A stretch of DNA of 51,736 nt. It comes from a virus. Under the pieces are notes generated by a model. That model was not told where the DNA came from. It worked only from the letters and a program-made list of their open reading frames with translations, and made no database searches. Both the position numbers and the translations under genes were made by a program. The stretch spans positions 1 through 51,736 of the IMG/VR virus record IMGVR_UViG_3300025864_000003; one strand, 5' to 3'. Positions 1 to 51,736 of the stretch are shown one piece after another. Every line of letters begins with the position of its first letter. Position 1 is the stretch's first letter.

Positions 1-127
1 TCTTCCATGTTCTGTAGGTCAACTTGGGTAGCAAACCAGTTCATTTTTGCTGTTTCAAGCGTGCCTATGATGATATCGTTTCTATCCAGAGTGGTGAGTA
101 CTGTCTGATCGTCATCTACCATGTTCA
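1..127. repeat. 127-bp terminal direct repeat, left copy
   Basis: Bases 1-127 are identical to 51610-51736. A perfect 127-bp overlap is what assemblers leave when a circular or circularly permuted molecule is closed with k=127, so this is more likely an assembly overlap than a biological terminal repeat. A reading frame runs through it without interruption, which supports true circularity. Confidence 0.95.
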
Positions 128-365
128 CTATCACCAGGATGTCTACCACGTCCTTGTTCGCTACCATATCCAGCACGCAGCTTAGGATGTCGTTCATCTC
201 TTCTCCTGAGTCAAGTCCCGAGCCCTCGTCTGGTCTGGGCAGAATTGCCACGCTAGAGTCTTCTCCTTCTGGGTCGTTGACAGCAAGCACGTCCCCAGAC
301 AACTCCCAGTCTGTACTCTCTTCCAGCTCGCGCAGCTGACGCAGCGTGTCGTCACCGTCATTCAT
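1..365 (-). CDS. hypothetical acidic protein, 5' part (gene crosses the circle junction)
   Basis: This is the N-terminal part of a 128-aa protein that starts at 365 (ATG after an AGGGAGAGG ribosome-binding site) and continues through the junction. On the circle its TGA lies at 51588-51590, overlapping the next start (ATGA). The N-terminal half is rich in Asp/Glu and Ser; the C-terminal half has a hydrophobic stretch (DVVDILVIVNMV) followed by a Thr/Asp-rich tail. I do not recognise the family. It sits between two membrane-protein genes at the end of the virion block, so a role in lysis or tail assembly is possible but only inferred. Confidence 0.75.
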   Translation of the reverse strand, partial: MNDGDDTLRQLRELEESTDWELSGDVLAVNDPEGEDSSVAILPRPDEGSGLDSGEEMNDILSCVLDMVANKDVVDILVIVNMVDDDQTVLTTLDRNDIIIGTLETAKMNWFATQVDLQNME

Positions 366-421
366 ATCCTCTCCCTGTTGACCTGTTCTTATTCTATCAC
401 TAATTGCGGACCTGGCAACCC

Positions 422-826
422 TCAGCGGGCGAGCAGAATGATGGTCGGGACGGCAGCGAAGATGGCCATAAGAATCGCAAGACCCCACGCAGAGGTTGAG
501 CTGGCGCCCTTTTTCTCACCGCCGTGTGTGTCAAGGCGCGAAGCGAGAAGGCCGATCTTCTCGACCATCACCTGATGAGCGATGTCGTACTCCCCACGGG
601 AAATCTTTGTGGCGCTCAAATCACTCAGCGCAGACCGCCACTCGTTCTGCTGGTGAGAACGTTCGGAGGCGAGCTTGTCCTGGTTCTCTGAGCGCTCGGC
701 CGCAAGGCGTTCTGCCTTGTCAACCGCTTTCGTCGCTGCCGACATGGCGATCCCCGTAGCTTCACCTTCTGCTGCGAAGAGGGTCTCAATATGCTCCTTC
801 AGTGTGTCAACGGTCCACTCGCTCAT
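422..826 (-). CDS. coiled-coil membrane protein (possible holin or spanin-like)
   Basis: A 134-aa protein. Residues 1 to about 105 are helical and charged, with an Ala/Glu/Arg-rich coiled-coil pattern; residues about 113-133 form one hydrophobic C-terminal segment ending in Arg (SAWGLAILMAIFAAVPTIIL). A C-tail-anchored coiled coil downstream of the fibre genes is a common form of phage lysis accessory or tail-associated protein. It lies 10 bp after the large fibre gene and is followed by the junction gene and a two-helix holin-like gene, so this end of the operon looks like a lysis module. No family could be assigned. Confidence 0.75.
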   Translation of the reverse strand: MSEWTVDTLKEHIETLFAAEGEATGIAMSAATKAVDKAERLAAERSENQDKLASERSHQQNEWRSALSDLSATKISRGEYDIAHQVMVEKIGLLASRLDTHGGEKKGASSTSAWGLAILMAIFAAVPTIILLAR

Positions 827-835
827 CGTTTCCCT

Positions 836-2806
836 TCATTCTACTTCACGAACTGTTATCTTGACTAGGCCCGAGGGGCCTTCCTTCAGTGATCTAGCAG
901 CTTGCTTGAACTCTATCCCATCCATGATGCCAGTATACACCCCGTTGTATCTATCCTCAAAGGTGGACCGGGTGTCAGCGGCTTGGAACAGAGCGGCAAT
1001 AGCCTCCTCTGGATTTTCACGCCAGCTTCCATTACCCGCTCCCGTCCGACAGTCGAGGTTGTATGTGTGCTTGGGGGTCTTTACGAAGTCCCAGATGACG
1101 ACAGTACCCCTCGTCACGGGGGAGACGGAGTGAGTGTAGTCGGGGGTCATTCCCATAGTCGTCTGGATGGAGTAGCCCTGCTGGTTTATGGGGAAGCGTG
1201 TTTCATGCGGACTGAAGGCAACCCCATCCGCCGTGCCGTACTCGCCATCTATCAGCCAGCTCAGTGGCCTGATGGTGGCACCGTCAGGCAATAGGTCATG
1301 CGACACCGAGGCATACCTGTAGTCCTTCTTCATCGTGCCGGTGTGGAATGTGGTGGGTGACTGCGTAAGCCAACCGACGTTGTTGCAACCGCCGGCGGTG
1401 AGTGCCCATCCGACGCTGTGGTTGTAGAGAAGTAAACCCGCCGTTCCGGCAGTAGTCACGTTGACGGGGATAGAGAAGTGAGTATCATCTATTCTCGTTG
1501 CTACATAGGAGCCGTTGATGGTCGGGTTGGAGTTGCTCCCCGTGATGACCACGACCTGAGCTGTAGCCGCCAGTATGCCGTGAGCTGCTGATGTGGTGAC
1601 AATGGTGGGGTTGGCCAGAGTGTTCCCCGTAATGGTGAGAATCTTAGCGTCCTCACCCCTGGAGTAGGGGGCAAACAATTTGCCTCCGCGATAAGCGATA
1701 GACGGACGGAAGATGGACGTAGATAGTGACGGGGAAGTCGAAACAGCATTGGCGGTCTTATAGCGTATGACAACAACGCCCCTGCCGCCTGCGCCGCCCC
1801 AGCCGCCTTCACCTGCACCACCACCACCACCACCAGTGTTGATGATGCCAAAACCGCCCCAACCTCCACCCGATATCCCCCCGCCTCCACCGTATCCTGC
1901 CCCACCGGGGGTACCCGTGGAATACATGCCGCCACCGCCACCACCCGCGTAACCCGTCGACTGACCCGAGATACTGCTAACCAGTCCCGTCCCGCCATTA
2001 CCGGCTTTCTGTGCCTCCGTGCTGGCGACGGCCTCCCAGGGTGAAAATCCATATCCGTTTACGTTGCCAGCGTAGGCCCTGATATAGTAGCTGGTGCTCG
2101 GGAACAGTCTCTCCATGATGAGGCTGAACGCTCCCACCGCGCCGCCAGCCACCCCGACAGTTCCCTGCTGGGATGCCGGCCATTGGTGTACACAAAAGCC
2201 GTGGTCCTGGATAGCCCTGCCGCCGTCAGAGACTATGGTGCCATTGCACCTCAGGCGGGTGGACCAAGCGTAGTCGCAGGCTTGGGTGGATAGTATGGGA
2301 ACCGTTGTCTGATCCGGAGCCTCCGGGGGGGGCGGCGGGGCAGGTGGGGCGACGTATGCGGGCTCATACGTTATGCTGCACGTTATCTGGTCGATATTGA
2401 CGTTGACCGCCGCTCCGGTAGTTCTGCCGATGTACACCATCGAGGACCACGCCGGCTGGTTGACCATTGCGGGGGTGACGCCCGCCAGGGGCATGCCGCC
2501 AGTCATCCAGCGCCCAGACACGGCCCCCGTATCGTAGGCCACCCTGACGCCATTTTGTTCGAGCCATACATAGCTACCGGCGTGACTTCCCCACCAAAAA
2601 GCAGCTGTACTAATATTTGTAATGGTGGCATCGGCCGGTATGGAGAAGCCGTAGCCTGAAGCATACCCCCACTTCTCTGAATCGTTTGCCTGAAGCCTCA
2701 ATATGGCAAGATAAGAGTCCCAATACTGAAGGAAGCTGGCATTGAAGTTGGTCCACCTCTCCGAGCATGTAGTCGCGGTGGCTGTTCTGGTTACCGTTAC
2801 TGACAT
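836..2806 (-). CDS. glycine-rich tail fibre protein (downstream half of a split domain)
   Basis: A 656-aa predicted receptor-binding fibre. Residues 1 to about 155 look like a beta-rich head domain; a proline-rich linker (APPAPPPPP) leads to an FN3-like domain ending near residue 260. Residues about 265-350 are a glycine-rich block closing with GGRGVVVIRY, the normal ending of the phage glycine-rich domain, but its usual opening (EVLVVAGGGG) is found in the upstream protein instead. The C-terminal half carries a SHDLLPDGATI segment that resembles SHDVLPTGGII in the upstream fibre. The start at 2806 overlaps the previous stop (TAATG), so the two fibres are translationally coupled. Confidence 0.85.
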   Translation of the reverse strand: MSVTVTRTATATTCSERWTNFNASFLQYWDSYLAILRLQANDSEKWGYASGYGFSIPADATITNISTAAFWWGSHAGSYVWLEQNGVRVAYDTGAVSGRWMTGGMPLAGVTPAMVNQPAWSSMVYIGRTTGAAVNVNIDQITCSITYEPAYVAPPAPPPPPEAPDQTTVPILSTQACDYAWSTRLRCNGTIVSDGGRAIQDHGFCVHQWPASQQGTVGVAGGAVGAFSLIMERLFPSTSYYIRAYAGNVNGYGFSPWEAVASTEAQKAGNGGTGLVSSISGQSTGYAGGGGGGMYSTGTPGGAGYGGGGGISGGGWGGFGIINTGGGGGGAGEGGWGGAGGRGVVVIRYKTANAVSTSPSLSTSIFRPSIAYRGGKLFAPYSRGEDAKILTITGNTLANPTIVTTSAAHGILAATAQVVVITGSNSNPTINGSYVATRIDDTHFSIPVNVTTAGTAGLLLYNHSVGWALTAGGCNNVGWLTQSPTTFHTGTMKKDYRYASVSHDLLPDGATIRPLSWLIDGEYGTADGVAFSPHETRFPINQQGYSIQTTMGMTPDYTHSVSPVTRGTVVIWDFVKTPKHTYNLDCRTGAGNGSWRENPEEAIAALFQAADTRSTFEDRYNGVYTGIMDGIEFKQAARSLKEGPSGLVKITVREVE

Positions 2807-4623
2807 TAGGTTGACCACCCTCTTTCTCCGGGTGCACCCTTGCCGCCGCCGCCGCCCGCAGGATACGGGGCGATTGTGCTGCCCGAACTACCTCCGCCGA
2901 AGCCATGACCATCGGTACCAGCGCCGCCAGCCGTAACACTGTTGCCATTTACGCCACCACCACCACCGGAACCACCGGCCTGACCAGCTGTTTCGAACTT
3001 ACCCCCGCCACCGCCGCCCTTGGCGGTCTTTGAACCGAAGATGGAGTCTCCTCCGAGCCCACCATTTGTTGCGCCCGCTCCGCCCACAATTCCCTGCCCG
3101 CCGCCCGCGCCAACAGTTACGGCCATACTTCCACTAAGTGTCTCTAGTCCCGCCAGGACACCGCCGCCGCCGCCGCCGCCCGAGGAGCCGCCACCGCCGC
3201 CCGCAACCACAAGAACCTCTGCGGCTATGGGAGAGAGCAGGTTGCCGTACTTATCGACACGCGGAGGACACACCAGTACTCCCGTGTCTATAAAGGTGTG
3301 GATCGTGTACTCTCCAACGTGTGTGATGATGCCCCCGGTGGGGAGTACGTCGTGAGATGTTTCGGTAAGAATGCGCGTATCAGACCCCGCGCCGGGGAAG
3401 TCCAGGAGCCCTGAGTCCCCGCGTCCGCCGAAGACGAAGGAATGTCCGCCATCATCCATGTCCCAGCGCCAGCAAGCTCTCTCGGTAAGGAAATACTCAT
3501 CCTTGACGCCGATGCACGCCGCCCTGATTCTGTTGTCATTGTCAATAGATGCGGGAACTTCTGTCTTCTCTGGCTCGTCCCCTATCTCGAAGAGGAGGGC
3601 CGACACTCCACCCGCAAGCCGATAGACGGCACCCTTGCCCACACCGGGGACATGACTTTCAAAGTATCCGCCAACGTCAACGTTTCCGAGGTAGCCCACG
3701 GCACAGGTTGCTATGTAGCCAGCCGGGAACTCGGCGGCCTGTTCCGTAACCATGGCCGAAGTTGCTGGTTCATAGGTCAGTTTGTAGACATATGATCTAC
3801 CATTTTGCGCCACCACCCAATACACTGCATTGCCCGCCGACACCAGGGCCTTGGACTCGTTTGTACCATTGAGGAACGCGGGAACCTTCTGCGTGTATAC
3901 TCCGGTAGTAGAGTCAACAAGCCCTGCCCCGAGGGCTGTCGCCGCGAAGAGGAAGCCCCCGTTGTAGGCCATGTGCTCGATGGGGGAGATGGTGCGAAGG
4001 TCCGTGGGGGTGGTCGCCCCGAACTTCTCAAAGGTTCCGACAGCCGCGCCCTTGTTGGACCAGATGCCCGTTGAGTCACCTCCGGAAACACAGAAGTAGA
4101 GGCTTGTACCGTCAGTAGTGAATCCACCTATCGTGTTATTTATCGCGGTGCCGCCAATGGTCGCGTCATTCCACGTTACGCCATCGTCGTTTGTATACTT
4201 CAGCGTGCCGAGCGAACCCCCCATCCAGATGTAACCACAGGCCGAGAAGACGGGACCAGCGGTGTTCGGCGCTTCGGTGCTGACTATGGGGGGGAGCAAC
4301 CTAAGACGACCACTCACGGAGACATCCATGTATGAACTTTCGAGATATCGCGAGTCCACGGAGGACTGTGCGTCAAGAGTCTTCTGGCCCTCACCCTGCA
4401 CCCAGTCCAGGTGAGCGATGGCCTTATCACCCTCCGTATCTCTTACATCGAACACGCCCCCGGACTGAGTGGGGGTGCCGCCGCTGGCGTTCATGGGGAC
4501 GTTGGGCTTGTCTTTGCCGTGGATGAGGTTGCCGAGGTTGTCGGTTGTCGTACTATCTGGGTATAGATAGTACTCCTTGGCGTCCGCACCGGTCCCCAGT
4601 CTGAGATCAGCGTCCCCCTTCAT
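2806..4623 (-). CDS. tail fibre / virion protein with truncated glycine-rich C-terminus
   Basis: A 605-aa predicted virion protein. The middle (about residues 95-450) has many short beta repeats with aromatic and Gly turns, like a beta-propeller (LKYTNDDGVTW, IEHMAYNGGFLFAAT). From about residue 470 it enters a glycine-rich domain with the canonical opening AEVLVVAGGGGG, but it stops at GERGWST without the usual GGxVVIRY close; that close lies in the next gene. The start at 4623 overlaps the upstream stop (TGATG) and has GGAG nine bases upstream; a longer start at 4662 would overlap the adaptor gene. Probably part of the host-recognition apparatus. Confidence 0.85.
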   Translation of the reverse strand: MKGDADLRLGTGADAKEYYLYPDSTTTDNLGNLIHGKDKPNVPMNASGGTPTQSGGVFDVRDTEGDKAIAHLDWVQGEGQKTLDAQSSVDSRYLESSYMDVSVSGRLRLLPPIVSTEAPNTAGPVFSACGYIWMGGSLGTLKYTNDDGVTWNDATIGGTAINNTIGGFTTDGTSLYFCVSGGDSTGIWSNKGAAVGTFEKFGATTPTDLRTISPIEHMAYNGGFLFAATALGAGLVDSTTGVYTQKVPAFLNGTNESKALVSAGNAVYWVVAQNGRSYVYKLTYEPATSAMVTEQAAEFPAGYIATCAVGYLGNVDVGGYFESHVPGVGKGAVYRLAGGVSALLFEIGDEPEKTEVPASIDNDNRIRAACIGVKDEYFLTERACWRWDMDDGGHSFVFGGRGDSGLLDFPGAGSDTRILTETSHDVLPTGGIITHVGEYTIHTFIDTGVLVCPPRVDKYGNLLSPIAAEVLVVAGGGGGSSGGGGGGGVLAGLETLSGSMAVTVGAGGGQGIVGGAGATNGGLGGDSIFGSKTAKGGGGGGKFETAGQAGGSGGGGGVNGNSVTAGGAGTDGHGFGGGSSGSTIAPYPAGGGGGKGAPGERGWST

Positions 4624-5417
4624 CAGCTCATGCTCCAAGGAAGTTGCTTGCCCTGTTGGCACTGTGCCTGATACTGGAGGAAGAAGCTATTGGATGCGTC
4701 ATTCATCTGTCGCGGAGAGAGGTTTCCCTGACCAACGGTGGCTAGGGCGGTGTCTGCGCGCATGCGCGCGGCCTGCTTCTGATTCAGAAGGGAATAGGTA
4801 GCGTAACTGATGATGGGTGCATTGGCCCTGTCTGTCACATTCAGAGTACCACCCACCAGCGCGGGTCGACATACAATGTTGGCCCTGAGGGTTCCGCTGG
4901 GAGCGCCACCATACCACCGCAACACCAAGTCATCCCCACTTCTGTATGTAGTGTACTTACTTCTCTTTATCTTGGCGACCGTGGTCCCCGTGGTTGCAAC
5001 CATCGTAACCACTTCCGCCCCGACCGTAGTAAAGGTATACTCCGGGGCATTACTCATCACCTCGGTGGTGGGGTTGTAGAAATAGGGGAAGACGCTGTTG
5101 ATACCGGCGTTGATAGCCTGCGTTACCAGGGTCTCGCTCCAGTAGACGTGATCGAAGTCAAACGTCACGGCAGCTTCCGGGGAGGGCGGGTCTTCAAAGT
5201 CGAACACTCCCGAGGAGAAGTCCATAACGCCCGTGAAGTCTCGTACCTCATCGACATAGCAGGCGAAGTTATCGTTGTCAAGAACGGTGCGGGCCTGAGG
5301 TGCAACAAGGAACACGGTAGATATGCCGTCGCCAACGGCACCGGACGACCCCCGCTCGATGGTGTTCTCAAGTTCATCATTTACCAGCATAAGTAGGTCT
5401 GTCAATGTCACCAACAT
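4623..5417 (-). CDS. putative head-tail adaptor / neck protein
   Basis: A 264-aa protein starting at 5417 with AGGAGG upstream. The N-terminus (LTDLLMLVNDELENT) is helical, a beta-rich middle follows, and the C-terminal part (YATYSLLNQKQAARMRADTALA) is a long helix. An N-terminal helix, beta insert and C-terminal helix with a YWSETLVTQAINAGI segment fit podovirus adaptor or connector proteins. In podoviruses such genes lie near portal and fibre genes; here it directly precedes the two fibre genes. Sequence alone does not separate an adaptor from another minor virion protein. Confidence 0.6.
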   Translation of the reverse strand: MLVTLTDLLMLVNDELENTIERGSSGAVGDGISTVFLVAPQARTVLDNDNFACYVDEVRDFTGVMDFSSGVFDFEDPPSPEAAVTFDFDHVYWSETLVTQAINAGINSVFPYFYNPTTEVMSNAPEYTFTTVGAEVVTMVATTGTTVAKIKRSKYTTYRSGDDLVLRWYGGAPSGTLRANIVCRPALVGGTLNVTDRANAPIISYATYSLLNQKQAARMRADTALATVGQGNLSPRQMNDASNSFFLQYQAQCQQGKQLPWSMS

Positions 5418-5442
5418 GCGATAGCACCTCCTCGTCCCATCT

Positions 5443-6828
5443 TTATAATGTTACACCAGTAGGTATAGGTTCTTTTCCGTAAGTAAGTCTAAAGCCTCGC
5501 CCTCGCCGGGTGTAGAAGTCGACCACTTCCCCGTAGCTGATCCCGTCCGCATTCACGGCATAGGCGCGTACATGATAGACCTGACCCTGGATGAGGCCCT
5601 CTATCTGGTCTACGAATGGTACCAGGGAGCCAAAGGCAACGACGAGGAACCCTCCCGAGGCCGTCTGCGCATTGGTGGTCGTGGCGGGGCGACCCATGAT
5701 ACGATATCCATTGGTGACAGAACTCAGCTTCCCGCTGCGGTAGTGAGCCTTGCTCCCCGAATTCCAGATGTGCGTGTCAAGGTCAACAGCCCCGATTGTT
5801 CCGCTGTCATTAGTCGAGAACGTAGAGATGCGGGCCGCTGCCGTAGTAGCATCGAGACAGAGTCCCGAGATGTCAAAGTAGAAGGCCGGGGTCGAATAGG
5901 AACTGGTCTCGCACTTGGCTCGCGACCATTGAGCGACTGTCTGCCCCGTGGTGTTGTCCTGAAGCACACCGCAGCGCAGCCACGCCTCGCCCTGAGACAG
6001 CGGATTGAGCGTCACGTATAGAGCCGCGCGATAGCACATTCCGTAGTAGGAGCCCTGAGAGGAACGAACGCGCAGGGCCATGACATCGCCATCCGACCAG
6101 TTGGTGGCGTTGTTCGCGAAAGATTTCTCAGCGATCTGGACAGTCAGCCCGGGACTGGCCTGCACCACCTCGCTCGCCGCCACCTCAGTACCATCGGTCT
6201 CATTGTAGAGCTGCACCTTGCCGTAGCGGGTGGCGTTGTCGGAGCTAAGAACCGCCTCAAGTGTCCAAGGAGTATCACCAAAGAGAGCGGCGAAGTCGCT
6301 TGACTGCTTTGTGAACCAGGAGCAACGCTTGTCCTCGGCGGTGTAGTCGCCGCTGTTGTGGCGAATGGCGAAGGTATTGGTGATTGCAGTGGCGGAGAAG
6401 TTGTCCGTAAGCAAAGGAATCTGCAAGCGCGTTTTGGTGGCGACCTTCTGCACGATGACGATGCGGCAGGTGGCGACAGTGACTTCTGAGTTGACGCTTG
6501 TCTGTGGCAGAGACAAGGCATAGACGTGCTTTCCCCAAGTGGGAATGAATGGGGCAGAGCGCAGGCGGGTTGAAACGGTCGTGCTTGCGACGGGCGTCAG
6601 CGTTGCCAGGACCGCATCGCCGTCGCTGTGGTCAACGAGAGCGATGCCATCGGCATAATTGGACGTAAGGGTGTTCTTGTATACTACCTCAAGATAGTAG
6701 GATGCGCCATCGAACCACGAGGGATCAAGGTAGATGTAGCTGCTGGCAATAGCCGTGCGTGGTGCAGCCGCAAGACTGCCTTGTGCCTTGTCGAGCATCT
6801 CGTAGTTGTGAACAAGATTTGCGGACAT
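5443..6828 (-). CDS. virion / tail protein with C-terminal FN3-like domain
   Basis: A 461-aa beta-rich protein without a signal peptide or membrane segment. The first ~300 residues contain repeated jelly-roll-like strands with many Thr/Ser/Asn; residues about 405-450 (LIQGQVYHVRAYAVNADGIS) match the F and G strands of a fibronectin-III-type domain, and the same motif (SYYIRAYAGNVNGYGFSP) is in the 836-2806 fibre. It lies between the beta-helix protein and the adaptor. Most likely a structural protein of the tail or baseplate, perhaps carbohydrate-binding. Confidence 0.75.
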   Translation of the reverse strand: MSANLVHNYEMLDKAQGSLAAAPRTAIASSYIYLDPSWFDGASYYLEVVYKNTLTSNYADGIALVDHSDGDAVLATLTPVASTTVSTRLRSAPFIPTWGKHVYALSLPQTSVNSEVTVATCRIVIVQKVATKTRLQIPLLTDNFSATAITNTFAIRHNSGDYTAEDKRCSWFTKQSSDFAALFGDTPWTLEAVLSSDNATRYGKVQLYNETDGTEVAASEVVQASPGLTVQIAEKSFANNATNWSDGDVMALRVRSSQGSYYGMCYRAALYVTLNPLSQGEAWLRCGVLQDNTTGQTVAQWSRAKCETSSYSTPAFYFDISGLCLDATTAAARISTFSTNDSGTIGAVDLDTHIWNSGSKAHYRSGKLSSVTNGYRIMGRPATTTNAQTASGGFLVVAFGSLVPFVDQIEGLIQGQVYHVRAYAVNADGISYGEVVDFYTRRGRGFRLTYGKEPIPTGVTL

Positions 6829-6837
6829 GCGATCTTC

Positions 6838-8028
6838 CTAGACTAGTGTTGGTAGAGTAAAGCCACTGTAGCCGCCCTCAATGGAGGGGTTTTGGGAGGC
6901 GAAGCCGTGTAGCGTTGACCCGCCGAAGTGAAGGTTGGCGCAGTCAATGAAGTAGCCCCACCCATAGTTTTGGTTCTGCCATGGGACTGGACCAATCAGC
7001 GTGTCGGAGACGGTGACGCCACCCGTAACGTTGCCGCACATCCAGAGCTTGCCACCGCCGCTAAGGTTCGGGTAACTGAGCCCGGCGATAACCCGCGTCA
7101 TGTCAATCGTGTTGCCAGAGAAGACCCAATCCATGTTGGGCGCATGAGCGTCGCCCGTGGTGGCGCGTGTGTTCAGGGTGGCGGAGGGAGCCGGTCCGAG
7201 GAAGTTTCCCGTGCAGAGGACGTGGGCCACACGGTTGAACTCCAGGGTATATGACCAAGCCCACACGGGATCGTGGCTGCGCCCCGACCCGTCACTACCC
7301 TCAACATAGTTGCCGATTACGTTGATCTTCCCGTTGCCGTAGTCCTGCGCGTTGTAAACGTGGTTGGGGTTGTCGTCATCAATGGAGATGGACTCGGCAC
7401 CGCTAACCTCGAAGTAGTTGTTCGTGAGATTGAGGTTGTAGTAGCCAGGATAGTCTCCGGTCCCGTGACCGGCGGCATAGCGCCTACCGTTGCACTCGAA
7501 TATCATGCGTTCCTGATACTCGAAGTAACAGTGATCGAAGGTGATGTCGTGCATCGCCTCGCCTAGCACTCCGCTGTCACCGATGTGGACGCCGTTGCCT
7601 CCGGTGGGGAGTGTCGAGGTGCAGAAGTAACAGTTGCGGAAAATGATGTCATGACACCCCCCAGCGTAGGCGGTTTGATGGCTGATTTCAACGACGCCGC
7701 GTTCGGCGCTGTCTACATAGTTGTTGCCGGTGAAGCGATAGCCGTCATAGACTAGGGGGTTCTCGGTGGTGCCGTGTTGGGTGGTGATGTGAAGGGTACC
7801 AACATCGGTGTATTCAGTGTTGGGGTCAGGACCTACGTTGTTCCACGGTGTGTAGATGTCCCTATTATCGGTGTGTGGGTCTGCCGTAGTCGGGTCGTGC
7901 GACTTGCTCCAACAGGTACCATAGCGCGTCAGGATACCGCCGCCCAGGTCGGTGATTGTTCCGCCACCAATAGCGTGATCGCGCGATATGCCGGTAACTT
8001 CCGTCGTGATGACGGTCGGAGCTGTCAT
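6838..8028 (-). CDS. right-handed beta-helix tailspike-like protein
   Basis: A 396-aa protein with the short repeating turns of a pectate-lyase-type beta-helix: successive HDIIFRNCYF, HDITFDHCYFEY, YNLNLTNNYFEV, KINVIGNYVEG and MDWVFSGNTID segments, each a beta strand followed by Asn/Cys ladder positions. Such folds make tailspike depolymerases and receptor-binding proteins. No catalytic residues can be assigned from sequence. The start at 8028 follows the lectin-like gene after 7 bp. The regular hydrophobic-Asn-X-hydrophobic spacing makes the fold call fairly safe; enzyme activity is inference. Confidence 0.8.
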   Translation of the reverse strand: MTAPTVITTEVTGISRDHAIGGGTITDLGGGILTRYGTCWSKSHDPTTADPHTDNRDIYTPWNNVGPDPNTEYTDVGTLHITTQHGTTENPLVYDGYRFTGNNYVDSAERGVVEISHQTAYAGGCHDIIFRNCYFCTSTLPTGGNGVHIGDSGVLGEAMHDITFDHCYFEYQERMIFECNGRRYAAGHGTGDYPGYYNLNLTNNYFEVSGAESISIDDDNPNHVYNAQDYGNGKINVIGNYVEGSDGSGRSHDPVWAWSYTLEFNRVAHVLCTGNFLGPAPSATLNTRATTGDAHAPNMDWVFSGNTIDMTRVIAGLSYPNLSGGGKLWMCGNVTGGVTVSDTLIGPVPWQNQNYGWGYFIDCANLHFGGSTLHGFASQNPSIEGGYSGFTLPTLV

Positions 8029-8035
8029 CGCATCA

Positions 8036-8551
8036 TCACCTGAACCTATAGCAGACGGAGTGCCCATTCCACATGCGTCGATAGAACCGGACCTTCTCCA
8101 TCATCTCCAGCTCGCCGACGCCCACGGTGGTGCCGTTGCTGGCCGTGACGTCGATGCGGTAGTAGGCATACGCCGTCGTATTCGCGATGTCGAAGACCTT
8201 GCGCACGTTTGGCGAAGTGGCCCAGTCGGTGATGTTCGTCTGAGTGTCTAGCGTGTCCCACGTCAAGCCGTCGTTACTGCCCTGGAACGTCCATGTTTTC
8301 GGAGGGAGGACGTAGGTGGTGGAGTTGCGCGACGTGACCGCATACCGCCTGATGAGGTGCGCTATCGGGAACTGGTACTGGAGCCAGCCGGTCGCACTGG
8401 GGGCGACCCACGCCGCGCCCCCGCCGACAGAGTTGGTGTGGTCGAACGCCCTCCATTCGACGTATGAGCTGGAGTTTCCGCTTGACGACGCCACGCCGCT
8501 AGGGGCCGTGGCGGAGGTCATCGCGGGGATGATGTTGGCGGTGTAGGTCAA
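8036..8551 (-). CDS. F5/8-type C (discoidin-like) carbohydrate-binding virion protein
   Basis: A 171-aa protein built of one discoidin-like jelly roll: the segments WRAFDHTNS, GWLQYQFPIAHLIRRYAVTSRN, PKTWTFQGSNDGLTWDTLDTQ and YYRIDVTASNG follow the order of F5/8C domains, which bind cell-surface sugars. A TTG start at 8551 overlaps the stop of the CHAP gene (TTGA), the tightest coupling available; an in-frame start at 8617 would overlap more. It lies between a cell-wall hydrolase and a tailspike-like gene, so host surface binding is its likely job. Confidence 0.8.
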   Translation of the reverse strand: MTYTANIIPAMTSATAPSGVASSSGNSSSYVEWRAFDHTNSVGGGAAWVAPSATGWLQYQFPIAHLIRRYAVTSRNSTTYVLPPKTWTFQGSNDGLTWDTLDTQTNITDWATSPNVRKVFDIANTTAYAYYRIDVTASNGTTVGVGELEMMEKVRFYRRMWNGHSVCYRFR

Positions 8552-9279
8552 GACTTCGGCGGGATGATGCGCCCGGCACTGGTCGCTTCGTAGCCGATAG
8601 TGCGGCTCTTGATGCACACCTCGCCGCCGTTGGCCTGGCTACCAGAAGTACTGGTATTGCCACCAATGGTCGGTACCCGGCTGTTTCTCACGGGTCCGGT
8701 GGAGACTTCTACGTGGCCGCCGTGGTAGCAGATGATTATGTCTCCAGCCTGCACGTCAGACCAATCAACCTTCTTCGCCTGCCAACCATGAGCCTTACGC
8801 CCCTCGCGGAATGCCCGCGCTAGGTTCGGCACGTAAGCGGCGTTGCCGTAGAAGAGGTCGTGCATGATGTTGCGCAATTTGTTGTAGTCATCCTTTGTGT
8901 CGTCAAGAATGTCGTTGATGATGGCTGCGCGGATTTGGTCCCAAATGGCGAAGGCTGCGCACCATGCGTAGCCGCCCGGAAGGTATACGGCATGGAGAAA
9001 GATGTCGACCCACTTGCCAGTGTTGCTGTCGCCTATCTCGTGAACGCCGACCTTAGCCCTGGCGACACGGACGGCGATCTGGCCGAAGGTGAGGGGGTGG
9101 AAGTGCCTCCATAGTGCGTTCTTGTTCGTAGTTGCCTTGCCGTAGTGGCCAGAGACACGCCAAGCCAGCCGGCGGGCACCGAGGCCCCACACCGCAGTCC
9201 CATAGTTTATCTTGGGGACTTCAAGCTTGTTCTTCTCGGCGTCGGCACGCATATCCTTCTTCAGCTGGATAATATTCAA
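8548..9279 (-). CDS. CHAP / NlpC-P60-like cell-wall hydrolase (endolysin or virion lysin)
   Basis: A 243-aa protein. The core begins near residue 75 (ARAKVGVHEIGDSNTGKWVD), carries the catalytic Cys in GYAWCAAFAIW, and the catalytic His in YHGGHVEVSTG, followed by GGNTS: the Cys-His order and spacing of CHAP amidase/endopeptidases in the TIGR02594-like group, except that ~50 helical residues separate the Cys helix from the His strand. These enzymes cut peptidoglycan. Its place in the virion gene block allows either an endolysin or a virion-associated lysin; the holin-like genes at the end of the same transcript favour a part in lysis. Confidence 0.85.
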   Translation of the reverse strand: MNIIQLKKDMRADAEKNKLEVPKINYGTAVWGLGARRLAWRVSGHYGKATTNKNALWRHFHPLTFGQIAVRVARAKVGVHEIGDSNTGKWVDIFLHAVYLPGGYAWCAAFAIWDQIRAAIINDILDDTKDDYNKLRNIMHDLFYGNAAYVPNLARAFREGRKAHGWQAKKVDWSDVQAGDIIICYHGGHVEVSTGPVRNSRVPTIGGNTSTSGSQANGGEVCIKSRTIGYEATSAGRIIPPKS

Positions 9280-9347
9280 AGTTCATCCTCCCGGAGAGAT
9301 GGGTATGGGAGGGACCTTTGACTGGTCCCTCCCAGTGAGGTTAGATT

Positions 9348-9734
9348 TTAGTAACCGATTGCGAACCCGGTCACAACGTAACCCGTAATAGCCACGGTAT
9401 CGTCGGCAGTCATAATGCCAGTTGCGGCATAACTGTAGATTTTGCCCGTAGCTGGGGCTCCCTTAGCAGCCGGAACGTATACCGACAGAAAACCAAGGTC
9501 GGCGGACGCGCGAGCTGGGTCGTGAAGTGGGCTGACAACGGCCATGAGAACCTTGTTCGGGAACAGGGCCGACAGGTCCAATGTCAGACCGGCGATGGGA
9601 AAGTTGCCCGTACCAGCGGTGGCGGTGAATGCCTTTATGGAGGCACCGGGCTTACCGGCACCCCCACCACAAGCCGCAACCACCTTTGCGCTGATGCCAG
9701 CAACTGCCGCAGTTGTAAGCGTAGTGTTAGCCAT
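9348..9734 (-). CDS. putative capsid decoration or minor head protein
   Basis: A 128-aa protein directly after the major capsid gene (10 bp). It is small, Ala/Gly/Thr-rich and beta-prone, with no charged clusters or membrane segments. Position and size match cement or decoration proteins encoded next to phage capsid genes, but I recognise no signature, so this is an inference from context. The start at 9734 has a GGAG-type site (GAGGAGTAACTA). Confidence 0.6.
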   Translation of the reverse strand: MANTTLTTAAVAGISAKVVAACGGGAGKPGASIKAFTATAGTGNFPIAGLTLDLSALFPNKVLMAVVSPLHDPARASADLGFLSVYVPAAKGAPATGKIYSYAATGIMTADDTVAITGYVVTGFAIGY

Positions 9735-9744
9735 TAGTTACTCC

Positions 9745-11034
9745 TCACACCCAAGTGATGTACTGGAGACTAGCGTGGCTCTTGGAGCCGTCGATGACCT
9801 TGACGCCCAGCTCACCTAGATAACGCTGCTTCCAGCAGTCGGTACCATCGGGGGTGCTGGTGTCAATGCCCCACTCCATCTTCACGAAGGGGCGGAACTC
9901 GGTCAAGAACACCTTCTTGGTGTTGATGATGAAGAGGTCCGACTTGCTACAGTTCATGCAAGGAACCAGCTCCAGGTCAACGCCGAGGTCCGTTTCAAGG
10001 GACTTCAGAGAACGACCCCACTTGGTCTCATCCTGCGTAATACGCACCTTGTCCGCGCCGAAACCGGCAATCGTACGAAGGTTGTTGGGATGAGTGACGA
10101 CGATCAGTGGACTTGTCATGTCATTACCAGCACTCATCAGGTTAGCGACGAGCTGGTTGATGGCGTTTTCGGTTACAGCCTTAGAGGCATAGTCAACAAG
10201 ACCAGCCGAGTATGCAGCCGCAACGTTCTGGAACTGCTGGAAGCCCTTGGTGGTGCGGGCATACGCATCGGTACCGATCCAGGCGTTAGCCTCGGTGTCG
10301 GCACCCGTAGCAGCACTACCGGGGTTGACAGCACCATACAGAAGCATGCTCTCCATCTCATTCGTAAGCTCAATGAGTCTATCGTCAAACTGACGCTGGA
10401 GAGAGTCGGCAGCAATAAGACGCTTGCTAGCCAGCTGCGAACCAGTGACGGTCAGGTAGAAGTCCAGAATCTGCGTGTAGTTAGCCGCAAGGCTAACGTC
10501 GACGTACTTGTTCTCGTCAGGAGACGAGCCTTCGTGCTTCGGAGAAGTAAGAATCTCGATCACCGAAGAGGCCGTATGGACCGCGCTGCCCACGTTGGTG
10601 GTTGAACCAACCGGCTGAGCGTAGTTACGCTTCACCGTAATGTCAGTGCCGTCGTTGGCCGTCACACGCATAACCTCGTCAGCACCATAGGTGCCAATCG
10701 GAGTCGCTAGAGAGACGTTGCGGATGAGAGAGCCAGCCTGCAACGTTTTGCCGATACCAGTACCGCAACCAATCTTCGATGCAGTAGTAGGAGCCGTCGC
10801 GTCGCCAATCCCCTGCGTAGAGGTGCTGGATGCGGCGGAGGTGAAGGTCTTGCCACGCGTGTTTGCCATCTCCCACTCGAACTTGGTACCATCGACGGGC
10901 ACCTTGGGGAAACGGTCAATGAGCTGTGATTTGGCGCACAGCATCGGATAGAGAACACTATCGATGTTGCGTGAATAGGTGTTGGCAGTCTTGTCATAAG
11001 ACGCTATATCAACACCCGGTGTCGGAAATGCCAT
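9745..11034 (-). CDS. major capsid protein (SU10 / DUF5309 type, HK97 fold)
   Basis: A 429-aa protein with the length and layout of DUF5309 (SU10-like) capsid proteins: an N-terminal arm (YSRNIDSVLYPMLCAKSQLIDRFP) leading to the TKFEWEMANT strand, an RQFDDRLIELTNEMESMLLYG spine helix, an IVVTHPNNLRTI segment in the A domain, and a C-terminal beta part (DLFIINTKKVFLTEFRPF). The start at 11034 has a strong AAGGAGG. It has its own promoter about 130 bp upstream, fitting the high output needed for the main shell protein. Scaffold and portal genes lie upstream. Confidence 0.9.
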   Translation of the reverse strand: MAFPTPGVDIASYDKTANTYSRNIDSVLYPMLCAKSQLIDRFPKVPVDGTKFEWEMANTRGKTFTSAASSTSTQGIGDATAPTTASKIGCGTGIGKTLQAGSLIRNVSLATPIGTYGADEVMRVTANDGTDITVKRNYAQPVGSTTNVGSAVHTASSVIEILTSPKHEGSSPDENKYVDVSLAANYTQILDFYLTVTGSQLASKRLIAADSLQRQFDDRLIELTNEMESMLLYGAVNPGSAATGADTEANAWIGTDAYARTTKGFQQFQNVAAAYSAGLVDYASKAVTENAINQLVANLMSAGNDMTSPLIVVTHPNNLRTIAGFGADKVRITQDETKWGRSLKSLETDLGVDLELVPCMNCSKSDLFIINTKKVFLTEFRPFVKMEWGIDTSTPDGTDCWKQRYLGELGVKVIDGSKSHASLQYITWV

Positions 11035-11187
11035 GATGGCCTCCTTGGTAAGCGTTTACAATGCCCTTTCTTATATTGACGTTATGGGCTGAACGCTCGG
11101 AGGCGATTCGGCTCTGGTAACGAGGAATACATATCTGTATCGTTCGATTACCTGTCTAACATCATTATACCACACTAATCTGCGTTT
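11035..11187 (-). promoter_or_regulatory. capsid gene promoter and 5' leader
   Basis: On the minus strand an extended -10 element TGG-TATAATG lies at 11164-11169, right after the scaffold stop, giving a leader of about 120 nt before the capsid ATG. The leader contains a small hairpin (ATACA/TGTAT, about 11127-11142) and ends in AAGGAGG. No good -35 is visible, as is common with extended -10 promoters. The element belongs to the TGN-TATAATG set seen upstream of the terminase, portal and HNH genes. Confidence 0.55.
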
Positions 11188-11751
11188 TTAGACAATACCC
11201 CCGACCATCTTATCTCCATCCAGTAGCGCAGATAGAGCAGCGTGGGTGTCACCCTTGGCGATCTTACTCGCACGTTCCTTTAGGTCTGCGTCGCCCTTCG
11301 GTGCCGGGGTGCCGATGGGACCACTACCCCATGCAGCTGCGGTGGCAGCAGCGACGCTAGCTTCCATCTGCGCCTGATACTTATCTGCCTCAGCCTGCAT
11401 CTTTACAGCACGATCCTTCACGAGGGCGGTAGCCCTGTCGAAGTCCTCAAGGTTCTTCACGTCGGCAGCGATGGTCTTGAAAAGGTCCAGCTCCAGCTCC
11501 GTCGCGTGCTCAGTGTAGGTCTTTGTACGTTCCCTCAGCATGGTGTGCTCGAACTTCTTGCTCATGTTGTCCATCTTGGATGCCAGCTTACGAGTCAACT
11601 TGTCGGCCTTCTCGTCCACCTCGTCCCGATGGTCTTCTTCTTCGGCATAGGGTTCGTCACCGGGATCGTCCAGCTTCAACATCTCCCAGATGGTCTGACT
11701 GCCCTCCTCGTCCTCTTCTTCCGTACCCTCAATGTCGAGTTCCTCGCTCAT
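11188..11751 (-). CDS. capsid scaffolding protein
   Basis: A 187-aa, highly charged protein directly upstream of the capsid gene. The first 45 residues are extremely acidic (EEEDEEG, AEEEDHRDEVDE); residues about 45-135 form a long coiled coil (DKADKLTRKLASKMDNMSKK-like pattern); then comes an Ala-rich stretch and a basic C-terminal helix-turn, the usual capsid-binding end of phage scaffolds. Size, order and gene position all match a scaffold. No protease catalytic motif is visible in it, and no head maturation protease is encoded beside it. Confidence 0.75.
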   Translation of the reverse strand: MSEELDIEGTEEEDEEGSQTIWEMLKLDDPGDEPYAEEEDHRDEVDEKADKLTRKLASKMDNMSKKFEHTMLRERTKTYTEHATELELDLFKTIAADVKNLEDFDRATALVKDRAVKMQAEADKYQAQMEASVAAATAAAWGSGPIGTPAPKGDADLKERASKIAKGDTHAALSALLDGDKMVGGIV

Positions 11752-11766
11752 GATGCTCCTTTAGAT

Positions 11767-13839
11767 TTAGATGTTTTGTGTCGAAAGTCCTGATTTCTTC
11801 TCGGTCTCCGTCGTGGCAAACTGACTTGTCGTGTATACCTTATGAGCCTCCAGTGCCTGCTTCATCCTCAGTCTGAGGTCGCCGCCCTCGGCGGCATTCC
11901 CGATACCTGCGGCAGTGGCCATATCGGCCGGCTCCCCGGTCCAGGTGTTGTAGCTATCCTTGGTGTGTATGTAGTCGGTCAGGTTGGATTCGAGGGTGCT
12001 CGGGTCCACCCCACTGGCGAACATACGTTTCTCAAACTCCGGTGGTGCCGGCAGTCCCACCGCCGCGAAGGCTTGGTTGAAGGTATCCCGATACTGCTTG
12101 TACATTGCCGGGTCCCTCAGAATCTTGGTGCTGTTTCCGGCGTAGTCCTGAGCAGACTGGAACTCGGCCCAGTTCCCGTACTGCGTCTGAAACTCTGCGG
12201 TCTGTTTGATGGCATCGAACATACTCGTCACATCGGTGCTGTTACCACGGACATATTGGTCCGATACTGCCGTTGGGGCCACTGAGTCAGAGCCGAAAAT
12301 GCCCCCCCAATAGGTCTGTAGGCTCTCCTTCTTTTCCGTGTATTCAGCAGTACTCGCGTAGTTGGGGTCCTTGGCCTTGAATTCCAGCTCAAGACGCTCG
12401 GCTGACCACCGCCCCCGCATGGCCTGTCGTATTAAGGCGTCGTTGGTCATTCCCTTGCCCTCGGTGAGTACGTCGTACTTGTCCCGTAAATCCTGCCTCT
12501 CCTGGAAAAAGAGTGTCCCGTTTACGTGCATTGTGCTGGGGTCTGCAAGACCGGTGGATGCACTGGCCCATGCCTCGAACTCGGGCTCGGCCCTCTTGAA
12601 CTGATCGGACACTCGAATGACGTTGTTGAAGAAGTCATTGACGTTGGAGTCGGCGGCACTGGCGATGTAGGCACGCCTCATCGCCGGATCGGGAGCAACG
12701 TCCGCTCCGTAAATGCCAGTCCAGAGGTCATCAAACTCTTCGGCCTTGCCCTGGGTCCCCTCGAAGAACTTCAGAGGGTCGAGGTGGGTCGTACTGGCGT
12801 CGGCTAGACCCGTGAAGTTGTTGGCCCACGTCTCGAAGTCCGGATTGGCTTGTTTGAACTGGTCTGATGTTCGGATGACATCGTTGAAGAAGTCGGTGAT
12901 GCTGGCCTCTGCCTTGGTCCGGATAAACGCCGCCTTCATTTTCGCATCGGGAGTTGAATCCTCCCCGAATAGGCCCGTCCAGAGATCGTCAAACTCCTGA
13001 GCCTTGGTCTGTGCCTCGCTGGACCCGCCAGTACCATCTGTTGCGGCTGCACCGGCATACTCGGGCACACTGGTGCGAACAAATGTCTCAAAGACGGTCT
13101 TGTCCTGAATGTTCTGACTCATGGCCTGGTTGAACACGGCGTTGCTTATCGTTGCACTTGGATCGCCCATGATGTCCTTGTACCAGCCCGTCATGTCGCT
13201 GCGGAGCTTGGCAAAATTGGTGATGGACGTGGCGTTGTCGGTGTGCTTATTGGCCGGTAGGTTGCGCCATGCCTTATATCCGGGGTACTCCTTCACAAAC
13301 GCCTTGCTGTTGACAACCTTCTTGTCAAGGAAGTCATCCCAGGTCATCGTTGCGCCCCATATGTACGTCTTGACGTATGCGGCCTTTAGCTTGTTGTTCT
13401 CTCCGAAGATGACATCAAGTTGCTGGGCCGCCTCTTTCCCGCGCACTATGGCGTCTTCGGTTTTCTCAAAGAGCTTGAACTTGCTGTCCTTCATCCAGCG
13501 GACAATGCTGGCCTTATCGTCCCAGCCCTCTTTCTGGGCCGTCCTCAGCAGTCCGTCTGGAACGGACCTGTTGCTGCCGGGTGGGAAGAGGTTGTTGTAT
13601 GCCTGCTTGAGGTTGCGCGCTATGACGACCTTCTGGGCCTCGGTTATCGCGCCGGGCTTGGCGGCGGGCTTGGCGGGGGCGCTACTGCCTCCCGAGCCTC
13701 CACTACCACCAGAATAATCGCCGTCGCCTCCCGAGCCCCCACTACCGGTGGAAGGCTTTTTAGCGCCGGGCTTCTTGTCGGCGGGCTTCTTCCCGGGCTT
13801 GATCGGTTTACCGTCCGGGGTGTAATCAGGAATTGACAT
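11767..13839 (-). CDS. 690-aa virion protein with tandem ~85-aa repeats
   Basis: An unrecognised large protein. Residues 1-60 are a low-complexity Lys/Pro then Gly/Ser linker. The rest is a chain of degenerate helical modules with the pattern DDLWTGxFGxD...K.AxIR....S.xDFFNDVIR.SDQFK...P.FE.WA. Two neighbouring copies, at about residues 280-365 and 366-450, are clearly homologous to each other; weaker copies are recognisable before (LDVIFGENNKLKAAYV, WYKDIMGDPS) and after (WGGIFGSDSVAPTAV). It sits between the giant 2610-aa protein and the scaffold, so it is likely an internal head or ejection protein. No enzyme motif is seen. Confidence 0.7.
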   Translation of the reverse strand: MSIPDYTPDGKPIKPGKKPADKKPGAKKPSTGSGGSGGDGDYSGGSGGSGGSSAPAKPAAKPGAITEAQKVVIARNLKQAYNNLFPPGSNRSVPDGLLRTAQKEGWDDKASIVRWMKDSKFKLFEKTEDAIVRGKEAAQQLDVIFGENNKLKAAYVKTYIWGATMTWDDFLDKKVVNSKAFVKEYPGYKAWRNLPANKHTDNATSITNFAKLRSDMTGWYKDIMGDPSATISNAVFNQAMSQNIQDKTVFETFVRTSVPEYAGAAATDGTGGSSEAQTKAQEFDDLWTGLFGEDSTPDAKMKAAFIRTKAEASITDFFNDVIRTSDQFKQANPDFETWANNFTGLADASTTHLDPLKFFEGTQGKAEEFDDLWTGIYGADVAPDPAMRRAYIASAADSNVNDFFNNVIRVSDQFKRAEPEFEAWASASTGLADPSTMHVNGTLFFQERQDLRDKYDVLTEGKGMTNDALIRQAMRGRWSAERLELEFKAKDPNYASTAEYTEKKESLQTYWGGIFGSDSVAPTAVSDQYVRGNSTDVTSMFDAIKQTAEFQTQYGNWAEFQSAQDYAGNSTKILRDPAMYKQYRDTFNQAFAAVGLPAPPEFEKRMFASGVDPSTLESNLTDYIHTKDSYNTWTGEPADMATAAGIGNAAEGGDLRLRMKQALEAHKVYTTSQFATTETEKKSGLSTQNI

Positions 13840-13859
13840 GTTGCCTCCCTCCGTTCATT

Positions 13860-16800
13860 TTAGTAGTTATACCAGTCTAGAAGTCTGCCGCCGACGTTAG
13901 AACTGCCGCCGAAGTATTCCTTTATGTCGTTTTTGAAGCGCGGGTTCACCGAGGACATTTGTTTGATAGCGGAGTTCAGATCACCGGACAACTGTCCGCC
14001 CAACTTGGTGCCTACACTGTTACCCTTTGCCTCATACCAGTCGCTGTAGCTATTCGTTAGTTGCTTTCGGTAGTCGTGAGCCGTCTCAAGGATTCGGTGC
14101 CACATCCTCACTCTACCAATCTCCAACGCTCGCTGTTCCTCGGGTTGCGCCGTCCCCTTAGCCGAGAATTTCTCCCACGCAGACTCAATAGCATCTGAGT
14201 TCGGAGACTTGCTGTTGATTTCGCGGTCTCTCACCTTCACATACCCCAACCAGGCCGTATGCGCCTCGCGTGCACGAGGTCCAGTTCCTATGGTGGTGAG
14301 GACTGGCTCCGAAAAGTGACTTATGTGCTCCAGTCTGTCATCAAGCCCCCCGATGAGGGCCTTGCCGCCCTTCAGTCCGCCGAGTAACTTCTTCTGTAGG
14401 GCGTAGTAGGCGTTGTGACCGTCCTTGTATTCCTGGGAGGGCGACTTGGCCTTGTGCCAGTTTTCGTAGGCTACCCTTAGTTGCTCCTGGGCCATATTTA
14501 TCTTGGGGTCAGCCGGTTTGCCAGTGACGAGCTGCAACTGATCCGATGTTATGAAGTACCACTGGTCAGAGGCGAGGGCTATGGTTGCCTTCAAGATGCC
14601 CTGCTTCTGTTCGGCCCTCGTGGCAGCAATGTTCTGACTTTCGGGGGTCTCCGAGATAAGCCTGTTGCCAAGATTCGGGTCCGCCATCATGTTCTTCAGT
14701 TGGAAGGCGCGACTCAAATCTTCATCGGAAACGGTGAATGGCGTAAGACGTACTTCTCCCTCGGCCGTGGCGGCTTGCTGGATGAAGTTGATGTCATACT
14801 CGTTATAGTCCAGGCCCCTGGACCTTATGATGTCGTTCCATAGCCCCCACCCGAGTCGCCTGCCAGTGTCCGGGTCCACCCCTCCGGGGTGCTCGAAACG
14901 ATATAGAAGCTGAGACTCGCTAAACCCCGTCTCCCTGCCCACCTGCTTGGCAATGGCCTTCGCCCAGTCCTTACGTTGTTGTATCAATTTCTCAGTACCC
15001 TTTTGAAGGGCCTCCAGCTTGATATCCCCCATGTAGTAAACGGAAGAGGTTCTATCTTTACCCGCCACGTAGTGTCCGCCGTAAATATCGGTGATTACGT
15101 TGTGGTAGGCCGCGATTCGTGCGGCATCGGTCAAACGTTCCCCACCATTGTTGAAGAATGACTCCTGCCAGTCCACGGGATTCATTTCCATGTTGGCGTT
15201 GTCGTAGTTGTATGGTGACTGCCACCACTTCAGCATGTTGAAGTTGGCTGGGTCCTTCTTCATGGCTAACTTTTCTTCGTTGCTGGCGTCGTGATAACGT
15301 AGGTCCTTGTCGAAGTTGGGATACTTCTCGCGGACAAGGTTCATCCCGGCGAAGTCTTTTGCCTTCAAGGCGGACTGGTACTCAAAGTACGCACTCTGCA
15401 TTTCTCTCGGTTCCTTGGGCGAGTACATGACGCCGAAGGGAGTGGGGGAGAAGCTCTTGGTCATCTCGTTATACAGGGCCTCTGGGCGAAGATGCTTTTC
15501 TCCCCATCCACCCTTCCCACCAGTCAGCGCCCATAGAGCCTTCACTCCGAGGGGTGCATTATCAAGATTTACACCCGTAGAACCGCTCCCCTCGGGTCCG
15601 TACTTTGTCCAGGCCATGATGGCGTTAGCATGCGCGGTTTCGAGCTTGTTTACATCTCCGAAGATGGACTCCGAAATATCTCCCAGGGTGGTGTCACCGG
15701 TGAGCCCGTATGTCAACCTTGCTATTCTTTGGAATGGAGACATGGTGTTGCCCAGCCCCTTCAGGAGGGGGAAATTCGCATAGTCCTTGGGGTCCTCTCC
15801 CAGGGCGCTTATGCCCGCCCGAATACCTATCAGTGGTATTAGGCCGGCGCTCGGGGACTGCGCAGCCACCTGATCCCAGAATCCCGCCCCAGTCTCTGAG
15901 TCCGGTGCCCAGAAGGGGATTTGCGGTGTGATGAACTGGCTGTCGCCGCTGGTGAATCCGAATGGGTCCCGAAGAAACTCGGGATAATTCTTCTGGAACG
16001 CGGCAAGGGCCAGGGGGTGCTTTGCAACGGCCCCCGCCCAGTACACGAAGAACTGTCGATAGGCGCTGATGAAGGGAACCATGTTTCTTGACATATCCTC
16101 GAACATGGTGGTGGAGTTGCTGTAGGCGGTCTGGTGTGCATACTTCACGGCGGTCTCGCCTGCTATTCGATGCATCTCCTCCGGACTGGTTTCAATCTCG
16201 CCAGCAGCCCTAGCCAACTTGTTCCGCTCGATGAGTTTGTTGCGCACCGTGTAGTATTTATCGTTGAACAGCTGTCGTTTTGTCCACTCCCCAATGCCCT
16301 GCATCAACTTGCTACTACCGTATTTGAAGACGTAGTGGTAGGGGTTGAGGGCAGAGGCTCCATACAGGGGATTCCTCAGTCCAATCTTTACACCCTCCGC
16401 AAGGCCGTTTCTTATGGGGGCGTTTACTGGATATAGGAACGGCTTCCCCGGGCCACTTCCCCACGCCTCTAGTTCCTGCACGGTGGGGGCTGCCCCCTCC
16501 ATTGCCTTCCTCATCGGCTCGTGATCGGAAAAGAGTTTCGCCCTGTCATACCAGTTGTTACACCATTCCTCAAACTCGGGGGTGTTGTAAGTACCGGGAC
16601 CCGCGCCCTTGCCCTTGATACTACGATAGGTATCATTGAGGAAGTTCCTCATATCGGTCGCGTCCTGCGTGTATTCCATCTTTCCTGTTTTGGGATTTTT
16701 TACGCGCTCATCGCGTATGCGACGAATGAAGCCCTTCAGGTCCTTGGGGTTTGTGGGGAACTTTCCCTTCCCACCGAAGTTCTTGCTGGCGACGAGTCTC

Positions 16801-19800
16801 TTGACAATAGGCTCTCTAGCCCAGGAGCTAAGATCATCACGAAGGGCTGCATAATATCCGGGCTCAGTCGGAGTGAGTGCGTGCCACTCTCCCGAGGTGT
16901 TCGCCATATCCCAGTCTCGTGCCATCCCGTCTCTCAGCTTCAACTCGAACTCAGTGAAGTCGGTGCCGTCTAATTTTACTTCCTTGACCCCCCTGCGGAG
17001 TCCGGTCTTTCTGAGAATCCAGTCGGGCTTGCCAGCTGGCAGGAACATGGGTTCGCCGTCAAGGTCTTTGCGCAGTTTGCGCACGGTCCACATTCTGCTG
17101 ACTACACCCTCCGGAACAAATCGCGCTATCTCATCCCCGATGTTGACGCGAATGGGGAAGGCTAGCGAGGCCATAACGGTTTCCTTGAACATGCGCATTA
17201 CCGGCTCAGCCACCAATTGATCCGCAAGCATGAAGTCTCTTGGAGCCTTTCCGCTCATATACCATCCGGCGATGCGGGGGTCATACTGGTGATAGATGTG
17301 GGTGCGGATTTGACCCTGCTTGAACGGCTGTGCCGTGCGCATATCACTAAGTTCGTTTACAGCCGTGTCATATTTGATTTCCTCACTGGGAGAAAGTCGC
17401 TTCTTCTGACCAAGTTCTTGTACGATCTTGGCAGCCTCGGTCCTTCTCGTTACCTTGGCGGTGGCCTCGAATACCGCGTCACTCATCTTGCCGATGTCGG
17501 CGGGAGATGCGCCAAGTTCGGTGGACAACTTGGCCATATCAATCCGAGCCTGAGCAATGGCGGGGTTCGTGATCAGTTGGTCGCGCTGGCGATTGAGTTG
17601 GGCCAGCTCGCGTCTCTTGTTGGTGAGGGCGGCTCCGCCCTTCTTCCCCTTGCCGGTTTTTACTCCGGTGTGTGCATATCTAGTCTGGTCGCGACCCGTA
17701 AGTTCATACTTCTTTGTCTTTGGATTGTACTTTCTAGTCTCCGTATATCCGGTGCCATCACTGCGTAGGTGGGTGCGCTGGTTGTCTTTCCACGCACTAG
17801 TTTTTCCCGTTGTGGGTGCGGGTTCCCCAGGCTTCACCACGTGCTTCGCATAATAACCCTGCTCAAGTTGGTCCACCTCGTCTCCCAGCTGTGTCTCCTT
17901 ACCCGCCCACAACTCGTCCCACTTGCGCAACGCGCCCTGTGACACCTCATCCAGACTGCGCTCCAGATCGGAAGGAAGAACAAGGGAACCCTCCACCAAG
18001 GTTCTTTCTCCGGTCTTCTTGTCGATGGCATACTTGGGGAGGTAAGAGTGACCCAGTATCTCATCCACATATCGTTGTCCACGAGTCCAGAGAATATGCC
18101 GATTGTACGCCTTGAAGTCATCCAGTTTGTCGCCCAGATTGTTTTCAAAGGTTTTCCACATCTCATCGACTATCTTCTGCTTGCCTCCGGGGTGAGCCTC
18201 GTACACCCTGCGGGAGAAGTCCTGCAATTGCCGAAGAGCTGCCTTTCTCCCCGCCCTGGTGGTGGCACCCATGCGAATAGCTTTTCCCACCTGGAATGTG
18301 TCCTCGGCAGCAGTGGCAATGTCGGACGTTTTGCCATACATGGTCATGGTGTTGAAGATACGAGCCCAACCCAGTTGGCCGAAGCCCCTCTCCCCGAGGG
18401 AGTAGCGAAGTTGCTTTATCATAGCACTCTTGCCACCGTCAATTTCGACGCCCTTGATCTCCAGCTTCCTCAGCAGACCCTCCACCTCGATGTGAGACTT
18501 GCTGGCCGCAACCTGCTTCACCAAGTCCTGTATCTCGGGAATGTCCTCGGGAGCCTTCAGTAACCGATTGACTACGAAGGGGTCCTCAATCTTGGCAAAG
18601 AGCTCTGCGTTGGTGCGAAGGAAAGCGGGTGGGGCATATGTATGTACTTCTCGTTTCTTGACGAGGCCCTTGACTGTGCGCGTGACGGACTCTACGAGTC
18701 CACCGCCCAAACTGTACATCGTGGCACTTTCTCCGTCGATTCCGTGGGGAAGAAATGGGCTGGTGGGGTCGGAGATGTGCTTGTGTAGTACCTCGTCGGC
18801 GCGCGCAACATATGAGTTGTATGCATCGAAATCGCCCTCAACCCTACCCACATCGAGGGGTTTTCTCTCCATCCAGTCGTTGCCCACCTCCTTGAATCCG
18901 CGCTTGGCGTACACGTCCTTCAGTGCATCTTTCGCCATCTTCTCGGCCCCAAAGGGAACAGCCTCAAGCCGCAGGGTAATACCCGAGTTGTCTGCGGCGG
19001 ACACCAGATCGTCAATGACGCTCCCGCCGAATCCCTGTCCACGCGACTCCAGTGGAGTCTCGAGATTCTTCACTACGACCTTGGGTCCCTCGGCCTTCAT
19101 GGCCAGACGAACGTCATTCTCAAGATAACCTGCGGTGAGAGGCTTGCCGGTTTCATTCGGCACGTTGCGGAACGAGAGGAAATCGTCCATAAAGTTCTCT
19201 GGTGTATCTGGGGGAGACGGTTTGCGTGGTGGCGCATCCCTCGGATCAAGCGCCTTGAACTCGTCCCTATCCAGTGGTTGCACGCGAGGCTTTCCATTTA
19301 CATCTTTCGCGACCTTGACCAGAGCTGGGTCTCCCGGTGCCTCGGGGTGACTGAGGTGGAGACGTCCCCTCCCAGCATCCACGGCCCCGGGGAAGAACTC
19401 TCGTGGTTTGCCCGTTGCGTCTTCCCTGAGTTTGGCAACACGCTTGCCCCAGTTTGCTGCTGGTTTCTTTTTCCCGACCGCCTTCTCCAGGTCGTCAATG
19501 AGTCCTGAGTCGATCTTTCCGCCCCCGGCCACAACCTTTTCAAGATGTAAAAGATGGTTCAAGCTATCGGGCATAATGGTCCGAACGTTCATTGAGATGG
19601 TTTCATTGGCAATCTTATTGCGTTCCCGGAGAGCGTCGGCGTGCTCCTTGCTATCCTTGCCGTAGATTTTCTCGGCCATATCAACTTTCTCTCCGGCCTT
19701 CTGCTCTAGGGCGGTGCGTTCCCTCACGAGTGCCGATGTCTGCTCCAACGTTCTCACCTCGGGGGGGGTCGGCGTTGGTCTATGGAGTTTCCCGGCAGCA

Positions 19801-21692
19801 TCTTCGGTGGCCTTAGCCTCCCGGATGGCCTTGCCCGCATTTCCACCAGCGGGCATGCCAGCGTTTTCAAAGGGAACACCACTAGGATGGCTCAAATCGA
19901 GGAATCCCGCTTCGCTTCCGGCCAACTTCCCGAACGCCGCCCAATCAATTATGTAAGCACTGCCCATGCGAAAACCCGCGCGAGTCGCAACAAATGCGCC
20001 ATGTGCACCAGCCTGTGCCCCGGACACAACCAGCGGGTCAAGTGTACTCCCAACATACACCTGTAACGCAAGGTTCGCTATATCGGACGCATCCTTGAGA
20101 TAGGCGGGCATCTTCCCGGTCTCGCCGTAAGAAGCGTTCTCAAAGGCGATGTGGAACAGGTTGTCGCCACCAGCCTCCTCGCGTGCCTTCTTCCACGTGT
20201 CGGCATCCATCAGGGCCTGCCAGTTGAAGGGCTGGTCCTTTTCCATCTTCGCCTTACCACCAGATGCCAGTCCCCTTGCCTTCACCTCGCTCTGCCAGTA
20301 TCCCTGGGTCGCATAGTCCAGCGCCACTTGCGCAGTCGCTAAACCCTTGAGCGCCTCGTTGAACGGTCCATAGATGTAGCCGCTGGCTTCGCCCACATCC
20401 TTACCCATTTCCTTCAGAACGGTTCCAACCCCCGGCACCTTGAGGACCTGCTTTGCGGGCCAGAGAAGTGTTCCGAAGGCTTTTCCGATAGACTCCATGG
20501 CGGTGTCCGTCTCCTCCTCGTACACCTCGCGTTGCTTTGCTGGAAGACGCTCTGCATCGAACTCCTTCACATATTGCGCGCGTCTCTCCGTCTCACTCAT
20601 GCCGATGGGACGAGAGAACTGCCACTCGTCGTAGGAGAAGGTTTTTACGGTATCGTCGTCTGCATATCGCATGGCCTCCAGGGTAGACTTCACGGTGTCA
20701 CTCTGCGCCCACTGGGTAGTATCCAGTCCGAGTCTGTGAGCTGCCCGCTCTACACGATCCTTATTGAAGGCAATATTGCGCACCGACGCCATAACGTCAT
20801 TGGCCTTCGCGGTTTGGGAATAGTCACCGTACACCTGATATGCCCACTGACCAGCAAAGACATACTTGTTCTGTATTTTCTCCCACTCCGGTTCCCACTC
20901 CGAAGAGTTGGGGTCGTACTTTATCTTCACCCCACGTTGTGCTAGTCTCTTGGCCATCTCTTTTTTGAACTTGACAATCTCCTCATCGGGGATGATGGGG
21001 CCTACGAAGTCTGAACCGGTAACACGCCATGGGTCCTTGGTGTCACGCTGATACTGTTTTGCGAGCTGTACGCTCTCTAGAGTTGGTTGCGCGGCAAAGG
21101 GACTTGCCAGCGTACCCCTATTTCCCATCGCCCTTGAACCGGCTGGTGCGGGTGCAGAGGCAACACCACCACCCTTCACACCGTCAAGTTCTACCACACC
21201 CTTTCTCTCTCCGTCCGTCAGGTCGCCCCTATCCATGTAGAACATGTCTCCCGCGCGCAGTGCGGGTTTCTCTTCATCGGTAGCATCCGACGTGGGTGAC
21301 CATAACTCATCGTAGAGACCCTTATTCTCCTCGGGGTCTTGAGGCATGGTCCCCTTGTCCAGAAGGAGCTGGAGGGTCGTTATCGGATCGGGAAAAGCTT
21401 TCTGTTGAGAGTAGTATGGGTTGATGATGTTCGCTAGGGACTGTTCCTGGTCCGATTCGGCCGGGGGCTTCGCTATAGAGAGAAGTTCGTTATAGGTCTT
21501 CGGGGGTGCCTTCGGGGCAGCCGTTTTCTGCGGGATGGAGGGAGCGGGGGTGGGATGAGACTTTGCTGGGGTTAGCGTGGGCGCAGCGGGATTACGACTA
21601 CCGCTGGGGAGTCCCTGTTCGCCAACCGGCTTCTTTTTCTTCTTCTTCTTGGGAGGTCTATATGGCTGGTCTTTGGGACCAATAATCGCCAT
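13860..21692 (-). CDS. giant 2610-aa virion / ejected polyvalent-type protein with GNAT-like segment
   Basis: One uninterrupted frame taking about 15 percent of the genome. It opens with a poly-Lys stretch and proline-rich linkers (residues about 1-100), then long helical regions with Gly/Ala segments that might cross a membrane (near residues 540-560). Around residues 850-950 the segment ESRGQGFGGSVIDDLV followed by an AKRGFKEVGNDWMERKP end matches GNAT acetyltransferase motif A and the last strand. Around residue 1880 there is an aromatic hydrophobic stretch (VPFISAYRQFFVYWAGAV). Position between portal and scaffold and the modular build recall polyvalent or internal virion proteins ejected with the DNA. 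Overall function is unknown; the GNAT call is moderate. Confidence 0.75.
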   Translation of the reverse strand: MAIIGPKDQPYRPPKKKKKKKPVGEQGLPSGSRNPAAPTLTPAKSHPTPAPSIPQKTAAPKAPPKTYNELLSIAKPPAESDQEQSLANIINPYYSQQKAFPDPITTLQLLLDKGTMPQDPEENKGLYDELWSPTSDATDEEKPALRAGDMFYMDRGDLTDGERKGVVELDGVKGGGVASAPAPAGSRAMGNRGTLASPFAAQPTLESVQLAKQYQRDTKDPWRVTGSDFVGPIIPDEEIVKFKKEMAKRLAQRGVKIKYDPNSSEWEPEWEKIQNKYVFAGQWAYQVYGDYSQTAKANDVMASVRNIAFNKDRVERAAHRLGLDTTQWAQSDTVKSTLEAMRYADDDTVKTFSYDEWQFSRPIGMSETERRAQYVKEFDAERLPAKQREVYEEETDTAMESIGKAFGTLLWPAKQVLKVPGVGTVLKEMGKDVGEASGYIYGPFNEALKGLATAQVALDYATQGYWQSEVKARGLASGGKAKMEKDQPFNWQALMDADTWKKAREEAGGDNLFHIAFENASYGETGKMPAYLKDASDIANLALQVYVGSTLDPLVVSGAQAGAHGAFVATRAGFRMGSAYIIDWAAFGKLAGSEAGFLDLSHPSGVPFENAGMPAGGNAGKAIREAKATEDAAGKLHRPTPTPPEVRTLEQTSALVRERTALEQKAGEKVDMAEKIYGKDSKEHADALRERNKIANETISMNVRTIMPDSLNHLLHLEKVVAGGGKIDSGLIDDLEKAVGKKKPAANWGKRVAKLREDATGKPREFFPGAVDAGRGRLHLSHPEAPGDPALVKVAKDVNGKPRVQPLDRDEFKALDPRDAPPRKPSPPDTPENFMDDFLSFRNVPNETGKPLTAGYLENDVRLAMKAEGPKVVVKNLETPLESRGQGFGGSVIDDLVSAADNSGITLRLEAVPFGAEKMAKDALKDVYAKRGFKEVGNDWMERKPLDVGRVEGDFDAYNSYVARADEVLHKHISDPTSPFLPHGIDGESATMYSLGGGLVESVTRTVKGLVKKREVHTYAPPAFLRTNAELFAKIEDPFVVNRLLKAPEDIPEIQDLVKQVAASKSHIEVEGLLRKLEIKGVEIDGGKSAMIKQLRYSLGERGFGQLGWARIFNTMTMYGKTSDIATAAEDTFQVGKAIRMGATTRAGRKAALRQLQDFSRRVYEAHPGGKQKIVDEMWKTFENNLGDKLDDFKAYNRHILWTRGQRYVDEILGHSYLPKYAIDKKTGERTLVEGSLVLPSDLERSLDEVSQGALRKWDELWAGKETQLGDEVDQLEQGYYAKHVVKPGEPAPTTGKTSAWKDNQRTHLRSDGTGYTETRKYNPKTKKYELTGRDQTRYAHTGVKTGKGKKGGAALTNKRRELAQLNRQRDQLITNPAIAQARIDMAKLSTELGASPADIGKMSDAVFEATAKVTRRTEAAKIVQELGQKKRLSPSEEIKYDTAVNELSDMRTAQPFKQGQIRTHIYHQYDPRIAGWYMSGKAPRDFMLADQLVAEPVMRMFKETVMASLAFPIRVNIGDEIARFVPEGVVSRMWTVRKLRKDLDGEPMFLPAGKPDWILRKTGLRRGVKEVKLDGTDFTEFELKLRDGMARDWDMANTSGEWHALTPTEPGYYAALRDDLSSWAREPIVKRLVASKNFGGKGKFPTNPKDLKGFIRRIRDERVKNPKTGKMEYTQDATDMRNFLNDTYRSIKGKGAGPGTYNTPEFEEWCNNWYDRAKLFSDHEPMRKAMEGAAPTVQELEAWGSGPGKPFLYPVNAPIRNGLAEGVKIGLRNPLYGASALNPYHYVFKYGSSKLMQGIGEWTKRQLFNDKYYTVRNKLIERNKLARAAGEIETSPEEMHRIAGETAVKYAHQTAYSNSTTMFEDMSRNMVPFISAYRQFFVYWAGAVAKHPLALAAFQKNYPEFLRDPFGFTSGDSQFITPQIPFWAPDSETGAGFWDQVAAQSPSAGLIPLIGIRAGISALGEDPKDYANFPLLKGLGNTMSPFQRIARLTYGLTGDTTLGDISESIFGDVNKLETAHANAIMAWTKYGPEGSGSTGVNLDNAPLGVKALWALTGGKGGWGEKHLRPEALYNEMTKSFSPTPFGVMYSPKEPREMQSAYFEYQSALKAKDFAGMNLVREKYPNFDKDLRYHDASNEEKLAMKKDPANFNMLKWWQSPYNYDNANMEMNPVDWQESFFNNGGERLTDAARIAAYHNVITDIYGGHYVAGKDRTSSVYYMGDIKLEALQKGTEKLIQQRKDWAKAIAKQVGRETGFSESQLLYRFEHPGGVDPDTGRRLGWGLWNDIIRSRGLDYNEYDINFIQQAATAEGEVRLTPFTVSDEDLSRAFQLKNMMADPNLGNRLISETPESQNIAATRAEQKQGILKATIALASDQWYFITSDQLQLVTGKPADPKINMAQEQLRVAYENWHKAKSPSQEYKDGHNAYYALQKKLLGGLKGGKALIGGLDDRLEHISHFSEPVLTTIGTGPRAREAHTAWLGYVKVRDREINSKSPNSDAIESAWEKFSAKGTAQPEEQRALEIGRVRMWHRILETAHDYRKQLTNSYSDWYEAKGNSVGTKLGGQLSGDLNSAIKQMSSVNPRFKNDIKEYFGGSSNVGGRLLDWYNY

Positions 21693-21695
21693 GGG

Positions 21696-22067
21696 TTACT
21701 CGAAGAATGGTGTCTGGTTGCGGACACCATTCATGGCCGATTCAAAGTTTTTCTGAGCGGCTTCAGCGTACATACGAATGCGGGGACCGGCCTGGGGAGA
21801 TGCGGCAAGTTTGGCCCACTCCTTCGCGGCCCATGCCTTTCGTGCCAAGTCCTGCGCCGCCATGGCGTGACCGGCTGGTACTGCGCCAGAGACGGGCACT
21901 TGGGCGGGTTGGTCGCCTCCGGACCCTGGCGGTCTTCCCGCCGAGGGGGCCGGGGCGGCGTTGCCCGTCATAGGCGTTGAGGTGACCGCCTTTGATGCAG
22001 CGTCAAGTGCCGTCTTGTCTCCATACTGCGGAGTCTGGTTTACTGAGATGGTACCCGTTCCACTCAC
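21696..22067 (-). CDS. hypothetical protein after the portal gene
   Basis: A 123-aa protein overlapping the portal stop by four bases (ATGA). The first ~65 residues are Thr/Pro/Gly/Ala-rich and likely disordered; the C-terminal ~55 (MAAQDLARKAWAAKEWAKLA, then RIRMYAEAAQKNFE) are amphipathic helices. I do not recognise the family. Coupling to the portal and the giant virion protein suggests a small head-assembly or DNA-ejection component. Confidence 0.65.
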   Translation of the reverse strand: MSGTGTISVNQTPQYGDKTALDAASKAVTSTPMTGNAAPAPSAGRPPGSGGDQPAQVPVSGAVPAGHAMAAQDLARKAWAAKEWAKLAASPQAGPRIRMYAEAAQKNFESAMNGVRNQTPFFE

Positions 22068-24373
22068 TTCGGCACCGGCTTCTTAGCCTTCGGTTTCCCG
22101 CCATCTACTGTCATGGTGGGTTCCATGGGAGGCGCACCCGGTAGTCCCTGCATCAACTCGGGTGGAATACCCATGCCCTCAATGGGCACCTGACCCTCGG
22201 GGCCGGGTGCAGACACGGTGGGTTCGCCGGCGGGGGCGGGTTCGCCCTCTCCGGTACCCTCTGATACCTGGACGGCCTTCTCTTCGGGAGACGGTGTTCC
22301 TCTCCGGAAGGACAGATGACCATATAGGATTTCAATGTTCTGAGCAGCCCTGGTGATGGTGCCCTGATCCTGTGGATCAGTTACCCACACGGTGACCTTC
22401 CAAGTGTCGCTGGTAGCGATGGACTCGGGGTTCAGTATCGGTGCGCCACCGAACCACACGGCACCCTTCAGCTTGGGAATACCAGAGAAGAACTCCTTGA
22501 GGGCTGCCACTACCTCTGCGGCAGTGTCTCCCGGACCCTGTTGCGGGGACCCGGCCATATTAGGAGTCCCGGCGGGAGGTGGAGTTGACGCCTGGGCCTT
22601 GGCCTCAGGACCCGGCATACCGCCAGTCTCTCCGACCATCCCACGCTCAAGACCGTAGTTGGTCTGCTGCTGATCTGCAAGATTGGGATTGGCGGTGGTT
22701 GGACTGGTGGCGGCCTGGTTGGCAATGGCCATACCCTCGGCCTTCCACTGCCTATCGCCGTCAATGTTGTGGCGAATGCGACTCTTGTCCTGAACCTGCT
22801 GGAGATTGTCCACGGCCGTATCCCAGTCAATGAGCTCATTCTGGTAGAGTTGCATGATTTCCACGGCGTTACCCTGGCGATCCATGAAGCTCTGGGCATT
22901 GAGGAACACGTCCATCTCTGTCCACATTTCGCCCTCGATCATGAAGTCAGCCGGGAGTGCCTTGATGTAGTACGTCTCTTTCTTTTTGAAACCTGTTGCG
23001 GTGACGTTCTTCATGCCGGGGAAGTTGGCCCACATAATCAGCATGTACTTTATTACCTGTTTCCATGCTCCCATGAGAATTTCTAGTCTCTGCTGCATCC
23101 TCGCTGCAATCGGACCCAGCTTGGCGTTGAAGCCCTTGCCGGTGGAGAGTCCGCCACCGTCGTCAGAGCGCAGAAGATTCGGGTTGTCAGCGATGAGGTC
23201 AAACCAATTCTGTAGTTGCTGGCCTAACTCCCAGAATGCGCTGGGGAGGTTGATGGGACCGAGAAGGTCCACGTTGCCGTTGGCGCCCATGGTGATGACT
23301 CCACCCTTGCCAATGGCAATGTCGGCAGGTACGTTGATGGGGTCCTTCACGGCAATGGTCGGCCGAATCATGGCGGCAGCCATTTCCTCAATCAGCATCA
23401 TGTGGTTGTTGAGTTGTTTCGCCACGGGGATGGCGTCCTTGATGTCGGTAGACCCGAATATCATTCCCGGAAGCCCCAGACTACCCACACACACTATTGG
23501 AACCAACCCCATCTTGTTCTCCATCGGGGGATGAGCAAACTCTATCTTATCCAGAACGGTACAGAACTGAGTCTCGTCAATATACTGAATGACGGAAACC
23601 TCGTCCTTGTCCGCATACTTCTTGCCAATCGCGTCTCCATAACGGGCAACCACCTCGGAGCCGGTCATCGTGTCAATCCAGACCGCCTGCTTTAGGTCAA
23701 GACCATCAACGTCGTAGGAAACGGGGTAGAAGTCCTGTGGGGTTCTGGTGAAAATGCGGGGACGGCCGTGACGAATGTCGGGCCAGGCACCGATAACGGC
23801 CCCGTCCATCGCACACATTGACCAGGCCACATCCCTACAACGCTGGGGCATGTTTGAGAAGGAGAGAAGACTATCAATGATTCTTTCCAATCTGTCGGCA
23901 AAGTCGGTGGACCAGTCGGCGTTCGTTGCTCCGGGTGCGGCGGGTGCTCCACCCTGGGTCGGCGTGGGTTCCGGCATAGACGGTTGTCCCGTGGTGGGAT
24001 CGACAGCCCCACCAGAGACTCCGGGTTCACCGGGGCCACCGGGCTGGGCGGCAATGGGAGCAAACTGATCAGGGGGTTGAACAACGCGAATGGTGGGCGG
24101 TAACGCAAGAAAAGCCACCTTGTTTTCGATGGCTGGTTTGACGAGGTTGATGGGGGTGGTAAGTTCGGCACCCTCGTCTTCCGACTTGGGGGAGAAGAGG
24201 GACTGAATGTTCTGGGCAACTCCGGAGATGAAACCCTGCTTCTTGGCTTCCTTGTACGTCGTTCCGGCGTAGAACTGGAGAACCTCATCGTAACTATTGT
24301 TGCGAGGACCCTGTTCCTTTTCTAGCTTTGTAAACAAATCGACAATGGCCCGAACGCCAGAATTGGTTGCCAC
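22064..24373 (-). CDS. portal protein
   Basis: A 769-aa portal starting with GTG at 24373 behind a GGGGG site. The N-terminal part has the portal layout: a helical clip and wing with NLVKPAIENKVAFLALPPTIRV, a stem region around LPGMIFGSTDIKDAIPVAKQLNNHMMLIEEM, and FDLIADNPNLLRSDDGGGLSTGKGFNAKLGPI, which is characteristic of large podovirus-type portals. The last ~200 residues are Pro/Gly/Ala-rich with a short folded insert (DTAAEVVAALKEFFSGIPKLKGAVWFGG) and a basic tail. It forms the dodecameric DNA gate of the head and lies just downstream of the terminase genes, as expected. Confidence 0.88.
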   Translation of the reverse strand: MATNSGVRAIVDLFTKLEKEQGPRNNSYDEVLQFYAGTTYKEAKKQGFISGVAQNIQSLFSPKSEDEGAELTTPINLVKPAIENKVAFLALPPTIRVVQPPDQFAPIAAQPGGPGEPGVSGGAVDPTTGQPSMPEPTPTQGGAPAAPGATNADWSTDFADRLERIIDSLLSFSNMPQRCRDVAWSMCAMDGAVIGAWPDIRHGRPRIFTRTPQDFYPVSYDVDGLDLKQAVWIDTMTGSEVVARYGDAIGKKYADKDEVSVIQYIDETQFCTVLDKIEFAHPPMENKMGLVPIVCVGSLGLPGMIFGSTDIKDAIPVAKQLNNHMMLIEEMAAAMIRPTIAVKDPINVPADIAIGKGGVITMGANGNVDLLGPINLPSAFWELGQQLQNWFDLIADNPNLLRSDDGGGLSTGKGFNAKLGPIAARMQQRLEILMGAWKQVIKYMLIMWANFPGMKNVTATGFKKKETYYIKALPADFMIEGEMWTEMDVFLNAQSFMDRQGNAVEIMQLYQNELIDWDTAVDNLQQVQDKSRIRHNIDGDRQWKAEGMAIANQAATSPTTANPNLADQQQTNYGLERGMVGETGGMPGPEAKAQASTPPPAGTPNMAGSPQQGPGDTAAEVVAALKEFFSGIPKLKGAVWFGGAPILNPESIATSDTWKVTVWVTDPQDQGTITRAAQNIEILYGHLSFRRGTPSPEEKAVQVSEGTGEGEPAPAGEPTVSAPGPEGQVPIEGMGIPPELMQGLPGAPPMEPTMTVDGGKPKAKKPVPK

Positions 24374-24392
24374 GCAACACCCCCGAGATTGG

Positions 24393-24770
24393 TTAGCCGG
24401 TTATTTCCATTATATCACAACATTCCGCGTTTCCATGTGCCCCCAACTTGCGGTGGCAGTTAGCACATAAAACAACGCACTTCTTGGCTTCAGTCCTCCA
24501 CGATGACTTCGACCTTCCCTGGTTCCCCAGGTGCAGACTAAAGAGTTTCTCATCTGGGTTTCTGTGATGCAAGTCGAGACATCTCTCATCATCTTCCCCG
24601 CAGACAGAACAGCCGACCGACTTCAGTATAGAAAGAAATAGACTGAACTCTTCCTTTCGACGCACGTCCCAACCATTCTTCTTTTCGTATGTCCTACGGT
24701 ATTCTCGGTTCTTACAAGTCTTACACTCTCCGCAACTACATTTCCTTGGACGACCCCTGGACTTCTTCAC
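24393..24770 (-). CDS. HNH endonuclease (free-standing, inserted between terL and portal)
   Basis: An HNH nuclease: an N-terminal zinc knuckle (CSCGECKTCKNREYRRTYE) and the core CSVCGEDDERCLDLHHRNPDEK followed by KKCVVLCANCHRKLGAHG, giving the two CxxC zinc pairs and the catalytic His-His. I use the GTG at 24770, just after the terL stop, giving 125 aa; an in-frame GTG at 24884 would overlap terL by 100 bp, and neither has a clear ribosome-binding site. Many phages carry such selfish nucleases beside terminase genes, where some also aid DNA packaging. A promoter for the portal gene lies in its last codons. Confidence 0.82.
   Translation of the reverse strand: MKKSRGRPRKCSCGECKTCKNREYRRTYEKKNGWDVRRKEEFSLFLSILKSVGCSVCGEDDERCLDLHHRNPDEKLFSLHLGNQGRSKSSWRTEAKKCVVLCANCHRKLGAHGNAECCDIMEITG
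24409..24414 (-). promoter_or_regulatory. extended -10 promoter for the portal gene
   Basis: The minus strand reads TGA-TATAATG here, in the last codons of the HNH gene, 36 bp before the portal GTG. It shares the TGN-TATAATG consensus with the promoters of TerS, capsid and the 41.8-42.2 kb HNH gene. No clear -35. Confidence 0.45.
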
Positions 24771-24784
24771 GTTATATCCATAAT

Positions 24785-26527
24785 TCAGTGTGCTGGGTTG
24801 ACATAGTGCTTGAGACGAGAACCGGGAGTCGAATAACTGCGATATTCGTTCTGGTTCAGCTTCATATTCTGAGTACACAGCCACATTGCCATAACAAGGT
24901 CACAGGTGCCCTTGGGATACATGAGAAGCTCACCGATGAACTCCTCGGCCCTTTCCTTGTCTGAGGACTCCTTGTATGGAATTCTAAAGCGACCATCCTG
25001 TATCATTTGCCCCATAGCAAACACCCCGGCCTCTGGATCGGTCTTATTAGTTCCGGTGTAGTGTGGGCGAATGATGTTCTTGTCTGTATAGGGTTTCATG
25101 CGGTCATTGTCTATAATCCACTTGCCGAACGCATTCTTCTCAACAGTTCCCACCTTATAGTTGTACTTGCTCAGGAAACCCTCAATGTTGTAGTCTGGAT
25201 TGCCCTCCAGAAGATGATCCAGCATTCTATCAAAGTTATCCTGAAGTTTGAGGAAGTCGATAAGGTAAATGGATGGATTGTCCTCTTTAGGGTCATATCC
25301 CAGGATGACGTATGCGGCATACGCACTCCAGCGCGAACGAGACCCTGACGCGGGGTCAAAGCCTGCGTATAGCTCCCAGGTGTCATCAACGTCGGCGAAA
25401 CTACGCTCGGTGTCAAGACATCCCTTGTGACTAACGCGTTGTCCGTTGAATTCCTCCTCTTGTCCTCTCACCCAAGCCTCACGGAACGCCATCTCCTCTT
25501 CGTTGTATGCGATGTTTTCGTAACGCTTGGCAAACGCTAAAGGACCGATGGAAATACGTTCTCTATTCAGTGCCTTGGCGTCCAACATGTTGTTTGACAG
25601 CGATAGGGTCTTTTTCTTGTCCTTCCAACAGGAGAACTTGACACAGGTGAAGGTCGGGTCTCTCATGACCATGGCATAGAAGGCTTCTGGATGGAAGATG
25701 GTGCCGACAATGGCAGTGCTCCAATAACGTGCCGTATTTGACCACTTGATAGACTTGGGGCGTTTCACTCTCCCGAGAGCGTCATAATTCCAAATCGGAC
25801 GCGCAGATGTAAACGGCCCGATACGCATCCACTCCATGAGCTTATCTCGCATATCAGGGGTCCTGGCGGTATCAGGTGTTTCCACGTCGTCAATATAGAC
25901 TCTATCACTTCGTTTACCGAGTTCTGCGTGGCTGTTAGTTCCGTAGAATTCAAAGTTCTCTCGCACGTCGCGAAACTGACGTTGTTCGATAGAAAATGCT
26001 TGATTACTCCATGGTATATTTTTGTCTCCAGAGTGGAAATTGCCGAAGTCTGCGACCAGACGAGGGTTCTGGAGCTCCCGTCGAATAGTTGTAGAAAACG
26101 AGAAGGCTTCGGTTTCGTTTTTTCCAATGTATTGGTTTCGGGCGTTAGGATTGTCACAGGCTTCCATAACAGGGATTGCTCTAGTAGAGACAATCGTAGT
26201 TTTGCCGAAGCCAGCAGGCCAGAGAAGAAGGACATTAGGTTTCTCCCAATAGTATGGACTTACTCCTGGATTGTTTCCATATCTTATCCATCCATTCTCA
26301 TACAACCACTCCATGTTGTTCTCAGTGATGAACTCGTATATCTCTCGTTCTTCATGGAACCTTCCCCTTATCAACTTCATGCTGAAGATTTGGTAGGGAT
26401 CAAGTTCAAGGTCTAGATAGTGTTTACAGAAGAGTTCCTCTGCCATTGGGGAATCTAGGAGAAGGTATTTGTACTGACCCTCATCCTCGAGATTGCGAAA
26501 TTCTCTATCTGGATCAATCGACTTCAT
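24785..26527 (-). CDS. terL: terminase large subunit
   Basis: A 580-aa DNA-packaging ATPase and nuclease. The Walker A motif is WPAGFGKTT at residues 103-111, a Walker B-type DDVETP lies near residue 210, and the RNase H-like nuclease domain begins at YAGFDPASGS near residue 385, with the metal-binding Asp. It works with the small subunit and portal to fill the head. The start at 26527 is preferred over the ATG at 26542 because GGGGAG lies seven bases upstream; it overlaps the small Cys gene just before it. Confidence 0.93.
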   Translation of the reverse strand: MKSIDPDREFRNLEDEGQYKYLLLDSPMAEELFCKHYLDLELDPYQIFSMKLIRGRFHEEREIYEFITENNMEWLYENGWIRYGNNPGVSPYYWEKPNVLLLWPAGFGKTTIVSTRAIPVMEACDNPNARNQYIGKNETEAFSFSTTIRRELQNPRLVADFGNFHSGDKNIPWSNQAFSIEQRQFRDVRENFEFYGTNSHAELGKRSDRVYIDDVETPDTARTPDMRDKLMEWMRIGPFTSARPIWNYDALGRVKRPKSIKWSNTARYWSTAIVGTIFHPEAFYAMVMRDPTFTCVKFSCWKDKKKTLSLSNNMLDAKALNRERISIGPLAFAKRYENIAYNEEEMAFREAWVRGQEEEFNGQRVSHKGCLDTERSFADVDDTWELYAGFDPASGSRSRWSAYAAYVILGYDPKEDNPSIYLIDFLKLQDNFDRMLDHLLEGNPDYNIEGFLSKYNYKVGTVEKNAFGKWIIDNDRMKPYTDKNIIRPHYTGTNKTDPEAGVFAMGQMIQDGRFRIPYKESSDKERAEEFIGELLMYPKGTCDLVMAMWLCTQNMKLNQNEYRSYSTPGSRLKHYVNPAH

Positions 26528-26666
26528 ATCGTATCTCCCCATAGGGACAAAAATCGTCGTGGTCGCCGCAGCCTAGCCACAATTCATCACCATCTCGCCA
26601 TGCAACCGCACAGTCTTCCGTGCACCATTTCCAACAATCACCACAAAGAACGACTTTCGCTATCAT
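26514..26666 (-). CDS. small Cys-rich protein upstream of terL
   Basis: A 50-aa protein with six Cys (LCGDCWKWC, TEDC, LGCGD, FCPYGE) and several Trp, likely a metal-binding mini-protein. It starts at 26666, overlapping the previous stop (ATGA), and its end overlaps the terL start. No known family. It shows that the terminase genes of this phage are separated by two tiny zinc-type genes that a standard length cut-off would miss. Confidence 0.65.
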   Translation of the reverse strand: MIAKVVLCGDCWKWCTEDCAVAWRDGDELWLGCGDHDDFCPYGEIRYEVD

Positions 26667-26821
26667 TTCTCCCTCGGTTCAAAGCAGTCGCAATATCCAT
26701 CAGGTTTTTTGAATATATCGCAGAGAAAACACCAGCGGTCAAGGACGATCTTGGGGGGCTTTTCACTAACAACGACCCACTCCTGACGAATGAAGAGACA
26801 ATCTACGCAAAAGCCCTTCAT
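26663..26821 (-). CDS. small Cys-rich zinc-ribbon-like protein
   Basis: A 52-aa protein with two CxxC pairs and a CDC motif (FCVDCLF, WCFLCDIF, YCDCFEP), suggesting one or two zinc sites. The start at 26821 overlaps the stop of the small terminase (ATGA) and its own stop overlaps the next start. Function unknown; translational coupling with TerS and TerL hints at a packaging accessory, but this is inference. Confidence 0.65.
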   Translation of the reverse strand: MKGFCVDCLFIRQEWVVVSEKPPKIVLDRWCFLCDIFKKPDGYCDCFEPREK

Positions 26822-27474
26822 TCTGCATCGGCAGCACTGTGAGCTCTAGTAAGAGCTTCTACATTTTCCAGTTCACTTCTAAGAGAGTTAGCATAGCCCT
26901 TCAAGAGCTCTTCTCTCTTTCTCTTATCCTCAATGTTGTCTAGTAAGCTCTTGCTCTTGCTCTGTTCTTTGCTACCCAGTTTACTCATGCTGATGCCGGC
27001 ATCAAGAATGAGCTTTACTATTTTGAGATGTTGTTCAGTGGTGAGAGAGTGGGGGGAATAGAAAATACGTTCGTAGAGGTTCTTTAGGGCCTCACTACCA
27101 ATGACTTCCCAGATGTGACTCTCCTGCTCCTTTCGGAACATCGGATCTGTTCTCCTCATCTCGTGTAGTTCTACCAGCTCCCAGAACCTATCCTGAGTAC
27201 CAAGATATGCGTCGAAGTGATCGAGAGAGCCTGGTGCGTATCCAGCCCTTCTCATCAATTCTTTCTTGTTGACTTCGGGGTTGCCCTCCTCATCCCACTG
27301 CCTGCGGACGTTCTCTCCGTACTTGTAGTCGCCATTCTTCATTTGGACGTAGGCAATCGCAGCAGATTCCAGGCCCTGATCCTTCGACTCTGCCTTCGTA
27401 GACTTCCTACCGCGAACACGCCTCGAAGGGCTTGGTAGTCCACCATCCATGATTGCTACGTCTGTTTTATTCAT
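26818..27474 (-). CDS. terS: putative terminase small subunit
   Basis: A 218-aa protein at the head of the packaging and virion operon. After a basic, disordered start (PSRRVRGRKSTKAES) comes an HTH-like part (NKKELMRRAGYAPGS) of the sort used by small terminases to bind the packaging site, then long helices (SHIWEVIGSEALKNLYERIF) and a charged coiled-coil tail (EDKRKREELLKGYANSLRSE). Start at 27474: an extended -10 box ends six bases upstream, so the mRNA probably begins at the ATG. No ribosome-binding site exists there, in keeping with leaderless translation. Confidence 0.7.
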   Translation of the reverse strand: MNKTDVAIMDGGLPSPSRRVRGRKSTKAESKDQGLESAAIAYVQMKNGDYKYGENVRRQWDEEGNPEVNKKELMRRAGYAPGSLDHFDAYLGTQDRFWELVELHEMRRTDPMFRKEQESHIWEVIGSEALKNLYERIFYSPHSLTTEQHLKIVKLILDAGISMSKLGSKEQSKSKSLLDNIEDKRKREELLKGYANSLRSELENVEALTRAHSAADAE

Positions 27475-27480
27475 GTAATC

Positions 27481-27508
27481 ATTATAACATACATTTGGGA
27501 CCGTGCAA
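27481..27508 (-). promoter_or_regulatory. leftward promoter of the packaging/virion operon (leaderless)
   Basis: On the minus strand: -35 TTGCAC (27503-27508), 16-bp spacer ending in TGT, -10 TATAAT (27481-27486), then GATTAC and the TerS ATG. With the usual 6-7 bp from -10 to start of transcription, the first base is the A of ATG. It faces away from the rightward promoter 5 bp further on. Confidence 0.7.
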
Positions 27509-27512
27509 CCCC

Positions 27513-27540
27513 TTGCCACGTCCGCCATCTGTGGTAGACT
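27513..27540 (+). promoter_or_regulatory. rightward promoter of the plus-strand operon
   Basis: -35 TTGCCA (27513-27518), 16-bp spacer, -10 TAGACT (27535-27540). The -10 and the spacer length are identical to the leftward promoter at 51196-51223 (TTGTCA-N16-TAGACT), so the phage seems to use one sigma-70-type class for its non-virion operons and another (TGN-TATAATG) for virion genes. Confidence 0.65.
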
Positions 27541-27566
27541 GTATCCAACGAGAAAAAGGAGAAGAG

Positions 27567-27605
27567 ATGAAGGTCAAGAGCAAACAAGTCTGTGGGGCAG
27601 AGTAA
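27567..27605 (+). CDS. 12-aa leader peptide
   Basis: ATG at 27567 behind a strong AAAAGGAG site encodes MKVKSKQVCGAE and ends in TAA, which overlaps the ATG of the next gene (TAATG). It is the first reading frame of the rightward transcript. The good ribosome-binding site and the coupling suggest a translated leader that loads ribosomes onto the Nmad1 gene, which has no ribosome-binding site of its own. Regulation by attenuation is possible, but no codon run supports it. Confidence 0.45.
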   Translation: MKVKSKQVCGAE

Positions 27606-28093
27606 TGGAATTCCTTGATTGGCTCAGCAACGGCGATATGCCCTTGACACCAATTGACCTGATAACTCACTCACACAAACTATCGGATTCTGCTACTTTG
27701 AACACCACACTCGATATCGAGTATGAGCCACTACCGGACGCAATCTGCGACGAAGTGCTTTTTCCAGATGAATGGGCTGAGGAATGCGATCCTATTTGGA
27801 ATCCTCTACACGCCCATATGCGCGAGACCTTCGACAACTGTCTCACCATCAGTGTTGCCAAGAACGCCGATTACGCCTGCGATACGGACCCACTCGCCAA
27901 CTTTCGTGCATGCCAGAAGTTCGGCGTGCCACTGGTGAAGGGTATCATGGTGAGACTCTCTGACAAGTTTGCTCGCATCGGAAACTTGCTAGAAAGAGAG
28001 GAACGGGTAAAGGACGAGAAGATAGCGGACACCATTGATGATGCCATTGACTATCTAGCAATTTTGAAGTATGCACTGGAGACGGAGGGGTGA
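27605..28093 (+). CDS. Nmad1 / DUF1599 protein
   Basis: A 162-aa protein. The C-terminal half has the DUF1599 (nucleotide modification associated domain 1) signature in order: KNADYACDTDPLANF, FGVPLVKGIMVRLSDKFARI, and VKDEKIADTIDDAIDYLAIL. The family recurs in phages near nucleotide and base-modifying genes; its biochemical activity is, to my knowledge, not settled. The N-terminal ~70 residues are specific to this protein. It starts the rightward operon and is followed by a membrane protein and a DUF4406 protein, itself related to nucleoside deoxyribosyltransferases, so a role in nucleotide or DNA-base metabolism is likely. Confidence 0.8.
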   Translation: MEFLDWLSNGDMPLTPIDLITHSHKLSDSATLNTTLDIEYEPLPDAICDEVLFPDEWAEECDPIWNPLHAHMRETFDNCLTISVAKNADYACDTDPLANFRACQKFGVPLVKGIMVRLSDKFARIGNLLEREERVKDEKIADTIDDAIDYLAILKYALETEG

Positions 28094-28302
28094 CCTTCTT
28101 TATGACAGTTGTCGGTCTCCTCGGTGCCGGGTTACTAACGTACTCATATTTCCTCAACGGGTGGGAGCTTTTTGTCACGCAACTCTCCGCCACTGTGCAT
28201 CTTCTGGCCTATTCGATTTGGCGGGTGGACGAAGTGTTCATCATCATACAGGTGGCCTGCATCCTGATAATGACCGTTCGGCTATCAAGGGGGATAAGTT
28301 GA
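28090..28302 (+). CDS. two-helix membrane protein
   Basis: A 70-aa protein with a GTG start overlapping the Nmad1 stop (GTGA) and a stop overlapping the next TTG start. Two hydrophobic segments (about residues 3-22 and 29-62, the latter perhaps two helices) separated by NGW. No charged active-site pattern. An unknown small inner-membrane protein, translationally coupled to its neighbours. Confidence 0.7.
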   Translation: MTFFMTVVGLLGAGLLTYSYFLNGWELFVTQLSATVHLLAYSIWRVDEVFIIIQVACILIMTVRLSRGIS

Positions 28303-28667
28303 GACGCGTCGTCTACATTGCCGGTAAAATCTCCGATCCGGATTGCATCCGCGTTGCCGAGAACCTGCAACGTTTCACCCAGATGGAACACGACCTGTTG
28401 TGTGCCGGATACGCTCCGATAAACCCAGGAGCCGATTGGGGGGCGGTGTCTCTTGGCGGAGTCGCATACGAGGACTTGATGGCCCGTGATAGGGCACTGT
28501 TGACGAAGTGCGATGTTGTGTACTTCATGATTGGTTGGCGGGAGTCCCTGGGAGCCCTGCGCGAACATAGGTGGGCCAAACGCTGTGGAATCCCCTGCGT
28601 GGAGGAGAAGGTTGGCGACGGGGAGTATGGGTTCCGTAGTTTGCTGTTCGCACTGGAACCGGCATGA
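28299..28667 (+). CDS. DUF4406 protein (nucleoside 2-deoxyribosyltransferase-like)
   Basis: A 122-aa protein that starts with TTG at 28299 behind GGGGG. It has the DUF4406 layout: VYIAGKISD near the N-terminus, GYAPINPGADW, the acidic YEDLMARDRALLTKCDVVYFM core and GWRESLGALREHRWAKRCGIP. In nucleoside 2-deoxyribosyltransferases the equivalent Asp/Glu residues act on N-glycosidic bonds. Next to Nmad1 it probably belongs to nucleotide salvage or base modification. Confidence 0.85.
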   Translation: MRRVVYIAGKISDPDCIRVAENLQRFTQMEHDLLCAGYAPINPGADWGAVSLGGVAYEDLMARDRALLTKCDVVYFMIGWRESLGALREHRWAKRCGIPCVEEKVGDGEYGFRSLLFALEPA

Positions 28668-28858
28668 TGGGATGCGACCATCCATATCGCAACGAACTCG
28701 CCGGTCAGGACATGTGGATTTGCCGCATCTGTGGGAACATAGGTCGCGATGAAGAGATTCTCTATACGGCCGTGCAGGCAAGAGAGGCTTCTCGTGACGA
28801 ACTAGAGACCGAGATAGAGAGACTTCGTAGCATCATTGATAAGTACAGAGGACTATGA
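28664..28858 (+). CDS. zinc-ribbon and coiled-coil mini-protein
   Basis: A 64-aa protein. A half zinc finger (CDHPYR, WICRICGNIG) is followed by a coiled coil (SRDELETEIERLRSIIDKY). It overlaps the DUF4406 stop by four bases. The same build (CxxC plus heptads) returns many times further right in this operon. Function unknown. Confidence 0.7.
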   Translation: MMGCDHPYRNELAGQDMWICRICGNIGRDEEILYTAVQAREASRDELETEIERLRSIIDKYRGL

Positions 28859-28859
28859 C

Positions 28860-29384
28860 ATGACCATTTTCTTCACCTCAGACCTGCACCTCGACCACTG
28901 GGCCGAGTGGCTGCAAAAACAACGCCACGAATTTCACAGTGTCGGGGAAATGAACAGCGTCCTCTTCTCGAACATCCTTCGCACCGTAAACTCCCGGGAT
29001 GAACTGTACGTTCTTGGAGACTTCGCCTGGCGTCCAGATACATTCAAGGCATACGCGGCAGCACTGGAGGCGTTATGCACGGTGCACTGGGTGCAGGGCA
29101 ACCACGATCCGAAGGTGCGACACGACCCACTGGCGCTGGACTTCCGCTACGGAAAGAAGCACTGGTATGTCTGCCACTACCCGTGGCAGTCCTTCAGACC
29201 GAACACGGTGATGCTGCACGGGCACTGTCACGCGAGAGACATAGGTGTTTCGGAAGACACTCGTCAACGTATGAGATACGATGTCGGAGTAGATGCGGAG
29301 TGGGGAGGGAGAAAGTACTTTCCAGTGTCCATCGAACAGATCGAGGCACGCATTCACAACACACAGCTAAAGTACCCAGTATAA
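28860..29384 (+). CDS. calcineurin-like metallophosphoesterase
   Basis: A 174-aa phosphoesterase with all motifs in order: FTSDLHLDH (metal Asp and His), VLGDFAW, VQGNHD (catalytic His), and CHYPWQ with HGHCHARD near the C-terminus. These enzymes use two metal ions to cut phosphate esters such as cyclic nucleotides, DNA or RNA ends; the substrate here is unknown. The ATG at 28860 follows the previous stop by one base. A compact single-domain phage form. Confidence 0.9.
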   Translation: MTIFFTSDLHLDHWAEWLQKQRHEFHSVGEMNSVLFSNILRTVNSRDELYVLGDFAWRPDTFKAYAAALEALCTVHWVQGNHDPKVRHDPLALDFRYGKKHWYVCHYPWQSFRPNTVMLHGHCHARDIGVSEDTRQRMRYDVGVDAEWGGRKYFPVSIEQIEARIHNTQLKYPV

Positions 29385-29402
29385 CCGAGGAGGAGTAACG
29401 TA

Positions 29403-30173
29403 ATGGCAGACGCAAAGACACGAGAGCTGACCACCGCAGAAATAGATGCTAGTGTTGCCAAGGCCAACGCCGAGGCTGTCGCGGCACTTGCTGAGGCGGA
29501 GAAGCATAATTCGGAGTCGAAGAAGTACATTGCCGATGCGCGCAAACTATCGGCCGAAGCGATGAGAGCCGAGTGCTTTGCCAAGACCGAGGCCATTGAC
29601 CTTGAGCGTAATCAGGAACTACGCAGACGTGAGTTGTCTCAGGACACATTCCACCACGTTTACCAGTTCATGGGCAAGGTGTCTGAATCGTCAGTCGCCA
29701 CGGCGGTACGTGAGCTTAGTTACTGGAACCGCGACTGTCCTGGGTGCGACATCGAGATTGTCTTGAACAGTCCGGGCGGCGAGGTGATTGCGGGTATGGC
29801 GATGTTCGACTATCTCCAGTTCCTGCGCAGCAAGGGTCACGACATCACGACGGTCTGCATCGGTTATGCGGCCAGCATGGCCGGGATATTGCTACAGGCC
29901 GGTGATACCCGTGTGATGGGGCGCGAGTCCTATGTCCTAATCCATGAAGTCAGCTTCGGTGCTGGCGGCAAGATTGGAGAGGTCGAGGACGAGGTTGCCT
30001 TTGTTCGCAAGATTCAGGAACGCGTTCTCAACATCTTCAGCAAGAGGTCCCTGGAGGCTCAACCCAAGACGGGTCTCACCGTCAAGCAGTTTGCAAATCG
30101 CTGGCGCCGTAAGGACTGGTGGGTCGACTCAGACGAGGCCATGAAACTCGGCATCGTGGACATGGTAAGGTAA
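29403..30173 (+). CDS. ClpP-like serine protease with N-terminal coiled coil
   Basis: A 256-aa protein. Residues 1-80 form an Ala/Glu-rich coiled coil absent from bacterial ClpP. The ClpP fold follows: INSPGG-type oxyanion segment (NSPGGEVIAG, 122-131), nucleophile Ser158 in GYAASMAG, catalytic His181 in LIHEVS, and a C-terminal VDSDEAMKLGIVD. It starts at 29403 behind GAGGAG. It is far from the capsid genes, so host-protein turnover is more likely than head maturation, though the latter cannot be excluded because no other head protease is seen. The coiled coil may replace the Clp ATPase contact or recruit substrates. Confidence 0.88.
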   Translation: MADAKTRELTTAEIDASVAKANAEAVAALAEAEKHNSESKKYIADARKLSAEAMRAECFAKTEAIDLERNQELRRRELSQDTFHHVYQFMGKVSESSVATAVRELSYWNRDCPGCDIEIVLNSPGGEVIAGMAMFDYLQFLRSKGHDITTVCIGYAASMAGILLQAGDTRVMGRESYVLIHEVSFGAGGKIGEVEDEVAFVRKIQERVLNIFSKRSLEAQPKTGLTVKQFANRWRRKDWWVDSDEAMKLGIVDMVR

Positions 30174-30364
30174 AGAAGACTACCGGACAGTAGCGGCTTA
30201 TGCCGTGGAGCCGGTGCCGGGCACTCGCGATGAAGGACGCTTCAGAGACGGCGACCGTCCATTGGTAAGACCCGATTGGCACATGTGAGACGGAAAAAGG
30301 CGCGAGGGCGACAGGCGGCCTGGTAATAGGGGGGTCGCCTGGCCAATTCCGATAGAGGAGGGAC
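30174..30364 (+). other. structured intergenic stretch (possible non-coding RNA)
   Basis: A 191-bp gap without a credible gene. Helices on the transcript: ACCGG 30182-30186 with CCGGT 30211-30215 enclosing CGGC/GCCG (30194-30205, TTAT loop); GACGG/CCGTC 30247-30259 with a CGA loop; GGCGAC 30307-30312 with GTCGCC 30334-30339. No poly-U, so it is not a simple terminator. It could be an RNA element, or a leader for the gene at 30365. Confidence 0.45.
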
Positions 30365-30547
30365 ATGAAGAAGTTGCTACCACCGTTCCACAGGGTGATG
30401 GAGAATGAGGGAGAGTGTGACCTTGCCAACGATAGGATAGCTTTCTTGGAAATCCGTCCGACCGTTGCTATCATTAATCCCAGCTCCGCCATGGAGGTTA
30501 CGGGCTGGGACGCGGACAATCGTCTTCTGACGATTACCTGTACTTAG
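30365..30547 (+). CDS. hypothetical small protein
   Basis: A 60-aa protein with a strong ribosome-binding site (GAGGAGG, 4 bases before ATG). Mixed alpha/beta pattern with a hydrophobic C-terminal half (FLEIRPTVAIINPSSAM, LLTITCT). No family recognised. It lies between two non-coding RNA candidates and ends 10 bp before the -10 box of the tmRNA-like gene. Confidence 0.65.
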   Translation: MKKLLPPFHRVMENEGECDLANDRIAFLEIRPTVAIINPSSAMEVTGWDADNRLLTITCT

Positions 30548-30557
30548 TTTGTGGGTG

Positions 30558-30563
30558 TATAAT
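30558..30563 (+). promoter_or_regulatory. promoter of the tmRNA-like RNA
   Basis: A consensus TATAAT preceded by TG, with a weak -35 (TTACCT, 30534-30539). The predicted transcription start is 30570-30572, exactly where the folded RNA begins (G-run at 30572), so the primary transcript would need little 5' trimming. Confidence 0.6.
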
Positions 30564-30571
30564 GAGAGAAA

Positions 30572-30651
30572 GGGGGCGGACTGGCTTCGACAGCGGATAA
30601 AGCCAAAGAGCAATCTGCTGGACACGCGTTCGATTCGCGTCGCCTCCACCA
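30572..30651 (+). ncRNA. miniature tmRNA-like RNA (tRNA-like domain without tag reading frame)
   Basis: An 80-nt RNA with both ends of a tmRNA. Acceptor stem GGGGGCG (30572-30578) pairs with CGCCTCC (30641-30647), giving a G3-U70 pair, the alanine identity element, followed by A and encoded CCA. The next bases, CTGGCTTCGA, match the tmRNA D-loop. The T-arm is ACGCG-TTCGATT-CGCGT (30624-30640). In place of the long P2 helix, pseudoknots and tag frame there is one 8-bp helix, CAGCGGAT (30591-30598) with ATCTGCTG (30613-30620), and a 14-nt loop. D-loop TGGCTT can also pair with loop AAGCCA (30600-30605), making an H-type pseudoknot. There is no tag peptide or 7-nt anticodon loop. It should be a substrate for AlaRS and perhaps SmpB; its function is unknown. 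Confidence 0.8.
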
Positions 30652-30674
30652 TCATCCCACAGAAGGAGTTACAC

Positions 30675-30806
30675 ATGGCCACGTTCAAGAAGGACCCCAA
30701 GAAACCCGCAGTCAAGAAGGGCGTTCCAAATGCAAAGCCCATCCCGATGGTGAAGAAGAAAATTTACAAGACCAAAGTCGGTCCTGTGAAGAAGACCAAG
30801 AAATAG
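30675..30806 (+). CDS. small lysine-rich basic protein
   Basis: A 43-aa protein with 15 Lys and many Pro, e.g. KKDPKKPAVKKGVP and KKKIYKTKVGPVKKTKK. It starts at 30675 behind AGAAGGAG; a longer frame upstream would read through the tmRNA-like RNA and is rejected. The composition suggests nucleic-acid binding, perhaps to the RNA encoded just upstream (24 bp), but this is inference. No family recognised. Confidence 0.65.
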   Translation: MATFKKDPKKPAVKKGVPNAKPIPMVKKKIYKTKVGPVKKTKK

Positions 30807-30815
30807 GAGGACTAC

Positions 30816-30995
30816 ATGTTAGAACAGAAGACTACGGCATTCCAGCCAGCGAAGAAGACCCCCGTGGCCCCCGTTCCGGAGGTGGAGGCTCCACAGCCAG
30901 AAGAGGCTCATTTAGTCACTTGTCTCTACTGTGGTGCACAGTCTTCCGTAGATAGGGAGACGTGTTTCGCCTGTTCTTGTGTGTTGAAGAGGTAA
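30816..30995 (+). CDS. zinc-ribbon mini-protein with proline-rich arm
   Basis: A 59-aa protein with AGGAGG upstream. Residues 1-32 are Lys/Pro/Glu-rich and disordered; residues 36-56 carry LYCGAQSSVDRETCFACS, a CxxC-x9-CxxC zinc ribbon. Probably a nucleic-acid or protein adaptor. It ends in the first helix of the next structured intergenic region. Confidence 0.7.
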   Translation: MLEQKTTAFQPAKKTPVAPVPEVEAPQPEEAHLVTCLYCGAQSSVDRETCFACSCVLKR

Positions 30996-31128
30996 ACGCT
31001 GTAAGGCGTTACGGGCGGTTCCGAGTGTGACTCGGGGGGCCGCCGGGGCGGTCTCGGTTCAAGCCCACATCAGCTTGTGGAGATGTGGACGCCGGGGTCG
31101 CCTCTTTCCATTATCAAAGGAGCACATC
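30996..31128 (+). other. structured intergenic stretch with two large hairpins
   Basis: A 133-bp gap. Hairpin 1: GGCGG (31014-31018) with CCGCC (31040-31044), continuing as CCGAGT/ACTCGG (31021-31035, GTG loop). Hairpin 2: GGCG (31047-31050) with CGCC (31090-31093), containing CCACATC (31065-31071) and GATGTGG (31082-31088) with a 10-nt loop. There is no poly-U after either. A structured RNA or translational leader for the next gene is likely. It does not fold as a tRNA. Confidence 0.5.
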
Positions 31129-31302
31129 ATGAAGGAAATGTACATCTGGGTGAGAGATGAGTACAACGTCGTTGATCCACCGGACTCTCCCGACCGCATT
31201 GTGCGGGCCTATGATAAGAACACCAGCGAACTCGTCGGCGAGTGGCCCGAAGGCGGGTCCTTCCCGCAGGTGATAAGGGATGCGTATTCCCTACTCTCCT
31301 GA
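31129..31302 (+). CDS. hypothetical small protein
   Basis: A 57-aa protein starting at 31129 (AAAGGAG upstream). Beta-rich N-terminal half (MYIWVRDEYNVVD) and a short C-terminal helix (QVIRDAYSLL); acidic overall. No family recognised. It is the last gene before a 990-bp non-coding region. Confidence 0.65.
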   Translation: MKEMYIWVRDEYNVVDPPDSPDRIVRAYDKNTSELVGEWPEGGSFPQVIRDAYSLLS

Positions 31303-31505
31303 GCACAGCGTACCCCCCTTCTGACCACCCTCTTTGTCCACGTTATACTGTGGGAGGGTAAGGAGCCCGGAGAGGGTAGGAAAATAAAAAAATATATGAA
31401 AAAAGAGTCCTCCTTCTTTGTGCAGGAAGAAGCACCCCGATGGGGGTGGGTAACACGAGTACGTCGTGTGAAGGCAAGGACATATGGAAGTCAACTACAT
31501 TGCGC

Positions 31506-31514
31506 TGTGGATAA
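31506..31514 (-). promoter_or_regulatory. perfect DnaA box
   Basis: The minus strand reads TTATCCACA, the bacterial DnaA consensus. It lies between two A/T-rich stretches in the long non-coding region. One box alone can occur by chance; a second, weaker candidate (TGTGTATAG) lies 26 bp downstream. Confidence 0.55.
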
Positions 31515-31657
31515 GCCCCTGAATAATTTACCCTGTGTATAGTGTACCCTTCTGTTCGCATCACCCGGCCTATTGTTGTTATTTATGTGATATAAAACAT
31601 AATAAACACAGAAACAAACAGAAATGCACAGGAATCAGGGTATCCCTGCCCCTCCTA

Positions 31658-31679
31658 CCCCCCGTCCCCTCCCCTCCCC
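31658..31679 (-). other. G-quadruplex-forming tract
   Basis: The plus strand has C6-GT-C4-T-C4-T-C4, so the minus strand has four G-runs of at least four with loops of one or two bases, a pattern expected to form a very stable G-quadruplex (or i-motif on the other strand). Confidence 0.7.
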
Positions 31680-31750
31680 TACTCACTATCGCCTTGGCAT
31701 TACATGTTATGTTACTATATGTGCATGTATAATCATATAGAGTAGTAGGG

Positions 31751-31860
31751 GTGCGGCGCGTGCATCCATGCGTGCGTGCATACGCACACTATGTGCATGT
31801 ATGTGTGTGTGTATCATGCATGTGCATGCGTGTGCATGTGCATGCGTGTGTGTGTAGTGC
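31751..31860. repeat. alternating purine-pyrimidine (TG/CA) low-complexity tract
   Basis: About 110 bp made almost only of TG, GC, CA and AT steps (repeated TGCATG, GTGTGTG). Such DNA can adopt the Z form under supercoiling. It is unlike the rest of the genome in composition and does not encode a convincing protein. Confidence 0.75.
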
Positions 31861-32060
31861 GTGTAGTACGTGTGCTGTACTGCTGTTGTATGTGCTGTAG
31901 TATACGCTATGCTATGTGCTGTTGTATGTGCTATGCTATGCTGTATGCTATGTGCTAAGTTAGATGCTAAGTTATCTTCTCATCTATGGCATAGAATATG
32001 TCATATGCTATATGCTGTAGTACATGCTATATTACGTGCTATGCTATATGCTGTTATACG
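31861..32060. repeat. degenerate TGCTATG / TGCTGTA repeat tract
   Basis: About 200 bp of imperfect short repeats around TGCTATG, TGCTGTA and TATGCTAT, spaced 7-20 bp. They follow directly on the alternating tract and may be iterons or a slipped-strand expansion. Frames through them have no ribosome-binding site and translate to Cys/Met/Tyr/Ala monotony. Confidence 0.7.
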
Positions 32061-32146
32061 CAATCGTGCTAGGCTGCCTGCTTTACGCGCGGTACTGCGC
32101 GCCCATAGAGCCTCACGCGGTACGGCGTGCGAAGCCCTGCGTATGC

Positions 32147-32214
32147 AGTCCTTATGGACTATGCGCGCGCACAGTCCTTTTGGACTGCGAATTCTTTACC
32201 AAAGAACGGTAAAG
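32147..32214 (+). other. three tandem short hairpins
   Basis: AGTCC-TTAT-GGACT (32147-32160), CAGTCC-TTTT-GGACTG (32172-32187) and CTTTACC-AAAGAAC-GGTAAAG (32194-32214). The first two share the same stem with a changed loop, as after duplication or covariation. They may belong to an RNA leader or to the origin. Confidence 0.55.
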
Positions 32215-32234
32215 GCTCCCAAACCCCTCTCTCA

Positions 32235-32275
32235 CTCTTATTGACTCTTGAACGCAGTGAAAGAGTCAATAAGAG
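32235..32275 (+). promoter_or_regulatory. long perfect hairpin before the 32296 gene
   Basis: A 15-bp perfect inverted repeat: CTCTTATTGACTCTT (32235-32249) and AAGAGTCAATAAGAG (32261-32275) with an 11-nt loop, followed by purine repeats (GAGAGAGA) that run into the ribosome-binding site at 32281-32289. No poly-U. Likely an mRNA-stabilising or translation-controlling stem, or a dimeric protein binding site. Confidence 0.6.
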
Positions 32276-32295
32276 AGAGAGAGAAGGAGCCCGAA

Positions 32296-32721
32296 ATGTC
32301 CAAGTCAGCCTCAGCAGCCTCTCCAACAGTCGCAACGAAGCCCGTTCGCAAGGTCCACACCATCCGGCCCGTCAAGGCGAAGGCGCTGACGAGTGCGGTG
32401 GAAGGCGCAGCCGCATATGCAGCCTACCAGCACCAGCACAAGGCGACACCAGCGAAGGCTGATTGGAATAAGATCGTCCAGCAGATTGGCCTCAGCCTTG
32501 GCTACCTGCGTGTCCCGTATGCCTTCGGGCTCACGTTGCTCCCGGTGTGGACGGCTGCGTACAAGGCCGCTCAGAAGGGACACGTTCCTGCCAAGCCTGT
32601 CACCATCCCCAAGAAGGCTCCCAAGGCTCCCGCGAAGGCAAAGCCTTCCAGCGAGCCCACGTACACAAAGGCTCAGGTTGCTGAGGCCGTCGCCGCCGCA
32701 ATTGCGAGCCTGACTGCGTAA
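32296..32721 (+). CDS. Ala/Lys/Pro-rich basic protein (possible DNA- or RNA-binding)
   Basis: A 141-aa basic protein. Low-complexity arms (SKSASAASPTVATKPVRKV at the start; PKKAPKAPAKAKPSSEP near residues 106-122) flank a folded middle (WNKIVQQIGLSLGYLRVPYAFG) and a C-terminal Ala-rich helix. The arms resemble histone-H1-like or nucleoid proteins. I use the ATG at 32296, preceded by GAGAAGGAG; an upstream in-frame start lies inside the long hairpin. It is followed at once by the large structured non-coding region, so it might bind that RNA or the phage genome; this is inference. Confidence 0.7.
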   Translation: MSKSASAASPTVATKPVRKVHTIRPVKAKALTSAVEGAAAYAAYQHQHKATPAKADWNKIVQQIGLSLGYLRVPYAFGLTLLPVWTAAYKAAQKGHVPAKPVTIPKKAPKAPAKAKPSSEPTYTKAQVAEAVAAAIASLTA

Positions 32722-33240
32722 GCTCACCACACATACGGGGCTCACGCTCACATAGGTGAGCCCCCAGGTCCGTGCAGGGTGGTGCCTGCACGCCGATGAC
32801 GCCAGCCTAGGCGAAACCTGAGCTAGCCTCCTTCATATAGGCATGAAGTGTAGCAAGGCGAAGACGAAGAGAACTACAATACGTTCCGAGCCATGGGTGC
32901 GACCGGGAACACGGTAACCCATGGGGTGCCTACCACCAATACAGGTGGAGTGCGTACCCGCTTTCAGCGGGGTCCACAGGCCAGACTCGGCAGGGCGAAG
33001 ACACATGTACCCAACATGCACGGGCATTTTACGTGTGTCTATGGCAAGCCCTGAAGCACTCCGAGCAGTACCCGTCTGTCTGCGCCTAAGGGTGAGGACA
33101 TGGGGAAGCCACGTGAGGAACGTGGGTGCAGGAAGAAAAGCATTTGGCGGAGGACGCGTATGAAGGTGAGGACATAGGATGGCAGCCTACAACGGCAGCA
33201 TAGCCGTATAAAGCACGCCTAATACTCACATAACATTACG
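32722..33240 (+). ncRNA. large structured non-coding RNA (ROOL/GOLLD-like candidate) upstream of tRNA-His
   Basis: About 520 nt with no gene but dense helices: GGGGCTCAC/GTGAGCCCC (32737-32764); CGTGCAGG/CCTGCACG (32771-32792); CTTCAT/ATGAAG (32831-32848); CCATGGGT/ACCCATGG (32891-32924) enclosing ACCG/CGGT; CCACC/GGTGG (32933-32948); CCCGC/GCGGG (32957-32971); a 10-bp stem 32999-33008 with 33031-33040 enclosing ATGC/GCAT; CCACGT/ACGTGG (33109-33125); ACGG/CCGT (33192-33207). The unit GGCGAAGAC occurs at 32857-32865 and 32994-33002; GGTGAGGACAT at 33091-33101 and 33165-33175. Size, phage context and tRNA neighbour match ROOL and GOLLD RNAs, but I cannot test their consensus here. Confidence 0.65.
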
Positions 33241-33241
33241 A

Positions 33242-33318
33242 GTGACGGTAGCATAATTGGATAATGCCTTAGGATGTGGCCCTAAGCGATGTGGGTCCGA
33301 GCCCCACCCGTCACTCCA
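33242..33318 (+). tRNA. tRNA-His (GTG)
   Basis: A full cloverleaf: acceptor GTGACGG (33242-33248) with CCGTCAC (33308-33314), T8, D-stem GCAT/ATGC, anticodon stem TTAGG/CCTAA with loop ATGTGGC (anticodon GTG at 33276-33278, T33 present), T-arm GTGGG-TCCGAGC-CCCAC and an encoded CCA. The discriminator base is T and the base before the stem is A, whereas bacterial tRNA-His normally has G(-1) opposite C73. It directly follows the large structured RNA region. Confidence 0.88.
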
Positions 33319-33336
33319 GTTCGTACATAGATGGTT

Positions 33337-33351
33337 GAGCCCAAAGGGCTC
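33337..33351 (+). other. tight hairpin after the tRNA
   Basis: GAGCCC-AAA-GGGCTC, a 6-bp stem with a three-base loop, 19 nt after the tRNA CCA. It lacks a T-run, so it is more likely a processing or pausing signal than a terminator. Confidence 0.4.
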
Positions 33352-33395
33352 CTGATGATGGCCCGAAAGCCGAAACCGAACATGGAGGCGCGTAG

Positions 33396-33560
33396 ATGCG
33401 TGGCGATGGTCTGATAGCGTGTGAGATATGCGGGCAAGACATACTCGTAGTTTCCGCCATGTGGCACGAGTGTGCCTGTGCAGATAAGCAGGGTGTAACG
33501 ACACCCTTGTGCCAGGAATGTGACAAAGAGAACCCAACGGGCGATTGCCCGAATGACTAG
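33396..33560 (+). CDS. zinc-binding mini-protein
   Basis: A 54-aa protein with GGAGG seven bases before the ATG. Cys pattern CEICG, HECACA, CQECDK, DCP: two CxxC pairs plus extra Cys/His, as in a small zinc ribbon. It opens the long array of coupled small genes. Function unknown. Confidence 0.65.
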   Translation: MRGDGLIACEICGQDILVVSAMWHECACADKQGVTTPLCQECDKENPTGDCPND

Positions 33561-33570
33561 GAAGGATATC

Positions 33571-33744
33571 ATGACGCTTCACACACAAGAGGCTGCTATA
33601 GAATATCAATACGAATGTGCACATGCCTCGGATGAGTTCCTGGAGGAAGACGAGTCGGTTAGCACCGACGAGAGTGCGTTCACCTGCGTCATCTGTGGGT
33701 GTAATGAAGTGTTCGTGGACGGCAAGTTCGAGTGTGGGTGCTGA
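33571..33744 (+). CDS. acidic mini-protein with C-terminal Cys cluster
   Basis: A 57-aa protein starting at 33571 (AGGAAGGA upstream). The acidic helix (ASDEFLEEDESVSTDES) is followed by FTCVICGCNEVFVDGKFECGC, a CxxCxC...CxC zinc knuckle. Same build as other members of this array. Function unknown. Confidence 0.65.
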   Translation: MTLHTQEAAIEYQYECAHASDEFLEEDESVSTDESAFTCVICGCNEVFVDGKFECGC

Positions 33745-33745
33745 C

Positions 33746-33901
33746 ATGGATGACCTGGACAAGATAGCATACGATGATCTGTGGGCGGAATTTGAGAAGC
33801 TGAAGGACTTCTGCTGGAAAGAGACATTTCGTGCGGATGATGCTGAGGCCAAGATAGAGCGCCTTGTGGCCGCAGAGCGGATTTGCAGGGGAAGGTGCTA
33901 A
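33746..33901 (+). CDS. small coiled-coil protein
   Basis: A 51-aa helical protein (YDDLWAEFEKLKDFCWKE, EAKIERLVAAERI) with heptad spacing and a basic CRGRC end. The start lies one base after the previous stop and its stop precedes the next ATG by one base. Probably an oligomerisation or adaptor peptide; no family recognised. Confidence 0.6.
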   Translation: MDDLDKIAYDDLWAEFEKLKDFCWKETFRADDAEAKIERLVAAERICRGRC

Positions 33902-33902
33902 C

Positions 33903-34037
33903 ATGACCGCACAACACAAGGCTGAGAAGGAGGCTCGACTGGCTGCCTACGCAGCAGCACTTGCAATCTGGAAGGCGTTGGATGCACACACCGAGCTGAG
34001 CGAGACGGTGCGACGTGCAAGGAAGAAGCTGACATGA
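33903..34037 (+). CDS. small helical protein
   Basis: A 44-aa Ala/Lys/Glu-rich helix (HKAEKEARLAAYAAALAIWKAL, shown in part) with a basic C-terminus (RRARKKLT). It overlaps the next start (ATGA). Too short for family assignment; the coupled position in the array supports its reality. Confidence 0.5.
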   Translation: MTAQHKAEKEARLAAYAAALAIWKALDAHTELSETVRRARKKLT

Positions 34038-34087
34038 GGACGCCACGGCGCAAGGTGACGTGCCCGATTTGTGGGGGGAGATGCTGA
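34034..34087 (+). CDS. 17-aa zinc-knuckle peptide
   Basis: MRTPRRKVTCPICGGRC: a basic arm and a CPxCGxxC knuckle, coupled by ATGA overlap to the previous gene and followed one base later by the next start. If real it is one of the smallest CxxC genes in the array. It may instead be the remnant of a longer zinc gene. Confidence 0.35.
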   Translation: MRTPRRKVTCPICGGRC

Positions 34088-34088
34088 C

Positions 34089-34232
34089 ATGAGCGAGGAC
34101 GCATACAGGGGGTTGGACCCCGACATCAGCGAACAGTATGTGCTAACACAGTTCTATGCAGGCATGGAAAAGCTGGAAGTATACCTCACAAAGCAGGCCG
34201 CGTTTGATGAGTATGTGAAGGATGGTGAGTGA
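34089..34232 (+). CDS. hypothetical small acidic protein
   Basis: A 47-aa acidic protein (SEDAYRGLDPDISEQYVLTQ, then a helix MEKLEVYLTKQAAFDEYVK). Coupled to both neighbours: it starts one base after the previous stop, and its last base is the first base of the next ATG. Function unknown. Confidence 0.6.
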   Translation: MSEDAYRGLDPDISEQYVLTQFYAGMEKLEVYLTKQAAFDEYVKDGE

Positions 34233-34411
34233 TGGGGTGGCCGCAGGTTGCAGGTATAGCGGGAACACTGCTGCTTATGGTCTTCTTCATCGCAGCATAT
34301 ACGTGGACGACACTAAGCGATTGGCGCTTCAACCGCCGACTCAAGAGAGACTACCCGGATTTGTGGCAAAAACGCCTTGATCGTGAGGCAAACAGGAAGC
34401 AGGGAAACTGA
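34232..34411 (+). CDS. single-pass membrane protein
   Basis: A 59-aa protein with one N-terminal membrane helix (VAGIAGTLLLMVFFIAAYTW) and a strongly basic cytoplasmic tail (RFNRRLKRDY, KRLDREANRKQ). A GTG three bases upstream is an alternative start. Small anchored phage proteins of this form often target host envelope or division factors, but nothing specific can be said. Confidence 0.65.
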   Translation: MGWPQVAGIAGTLLLMVFFIAAYTWTTLSDWRFNRRLKRDYPDLWQKRLDREANRKQGN

Positions 34412-34647
34412 TGTACGCTGATGACCTAGCAATTGGACTGTCGTACAAGTATAGCAACGAGTATGTAGGCTACTGGAAAAAGGCATACCTTGATGGACGC
34501 GAAAGTTACGAGGATTTCGTATCCATTCGTGATTATGTGATGGAGCTTGTTGGCCTCACGTTCCAGCCCGGAATTGTAATGGTGCAGAGTCACGGTTCGA
34601 TCAAGCCAATACATGTGGATAATCTGAAGCTGACATGCGCAGAATGA
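34411..34647 (+). CDS. hypothetical protein
   Basis: A 78-aa alpha/beta protein (DLAIGLSYKYSNEYVGYWKK, then a beta C-terminus GIVMVQSHGSIKPIHVDN). It starts on the last base of the previous stop and its stop overlaps the next start. No family recognised. Confidence 0.65.
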   Translation: MYADDLAIGLSYKYSNEYVGYWKKAYLDGRESYEDFVSIRDYVMELVGLTFQPGIVMVQSHGSIKPIHVDNLKLTCAE

Positions 34648-34916
34648 GCGCACTTGACAACTACCGCAGAGTTTGGCCATGCGGAGAAGTCTCCGGACTC
34701 GCTGAGGCCGCCATCAGGGAGCTGGAGGACGAGATCAAACAGCTAAAGGAGGAATACGCTGATCTCAGTGCACACTTTGATGCACAGATGACAGCCGAGA
34801 ATAGATTGAATGAACTGGTCGACTCTGGAGTGCTGGGTAGCCTTCCATCCTATACGGATGACCCCGGAGATCGTCGCTATCCCCGTAGTCAGTCGTTCAT
34901 ACAAGAAACATTCTGA
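34644..34916 (+). CDS. coiled-coil protein
   Basis: A 90-aa protein; residues about 20-65 form a coiled coil (AIRELEDEIKQLKEEYADL, continuing), and the C-terminal third is Pro/Ser/Arg-rich and extended. ATG 34644 overlaps the previous stop (ATGA); an ATG at 34635 is the alternative. Function unknown. Confidence 0.65.
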   Translation: MSALDNYRRVWPCGEVSGLAEAAIRELEDEIKQLKEEYADLSAHFDAQMTAENRLNELVDSGVLGSLPSYTDDPGDRRYPRSQSFIQETF

Positions 34917-34930
34917 GGAGGTTGCGGACA

Positions 34931-36367
34931 ATGATCGAGTGTCCATCCATAGAGGTGCTGGAGTCCATGGGTTTTGATTTCAACACTACATTTGGCGTGG
35001 AGTTCGAGTTCTACTGTGTAGACGAAGACCGTGACGGTGTGGCTGACCATCTCGACAGCACCACCGGCATCAGCACACGTAGTGAACACTACAACCACAT
35101 TGACAATGACCACTACTGGAAGATTGTCTCGGACGCATCCCTGGATAGTTACGAAGATGACGGGGGATACGAGTGCGAGAATTGCGAAGTAAATCCTACG
35201 TGCGACGAGGACTGTGCGTACAACTGCACCCCAAGTTATGATTGCAGCGAGTGCGAGGTGAACACATACGACGGGCCAGAAGGCGAAGGTCCAGAGTGCG
35301 GGGAATGTGCAGAGCTAAACGACTTCCCCTCGTATGAGTGCGGGGATTGCGAGCAAGAGCGATACTGTGACGAGGACTGCTCATACCACTGTAGCCGCAG
35401 CAATTCGGGCAAGGGGGGCATGGAGCTAGTGTCCCCAATCCTGCAAGGCCACAAGGGGCTGAGTCAGGTACACGCCATGTTGGAGGCGCTGGAGGGCCTT
35501 GATTGCAGCGTAGATGAGAGCTGCGGGATGCACCTGCATCTTGACGGCGAGTCTCTAACGCATAACGACATGAAGAACCTTGCGTCCCTATATGTCAAGT
35601 ATGAGGCCACCATCGACAGCATCATGCCTGCTTCCCGTAGAAACAACAGCAATTGTAAATCCATGTGCAACGCAAGGTGGGGCGCCAGGGACTACGGCTG
35701 CGAGGCTCCACGCTTGAAGAAGATTGCGGCCAAGTTCGATGAAATGGAATCCGCCAAGGTTATGAGCGAGCTTCTGGGCATATGGAGAGATCGCTTCATC
35801 AAGCTGAACCTGGAGGCTATGCACGACCACGGAACTGTTGAGTTTCGTCAGCATGGCGGTACTCTGAGTTTCGAGAAGACCATGCACTGGGTTACCCTGT
35901 GCATGAACATGAGGCGCAGAGCTGTATGCGTATCGAAGGTGAGTCTGTCTGCCGAGAGCTACCCGTCTCTGGAGTGTATGATGGACGAGTTGGGGTCCAG
36001 CGAAGAGAGTAGGGCCTTCTGGCTGAAGAGGCGCGACCAATTCGCGGAAGAGGTATCCGCAGACCGTGCTCGTGTTGAGGTGGATGAGGCTAGGCGTGCC
36101 GTACATTACGAACAGCGGGAACACGACGAGCGTGTTGCTGCACAAGAGGCTTGGCGCTGGAACGCGGAGAGAAACGAACGAGGTGCGCAGGCAAGTTGGC
36201 TATTGTGGGACTATCCGATCCCTCTGCCGGATTCGGCATACGAATTACTCGCACGAGACAGAGCCTTCTGGTATTCCCGGGGTGCCGCACAGGCGGCAAG
36301 GGCGGAGAATGAGATACGGCCAGAGCTTCTGTTCGGCGACTATTATATGGCAATGCACGTAGCATAA
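34931..36367 (+). CDS. amidoligase (Amidoligase_2 family) with Cys-rich insertion
   Basis: A 478-aa ATP-dependent amidoligase of the glutamine-synthetase-like fold. Motifs in order: FGVEFEF (21-27) for metal and ATP, GGMELVSPIL (~161), SCGMHLHLDG (~200), and VEFRQHGGTL (~302), all standard for the family, which joins carboxylates to amines on peptides or metabolites. Unusual is an insertion at residues ~80-157 with 14 Cys in two tandem copies of YECxxCExxxxCDEDCxYxC, likely zinc-binding. The C-terminus is an Arg/Glu helix (RVEVDEARRAVHYEQREHDE). Start at ATG 34931, with GAGGAGG 10 bases upstream. The next gene is a cyclotransferase, the classic partner. Confidence 0.88.
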   Translation: MIECPSIEVLESMGFDFNTTFGVEFEFYCVDEDRDGVADHLDSTTGISTRSEHYNHIDNDHYWKIVSDASLDSYEDDGGYECENCEVNPTCDEDCAYNCTPSYDCSECEVNTYDGPEGEGPECGECAELNDFPSYECGDCEQERYCDEDCSYHCSRSNSGKGGMELVSPILQGHKGLSQVHAMLEALEGLDCSVDESCGMHLHLDGESLTHNDMKNLASLYVKYEATIDSIMPASRRNNSNCKSMCNARWGARDYGCEAPRLKKIAAKFDEMESAKVMSELLGIWRDRFIKLNLEAMHDHGTVEFRQHGGTLSFEKTMHWVTLCMNMRRRAVCVSKVSLSAESYPSLECMMDELGSSEESRAFWLKRRDQFAEEVSADRARVEVDEARRAVHYEQREHDERVAAQEAWRWNAERNERGAQASWLLWDYPIPLPDSAYELLARDRAFWYSRGAAQAARAENEIRPELLFGDYYMAMHVA

Positions 36368-36378
36368 TGGGAGGCTAT

Positions 36379-37200
36379 ATGACGAAGGACTACAAGAGGT
36401 TGTGGAAGTGGGTTGACCCCGAGGCATACAGACAGAAGATGGAGGACAAATACGAACATCACCCGCGCCTTTACATAGCATATGGAAGCAACCTGAACAT
36501 ACCGCAGATGCAGGCACGTTGCTACACTGCGAAGCAAGTAAGGGTCGTGAATCTTCTCGACTATGAGCTGGTGTTCACAGACGTGCTTACAGTCGAGCCG
36601 TTACTAGGCAGCAAGGTGCCGTGTGGACTGTGGCGCGTGACACCGGAGGACATTGACGCCCTAGACACATACGAGGGCTATCCCCACCTTTACGACAAGG
36701 TATATGTCACCATAAACATTGATGGCGTGGACGAACTGGCGTTCCTGTACGTGTTGGACATCGAATACGAGCTGTCGGCACCATACAGCGGTTACCTTCG
36801 CACCTGCCTTGACGGGTACAGGCAGTGGGGCCTTGACGAGAATGTGCTTAGAATGGCCGAGGCGGCTGCCGTGGACGCCGAGAGGGATGTAGAGAAAACA
36901 CCCATGGAGTGCTCCTCCTGTAACGTAGTTCTACCACGTCCGCTGATGACCAAGACTCGCTTATTTGGATGGATGTGCCTGGACTGTCAGGAAGTCATGT
37001 TCTACGGCCAAGACGGGAATGTGGCATCATACGGACACAACACCATAGGGACACCGAGAACATCGCTGTTGTATGATGACCTGTCGCCTGATTGGGAGAC
37101 TTGCGACCCCAGCGAGCTGGACTGGAGTCCCGGAGGCGACTATGCATATGACGACATGGGGTCGAACAGACAAGCGGATTGTGGAGGAGGATGGAGCTGA
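36379..37200 (+). CDS. gamma-glutamylcyclotransferase (GGCT/AIG2-like) with C-terminal zinc ribbon
   Basis: A 273-aa protein. The cyclotransferase domain (about 30-165) has LYIAYGSNLN (31-40), the substrate loop, and catalytic Glu99 in DTYEGYPHLYDKVYV. Such enzymes release 5-oxoproline from gamma-glutamyl amines. Residues about 177-215 form a zinc ribbon (ECSSCNVVL, WMCLDCQEV), then an acidic tail (YDDLSPDWETCDPSELDW). The start at 36379 has GGGAGG in front; an ATG at 36367 has no such site. Together with the amidoligase it could make and remove an isopeptide or gamma-glutamyl mark, as proposed for amidoligase operons in general. Confidence 0.85.
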   Translation: MTKDYKRLWKWVDPEAYRQKMEDKYEHHPRLYIAYGSNLNIPQMQARCYTAKQVRVVNLLDYELVFTDVLTVEPLLGSKVPCGLWRVTPEDIDALDTYEGYPHLYDKVYVTINIDGVDELAFLYVLDIEYELSAPYSGYLRTCLDGYRQWGLDENVLRMAEAAAVDAERDVEKTPMECSSCNVVLPRPLMTKTRLFGWMCLDCQEVMFYGQDGNVASYGHNTIGTPRTSLLYDDLSPDWETCDPSELDWSPGGDYAYDDMGSNRQADCGGGWS

Positions 37201-37355
37201 TGAACAGAGTAGAAAAGGCGCTATTCCTACTGGAGTGGGTCGAAGACCTGGTAGATACAGAATGCATTGACGGAAAATACAACGATCAACTCAGGAGAGC
37301 GCGTCACAAGCTTCGGGATGCCACTCTTGAGCTGCAACTGGTGAACAAACCATGA
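37200..37355 (+). CDS. small helical protein
   Basis: A 51-aa helical, charged protein (VEKALFLLEWVEDLVDTEC, then QLRRARHKLRDATLELQL). It overlaps the cyclotransferase stop by one base and the next start by four. Possibly a coiled-coil adaptor of the amidoligase pair; function unknown. Confidence 0.6.
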   Translation: MNRVEKALFLLEWVEDLVDTECIDGKYNDQLRRARHKLRDATLELQLVNKP

Positions 37356-37585
37356 AAACACCACAGGACCAGTTTCTTTGCGATGCCGTGCGTCGGATGA
37401 TTGGTGCTCATCGTTCGGCGGACTATTTTCTGATGCAGCATCGCAACCTAAGGAAGCATGTTGAGTTTGCCATTGAGGCGCAGCGCATGTACACCATCGC
37501 GGATAAGAGATTGCAGGAGTTGGGCGTCGTAGATAATGCGGCGCGACAGAACTGTATTCACGGCATCGTATCGGCCCCGACATGA
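37352..37585 (+). CDS. hypothetical protein
   Basis: A 77-aa, mostly helical, basic protein (FLCDAVRRMIGAHRSADYF, HVEFAIEAQRMYTIADKRLQ) coupled by ATGA on both sides. No motif recognised. It closes the stretch directly behind the amidoligase and cyclotransferase pair. Confidence 0.65.
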   Translation: MKTPQDQFLCDAVRRMIGAHRSADYFLMQHRNLRKHVEFAIEAQRMYTIADKRLQELGVVDNAARQNCIHGIVSAPT

Positions 37586-37695
37586 AGGCGCGGACTGTAA
37601 ATGCACTTGCGGACGCTACTATATGGGCGGCAATTCGCATCCTCGGGTTGATGCCGAGGGTGATAGTAAAACTGGGTTCGGAGGAGAGGAAATAG
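37582..37695 (+). CDS. small basic helical protein
   Basis: A 37-aa protein (VNALADATIWAAIRILGLMP then RVIVKLGSEERK): a hydrophobic amphipathic helix with a basic end, perhaps membrane-associated. Starts on the previous stop (ATGA). Small size keeps confidence moderate. Confidence 0.45.
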   Translation: MKARTVNALADATIWAAIRILGLMPRVIVKLGSEERK

Positions 37696-37699
37696 GATG

Positions 37700-37705
37700 T
37701 ATAAT
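37700..37705 (+). promoter_or_regulatory. possible internal promoter (TGTATAAT)
   Basis: A TATAAT preceded by TG in the only short gap of this part of the operon, just before an AGGAGG-led gene at 37720. The TGTATAAT form also occurs before the tmRNA-like RNA (30556-30563) and in the candidate origin (31726-31733). The -35 is poor. Confidence 0.35.
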
Positions 37706-37719
37706 ATACAGGAGGTATC

Positions 37720-37893
37720 ATGAACCTAAACCCTGATCCCGATCGTATTTACTGTCCCGACTGCGGGGAAGACGGCGGACTGGCGGAAGTGGTGAGCGGC
37801 TACTTCAGTCCAGATGTGCTGATATTCCGCTGTCCGTACTGTCACACGCTTGTGGAGGATGGCTGCTTCGTCTACATCAAGCCCCCGAGATGA
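37720..37893 (+). CDS. zinc-ribbon mini-protein
   Basis: A 57-aa classic zinc ribbon: YCPDCGEDGGLAEVVSGYF and FRCPYCHTLVEDGCF, two CxxC pairs about 30 residues apart, similar to rubredoxin-like knuckles of transcription-type zinc ribbons. AGGAGG lies five bases before the ATG, and a possible promoter lies just upstream. Function unknown. Confidence 0.75.
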   Translation: MNLNPDPDRIYCPDCGEDGGLAEVVSGYFSPDVLIFRCPYCHTLVEDGCFVYIKPPR

Positions 37894-37976
37894 CAGAGCT
37901 CATCGTTACGGGGGTTGTCACGATTGTAATCTGTGTCATAATTATTAGTATGTTTGTACCTGGGAGGAACAAATGA
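37890..37976 (+). CDS. 28-aa membrane peptide
   Basis: Nearly the whole peptide is one membrane helix (LIVTGVVTIVICVIIISMFV) with a basic end (PGRNK). Coupled by ATGA at both ends. Single-helix peptides of this size can be toxins, pinholin-like or regulators of membrane proteins; no evidence selects one. Confidence 0.55.
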   Translation: MTELIVTGVVTIVICVIIISMFVPGRNK

Positions 37977-38407
37977 GCAATATGAAGAATTGGTGCGACG
38001 GCCTGCGTGACTTGGTGAGCTTTGTGGAGTGTCGCGAAGACATGTTCGACGGATACATCACGCCATTTACCATGAACCTGTTCGCCGATGATGCCGAGAA
38101 CATGGCCGAAAAGGCGCGCCTGCTGGGAACAGCCAGCAAACATGAGCAGGGTGGGTACTACTTCCTGGAAAAGAATTTCGGCCCACACAGCGTTCAGTTG
38201 AACATCCAGCGTGACCAGATTTGCGCTAAGGTGCAAGTCGGCACAAAGACGGTTCTAAGGCCGGACCCAGGTGTTCCGCAAATAGAGGTGGAAGAGCCCG
38301 TGTATGAATGGACTTGTCCTGACTCGGTGCTATCTGGGGGCCTAGCCTCCGATCTCTCTGGCGATGAACCCGTCACCACCGACAGCGAAGTTGAAGGTGT
38401 GATGTGA
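37973..38407 (+). CDS. hypothetical protein
   Basis: A 144-aa protein with GGGAGGAA upstream. The N-terminal half is helical (WCDGLRDLVSFVECREDMF, DDAENMAEKARLLGTAS), the middle beta (SVQLNIQRDQICAKVQVGTK), and the C-terminal third acidic and extended. No known family. One of the largest unknowns of the array. Confidence 0.7.
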   Translation: MSNMKNWCDGLRDLVSFVECREDMFDGYITPFTMNLFADDAENMAEKARLLGTASKHEQGGYYFLEKNFGPHSVQLNIQRDQICAKVQVGTKTVLRPDPGVPQIEVEEPVYEWTCPDSVLSGGLASDLSGDEPVTTDSEVEGVM

Positions 38408-38628
38408 GCGGACCATGCACCGACTGCGGAGGGCCTGATTACCAGACGCTGGAAGCGAAGAACGTCATAGCGGCCGAAGACCTTGAGGCAGCCAAGCGCG
38501 ATTTGCAAGTGGAGCGCGAGTGGCGCGGAAAGGCCGAGGCCATAGTTGGCGAGCTGGAGGGCAGGAACACCCAACTGCGCGTTGCTCTTGACGACATCTC
38601 AGAGATATTGGAGGGGGTGTTCGCATGA
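38404..38628 (+). CDS. zinc-knuckle and coiled-coil protein
   Basis: A 74-aa protein with a GTG start overlapping the previous stop. PCTDCGGPDY at the N-terminus is followed by a coiled coil (ALEDLEAAKRDLQ-like heptads through ISEILEGVF). The same order, CxxC then coil, is seen at 28664. Function unknown. Confidence 0.65.
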   Translation: MSGPCTDCGGPDYQTLEAKNVIAAEDLEAAKRDLQVEREWRGKAEAIVGELEGRNTQLRVALDDISEILEGVFA

Positions 38629-38879
38629 GCGTGTTGGACGAACTGCGGAAGACCCTGGGCAACGACCCACACGGTGACGGGTGGAGAACAGATGACATTC
38701 TGTCCGAGATTTATGCCTTCGAGGATGCACACCCGGGGCTGATGGACCTGACCCAGGCGTGCGACAGGTGCGGCAAGCCGATGAGTTGGCAGATGGAAGT
38801 CGGCGTGCGTATAGCGGATTCCAACCCCAGGAACTTCTCCGGGTGTCTCTGCCCAGCCTGCGCCAAGGAGATCAAATGA
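38625..38879 (+). CDS. zinc-finger protein
   Basis: An 84-aa protein; helical N-terminal half (SVLDELRKTLGN, DDILSEIYAFEDAHPG) and a C-terminal zinc ribbon (CDRCGKPMSW ... CLCPACAKEIK). The finger resembles those at 40819 and 41043. ATGA coupling on both sides. Function unknown. Confidence 0.7.
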   Translation: MSVLDELRKTLGNDPHGDGWRTDDILSEIYAFEDAHPGLMDLTQACDRCGKPMSWQMEVGVRIADSNPRNFSGCLCPACAKEIK

Positions 38880-39049
38880 GCGTACAGGAAGAGTTCGAGC
38901 CCAACTTCAACGCACGGTGGGCATTTGAAGAGCACATGCATATATTGGAAGAAGAGGAGGCGGACCGATACGAAGGCACGAACTTTGATGAGGATTTCAC
39001 CGTCTATGACGAAGACCTATGGACGTGGGCGGACAATGATCGCAGCTGA
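38876..39049 (+). CDS. small acidic protein
   Basis: A 57-aa very acidic protein (HILEEEEADRYEGTNFDEDF, DEDLWTWADND). Such a charge can mimic DNA, as in anti-restriction proteins, but the same composition is common in small phage proteins and no family is recognised. Overlaps the previous stop by four bases. Confidence 0.6.
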   Translation: MSVQEEFEPNFNARWAFEEHMHILEEEEADRYEGTNFDEDFTVYDEDLWTWADNDRS

Positions 39050-39061
39050 GAAGGAGACGAA

Positions 39062-39241
39062 ATGAGTGCATACGGATATCGCATTGAGGTGTACGAATAC
39101 GATGTCGACGGCGAGCCGTGCAATGTGTCGTCAACTGGCTCCGAGTTTGATGAGGAAGCCCTGGCCGAGGCACACAATAGACTAGCAAGCGGGGCGTCTT
39201 CCGTCGTCATCCAGTTAGTGACTACATGGAGGCAGCTGTGA
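39062..39241 (+). CDS. hypothetical small protein
   Basis: A 59-aa alpha/beta protein (YGYRIEVYEYDVDGEPCNV, SEFDEEALAEAHNRLAS, SVVIQLVTTW). The strand-helix-strand order may form a small ferredoxin-like half-domain. GGAGACGAA precedes the ATG. Function unknown. Confidence 0.65.
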   Translation: MSAYGYRIEVYEYDVDGEPCNVSSTGSEFDEEALAEAHNRLASGASSVVIQLVTTWRQL

Positions 39242-39750
39242 GTGAATCCACCGCCACATTCACGAGTGTGAGGGATCACATCGCCGCACTAGAGGAAACG
39301 AATAGGCAGCTGTTAGCGCAAGTTATATCAGTTTCCGACTGCTACGGCTATAATCATGCCCATCATGCCGCCCGCATTGTCGAGCTGGAGGCCAGGAACG
39401 AACGCGGCAGTGCGACCATCGCTAACTGCATGGGCCAGATTGCCGACATTCGCAAGCAGCTCGGATGCCCGCAGGATCGACACGTCGGGTTGTTTGCGAA
39501 AAAGACACGGCAGCGTGCCGAGAATGCAGAAGCCGCCATCGAGCAGCTGAGGACCGCCCTTGTTGCAATTCAGTCCACCACCCCGGGCTCCGCACATCGC
39601 ATTGCCATTCAGGCACTAACGGAGCGTATCCATTGCGATAGCGTAGACGAATACACCTGCACGGAGTGCTCGGGTCACAATCGTTGCGAGGACGAAATGG
39701 ACGCAGGCTTTGGGGACTACGGCAGAGACGACCCGAGAGAGGACCGATGA
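39238..39750 (+). CDS. coiled-coil protein with Cys-containing tail
   Basis: A 170-aa protein using GTG 39238 (GGAGG five bases upstream and GTGA coupling; an ATG at 39226 is the alternative). Residues 10-130 are two long coiled-coil stretches (SVRDHIAALEETNRQLLAQV; QRAENAEAAIEQLRTALVAI). The tail has YTCTECSGHNRCEDE, a zinc-type pair, and ends acidic. Function unknown. Confidence 0.7.
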   Translation: MSESTATFTSVRDHIAALEETNRQLLAQVISVSDCYGYNHAHHAARIVELEARNERGSATIANCMGQIADIRKQLGCPQDRHVGLFAKKTRQRAENAEAAIEQLRTALVAIQSTTPGSAHRIAIQALTERIHCDSVDEYTCTECSGHNRCEDEMDAGFGDYGRDDPREDR

Positions 39751-40088
39751 GCGAGCTTACATCATTCCGCATGGACAAGTACGAGGTCTACGACAGGGAC
39801 GAAGCAGACCACTTCATCGCCAAGCTGATAAGCGTCAGGGCGAACGAAGCGAGCGGGTTCCGCACCCTTATCGCCGAGCTGGAGGCGGAGGTCAACAAGA
39901 TTCGGGCGGAGTACCACTACGACCTCATCTACTACAACCGCGAGCGCGCCGAGCAGGCCGAGGCCGAGCGGGACGCGCTGAAGTGCTGCGGGAACTGCGG
40001 GCACGACAGAGCCGCTGACGATTGCTGCGACAACTGCACCGTGGACGCGCCCCGTTGGACGAGGAGGGAGAATCATGTTGATGTGTAA
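39747..40088 (+). CDS. coiled-coil and zinc-cluster protein
   Basis: A 113-aa protein: DRDEADHFIAKLISVRANEA, a coiled coil (LIAELEAEVNKIRAEYHYD, NRERAEQAEAERDAL) and a C-terminal CCGNCGHDRAADDCCDNC cluster with a basic end. Overlaps the previous stop (ATGA) and the next start by 14 bp. Function unknown. Confidence 0.7.
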   Translation: MSELTSFRMDKYEVYDRDEADHFIAKLISVRANEASGFRTLIAELEAEVNKIRAEYHYDLIYYNRERAEQAEAERDALKCCGNCGHDRAADDCCDNCTVDAPRWTRRENHVDV

Positions 40089-40308
40089 GGATTGTAAGGA
40101 CGATATTTGTCCCGAGGCGGGCGTTGACATGCCCGCTTGCGACGACTTCCACGGGGGCGAGGAGAAGCCTCTCTGGCTCGGGCCAGAAGAAGAGAGGGCA
40201 ATACACGACCTATTCAGGGCGGTGTCTGCGCTAGACGCTCGGCTGGGTACCATGGAGCGTCGGTGGGAGAAGATGCTGGCTGCCATTGTAAGAGAGGCGA
40301 ACGAATGA
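40075..40308 (+). CDS. zinc-knuckle and helical protein
   Basis: A 77-aa protein starting with MLMCKDCKDDIC, then an acidic loop (PACDDFHGGEE) and a helix (EEERAIHDLFRAVSALDARL). GAGGAGGGAG precedes the ATG. Cys pairs at the N-terminus and CxxxxC further on could bind zinc. Function unknown. Confidence 0.65.
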   Translation: MLMCKDCKDDICPEAGVDMPACDDFHGGEEKPLWLGPEEERAIHDLFRAVSALDARLGTMERRWEKMLAAIVREANE

Positions 40309-40559
40309 GCTGGACTAGCGACGCAACCTGCAATACGTGCCCCTGGTACTACCAGTTCACCACCGAAGAGCGCGACGCGCTGGATGCAGTGCCCTCGTGG
40401 GAGGGATACACCGGACTGTGCCGCATCGGTCGTCCACTGGTGATGGGAGACAGCAAGGGCGTTTGGCCCGCCATCACTAAAGCTGCGTGGTGCGGTGAGC
40501 ACCCCGACCGCCAGCGGCGCGATTACGCAGAAACCACGCTTCTTGGACGCACTGAATGA
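40305..40559 (+). CDS. small Cys-containing protein
   Basis: An 84-aa protein with ATCNTCPWYYQF at the N-terminus, then GYTGLCRIGRPL and AAWCGEHPDRQRRDY. Four Cys, spaced CxxC...C...C with Trp-rich surroundings, recall small iron-sulfur or zinc proteins. ATG 40305 overlaps the previous stop. Function unknown. Confidence 0.7.
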   Translation: MSWTSDATCNTCPWYYQFTTEERDALDAVPSWEGYTGLCRIGRPLVMGDSKGVWPAITKAAWCGEHPDRQRRDYAETTLLGRTE

Positions 40560-40822
40560 CCGCCATCAAGATAGTTCCACGACCTGACGGAAGTAAGCCC
40601 CGAACATCCGGTCTACATAGAACGTGTAGAACTTGCGGCACCAGAGTGAATCAGTACAAGAACCCCAGCGCCGCCGAAACTCTCTGCTACTGTTGCGAGG
40701 ACAAGCTACCATGGACGTATGCTCTCATAGCGGGCGGAGGCACCTTCGCGGAGGACCCTAAGAACAGAAGGACGACCAAATTAGTAGTTACAGTTGACCC
40801 AGAAACTCAAGGGGGAACATGA
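40556..40822 (+). CDS. zinc-ribbon protein
   Basis: An 88-aa protein with a central ribbon (LHRTCRTCGTRVNQY ... TLCYCCEDKLPW) between a basic arm (KIVPRPDGSKPRTSG) and a beta C-terminus (TTKLVVTVDPE). Coupled by ATGA. Function unknown. Confidence 0.7.
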   Translation: MTAIKIVPRPDGSKPRTSGLHRTCRTCGTRVNQYKNPSAAETLCYCCEDKLPWTYALIAGGGTFAEDPKNRRTTKLVVTVDPETQGGT

Positions 40823-41046
40823 AAATATTTGCAGACAATGTGTGGAATTTCAACCGGGCACCAGGCTATGCCACGGAAAGCATGGCCCCTCCCGGAATTG
40901 TGCTATGCAGCGAGTGTGGACGTGAGATCAAGCCGGATGAGAGCTGTTTCGACCGGCTCGTTGAGAGCGACGCCGATGAGGACCATGCGTCCATTTGGAA
41001 TCTCCTCTACATCTGCACCTCGTGCTTCAAGAAGGGGCTGGGATGA
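40819..41046 (+). CDS. zinc-finger protein, paralogue A
   Basis: A 75-aa protein with LCSECGREIKPDESCFDRLV and LLYICTSCFKKGLG: a treble-clef-like CxxC...C...CxxC finger. The next gene encodes a clear homologue (PCQVCGRGIHPEEDCFTRFI ... YLCWSCEEKGWT), so the pair arose by tandem duplication. Function unknown. Confidence 0.75.
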   Translation: MKIFADNVWNFNRAPGYATESMAPPGIVLCSECGREIKPDESCFDRLVESDADEDHASIWNLLYICTSCFKKGLG

Positions 41047-41255
41047 AAGGCAAGAACCCCGACACCCAGTGGCGTATGAGCTGGGGAACAGACCATGACG
41101 GGGCTGTCGCATTTGGTATACGATATGTGCCCTGTCAAGTCTGTGGTCGCGGCATACACCCGGAAGAAGACTGCTTCACCCGATTTATCGGCTCGGGCCT
41201 TGATTGGACCACACAGTATCTCTGTTGGTCATGCGAAGAGAAGGGGTGGACGTGA
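41043..41255 (+). CDS. zinc-finger protein, paralogue B
   Basis: A 70-aa homologue of the preceding protein; the conserved frame is CxxCGRxIxPxExCFxRxI, then YxCxxCxxKGW. The first ~25 residues differ, so only the finger was retained. Start ATG 41043 overlaps the previous stop (ATGA). Function unknown. Confidence 0.75.
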   Translation: MKGKNPDTQWRMSWGTDHDGAVAFGIRYVPCQVCGRGIHPEEDCFTRFIGSGLDWTTQYLCWSCEEKGWT

Positions 41256-41512
41256 TGAAGGTGCTTCTCATCATCATCGTTGTTAGCGCCGTGCTGTTCA
41301 TATGGGGCCTCTGGGGGGAGCGGCTGCCAGGGACCCAGAACAAGATCGAGCCCGAGCATCCATGGCCTGCCCCACCAGTCCACCGGGGCGTGCCTGTTGA
41401 CTGTGATGAGTATTGCCTCCATGACGGTCGCTGCTACCATGATGGGTTGGACGACATCTGTCCTCGCGAACCACAGTGTCATGATGAGGATAGGGGCTGG
41501 GAGGATGGTTGA
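41255..41512 (+). CDS. membrane-anchored Cys/Pro-rich protein
   Basis: An 85-aa protein with an N-terminal membrane helix (VLLIIIVVSAVLFIWGLW) and an outside-type domain rich in Pro, Asp, His and Cys (CDEYCLHDGRCYHDGLDDICP). No cleavage site, so a signal anchor. A GTG three bases upstream is the alternative start. Possibly an envelope-exposed metal-binding protein; function unknown. Confidence 0.65.
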   Translation: MKVLLIIIVVSAVLFIWGLWGERLPGTQNKIEPEHPWPAPPVHRGVPVDCDEYCLHDGRCYHDGLDDICPREPQCHDEDRGWEDG

Positions 41513-41714
41513 GGTAACCGTCAAGAAGGCACGCAAGTTGAAGTCCCCCATCGTCGTAAGGCACAAGGGAGAGTGGTGTGAGGTGCAGGAGATAAGGACA
41601 TGGGGCAAGAATTGGATGGTAATAACCGACGGGGAAGACTTCGTAGTTGGGGACACCTGGCATGGCCTCTTTAGGGTGTCGGGGAAGGAGCGTACTGCCC
41701 TCCTGGAAAGCTAG
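41505..41714 (+). CDS. hypothetical small beta protein
   Basis: A 69-aa beta-rich basic protein (EVTVKKARKLKSPIVVRH, WCEVQEIRTWGKNWMVITD, TWHGLFRVSGKERTALLE), the pattern of a small SH3-like barrel. It is the last gene before the plus-strand terminator and overlaps the preceding gene by 8 bp. Function unknown. Confidence 0.65.
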   Translation: MVEVTVKKARKLKSPIVVRHKGEWCEVQEIRTWGKNWMVITDGEDFVVGDTWHGLFRVSGKERTALLES

Positions 41715-41732
41715 GGGGCGCGTTCATAACAA

Positions 41733-41776
41733 ACGAGGGCTAGGAGGCGCATGCGCGCTTCCTGGCCCCTTTTTTC
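41733..41776 (+). terminator. intrinsic terminator of the plus-strand operon
   Basis: An imperfect GC-rich hairpin (AGGGCTAGGAGGCGC with the GCGC...TTCCTGGCCCCT arm) followed by six T at 41770-41775. It lies 20 bp after the last plus gene and 20 bp before the end of the convergent minus-strand HNH gene. Confidence 0.75.
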
Positions 41777-41794
41777 GTTCTATTTACCGCTGTG

Positions 41795-42196
41795 TTACAT
41801 GCCCTCACGCACCCGCGTGGGGGGCGACCACTCCGTGTAAAGCCTGGGTCCACGACTGATGTTACAGGAGGGGCAGGAGATACATAGGTTGTCCGGGCTT
41901 CCGGTGCCATCCCTCGCTATCGGGACGAAGTGATCGGCGTGGTAGTCTTCAAGCTCTTGACAGCAGAACCTACACAGTCCCTGTTGCAGCTCTATCTGTG
42001 CGCGGATGTCCTTGGGGGAGAACCTATCGTCCCCGCCGCTCCTGCGTTTCCATCGCTTTGCCCGACGTTGCTCCGTGGTGAGAGGGTGGTCACGGGCATA
42101 CTCACGTTGATAGTCCTGCCTAGCCTCCTGATTTGCAGCGTAGTAGGCGTGCTGGTAGGCCAGCAGTCGGTCCCGGTTGTCACTGTAGTAGCTCAT
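41795..42196 (-). CDS. HNH endonuclease
   Basis: A 133-aa HNH nuclease. The N-terminal half is a basic, aromatic helix (AYQHAYYAANQEARQDYQRE) like the DNA-binding arms of phage HNH enzymes; the core is CRFCCQELEDYHADHFVPIA and NLCISCPSCNISRGP, with CxxC zinc pairs and the H-D/H residues of the beta-beta-alpha-metal site. Its ATG lies six bases after a TATAAT, so the mRNA should be leaderless. A separate promoter suggests an independent, possibly mobile gene at the end of the early block. Confidence 0.85.
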   Translation of the reverse strand: MSYYSDNRDRLLAYQHAYYAANQEARQDYQREYARDHPLTTEQRRAKRWKRRSGGDDRFSPKDIRAQIELQQGLCRFCCQELEDYHADHFVPIARDGTGSPDNLCISCPSCNISRGPRLYTEWSPPTRVREGM

Positions 42197-42202
42197 ACTT
42201 AC

Positions 42203-42208
42203 ATTATA
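42203..42208 (-). promoter_or_regulatory. extended -10 promoter of the HNH gene (leaderless)
   Basis: Minus strand TGA-TATAATG followed by TAAGT and the ATG at 42196. The spacing is the same as at TerS (TATAAT, six bases, ATG). Confidence 0.6.
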
Positions 42209-42222
42209 TCATACTTTTTTTA

Positions 42223-42267
42223 GGGGAGTCATCCGCAAATTCACGCGGGTGACTCCCCCTTTTTTTA
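42223..42267 (+). terminator. rho-independent terminator for plus-strand read-through
   Basis: GGGGAGTCA (42223-42231) pairs with TGACTCCCC (42250-42258), 18-nt loop, followed by a T-run (42260-42266) on the plus strand only. It would stop rightward transcripts that pass the first terminator before they enter the early genes antisense. Confidence 0.65.
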
Positions 42268-42558
42268 TTTCGCGCGAGCGGCTGCGCGGTGACCCATGCG
42301 GTTCGGGTACAGCCAGCATGTGGTAGACGGGCAAGCCTCAACCGGCTCAGATGATACGCTCTTCTTGATGATCGAGCCATCACCGTTGCGCCAGTCGAAG
42401 TAGTGACCACCCTGACACTCCACACAGAAGTGTCGGATAGCTTCGGCGGCGGTGAGGCGCTCCTCCAGGAGGTTGCCGTACCCTCCCGACGTGAAGTCCT
42501 CAACGATGTAACCCGAGGGAACCTTGGTCGTCTTCTTAGATACAGCTGTCTTTCGCAT
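42265..42558 (-). CDS. Cys-containing protein of a common phage family
   Basis: A 97-aa protein starting at 42558 (GGAGAGG upstream). The core EAIRHFCVECQGGHYFD then EACPSTTCWLYPNRMG matches a pattern frequent in phages (CxxCxGG ... CPxxxCxLYPxR), which likely binds one zinc. Its function is not known. It is the last gene of the leftward early operon before the terminator hairpin. Confidence 0.75.
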   Translation of the reverse strand: MRKTAVSKKTTKVPSGYIVEDFTSGGYGNLLEERLTAAEAIRHFCVECQGGHYFDWRNGDGSIIKKSVSSEPVEACPSTTCWLYPNRMGHRAAARAK

Positions 42559-42724
42559 AATCATCCTCTCCGTGTATCGGACAGTCATCACTGATCCAGA
42601 AGCAGACGGAGCTGCTTCCTCCATAGCGGAACCCCGCTCCATGACCGTTGTCTCCTATCGCACACGTACAGCCCCCCGCGACGGCAATGGGACTTCCGGG
42701 ATTGGGGGTTACCTGCTCTTCCAT
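42536..42724 (-). CDS. hypothetical small Cys-containing protein
   Basis: A 62-aa Gly-rich protein with four Cys (GGCTCAIG, VCFWISDDCPIHGE). Its start lies inside the end of the preceding gene and its end overlaps the next start. No family recognised. Confidence 0.55.
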   Translation of the reverse strand: MEEQVTPNPGSPIAVAGGCTCAIGDNGHGAGFRYGGSSSVCFWISDDCPIHGEDDYAKDSCI

Positions 42725-42954
42725 TCCTCCTCAGCTCCTTCCAGTGTGACAAGAGCTAGCCCGACGTGGCATTGGTCTGCTCGGTTGCAATCATCCATGT
42801 ATTCTACCATCCAGCTGAGTCTTTCGACTTGCCGGCAGAGTCTCGCTATTCTCACCTGATCACGGAGAAGACCACGCCACAGCACGGTCTTCGCCTTGGC
42901 GGTGAACTGCATCCATAATTGGGGCGGTGTTCCGCCGTGCACGTCAGCGTCCAT
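42709..42954 (-). CDS. hypothetical helical protein
   Basis: An 81-aa helical protein (LLRDQVRIARLCRQVERLSW, MVEYMDDCNRADQCHV). Overlaps both neighbours. No motif recognised. Confidence 0.6.
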   Translation of the reverse strand: MDADVHGGTPPQLWMQFTAKAKTVLWRGLLRDQVRIARLCRQVERLSWMVEYMDDCNRADQCHVGLALVTLEGAEEEWKSR

Positions 42955-43174
42955 CTTTCACCATCATTTCTACCATCTCCATCAGTCTCCTTCTGGGTAG
43001 TGCAAACATAGCCCCACCACTCTGCTGCCCGACATCCTCCACAAAGAGTACGCGACACATGTCTCCCATAACATCACTGGCATCAATGGCGAAGCGAGAT
43101 GTTTTTATCCACCCATCCATGCGGGTGTAAAAGCAAAAGTCGTATATCTTACCCTGCGGCAGTGCTTCCTTCAT
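42944..43174 (-). CDS. hypothetical protein
   Basis: A 76-aa alpha/beta protein (KIYDFCFYTRMDGWIKTSRF, VLFVEDVGQQSGGAMFALPR). Starts on the previous stop (ATGA). No family recognised. Confidence 0.65.
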   Translation of the reverse strand: MKEALPQGKIYDFCFYTRMDGWIKTSRFAIDASDVMGDMCRVLFVEDVGQQSGGAMFALPRRRLMEMVEMMVKDGR

Positions 43175-43398
43175 TTCAGTGGTCCTAGGTCGGTGTTTCT
43201 CATAATAATCTGGGGTGGACCCAGGGTGTTGATGACGGAGGCGATGGAGGCCAGAGCATCAACGATCTGCTGGGGCTCTATCCTGTCATCATCCACCAGA
43301 TAGGACAGGACCTGGTGGAAGTCGCCCAGTAGTGCGTGCGGAGGAATGAATTCGGTAGTAGACACTGCATCCCCAATAAATATTCCGCCCCCCATCAC
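43171..43398 (-). CDS. hypothetical protein
   Basis: A 75-aa protein, hydrophobic N-terminus (MMGGGIFIGDAVSTTEF) and a helical middle (IEPQQIVDALASIASVINTL). Coupled by overlap on both sides; the second Met at 43395 is the alternative start. No family recognised. Confidence 0.6.
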   Translation of the reverse strand: MMGGGIFIGDAVSTTEFIPPHALLGDFHQVLSYLVDDDRIEPQQIVDALASIASVINTLGPPQIIMRNTDLGPLK

Positions 43399-43673
43399 AC
43401 ACCAGCCCTTGCCGCAGAGAGTCTTGATTGCAGTCCGGACTCGATGCGATGCAGGGAAGACTCCTCTCCCCGTATCATCTTCATCTCGTACTCCATTTCC
43501 CCAATCTCCTCATCGTCTTCCGAGCTGCGTATCAACGTCCGCAGCACGCGCTTCTCTTGATAGAGGGCATACAGGAAGCTGACTACAGCCCCCAGCGCCT
43601 TGTCCGTCTCGTCCATCGAGGCCCGCGTGGCCTCAAGTGGAGTGAGATAGGGACCTATTGCGTTACTCGTCAT
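43395..43673 (-). CDS. coiled-coil protein
   Basis: A 92-aa helical protein: a hydrophobic helix (ALGAVVSFLYALYQEKR) and an acidic coiled coil (SSEDDEEIGEMEYEMKMIRG). Coupled by overlap. Function unknown. Confidence 0.6.
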   Translation of the reverse strand: MTSNAIGPYLTPLEATRASMDETDKALGAVVSFLYALYQEKRVLRTLIRSSEDDEEIGEMEYEMKMIRGEESSLHRIESGLQSRLSAARAGV

Positions 43674-43978
43674 TTTCCTTCTCCTTTGTAGGGTGGTCCG
43701 TCATTCCTGCACCGCCCCGGATAGTAGAACCTAACCATCCACATGTGGAAAGGTCCGACCTCACACAGGGCGGCAATTTTGCTGGTGTCCCCATCGTGCA
43801 CACAATCGTGGTCGATGCGACAAAGGGGCACCATCTCATCCAGCCCATCCGACGCCCCATGAGATACACGAACGGGCCAGTGATGGGGGTCGCAACCACT
43901 TCTTCCACAGAGCAAGCACTCCCAGCTTCGAGTGAGTCTCCTGTTGCGGATGGACTTGTGCCCATTAGCACGACTCAT
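43670..43978 (-). CDS. HNH-type nuclease
   Basis: A 102-aa small nuclease: CLLCGRSGCDPHHWPVRVSH and MVPLCRIDHDCVHDG, i.e. CxxC, the D-P-H-H catalytic part and C...H...C...H, as in short phage HNH proteins that sit beside RusA and recombination genes. The start at 43978 overlaps the preceding stop by 14 bp. Probably acts in recombination or packaging rather than homing, since it is coupled within the operon. Confidence 0.75.
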   Translation of the reverse strand: MSRANGHKSIRNRRLTRSWECLLCGRSGCDPHHWPVRVSHGASDGLDEMVPLCRIDHDCVHDGDTSKIAALCEVGPFHMWMVRFYYPGRCRNDGPPYKGEGK

Positions 43979-44156
43979 TGACGTTTTCGATGAAGTCACG
44001 GATGGTGGCTTGCAATTCTTTGTACCCCCACCTTACGTCCTCAACCTCCACCTTCAGCCGGGCCACCTCCGCCTCCAGCTCCTTTACATACCCTACCTCT
44101 ATCGTATTCTCGTCCTGGTGGTAGTCATTCCAGAACCACTTCGAGTTCTCACTCAT
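43965..44156 (-). CDS. coiled-coil protein
   Basis: A 63-aa protein with one long coiled coil (GYVKELEAEVARLKVEVEDV). Coupled to the genes on either side. One of several single-coil proteins (45416, 47442, 47714, 49671) in this operon; they may pair with each other or with replication enzymes. Confidence 0.65.
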   Translation of the reverse strand: MSENSKWFWNDYHQDENTIEVGYVKELEAEVARLKVEVEDVRWGYKELQATIRDFIENVNESC

Positions 44157-44295
44157 CCCGAGCCACCTCGGCCCTGGCGGACGCTATGTATGCCTTCCTA
44201 AGCGCATCAATATGGACCCACTCCAGAAACTTCTCCCGACTGGCTGGCGTCAGCTTCATAGCATTCACATCATCCAATGTAATCCTTTCCCCCAT
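44149..44295 (-). CDS. small helical protein
   Basis: A 48-aa protein (ERITLDDVNAMKLTPASREK, then a helix FLEWVHIDALRKAYIASAR). I use the Met at 44295, inside the end of the RNA ligase gene; a longer frame to 44349 would overlap the ligase more deeply. Function unknown. Confidence 0.5.
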   Translation of the reverse strand: MGERITLDDVNAMKLTPASREKFLEWVHIDALRKAYIASARAEVARDE

Positions 44296-44923
44296 TCTTC
44301 GCCCCCTTTGCGCCGTCGTTGCCCAGCGTTTTCTTGAACATGTTTCCACCAGCTACGTGGTACACGACGACGCCCTCTGGGTTCATGAAGGTGGGATGGG
44401 CGACGGCGGCACTGCCCTGCGCCTCAAGACTGTCCAGCACGCACTCCACCACCTCCAGATTGAAGGGACCCCTGTACAGCAGTGGCACGAGGTTCACACA
44501 CGGCGGCAGTACCTCCTGATATTTCTCTTGTGTTGGGTCGCCAGTGATGATGCGCTGAGGCTCGGTGCCATGCTCACACCACCGGATGACGTTGAACATG
44601 GAGAACTCCTTGTGTCCCAGGCCATAGTTCCTGTTGATGCCCAGTCCCCACCACTCACCGAAGTGGTGGCCACGTCCCAGCGTTTGCAGCTCTTCCTTGT
44701 GCTCGTAGGCCCACTTCGCGAAGCCCATGTTGTCGTTGCCCGGGGCGATCCAGCGTTTTCTACTGCCGACGAGGAACTCCCCGTCGTCCCCGTTGTATAT
44801 CTGTGCGTTCGTGCCGTCTATCTTCTCGGTGATAATCATGTCCCGAGACAATCTCGGAATCTTGCCAAAGGAAACAAACGGCGTCTCCACTGACAACGCG
44901 CCGTGTTCTGCAAAGTTCACCAT
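44270..44923 (-). CDS. RNA ligase (Rnl2-like)
   Basis: A 217-aa nucleotidyltransferase. Motif I TEKIDGTNAQIYN has the AMP-accepting Lys (about residue 34), HHFGEWWGLGI is motif III, and PEGVVVYHVAGGNMFKKTL holds motifs IV and V. It is short, with no clear C-terminal domain, as in many phage RNA ligases. These enzymes seal nicked RNA, often tRNA cut by host defence nucleases. The phage's own tRNA and unusual RNAs make RNA repair or processing plausible. ATG 44923 overlaps the previous stop; a GTG lies three bases upstream. Confidence 0.85.
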   Translation of the reverse strand: MVNFAEHGALSVETPFVSFGKIPRLSRDMIITEKIDGTNAQIYNGDDGEFLVGSRKRWIAPGNDNMGFAKWAYEHKEELQTLGRGHHFGEWWGLGINRNYGLGHKEFSMFNVIRWCEHGTEPQRIITGDPTQEKYQEVLPPCVNLVPLLYRGPFNLEVVECVLDSLEAQGSAAVAHPTFMNPEGVVVYHVAGGNMFKKTLGNDGAKGAKNGGKDYIG

Positions 44924-45114
44924 CACTCATCCTCACCTATGTCTATCTTGTCAAACAAACTGTTCCATAAATAACGCTCACGAGCTATGACATACTCTGT
45001 TAGGGCTTGGTCTATACGGAGAGGCGTGGGTAGGCCAACACTTCCACCCTGGGGTGCTCTCTGTCCAGCTCGAAGTCCATGATCCGCACCAGCATCCACT
45101 TGTCGTCCTCGCAT
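44923..45114 (-). CDS. doubtful small reading frame between rusA and RNA ligase
   Basis: The 89 bp between the RusA stop (45012) and the ligase start must be crossed by ribosomes. The only open frame (63 aa from ATG 45114) overlaps RusA by about 100 bp, and its first half looks like a shadow; the last ~28 residues (ALTEYVIARERYLWNSLFDKI) look like a real helix. A short gene with an unusual start, or plain spacer, is possible. Confidence 0.3.
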   Translation of the reverse strand: MRGRQVDAGADHGLRAGQRAPQGGSVGLPTPLRIDQALTEYVIARERYLWNSLFDKIDIGEDE

Positions 45115-45425
45115 ACCTTACCCTCCAGGGCATCGCATAGCAGCTTGGTAAGATTGTGTGCATCTCGCCTTCTCCTGTCGGGCCAGTAAACCCGCATCTC
45201 AACGATGGCCTTCTCATCCAGACAGAACCACCCGCACTCATCCATAGCATCCAGCGCCTTGTCCCCGGCGTACTCCATCCACGCCTGAGCCCTGTCCGTC
45301 AGCACATTCATCACGCGCCTGCACTTCTTCCCGTTCTTGTAGTAGGTCTTGGTGCGACGAACATAGATGTGGTTAGATGAGGGGGGCAGTGTGAGTGTCA
45401 CCTTGTAGACGGGTTTCACGGCCAT
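45012..45425 (-). CDS. rusA: RusA-like Holliday junction resolvase
   Basis: A 137-aa protein with the RusA layout: LTLPPSSNHIYVRR at the N-terminus, a Lys-rich strand (KTYYKNGKKCRRVM), VEMRVYWPDRRRRDAHNLTK, CDALEGKVCEDDKWMLVRIM with the catalytic Asp residues, and a C-terminal strand (RVEVLAYPRL). It cuts four-way DNA junctions made in recombination-dependent replication and clears branches before packaging. The start at 45425 lies inside the end of the upstream gene, so it is translationally coupled. Confidence 0.9.
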   Translation of the reverse strand: MAVKPVYKVTLTLPPSSNHIYVRRTKTYYKNGKKCRRVMNVLTDRAQAWMEYAGDKALDAMDECGWFCLDEKAIVEMRVYWPDRRRRDAHNLTKLLCDALEGKVCEDDKWMLVRIMDFELDREHPRVEVLAYPRLSV

Positions 45426-45700
45426 CTGGAAATGTTGATACCACCCCACAGCTGCCGGGTCGCGTCCATGTACGAGGAACCCTGCTCCCAGAATGGGGAG
45501 GGCGGCGGTGCCGTTGGTGCGCACACCGTCTGCTTGTCTAGCTGCTCTTGCAGCTCGGCAATGCGAGCGTTCTTCATGTAAACCGCCAGCTCGGCCATGT
45601 CCCACCCGACCTGTAGCCTTCGATTCTCTGCCTCTAACTCCTCCGTGTAGGGCTTGTACTCTTTGACGCGCCAGTCGCCCTTGTATGGAAACTTTCTCAT
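45416..45700 (-). CDS. coiled-coil protein
   Basis: A 94-aa protein: a basic start (RKFPYKGDWRVKEYKPY), a coiled coil (TEELEAENRRLQVGWDM; IAELQEQLDK) and a Pro/Trp-rich end. Coupled to RusA downstream. Function unknown. Confidence 0.65.
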   Translation of the reverse strand: MRKFPYKGDWRVKEYKPYTEELEAENRRLQVGWDMAELAVYMKNARIAELQEQLDKQTVCAPTAPPPSPFWEQGSSYMDATRQLWGGINISRWP

Positions 45701-45897
45701 GAGTGCTCCTCGTTTCTGGGAACAAAATAGATTTCGCGCGGCTCATCCATCTCCCTAAGCATTCTCCGGGCCTTACGGTAGGCCCCCCAACGGGTCTGGG
45801 TGAGTGCTATGGGTCCATAGGGCCAGTCAATGTGGACCGCCCATCGGGTTATCAACAAGTACTCGGTACGAAATATCTCTACCTTGTGATCGCTCAT
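45697..45897 (-). CDS. hypothetical protein
   Basis: A 66-aa protein starting at 45897. Beta N-terminal half (KVEIFRTEYLLITRWAVHID) and a basic helix (AYRKARRMLREMDE). No family recognised; coupled by ATGA to the next gene. Confidence 0.65.
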   Translation of the reverse strand: MSDHKVEIFRTEYLLITRWAVHIDWPYGPIALTQTRWGAYRKARRMLREMDEPREIYFVPRNEEHS

Positions 45898-45899
45898 AC

Positions 45900-46034
45900 C
45901 TACACCTTCAACTGGAAACCACAGGCTGTACACCTGTAGGTGCTGCCGGTGGGGCTAGCTACGGGCATGTAGTGGAAATCGTGCCCCTTGCACTTCGGAC
46001 ACTTCAGATAGCGCACTGCTTTCTTCGCCTTCAT
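45900..46034 (-). CDS. 44-aa zinc-ribbon protein
   Basis: A very small ribbon: KCPKCKGHDFHYMPVASP and YRCTACGFQLKV, two CxxC pairs on beta hairpins, with a basic N-terminal arm (KAKKAVRYL). GGACGAGGG lies before the ATG at 46034. This is the form of the C-terminal ribbon of transcription factors such as TFIIS or of archaeal-type ribosomal zinc proteins; actual role unknown. Confidence 0.7.
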   Translation of the reverse strand: MKAKKAVRYLKCPKCKGHDFHYMPVASPTGSTYRCTACGFQLKV

Positions 46035-46183
46035 CCCTCGTCCTCCAATTCTCCGTGCCTACAGCGGTCGCAACTACCGTGGTGCTCGTTATCTCTCAGC
46101 TCTCGGTGGCACATCCAGCATAGCTGGTCTAGACACTGCTCCTCAAGCTGTTCTATGCGTTCCTCCAGCGTTAGCTTCTTCAT
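46031..46183 (-). CDS. zinc-finger mini-protein
   Basis: A 50-aa protein: an N-terminal coil (KLTLEERIEQLEEQCLDQL) and a finger CWMCHRELRDNEHHGSCDRC. Start at 46183 with GAGGAG in front, directly after the helicase stop. Function unknown. Confidence 0.65.
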   Translation of the reverse strand: MKKLTLEERIEQLEEQCLDQLCWMCHRELRDNEHHGSCDRCRHGELEDEG

Positions 46184-46185
46184 AT

Positions 46186-47445
46186 CTACTCCTCGTATCT
46201 TTGAAACTGAGGCATCCACACGAGGTCAACTGCCCCGAGGGGACCGTTCCTATTCTTGGCAATGTCTACCGTTACGAACCTCTGCCCGTTGTCCTCTTTC
46301 GGCCACGAGAGAAGCCATACACAATCGGCGTCCTGTTCCAGGCTACCCGACTCCTTCAGTTGACTGATGTCAACCTTGGTGCCGTCGAAGGTGGAGACTC
46401 GATTCAGTTGCGAGAGTGCCATGATGGCAATGCCGCACTCCATGGCGAGCCCCTTCAACTCTCTTGACATCTCGCTGACTTCCTCACGCCTGTTCTCGCA
46501 ACGTGTACCCATTCTCATCAGCTGTAGGTAGTCCACCACCACCAGCTTCACATCATGAGACTTCACGTACTTCCTCACCTTGCTCTTCAGGGACAGGAGG
46601 GTCATGGACGTGTTGTCAATGAACTGCAAGTTCAGCTCCTCTATCTCGGCCTGCGCCCTGTACAGACTCGCTAGCTCATCCGGAGTGAGACTCCTCTCCC
46701 GTATGTGTGTAAGTGATGTGCACGACACGTTGGCAAGCAGGCGCTCCATAAGTTCTTCCGCCCGCATCTCCATCGAGAAGAATAGTACCGCGTCATTCTT
46801 ACTGACACGGTGCGCCACGGATAGTCCGATGCAAGTCTTTCCGACGCCCGGACGTGCACCGATAATAGTAAGCGCGCCGGCGTGTAGACCCTGAGCGTAC
46901 TGGTCAATGCTCCTGAATCCCGTGCTGACCATTTCGGGCTTGACACCGGACTCAATGTTTGCAAGGACCGAACGACCCAGACTTCCCGCACCGTGTACGT
47001 CGCGAGCGGACTGTGGTCGAAGACCCATGAGCTTGTGCTCGGCTGCGTCGATGAGCTTGCTTGTCTCAACATTGCTATCTTCATATCCCATCTCCGCTAT
47101 TTCCTGGCCCACCCTCACGAGAGAGCGTGCCACTGCATCACCGTGGACAATTGCGGCATAGTGCTGACAATTGGCTGCCGATGGGCAGCACTCCTCAAGC
47201 GCCCAGATGAGGTCGTGGTCGTCTGGGTGTAGAGCGGCGAGAGTTACAACGTCCACACTGGACTCATCATCCACCCACATCTTCAGCATCTGTGCGTACA
47301 GGTTACCGTGCTTCTCTGTGTAGAAGTCAGCGGAATCCACCAGTTCCTGTACTGCCGGTATAACCGTCGAGGGGCTCTGAAGCATGGCCCCCAACAGCGA
47401 CTGCTCCGCGTCCTTGTTCTGTGGCGGAGTGTGCATCACAGTCAA
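46186..47445 (-). CDS. dnaB: replicative DNA helicase (DnaB-like)
   Basis: A 419-aa hexameric helicase. The N-terminal domain begins at DAEQSLLGAMLQ and the RecA domain carries Walker A GARPGVGKT (196-204), the FFSMEMRAEELMERLLA motif after it, Walker B KLVVVDYLQLM, and LKGLAMECGIAIMALSQLNR with the arginine-finger end GSLEQDADCVWLL. It unwinds DNA ahead of a host polymerase, since the phage carries none. Standard length for a phage DnaB. The start may be Met1 or Met4; both overlap the previous stop. Confidence 0.93.
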   Translation of the reverse strand: MTVMHTPPQNKDAEQSLLGAMLQSPSTVIPAVQELVDSADFYTEKHGNLYAQMLKMWVDDESSVDVVTLAALHPDDHDLIWALEECCPSAANCQHYAAIVHGDAVARSLVRVGQEIAEMGYEDSNVETSKLIDAAEHKLMGLRPQSARDVHGAGSLGRSVLANIESGVKPEMVSTGFRSIDQYAQGLHAGALTIIGARPGVGKTCIGLSVAHRVSKNDAVLFFSMEMRAEELMERLLANVSCTSLTHIRERSLTPDELASLYRAQAEIEELNLQFIDNTSMTLLSLKSKVRKYVKSHDVKLVVVDYLQLMRMGTRCENRREEVSEMSRELKGLAMECGIAIMALSQLNRVSTFDGTKVDISQLKESGSLEQDADCVWLLSWPKEDNGQRFVTVDIAKNRNGPLGAVDLVWMPQFQRYEE

Positions 47446-47717
47446 GACTCATCACCACAGGCGAACCACTTTTCCAGTCGGACATCAGACCTCAGGGCGT
47501 GATACTCGACACGTAGGTCATCATGCTCCATCTGCAATTCCTCCAGCTGAGCCTCGACCAGACGCCTTGTCGTAGAGAGAATCTCACTCTGCTTCAACAG
47601 TTCGGCGCCCCACGCCTCCAGGTCCTCGATGTACTCCATAATCCCACCACTCTCAGTGGTGTTGAACGTCTTTGCTATCAGCCAAAATACATGCTCGTGG
47701 TCGTAAACGACGCTCAT
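47442..47717 (-). CDS. coiled-coil protein upstream of the helicase
   Basis: A 91-aa helical protein with two coiled-coil parts (IEDLEAWGAELLKQSEIL; VEAQLEELQMEHDDLRVEYH) and a short CGDES end. It is coupled to the helicase start; helicase loaders are often small helical proteins at this position, but I see no ATPase or known loader signature. Confidence 0.65.
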   Translation of the reverse strand: MSVVYDHEHVFWLIAKTFNTTESGGIMEYIEDLEAWGAELLKQSEILSTTRRLVEAQLEELQMEHDDLRVEYHALRSDVRLEKWFACGDES

Positions 47718-48079
47718 GACTGCTCCCTCTCGGCCCAGCGTTTCATGCAGAGGTCATAGTCGTTGGGGAGAATGTTGTCAAACCACTCCTCTACGAATAT
47801 CAGCTTCAGCTTGACTCGCATCAGCTCATCCTTGGTTTTGTTGTGGTCGTCTATCTCGCGCCGGTAGCAGATGTCTAGTTCCTCGATAGTGGCCTCGGCC
47901 TGCTCCAAGTCGTGCCGAAAGGTCGCGTTCACAGCGTTCACAAGCCATAGCTCGGCCTCCAGCTCGGCAAGGGCGTCGTCGGCATATAGAACGGCGTGGT
48001 ACCCCGAGCAAAGCTCCTGTTGTATGCGCGTTCTGGCTTGCCGATAAGTATCGACTGCGCTCCTGGTGTCCTTCGTCAT
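47714..48079 (-). CDS. coiled-coil protein
   Basis: A 121-aa helical protein (AVDTYRQARTRIQQELCSG, FRHDLEQAEATIEELDICYR, KTKDELMRVKLKLIFVEEWF). Coupled by ATGA on both sides between the exonuclease and the next coil gene. Function unknown. Confidence 0.65.
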   Translation of the reverse strand: MTKDTRSAVDTYRQARTRIQQELCSGYHAVLYADDALAELEAELWLVNAVNATFRHDLEQAEATIEELDICYRREIDDHNKTKDELMRVKLKLIFVEEWFDNILPNDYDLCMKRWAEREQS

Positions 48080-48849
48080 GCGCTCACCAGCGTAGGGTGA
48101 GCGGGCTCCGATTTACGCGAGCGACTCCACGCGCCACACTCATTGCACACATAGCGTTGATAGGTACAGGTTGCCGTGTGGGCGAATCCCCTGCGCTGTA
48201 GAGACTTACCTACAGAGCCGCACCTTGGGCAGGCATCCTCTTCTCCAACCAGACCCCCGAGATTCGGGTGTGAGGTAATAAAGGGACGCAGTAGACCGTA
48301 CAGTTCTGACAGCAACATCACGTCCTGGTTGTTGTACCTCTTCATCTTCCCCCACGCACTCATGTCTCCGTCTACGCAATCGCGCCACAGCTTGCCATGT
48401 GTATCCTTTGGCTTGCTCCCAAGTTCGAGCTTCTCACAAAGGTCGTTCAGGGAGTTGGACGCCATCCTAAAATATCTTCTAGCAGACATGAGGGTGTCCA
48501 CGCTCTTGTACGGGGAGGGAGGACCAAAGTTGTGCGCAAGGAATCTTGCGGTGGCTATGCGGTTGTCAAACCTGTTGGCGTTGTGCGCCACCACAATGTC
48601 CGCCTCGTCCATCAGTTCCCACAAATCGGACACAACGGAGGAATCATCGTAGGGGTAGAGTTCGTACAGGTTGGAATAGTCGGGCTGGGCCACGTTTCTT
48701 ATCTTCCTGTCGCCATACCACTGGTACGAGAAGCACATAATGTATGAGTCTCGCTCAATGCGGATGATGTTTGTGTCCCACATCTTGTAGGTCCACCCCA
48801 GAATGGGGGTAACCTCCAAGTCGTAGAGTAATATCTTGGGGGTCGTCAT
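48076..48849 (-). CDS. DnaQ-like 3'-5' exonuclease with zinc ribbon
   Basis: A 257-aa DEDD exonuclease: YDLEVTP (Exo I, Asp10 and Glu12), ADIVVAHNANRFDNRI (Exo II), and KRYNNQDVMLL (Exo III). A C-terminal zinc ribbon follows (CPRCGSVGKSL ... YVCNECGAWS) with a basic end (SRSRKSEPAHP). Proofreading-type or DNA-end-trimming nuclease acting with the SSB and Cas4-like nuclease. No polymerase domain is attached. The ribbon is unusual for the family and fits the zinc-rich character of this genome. Confidence 0.85.
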   Translation of the reverse strand: MTTPKILLYDLEVTPILGWTYKMWDTNIIRIERDSYIMCFSYQWYGDRKIRNVAQPDYSNLYELYPYDDSSVVSDLWELMDEADIVVAHNANRFDNRIATARFLAHNFGPPSPYKSVDTLMSARRYFRMASNSLNDLCEKLELGSKPKDTHGKLWRDCVDGDMSAWGKMKRYNNQDVMLLSELYGLLRPFITSHPNLGGLVGEEDACPRCGSVGKSLQRRGFAHTATCTYQRYVCNECGAWSRSRKSEPAHPTLVSA

Positions 48850-48853
48850 TCAC

Positions 48854-49702
48854 TCACACTCCCTTGAAGACTTGATTGGTCTTGCTCGCGGCATACTTGC
48901 TCAGAACATCCCAGTCGGCAGCCTTCTTCACTACCCATGGAGAGTTCTTGTCACTCCTTACCGCCCACACCGACTTGCTCATGCTCTGCTCACAGGTCCA
49001 GGCGTAGTCGCACCTGCTACAGTGCCAGTCGGGCTCGTATGTTAGCTCCTTCGCCCAACTTCTCTCCACCAAAACATGCTCCAGTCTGTCTGGTATGGTG
49101 GGTAGTGCGGTACGCATGGCATCCATCTCGTCCATGAGGGCACAGCTGCGCTCCCAGGGCATACGGACATCCTGCTCAACTGGAGTGTTCATGCCACCCC
49201 TGTCTAGATAGAGGAGCAAGGGACAGGTGTCCAGTCCCCACTCTTCCGCACAGTAGTGGTCGTAGATGTCGCCCTGGTGGCGGTGCTGCGGGTAGAAGAT
49301 TTCATGCTTGAATGCACCAGGGTACAGGCTCTTTACCTCAATCACCCGCATGCCCCCATACGCCGCAATGATGTCCCCGCGACCACCCCAGTTCACACGA
49401 TCGTACATATCCACCGGGAACTGATAGGCGATGCCAAGGTCCGCGCTCTTGAGGGCCTTCCACAGCGTAGCTTCCAAGTGCTCTGCAATGTCGAACATGA
49501 TCTGTTTATTGATGAGGGTCTGGTCGGACACGGGGTCCTTCGTGGTTTCCAGCAGCCGGTAGGCCACCTGGCGTGGACACTTGCCCACGTCGCTAACAAA
49601 GAGGCGAAGGGGATCGCGTTCCTTGTGCTCGCCCTTCACATGCTTGGCATACATCTCTCCGAGATTCAACTCATCCCCCTCGCGCCGTGTCGAAGTGGCC
49701 AT
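48854..49702 (-). CDS. Cas4/AddB-type PD-(D/E)XK nuclease with four-Cys iron-sulfur pattern
   Basis: A 282-aa nuclease. The core is GGRGDIIAAYGGMRVIEVKSL (Asp110, Glu122, Lys124) followed by HRHQGDIYDHYC (motif QxxxY-like). Four Cys match an iron-sulfur set: Cys42 (GKCPRQVAYR) before the core and Cys228, Cys231, Cys237 (HCSRCDYAWTC) after it, the Cas4 and AddB arrangement. Such phage enzymes resect DNA ends for recombination. No CRISPR array or other Cas gene is present, so this is a recombination nuclease. Confidence 0.85.
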   Translation of the reverse strand: MATSTRREGDELNLGEMYAKHVKGEHKERDPLRLFVSDVGKCPRQVAYRLLETTKDPVSDQTLINKQIMFDIAEHLEATLWKALKSADLGIAYQFPVDMYDRVNWGGRGDIIAAYGGMRVIEVKSLYPGAFKHEIFYPQHRHQGDIYDHYCAEEWGLDTCPLLLYLDRGGMNTPVEQDVRMPWERSCALMDEMDAMRTALPTIPDRLEHVLVERSWAKELTYEPDWHCSRCDYAWTCEQSMSKSVWAVRSDKNSPWVVKKAADWDVLSKYAASKTNQVFKGV

Positions 49703-50159
49703 AATCTGGATAGGAACATCTGCAATGACTGCGCCCCTCGCGTAGCTGCGCCTTCAGGGCTGCCAACTCCTCGAACTCCTCCCAGTACAGGTCGCGCCAC
49801 TTGTCGCTGATCTTCTTGGTGTCTGCCAACTCGGCCTCTAGCCGGTGGATTGTCCTGTACCAACCGTCACGCTGGCCCATGAGATCGTCCCGCTCAGCCA
49901 GCGCCTCCTTGCGAGCCACGTTGTAGAGTCGAGCGTCTTCTCTTTCCTGCACCAGCTCGACTTGCAAGGTGTTCGCGGCCATTTCGGCCGTGTTGCAGTT
50001 GTCAGACGAGATGTTGGCATCGCGGCGGGCCTCGTCACGTTCAAACATGGCCTGTTCAGCTCTCGCCCACTCGTCCCCCACCTCGTCTTTCAGCGTGGCA
50101 ATCTGTGCGTCTTTCTGCTGCTCCCTGTCGCCCGGATAGGAGTCGGTGAAAATGCCCAT
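49671..50159 (-). CDS. coiled-coil protein upstream of the nuclease
   Basis: A 162-aa protein that is almost entirely coiled coil (EWARAEQAMFERDEARRDAN; ALAERDDLMGQRDGWYRTIH; ALKAQLREGRSHCRC). Start at ATG 50159, which overlaps the previous stop; its end overlaps the nuclease start by 32 bp. It could be a partner of the nuclease, but no family is recognised. Confidence 0.65.
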   Translation of the reverse strand: MGIFTDSYPGDREQQKDAQIATLKDEVGDEWARAEQAMFERDEARRDANISSDNCNTAEMAANTLQVELVQEREDARLYNVARKEALAERDDLMGQRDGWYRTIHRLEAELADTKKISDKWRDLYWEEFEELAALKAQLREGRSHCRCSYPDYGHFDTARGG

Positions 50160-50326
50160 CACTTCTTCCCCCATCGCGACTTCTTCTTTTTCTTCGCGGG
50201 CTTGGGAAATGCGAGGTCAGAAGAGGTGTAATCCATCTTTCCCTTGCCCTCCTTTGCCTTTTTTGGGAAGAGGGCAGGCAGGTTGCGTATGTCCAGCGGG
50301 TCCTTGGGTAGCTTCAGGTTCTTCAT
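50159..50326 (-). CDS. small lysine-rich protein
   Basis: A 55-aa basic protein with Lys-rich patches (FPKKAKEGKGKMDYTS; PKPAKKKKKSRWGKK). Starts on the last base of the SSB-like gene's stop. The composition suggests DNA binding or an interaction tail. No family recognised. Confidence 0.6.
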   Translation of the reverse strand: MKNLKLPKDPLDIRNLPALFPKKAKEGKGKMDYTSSDLAFPKPAKKKKKSRWGKK

Positions 50327-50853
50327 CAAAAGCTGTTGTCGAATTCATCAACCGGCGCGCTTCCTGCACCAGCCACGTCACTGACATTCCCTTTAGAATC
50401 CACGAACTTCAGGACCACCTCTGCCAGCACCGGGAAGGTGACAGCGAACTCGTCCAGATTGATGGCTCCGCCACCCTGCATGCAGTTGGCATAAATGGTG
50501 CCGGCACAGTTGGCCGCCGTCTGACGCTTGCTGGTTTCGGTGTCAAAGTCCTTACTCACGTTACCTCCTGAAGCCTGATTGCCGCCGCCCTGATAGGCGG
50601 CCTTGTCTGGCCACGTGTTGTCGCCGTCCTCTGGCTGCCAGGGGCGGGCGCGGTTCACGTACTTGCTTCCGTACTTGTGGTCGCCCGTGGGGGCCGTCTC
50701 TGCGTAGTCGATCTTGTAACGCTCGCCAGCAGCGAGGTCCGCAATAAGCTCCTGCTTATTACAGTTCCAATTCTTCTGAGCCGAGCACTTGAAGTGGATG
50801 TACCCAGCCTCGCGCTTGTCGATGTTGGCGATTTTGATAACTGCGAATGGCAT
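50326..50853 (-). CDS. ssb: single-stranded DNA-binding-like protein
   Basis: A 175-aa protein: a beta-rich N-terminal domain (FAVIKIANIDKREAGYIHFK, ERYKIDYAETAPTGDHKYGS) that could be an OB-fold, a Gly/Gln linker, and the ending VDEFDNSF, which resembles the acidic, Phe-ending tip of SSB proteins used to recruit partners. It lies at the start of the replication operon before a nuclease, exonuclease and helicase, as SSB genes usually do. Sequence similarity to classical SSB is low, so the call rests on layout and context. Confidence 0.6.
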   Translation of the reverse strand: MPFAVIKIANIDKREAGYIHFKCSAQKNWNCNKQELIADLAAGERYKIDYAETAPTGDHKYGSKYVNRARPWQPEDGDNTWPDKAAYQGGGNQASGGNVSKDFDTETSKRQTAANCAGTIYANCMQGGGAINLDEFAVTFPVLAEVVLKFVDSKGNVSDVAGAGSAPVDEFDNSF

Positions 50854-51045
50854 CTATTCCTCCTCGTATCTGTCTTCGTACTCTAGCTTGGGCTGACAAT
50901 TGGGGCAGTTCAAAAAGCACGCCGCCTCTAGGGTGGAGAATCTGTGCTTCTCATCAAGAAATACAGACATGTAACCCGGATACCGGGTCATGGGTGTACG
51001 GCAATACGGGCACTTCGTAGCGACGTTAGTGGGCTGGACTGTCAT
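50854..51045 (-). CDS. zinc-ribbon protein, first gene of the leftward operon
   Basis: A 63-aa protein with KCPYCRTPMTRYPGY and FLNCPNCQPKLEYED, a two-CxxC zinc ribbon, and an acidic end. ATG 51045 has AAGGAGG just upstream; a longer frame would run into the structured leader. As the first translated gene of the early operon it may be an early regulator, but this is inference. Confidence 0.7.
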   Translation of the reverse strand: MTVQPTNVATKCPYCRTPMTRYPGYMSVFLDEKHRFSTLEAACFLNCPNCQPKLEYEDRYEEE

Positions 51046-51066
51046 GGGCCTCCTTGGGTAAGGTGG

Positions 51067-51132
51067 GTGGGGTGGCGGCAAAGGTCAGGAAGTCGCAGCT
51101 AGGCAGTCTCCGCTCCAACGCCAACACCCCAC
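51067..51132 (-). promoter_or_regulatory. structured 5' leader of the leftward early operon
   Basis: On the predicted transcript (start near 51189) an 8-bp stem, GTGGGGTG with CACCCCAC (51125-51132 and 51067-51074), encloses a second GGCG/CGCC pair and ends about 13 bases before the ribosome-binding site of the 51045 gene. It could control translation or protect the mRNA. No riboswitch class recognised. Confidence 0.4.
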
Positions 51133-51195
51133 AAGATCGACCCCCGACCCGCTGGCTTCTAGGGAAGCTACCCCGAGGCGGCGGCCGATGTAATC

Positions 51196-51223
51196 AGTCT
51201 AGCACCGTCGCCGGGGCTGACAA
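51196..51223 (-). promoter_or_regulatory. leftward promoter of the replication operon
   Basis: Minus strand TTGTCA (51218-51223), 16-bp spacer, TAGACT (51196-51201). The -10 and the spacer length match the rightward promoter at 27513-27540. Transcription would start near 51189, about 145 bp before the first ATG. Confidence 0.65.
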
Positions 51224-51260
51224 GGGGTCGAGGGAAAAACTTTCGTCTTTATTGAAAAAG

Positions 51261-51322
51261 CTCTGCTCTTGATCTATTCTACATCCCATAAGAAAGAGAT
51301 AAGAACAAGAGCAAGAGCAGAG
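51261..51322. repeat. 11-bp inverted repeat in the intergenic region
   Basis: CTCTGCTCTTG (51261-51271) and CAAGAGCAGAG (51312-51322) are perfect inverted copies 40 bp apart; a CAAGAG half-copy precedes the right arm. This lies between the end of the virion/lysis transcript and the early promoter. A smaller hairpin, GGGGCT/AGCCCC, is at 51340-51359. Neither has a T-run on the minus strand, so termination is not proven; an operator or origin element is possible. Confidence 0.5.
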
Positions 51323-51387
51323 AACAGTGGTTAAGGGCAGGGGCTACCGCGCCAGCCCCGGTAGGCGATTAGAATTGTCCTGCGCTC

Positions 51388-51591
51388 CTACGCCTTGGCG
51401 CTGAGAATCTCAATGAACTTATCCAGAGCAGAGCGGAAACCCATGGCCAAGGCTCCTATCTGAACAATCAGAAGGGCCAGGTGATCCGGGTTCGGTAGGA
51501 CCTTCTCGTAGGCCAGCACACCGTAGACAATGGACGCCACGGCAATGATGTAGGTCTTTTTGCCAGATAGATAGCTTGTAATAGCCTTCAT
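51388..51591 (-). CDS. holin-like two-helix membrane protein
   Basis: A 67-aa protein: basic start (LSGKKTYIIAVASIVYGVL), two membrane helices (about residues 13-27 and 38-55) joined by a short loop (EKVLPNPDH), and a charged end (DKFIEILSAKA). Length, two helices and the end position of the virion operon match class II-type phage holins. The ATG at 51591 overlaps the stop of the junction gene (ATGA). With the CHAP hydrolase it would complete a lysis pair. Confidence 0.75.
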   Translation of the reverse strand: MKAITSYLSGKKTYIIAVASIVYGVLAYEKVLPNPDHLALLIVQIGALAMGFRSALDKFIEILSAKA

Positions 51592-51736
51592 ACTTCACCT
51601 CCCTCTACATCTTCCATGTTCTGTAGGTCAACTTGGGTAGCAAACCAGTTCATTTTTGCTGTTTCAAGCGTGCCTATGATGATATCGTTTCTATCCAGAG
51701 TGGTGAGTACTGTCTGATCGTCATCTACCATGTTCA
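51588..51736 (-). CDS. hypothetical acidic protein, 3' part (gene crosses the circle junction)
   Basis: The C-terminal part of the gene that starts at 365. From the junction it encodes TLDRNDIIIGTLETAKMNWF and a Glu/Gly-rich end (NMEDVEGGEV), stopping at 51588-51590, four bases of overlap with the holin-like start. Only 51588-51609 is unique; the rest repeats bases 1-127. Confidence 0.75.
   Translation of the reverse strand, partial: NMVDDDQTVLTTLDRNDIIIGTLETAKMNWFATQVDLQNMEDVEGGEV
51610..51736. repeat. 127-bp terminal direct repeat, right copy
   Basis: Identical to bases 1-127. See the left copy. Confidence 0.95.

Follow-up and report, generated by a model that had tools for sequence, protein, structure and literature searches.

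In tmRNA, a G3-U70 acceptor pair together with A73 directs AlaRS, the elbow binds SmpB, and the acceptor and T-arm bind EF-Tu. Closest to the locus described here is the tmRNA of the mycobacteriophage DS6A, which is listed as "TLD only" (Mao et al. 2009, via PMC4131195 and PMC11915505); these sources report that E. coli tmRNA is inhibited by RNAs of this type, with inhibition seen whether or not the RNA is chargeable and perhaps exerted via SmpB titration (PMC4131195). A comparable reduction is found in organelles: mitochondria (jakobids, oomycetes) and plastids (~65 bp, Mallomonadaceae) possess CDS-less tmRNAs, in which the tRNA-like half is kept and the tag frame is lost, and which persist alongside SmpB (PMC11915505). 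This kind of RNA is thus already known, from DS6A and from organelles, and the premise of an earlier, sequence-only reading of the DNA analysed here, namely that phage tmRNAs are full length, does not survive the DS6A entry as given in those sources.

The window, meaning the whole stretch of viral DNA that was analysed (51,736 nucleotides, equal to the complete IMG/VR record IMGVR_UViG_3300025864_000003), encodes an 80-nt RNA that the sequence-only reading had described as tmRNA-like and devoid of its tag-coding part. Every structural element of that description holds in the sequence. The Rfam tmRNA model RF00023 matches positions 30572-30651 at 68.2 bits, above its 47-bit cut-off (E=1.5e-24, computed over 51.7 kb and 4227 families), the alignment running from the first model position to the last (1 to 374) but skipping the entire middle. 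In addition, R2, a covariance model built from 20 members of the family detailed below, scores the RNA at 63.3 bits (E=2e-12), the window RNA being outside the R2 training set. Given these two E values, the match is not due to chance. The parts of the RNA and its surroundings are as follows.

30572-30651, plus strand: tagless mini-tmRNA, a complete mature RNA with encoded CCA.
30572-30578, plus strand: acceptor stem, 5' strand, GGGGGCG, with G3 at 30574.
30579-30590, plus strand: tmRNA-type D-loop (..TGGCTTCGA) with the D-stem absent, from the sequence and its alignment to RF00023 and R2.
30591-30598, plus strand: P2 helix, 5' strand, forming 8 pairs with 30613-30620 (covariation in 75 sequences; 94% paired in the R2-fitted alignment).
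30599-30612, plus strand: 14-nt loop AAAGCCAAAGAGCA, an A-rich stretch plus an RCC..G module, the short form of the inner hairpin.
30613-30620, plus strand: P2 helix, 3' strand, with an A-U to G-C exchange involving 30597 in the nearest relative (L267).
30624-30640, plus strand: T-arm, ACGCG TTCGATT CGCGT (T-stem 99.4% paired, with both-side changes, in the family alignment).
30641-30651, plus strand: acceptor stem, 3' strand, CGCCTCC (U70 at 30645), A73 (30648), and the encoded CCA (30649-30651).
30555-30564, plus strand: -10-like box GTGTATAATG, a weak promoter candidate, kept in the nearest relative at another spacing.
30675-30806, plus strand: 43-aa Lys-rich protein (MATFKKDPKKPAVKKG...), just 3' of the RNA, as also in L267.
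29403-30173, plus strand: head maturation protease (phrog_94), 5' of the RNA, noted as neighbourhood only.

The acceptor strands 30572-30578 and 30641-30647 pair with one another, including G3-U70, which together with A73 makes up the alanine identity set proposed from the sequence. A linker of GACTGGC and TTCGAC (30579-30591) leads into the 8-bp helix, in which C30591 and 30592-30598 pair with 30613-30619 and G30620 to enclose the 14-nt loop; GGAC occupies 30620-30623. The 80 nt thus run in the order GGGGGCG, GACTGGC, TTCGAC, AGCGGAT, AAAGCCAAAGAGCA, ATCTGCT, GGAC, T-arm, CGCCTCC, A, and CCA. The minimum-energy fold is predicted to include the acceptor, P2, and T stems, and is moderately more stable than its shuffles (-30.9 versus -24.1 kcal/mol, z -2.3).

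Canonical tmRNA (RF00023), including the full-length phage tmRNAs of Wildcat, Bxz1, and the Streptomyces BE phages, has the same acceptor, D-loop, T-arm, G3-U70, and A73. It differs from the window RNA in possessing an mRNA-like domain, a tag, and pseudoknots; in the window RNA, the tag reading frame and stop codon are missing (80 nt in total, with 28 nt inside TTCGAC...GGAC), PK1-PK4 have given way to the 8-bp helix and its 14-nt loop so that P2 is capped by a short hairpin, and both halves of the tRNA-like domain are contiguous. Two-piece (permuted) tmRNA likewise includes a short acceptor-bearing RNA, but here both acceptor strands lie on one 80-nt RNA in normal order, and no coding piece was found in the record. 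The alanine identity set is also common to tRNA-Ala, from which the window RNA differs by having neither D-stem nor anticodon arm. No tRNA or tmRNA is called at this site by ARAGORN, the other search that bears on the sequence-only reading; its sole call in the window is tRNA-His(gtg) at 33242-33318 (+). No second RF00023 match occurs in the whole 51,736-base record.

Five terminase relatives of the window were found in IMG/VR. In the nearest of these (L267, 88%), the RNA occupies the corresponding site (62.4 bits), and in a blastn comparison only the terminase gene and the RNA (93% over 87 nt) align between the two, the noncoding flanks having diverged; within the RNA, the one P2 difference is the compensatory A-U to G-C exchange listed above. 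Relatives at 62-76% terminase identity (G002-G005) gave no RNA match in the records or fragments searched. The RNA is thus dispensable in this lineage and, being kept in L267 and absent from the G002-G005 stretches, is under selection where present, having been gained or lost.

It had been proposed that a TATAAT box is placed such that the transcript would begin with base 1 of the fold. The box exists (30558-30563, 8 nt 5' of the fold); nevertheless, no good -35 box lies near it, and the promoter scan omits the site. The GGTGTATAATG box is identical in L267 but stands 28 nt, not 8 nt, 5' of the fold; a start exactly at the 5' end of the fold is therefore not conserved, and in L267 a leader would need to be removed by RNase P. 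Across the family, -10 boxes are in slight excess upstream (12/117 at -20 to -4, versus typically 1-7 at other positions, plus a second rise to at most 10 near -60), for which reason we reject an own promoter as a family trait. No T-run terminator was found downstream of family RNAs. In the window, co-transcription with the gene for the 43-aa Lys-rich protein is possible. As for the remainder of the window, the phrog_94 protease gene lies on the strand opposite to, and ~18 kb from, that of the major head protein (phrog_1328; 9745-11034, minus strand); an amidoligase gene (phrog_2443; 34931-36367, plus strand) adjoins one for a gamma-glutamyl cyclotransferase (phrog_2520; 36379-37200, plus strand); and a 2610-aa open frame (13860-21692, minus strand) may encode a giant virion-associated protein.

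Two patterns were used to search IMG/VR, each returning at least 120 viral-contig stretches: (i) the first demanded 20-50 nt between a tmRNA D-loop and T-loop, far below full-tmRNA length, while (ii) the second left positions 66-70 and 73 free. Matches were screened for an acceptor and a T-stem, with P2 not serving as a filter. At least 116 distinct relatives were recovered, 84 of which are <80% identical to each other, among the matches listed. A MAFFT alignment of 80 diverse members misaligned the acceptor and yielded a model of only 10 pairs (R1), which was dropped in favour of R2; the latter finds 98 of 100 loci tested. Inside P2, most members combine a 3-bp hairpin with an A-rich segment (consensus ~AAARCCG-CAUG-CGGA), for which AAAGCCAAAGAGCA of the window is a short form common to several members; a UAA stop codon in the loop was rejected as a family feature, as many members have GAAA or UUAG instead. 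CCA is encoded in 29 of the 99 members with GGAC in place, among the matches listed. Two different mini-tmRNAs (L055 6175-6254 and L094 ~8205) reside on one 136-kb phage contig (IMGVR_UViG_3300027749_000047), and an Anaerolineae contig displays neighbouring R2 matches of 35.9 and 64.5 bits (L217 592-668 and 737-800) as a possible tandem pair. At three loci, ARAGORN fuses the RNA to unrelated DNA as a false full-length tmRNA (L010 2976-3318, L112 2266-2698, and L114 5905-6228).

Base pairing in the family was assessed in two ways. In 75 sequences, in which acceptor and T-stem counts are conditioned on the screen and P2 is unfiltered, the variable P2 pairs 1-6 are standard in 84-97% of cases versus ~42% in shuffles, each of these six pairs showing all four Watson-Crick types. 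In the 98-member R2 alignment, which is fitted to the model and hence leans towards it (a bias from which the 75-sequence P2 test is free), 97.3% of cells pair, both-side changes occur at 18/22 pairs, and the covariation score is 0.715, versus 0.140 when shuffled and ~0.08 with slid partners. G3-U70 is present in 98/98 members while the other inner acceptor pairs vary. Among the matches listed, the 3-70 pair is G-U and position 73 is A in 99/99 GGAC-bearing members; 28 of these have a 4-69 pair other than G-C, all from the pattern leaving positions 70 and 73 free. The same two features are invariant in the phages that were retrieved by BLAST and not by pattern. Since pairs 4-69, 5-68, and 6-67 vary freely, this invariance is not mere relatedness. 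The window RNA has the family hallmarks of G3-U70, A73, and three stems (acceptor, P2, and T) that covary; the acceptor stem, the D-loop of tmRNA type, the T-arm, and the P2 helix with its cap form one self-contained 80-nt RNA under selection for base pairing.

Homologues with compensatory stem changes, whose lack the sequence-only reading had named as refuting it, thus exist. These data also dispose of the notion that the locus is a decayed remnant of a host tmRNA left at an attachment site, which that reading had likewise named as what would undo it. The ssrA gene is indeed a common integration site, but a partial, unselected copy is refuted by the covariation and invariance: both ends are kept, the internal helix covaries, the RNA occurs in many unrelated phages, and a compensatory change has taken place in the lineage of the window itself. 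We consider the chance that this explanation is correct to be negligible.

Judged from sequence comparison, the mini-tmRNAs constitute a large family, for the most part unannotated, that is spread over unrelated phages and probably jams or bypasses ribosome rescue in the host. For the window region (blastn) and the window terminase (tblastn), INPHARED returned no match; cultured carriers were retrieved with two BLAST queries built from many mini-tmRNAs and then confirmed by R2. They comprise the Streptomyces phages Shaeky (92 bits, RNA inside a tRNA array), LuckySocke (88 bits), pSt2308 (84 bits), BRock (78 bits), Riptide (61 bits), and Alone3 (60 bits), Stenotrophomonas phage Jojan60 (82 bits), and Pontimonas phage phiPsal1 (79 bits); GiJojo was found by BLAST with 97.4% identity to the LuckySocke query. 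None of these records carries an RNA annotation at the site. The Riptide mini-tmRNA (L294 1977-2053) has a diverged D-loop, with TTAGAT for TTCGAC, and coexists with a full-length tmRNA (PV654398.1 94862-95130). Microbacterium phage Dismas (L292 1939-2027) displays an unannotated derived form adjoining tRNA-Gln, with a 7-bp acceptor containing G3-U70, the T-arm kept, and the D-loop changed to GGTTCGCCG. Two other BLAST matches were rejected: Caulobacter phage CcrSC, in which the 5' part is missing, and cyanophage S-CAM1, which instead appears to encode a permuted tmRNA (L296 2000-2090), unannotated in HQ634177.1.

In bacterial genome contigs, 103 pattern matches reduced to 10 real mini-tmRNAs with 7/7 acceptor pairs, most of the 103 being chance occurrences of TTCGAC within full-length host tmRNA genes. 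The real cases include contigs of Cellulosimicrobium, a Mycobacterium MAG, Sinomicrobium, and Acidimicrobiales, as well as Anaerolineae, Bacillota, cyanobacteria, and Prochlorococcus. As full-length tmRNA was detected with RF00023 in 4 of 5 mini-bearing host genomes searched (G006, G007, G009, and G010), and as real mini-tmRNAs are few in bacterial genomes, the mini-tmRNA is not a replacement tmRNA. Therein lies the difference from the organellar CDS-less tmRNAs, which replace the only tmRNA of their compartment; the phage RNAs would act beside a full-length host molecule. With DS6A, the window RNA has in common that it is phage-encoded and comprises little beyond the tRNA-like domain, DS6A-type RNA being reportedly inhibitory to E. 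coli tmRNA; DS6A, compared here by its published description, is one reported phage, whereas the present family numbers at least 116 distinct covarying members in phages of several phyla. No description of a phage mini-tmRNA family was found in the literature searched, an absence that is not itself proof. What is new is the breadth of the family, the internal A-rich/hairpin module, the quantified strict alanine identity, and the cultured carriers.

Contexts differ among loci, and no shared partner gene or protein was found, suggesting a trans-acting RNA. Certain sites recur nonetheless: the prohead protease/major capsid interval (as in phiPsal1, in which the RNA lies between these two genes), the terminase/portal interval, positions beside DnaB-type helicases, and tRNA arrays. 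The first of these would suit a role in transcript processing, in which the tRNA-like fold marks a cleavage site that separates mRNAs of late or head operons, at the protease/capsid or the terminase/portal interval; yet any tRNA would serve that end, leaving the tmRNA elbow and G3-U70 unexplained along with the loci within tRNA arrays or next to helicase genes, and we deem such a role improbable. In Streptomyces phages, the arrays are accompanied by RNA ligase genes, and a tRNA lies within 300 bp of the mini-tmRNA in 20/27 tRNA-bearing loci (versus a 4.9% control over all loci), as might be expected of a counter-defence RNA or spare part, produced along with the tRNAs of the phage as a decoy or substitute for RNAs that host tRNA nucleases or other defences cleave. 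Against this stand the 89 of 116 stretches without any tRNA gene (among the matches listed), and no known defence reading the tmRNA elbow was found in this analysis; the proposal is thus very improbable. No smpB gene was detected near the mini-tmRNAs in the stretches fetched, so it is host SmpB that would be used; a candidate smpB-carrying locus (L297) was set aside as an unverified fecal record whose RNA match is not a confident mini-tmRNA.

Taken together, the tmRNA determinants and the reported inhibition of E. coli tmRNA by TLD-only RNAs make competition with host tmRNA the best reading; that the mini-tmRNA is an alanylated, SmpB-binding competitor has, in our estimation, about an even chance of being correct, charging and SmpB binding being predictions from the conserved determinants. 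Following maturation by tRNA enzymes, the RNA would be charged by AlaRS via G3-U70 and A73, with its elbow and acceptor arm binding host SmpB and EF-Tu. The charged complex would then rival host tmRNA in the infected cell for SmpB and stalled ribosomes. Upon entry into a ribosome on a truncated mRNA, the nascent chain would move onto the alanine; with the messenger domain missing there is no resume codon, hence no tag would be added and trans-translation would stop. Such ribosomes might be cleared by drop-off or by ArfA/ArfB-type factors. The phage would thereby keep truncated (phage) proteins from being tagged and then degraded by ClpXP-type proteases, or blunt tmRNA-dependent host responses.

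Of the functions raised by the sequence-only reading, the stand-alone tRNA-like domain with alanine identity is upheld, and now with selection acting on it, and a decoy against trans-translation leads; sequestration of AlaRS fares worse, as it explains the SmpB-type elbow poorly. A pure sponge would titrate SmpB or AlaRS without ribosome entry, with alanine identity a by-product or an aid to AlaRS sequestration. The elbow motif is always retained, and inhibition independent of chargeability, perhaps through SmpB titration, is reported in PMC4131195; for an AlaRS sponge, the elbow would be unnecessary, and neither sponge has need of an invariant G3-U70 and A73 where the inner acceptor pairs vary. 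Since the charging determinants are invariant even though the inhibition described there reportedly needs no charging, titration of SmpB cannot be the whole explanation. The invariance suggests that the charged form matters, making ribosome entry probable rather than SmpB soaking alone, and we hold a pure sponge to be distinctly unlikely.

The same strictly conserved determinants, unneeded by a sponge, would be accounted for by tagless rescue, in which the alanylated RNA and SmpB enter the stalled ribosome and accept the nascent chain, with clearance by drop-off or a release-factor back-up, and ribosomes are returned to the phage with the protein untagged. The same idea has been discussed for mitochondrial tmRNAs without a tag frame; the persistence of mitochondrial and plastid CDS-less tmRNAs alongside SmpB (PMC11915505) and the coexisting full-length tmRNA of Riptide point in the same direction. 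With neither resume nor stop codon, the release step goes unexplained, and the effect reported for such RNAs in E. coli is inhibition; tagless rescue thus strikes us as unlikely, if credible. Several matters temper the competitor reading as well: a full-length tmRNA together with a mini-tmRNA in Riptide is odd for a phage merely shutting trans-translation off, and warns against so simple a story; the conserved A-rich/hairpin module in P2 is given no role; the genomic surroundings vary; and the TerL relatives at 62-76% identity do without the RNA in the records or stretches searched. A broader proposition, that alanylated, SmpB-bound phage RNAs are widespread and enter stalled ribosomes, whether to perform tagless rescue or to freeze it, as a general viral override of trans-translation with the A-rich/hairpin module replacing the messenger domain, is offered tentatively, as we would sooner bet against it.

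Ultimately, our analysis turns a single curiosity (DS6A) into a large, testable family. Unrelated phages retain a non-tagging tmRNA whose alanine identity is held by selection while most else varies, and which annotation tools either miss (ARAGORN) or mis-join (L010, L112, and L114). As cultured hosts exist, direct tests are possible. If these RNAs block or bypass trans-translation, they would be natural minimal tmRNAs with which to probe the tRNA-like half alone on the ribosome, the same question as that posed by the tag-less organellar tmRNAs, and they would point to ribosome rescue as a common battleground between phage and host.
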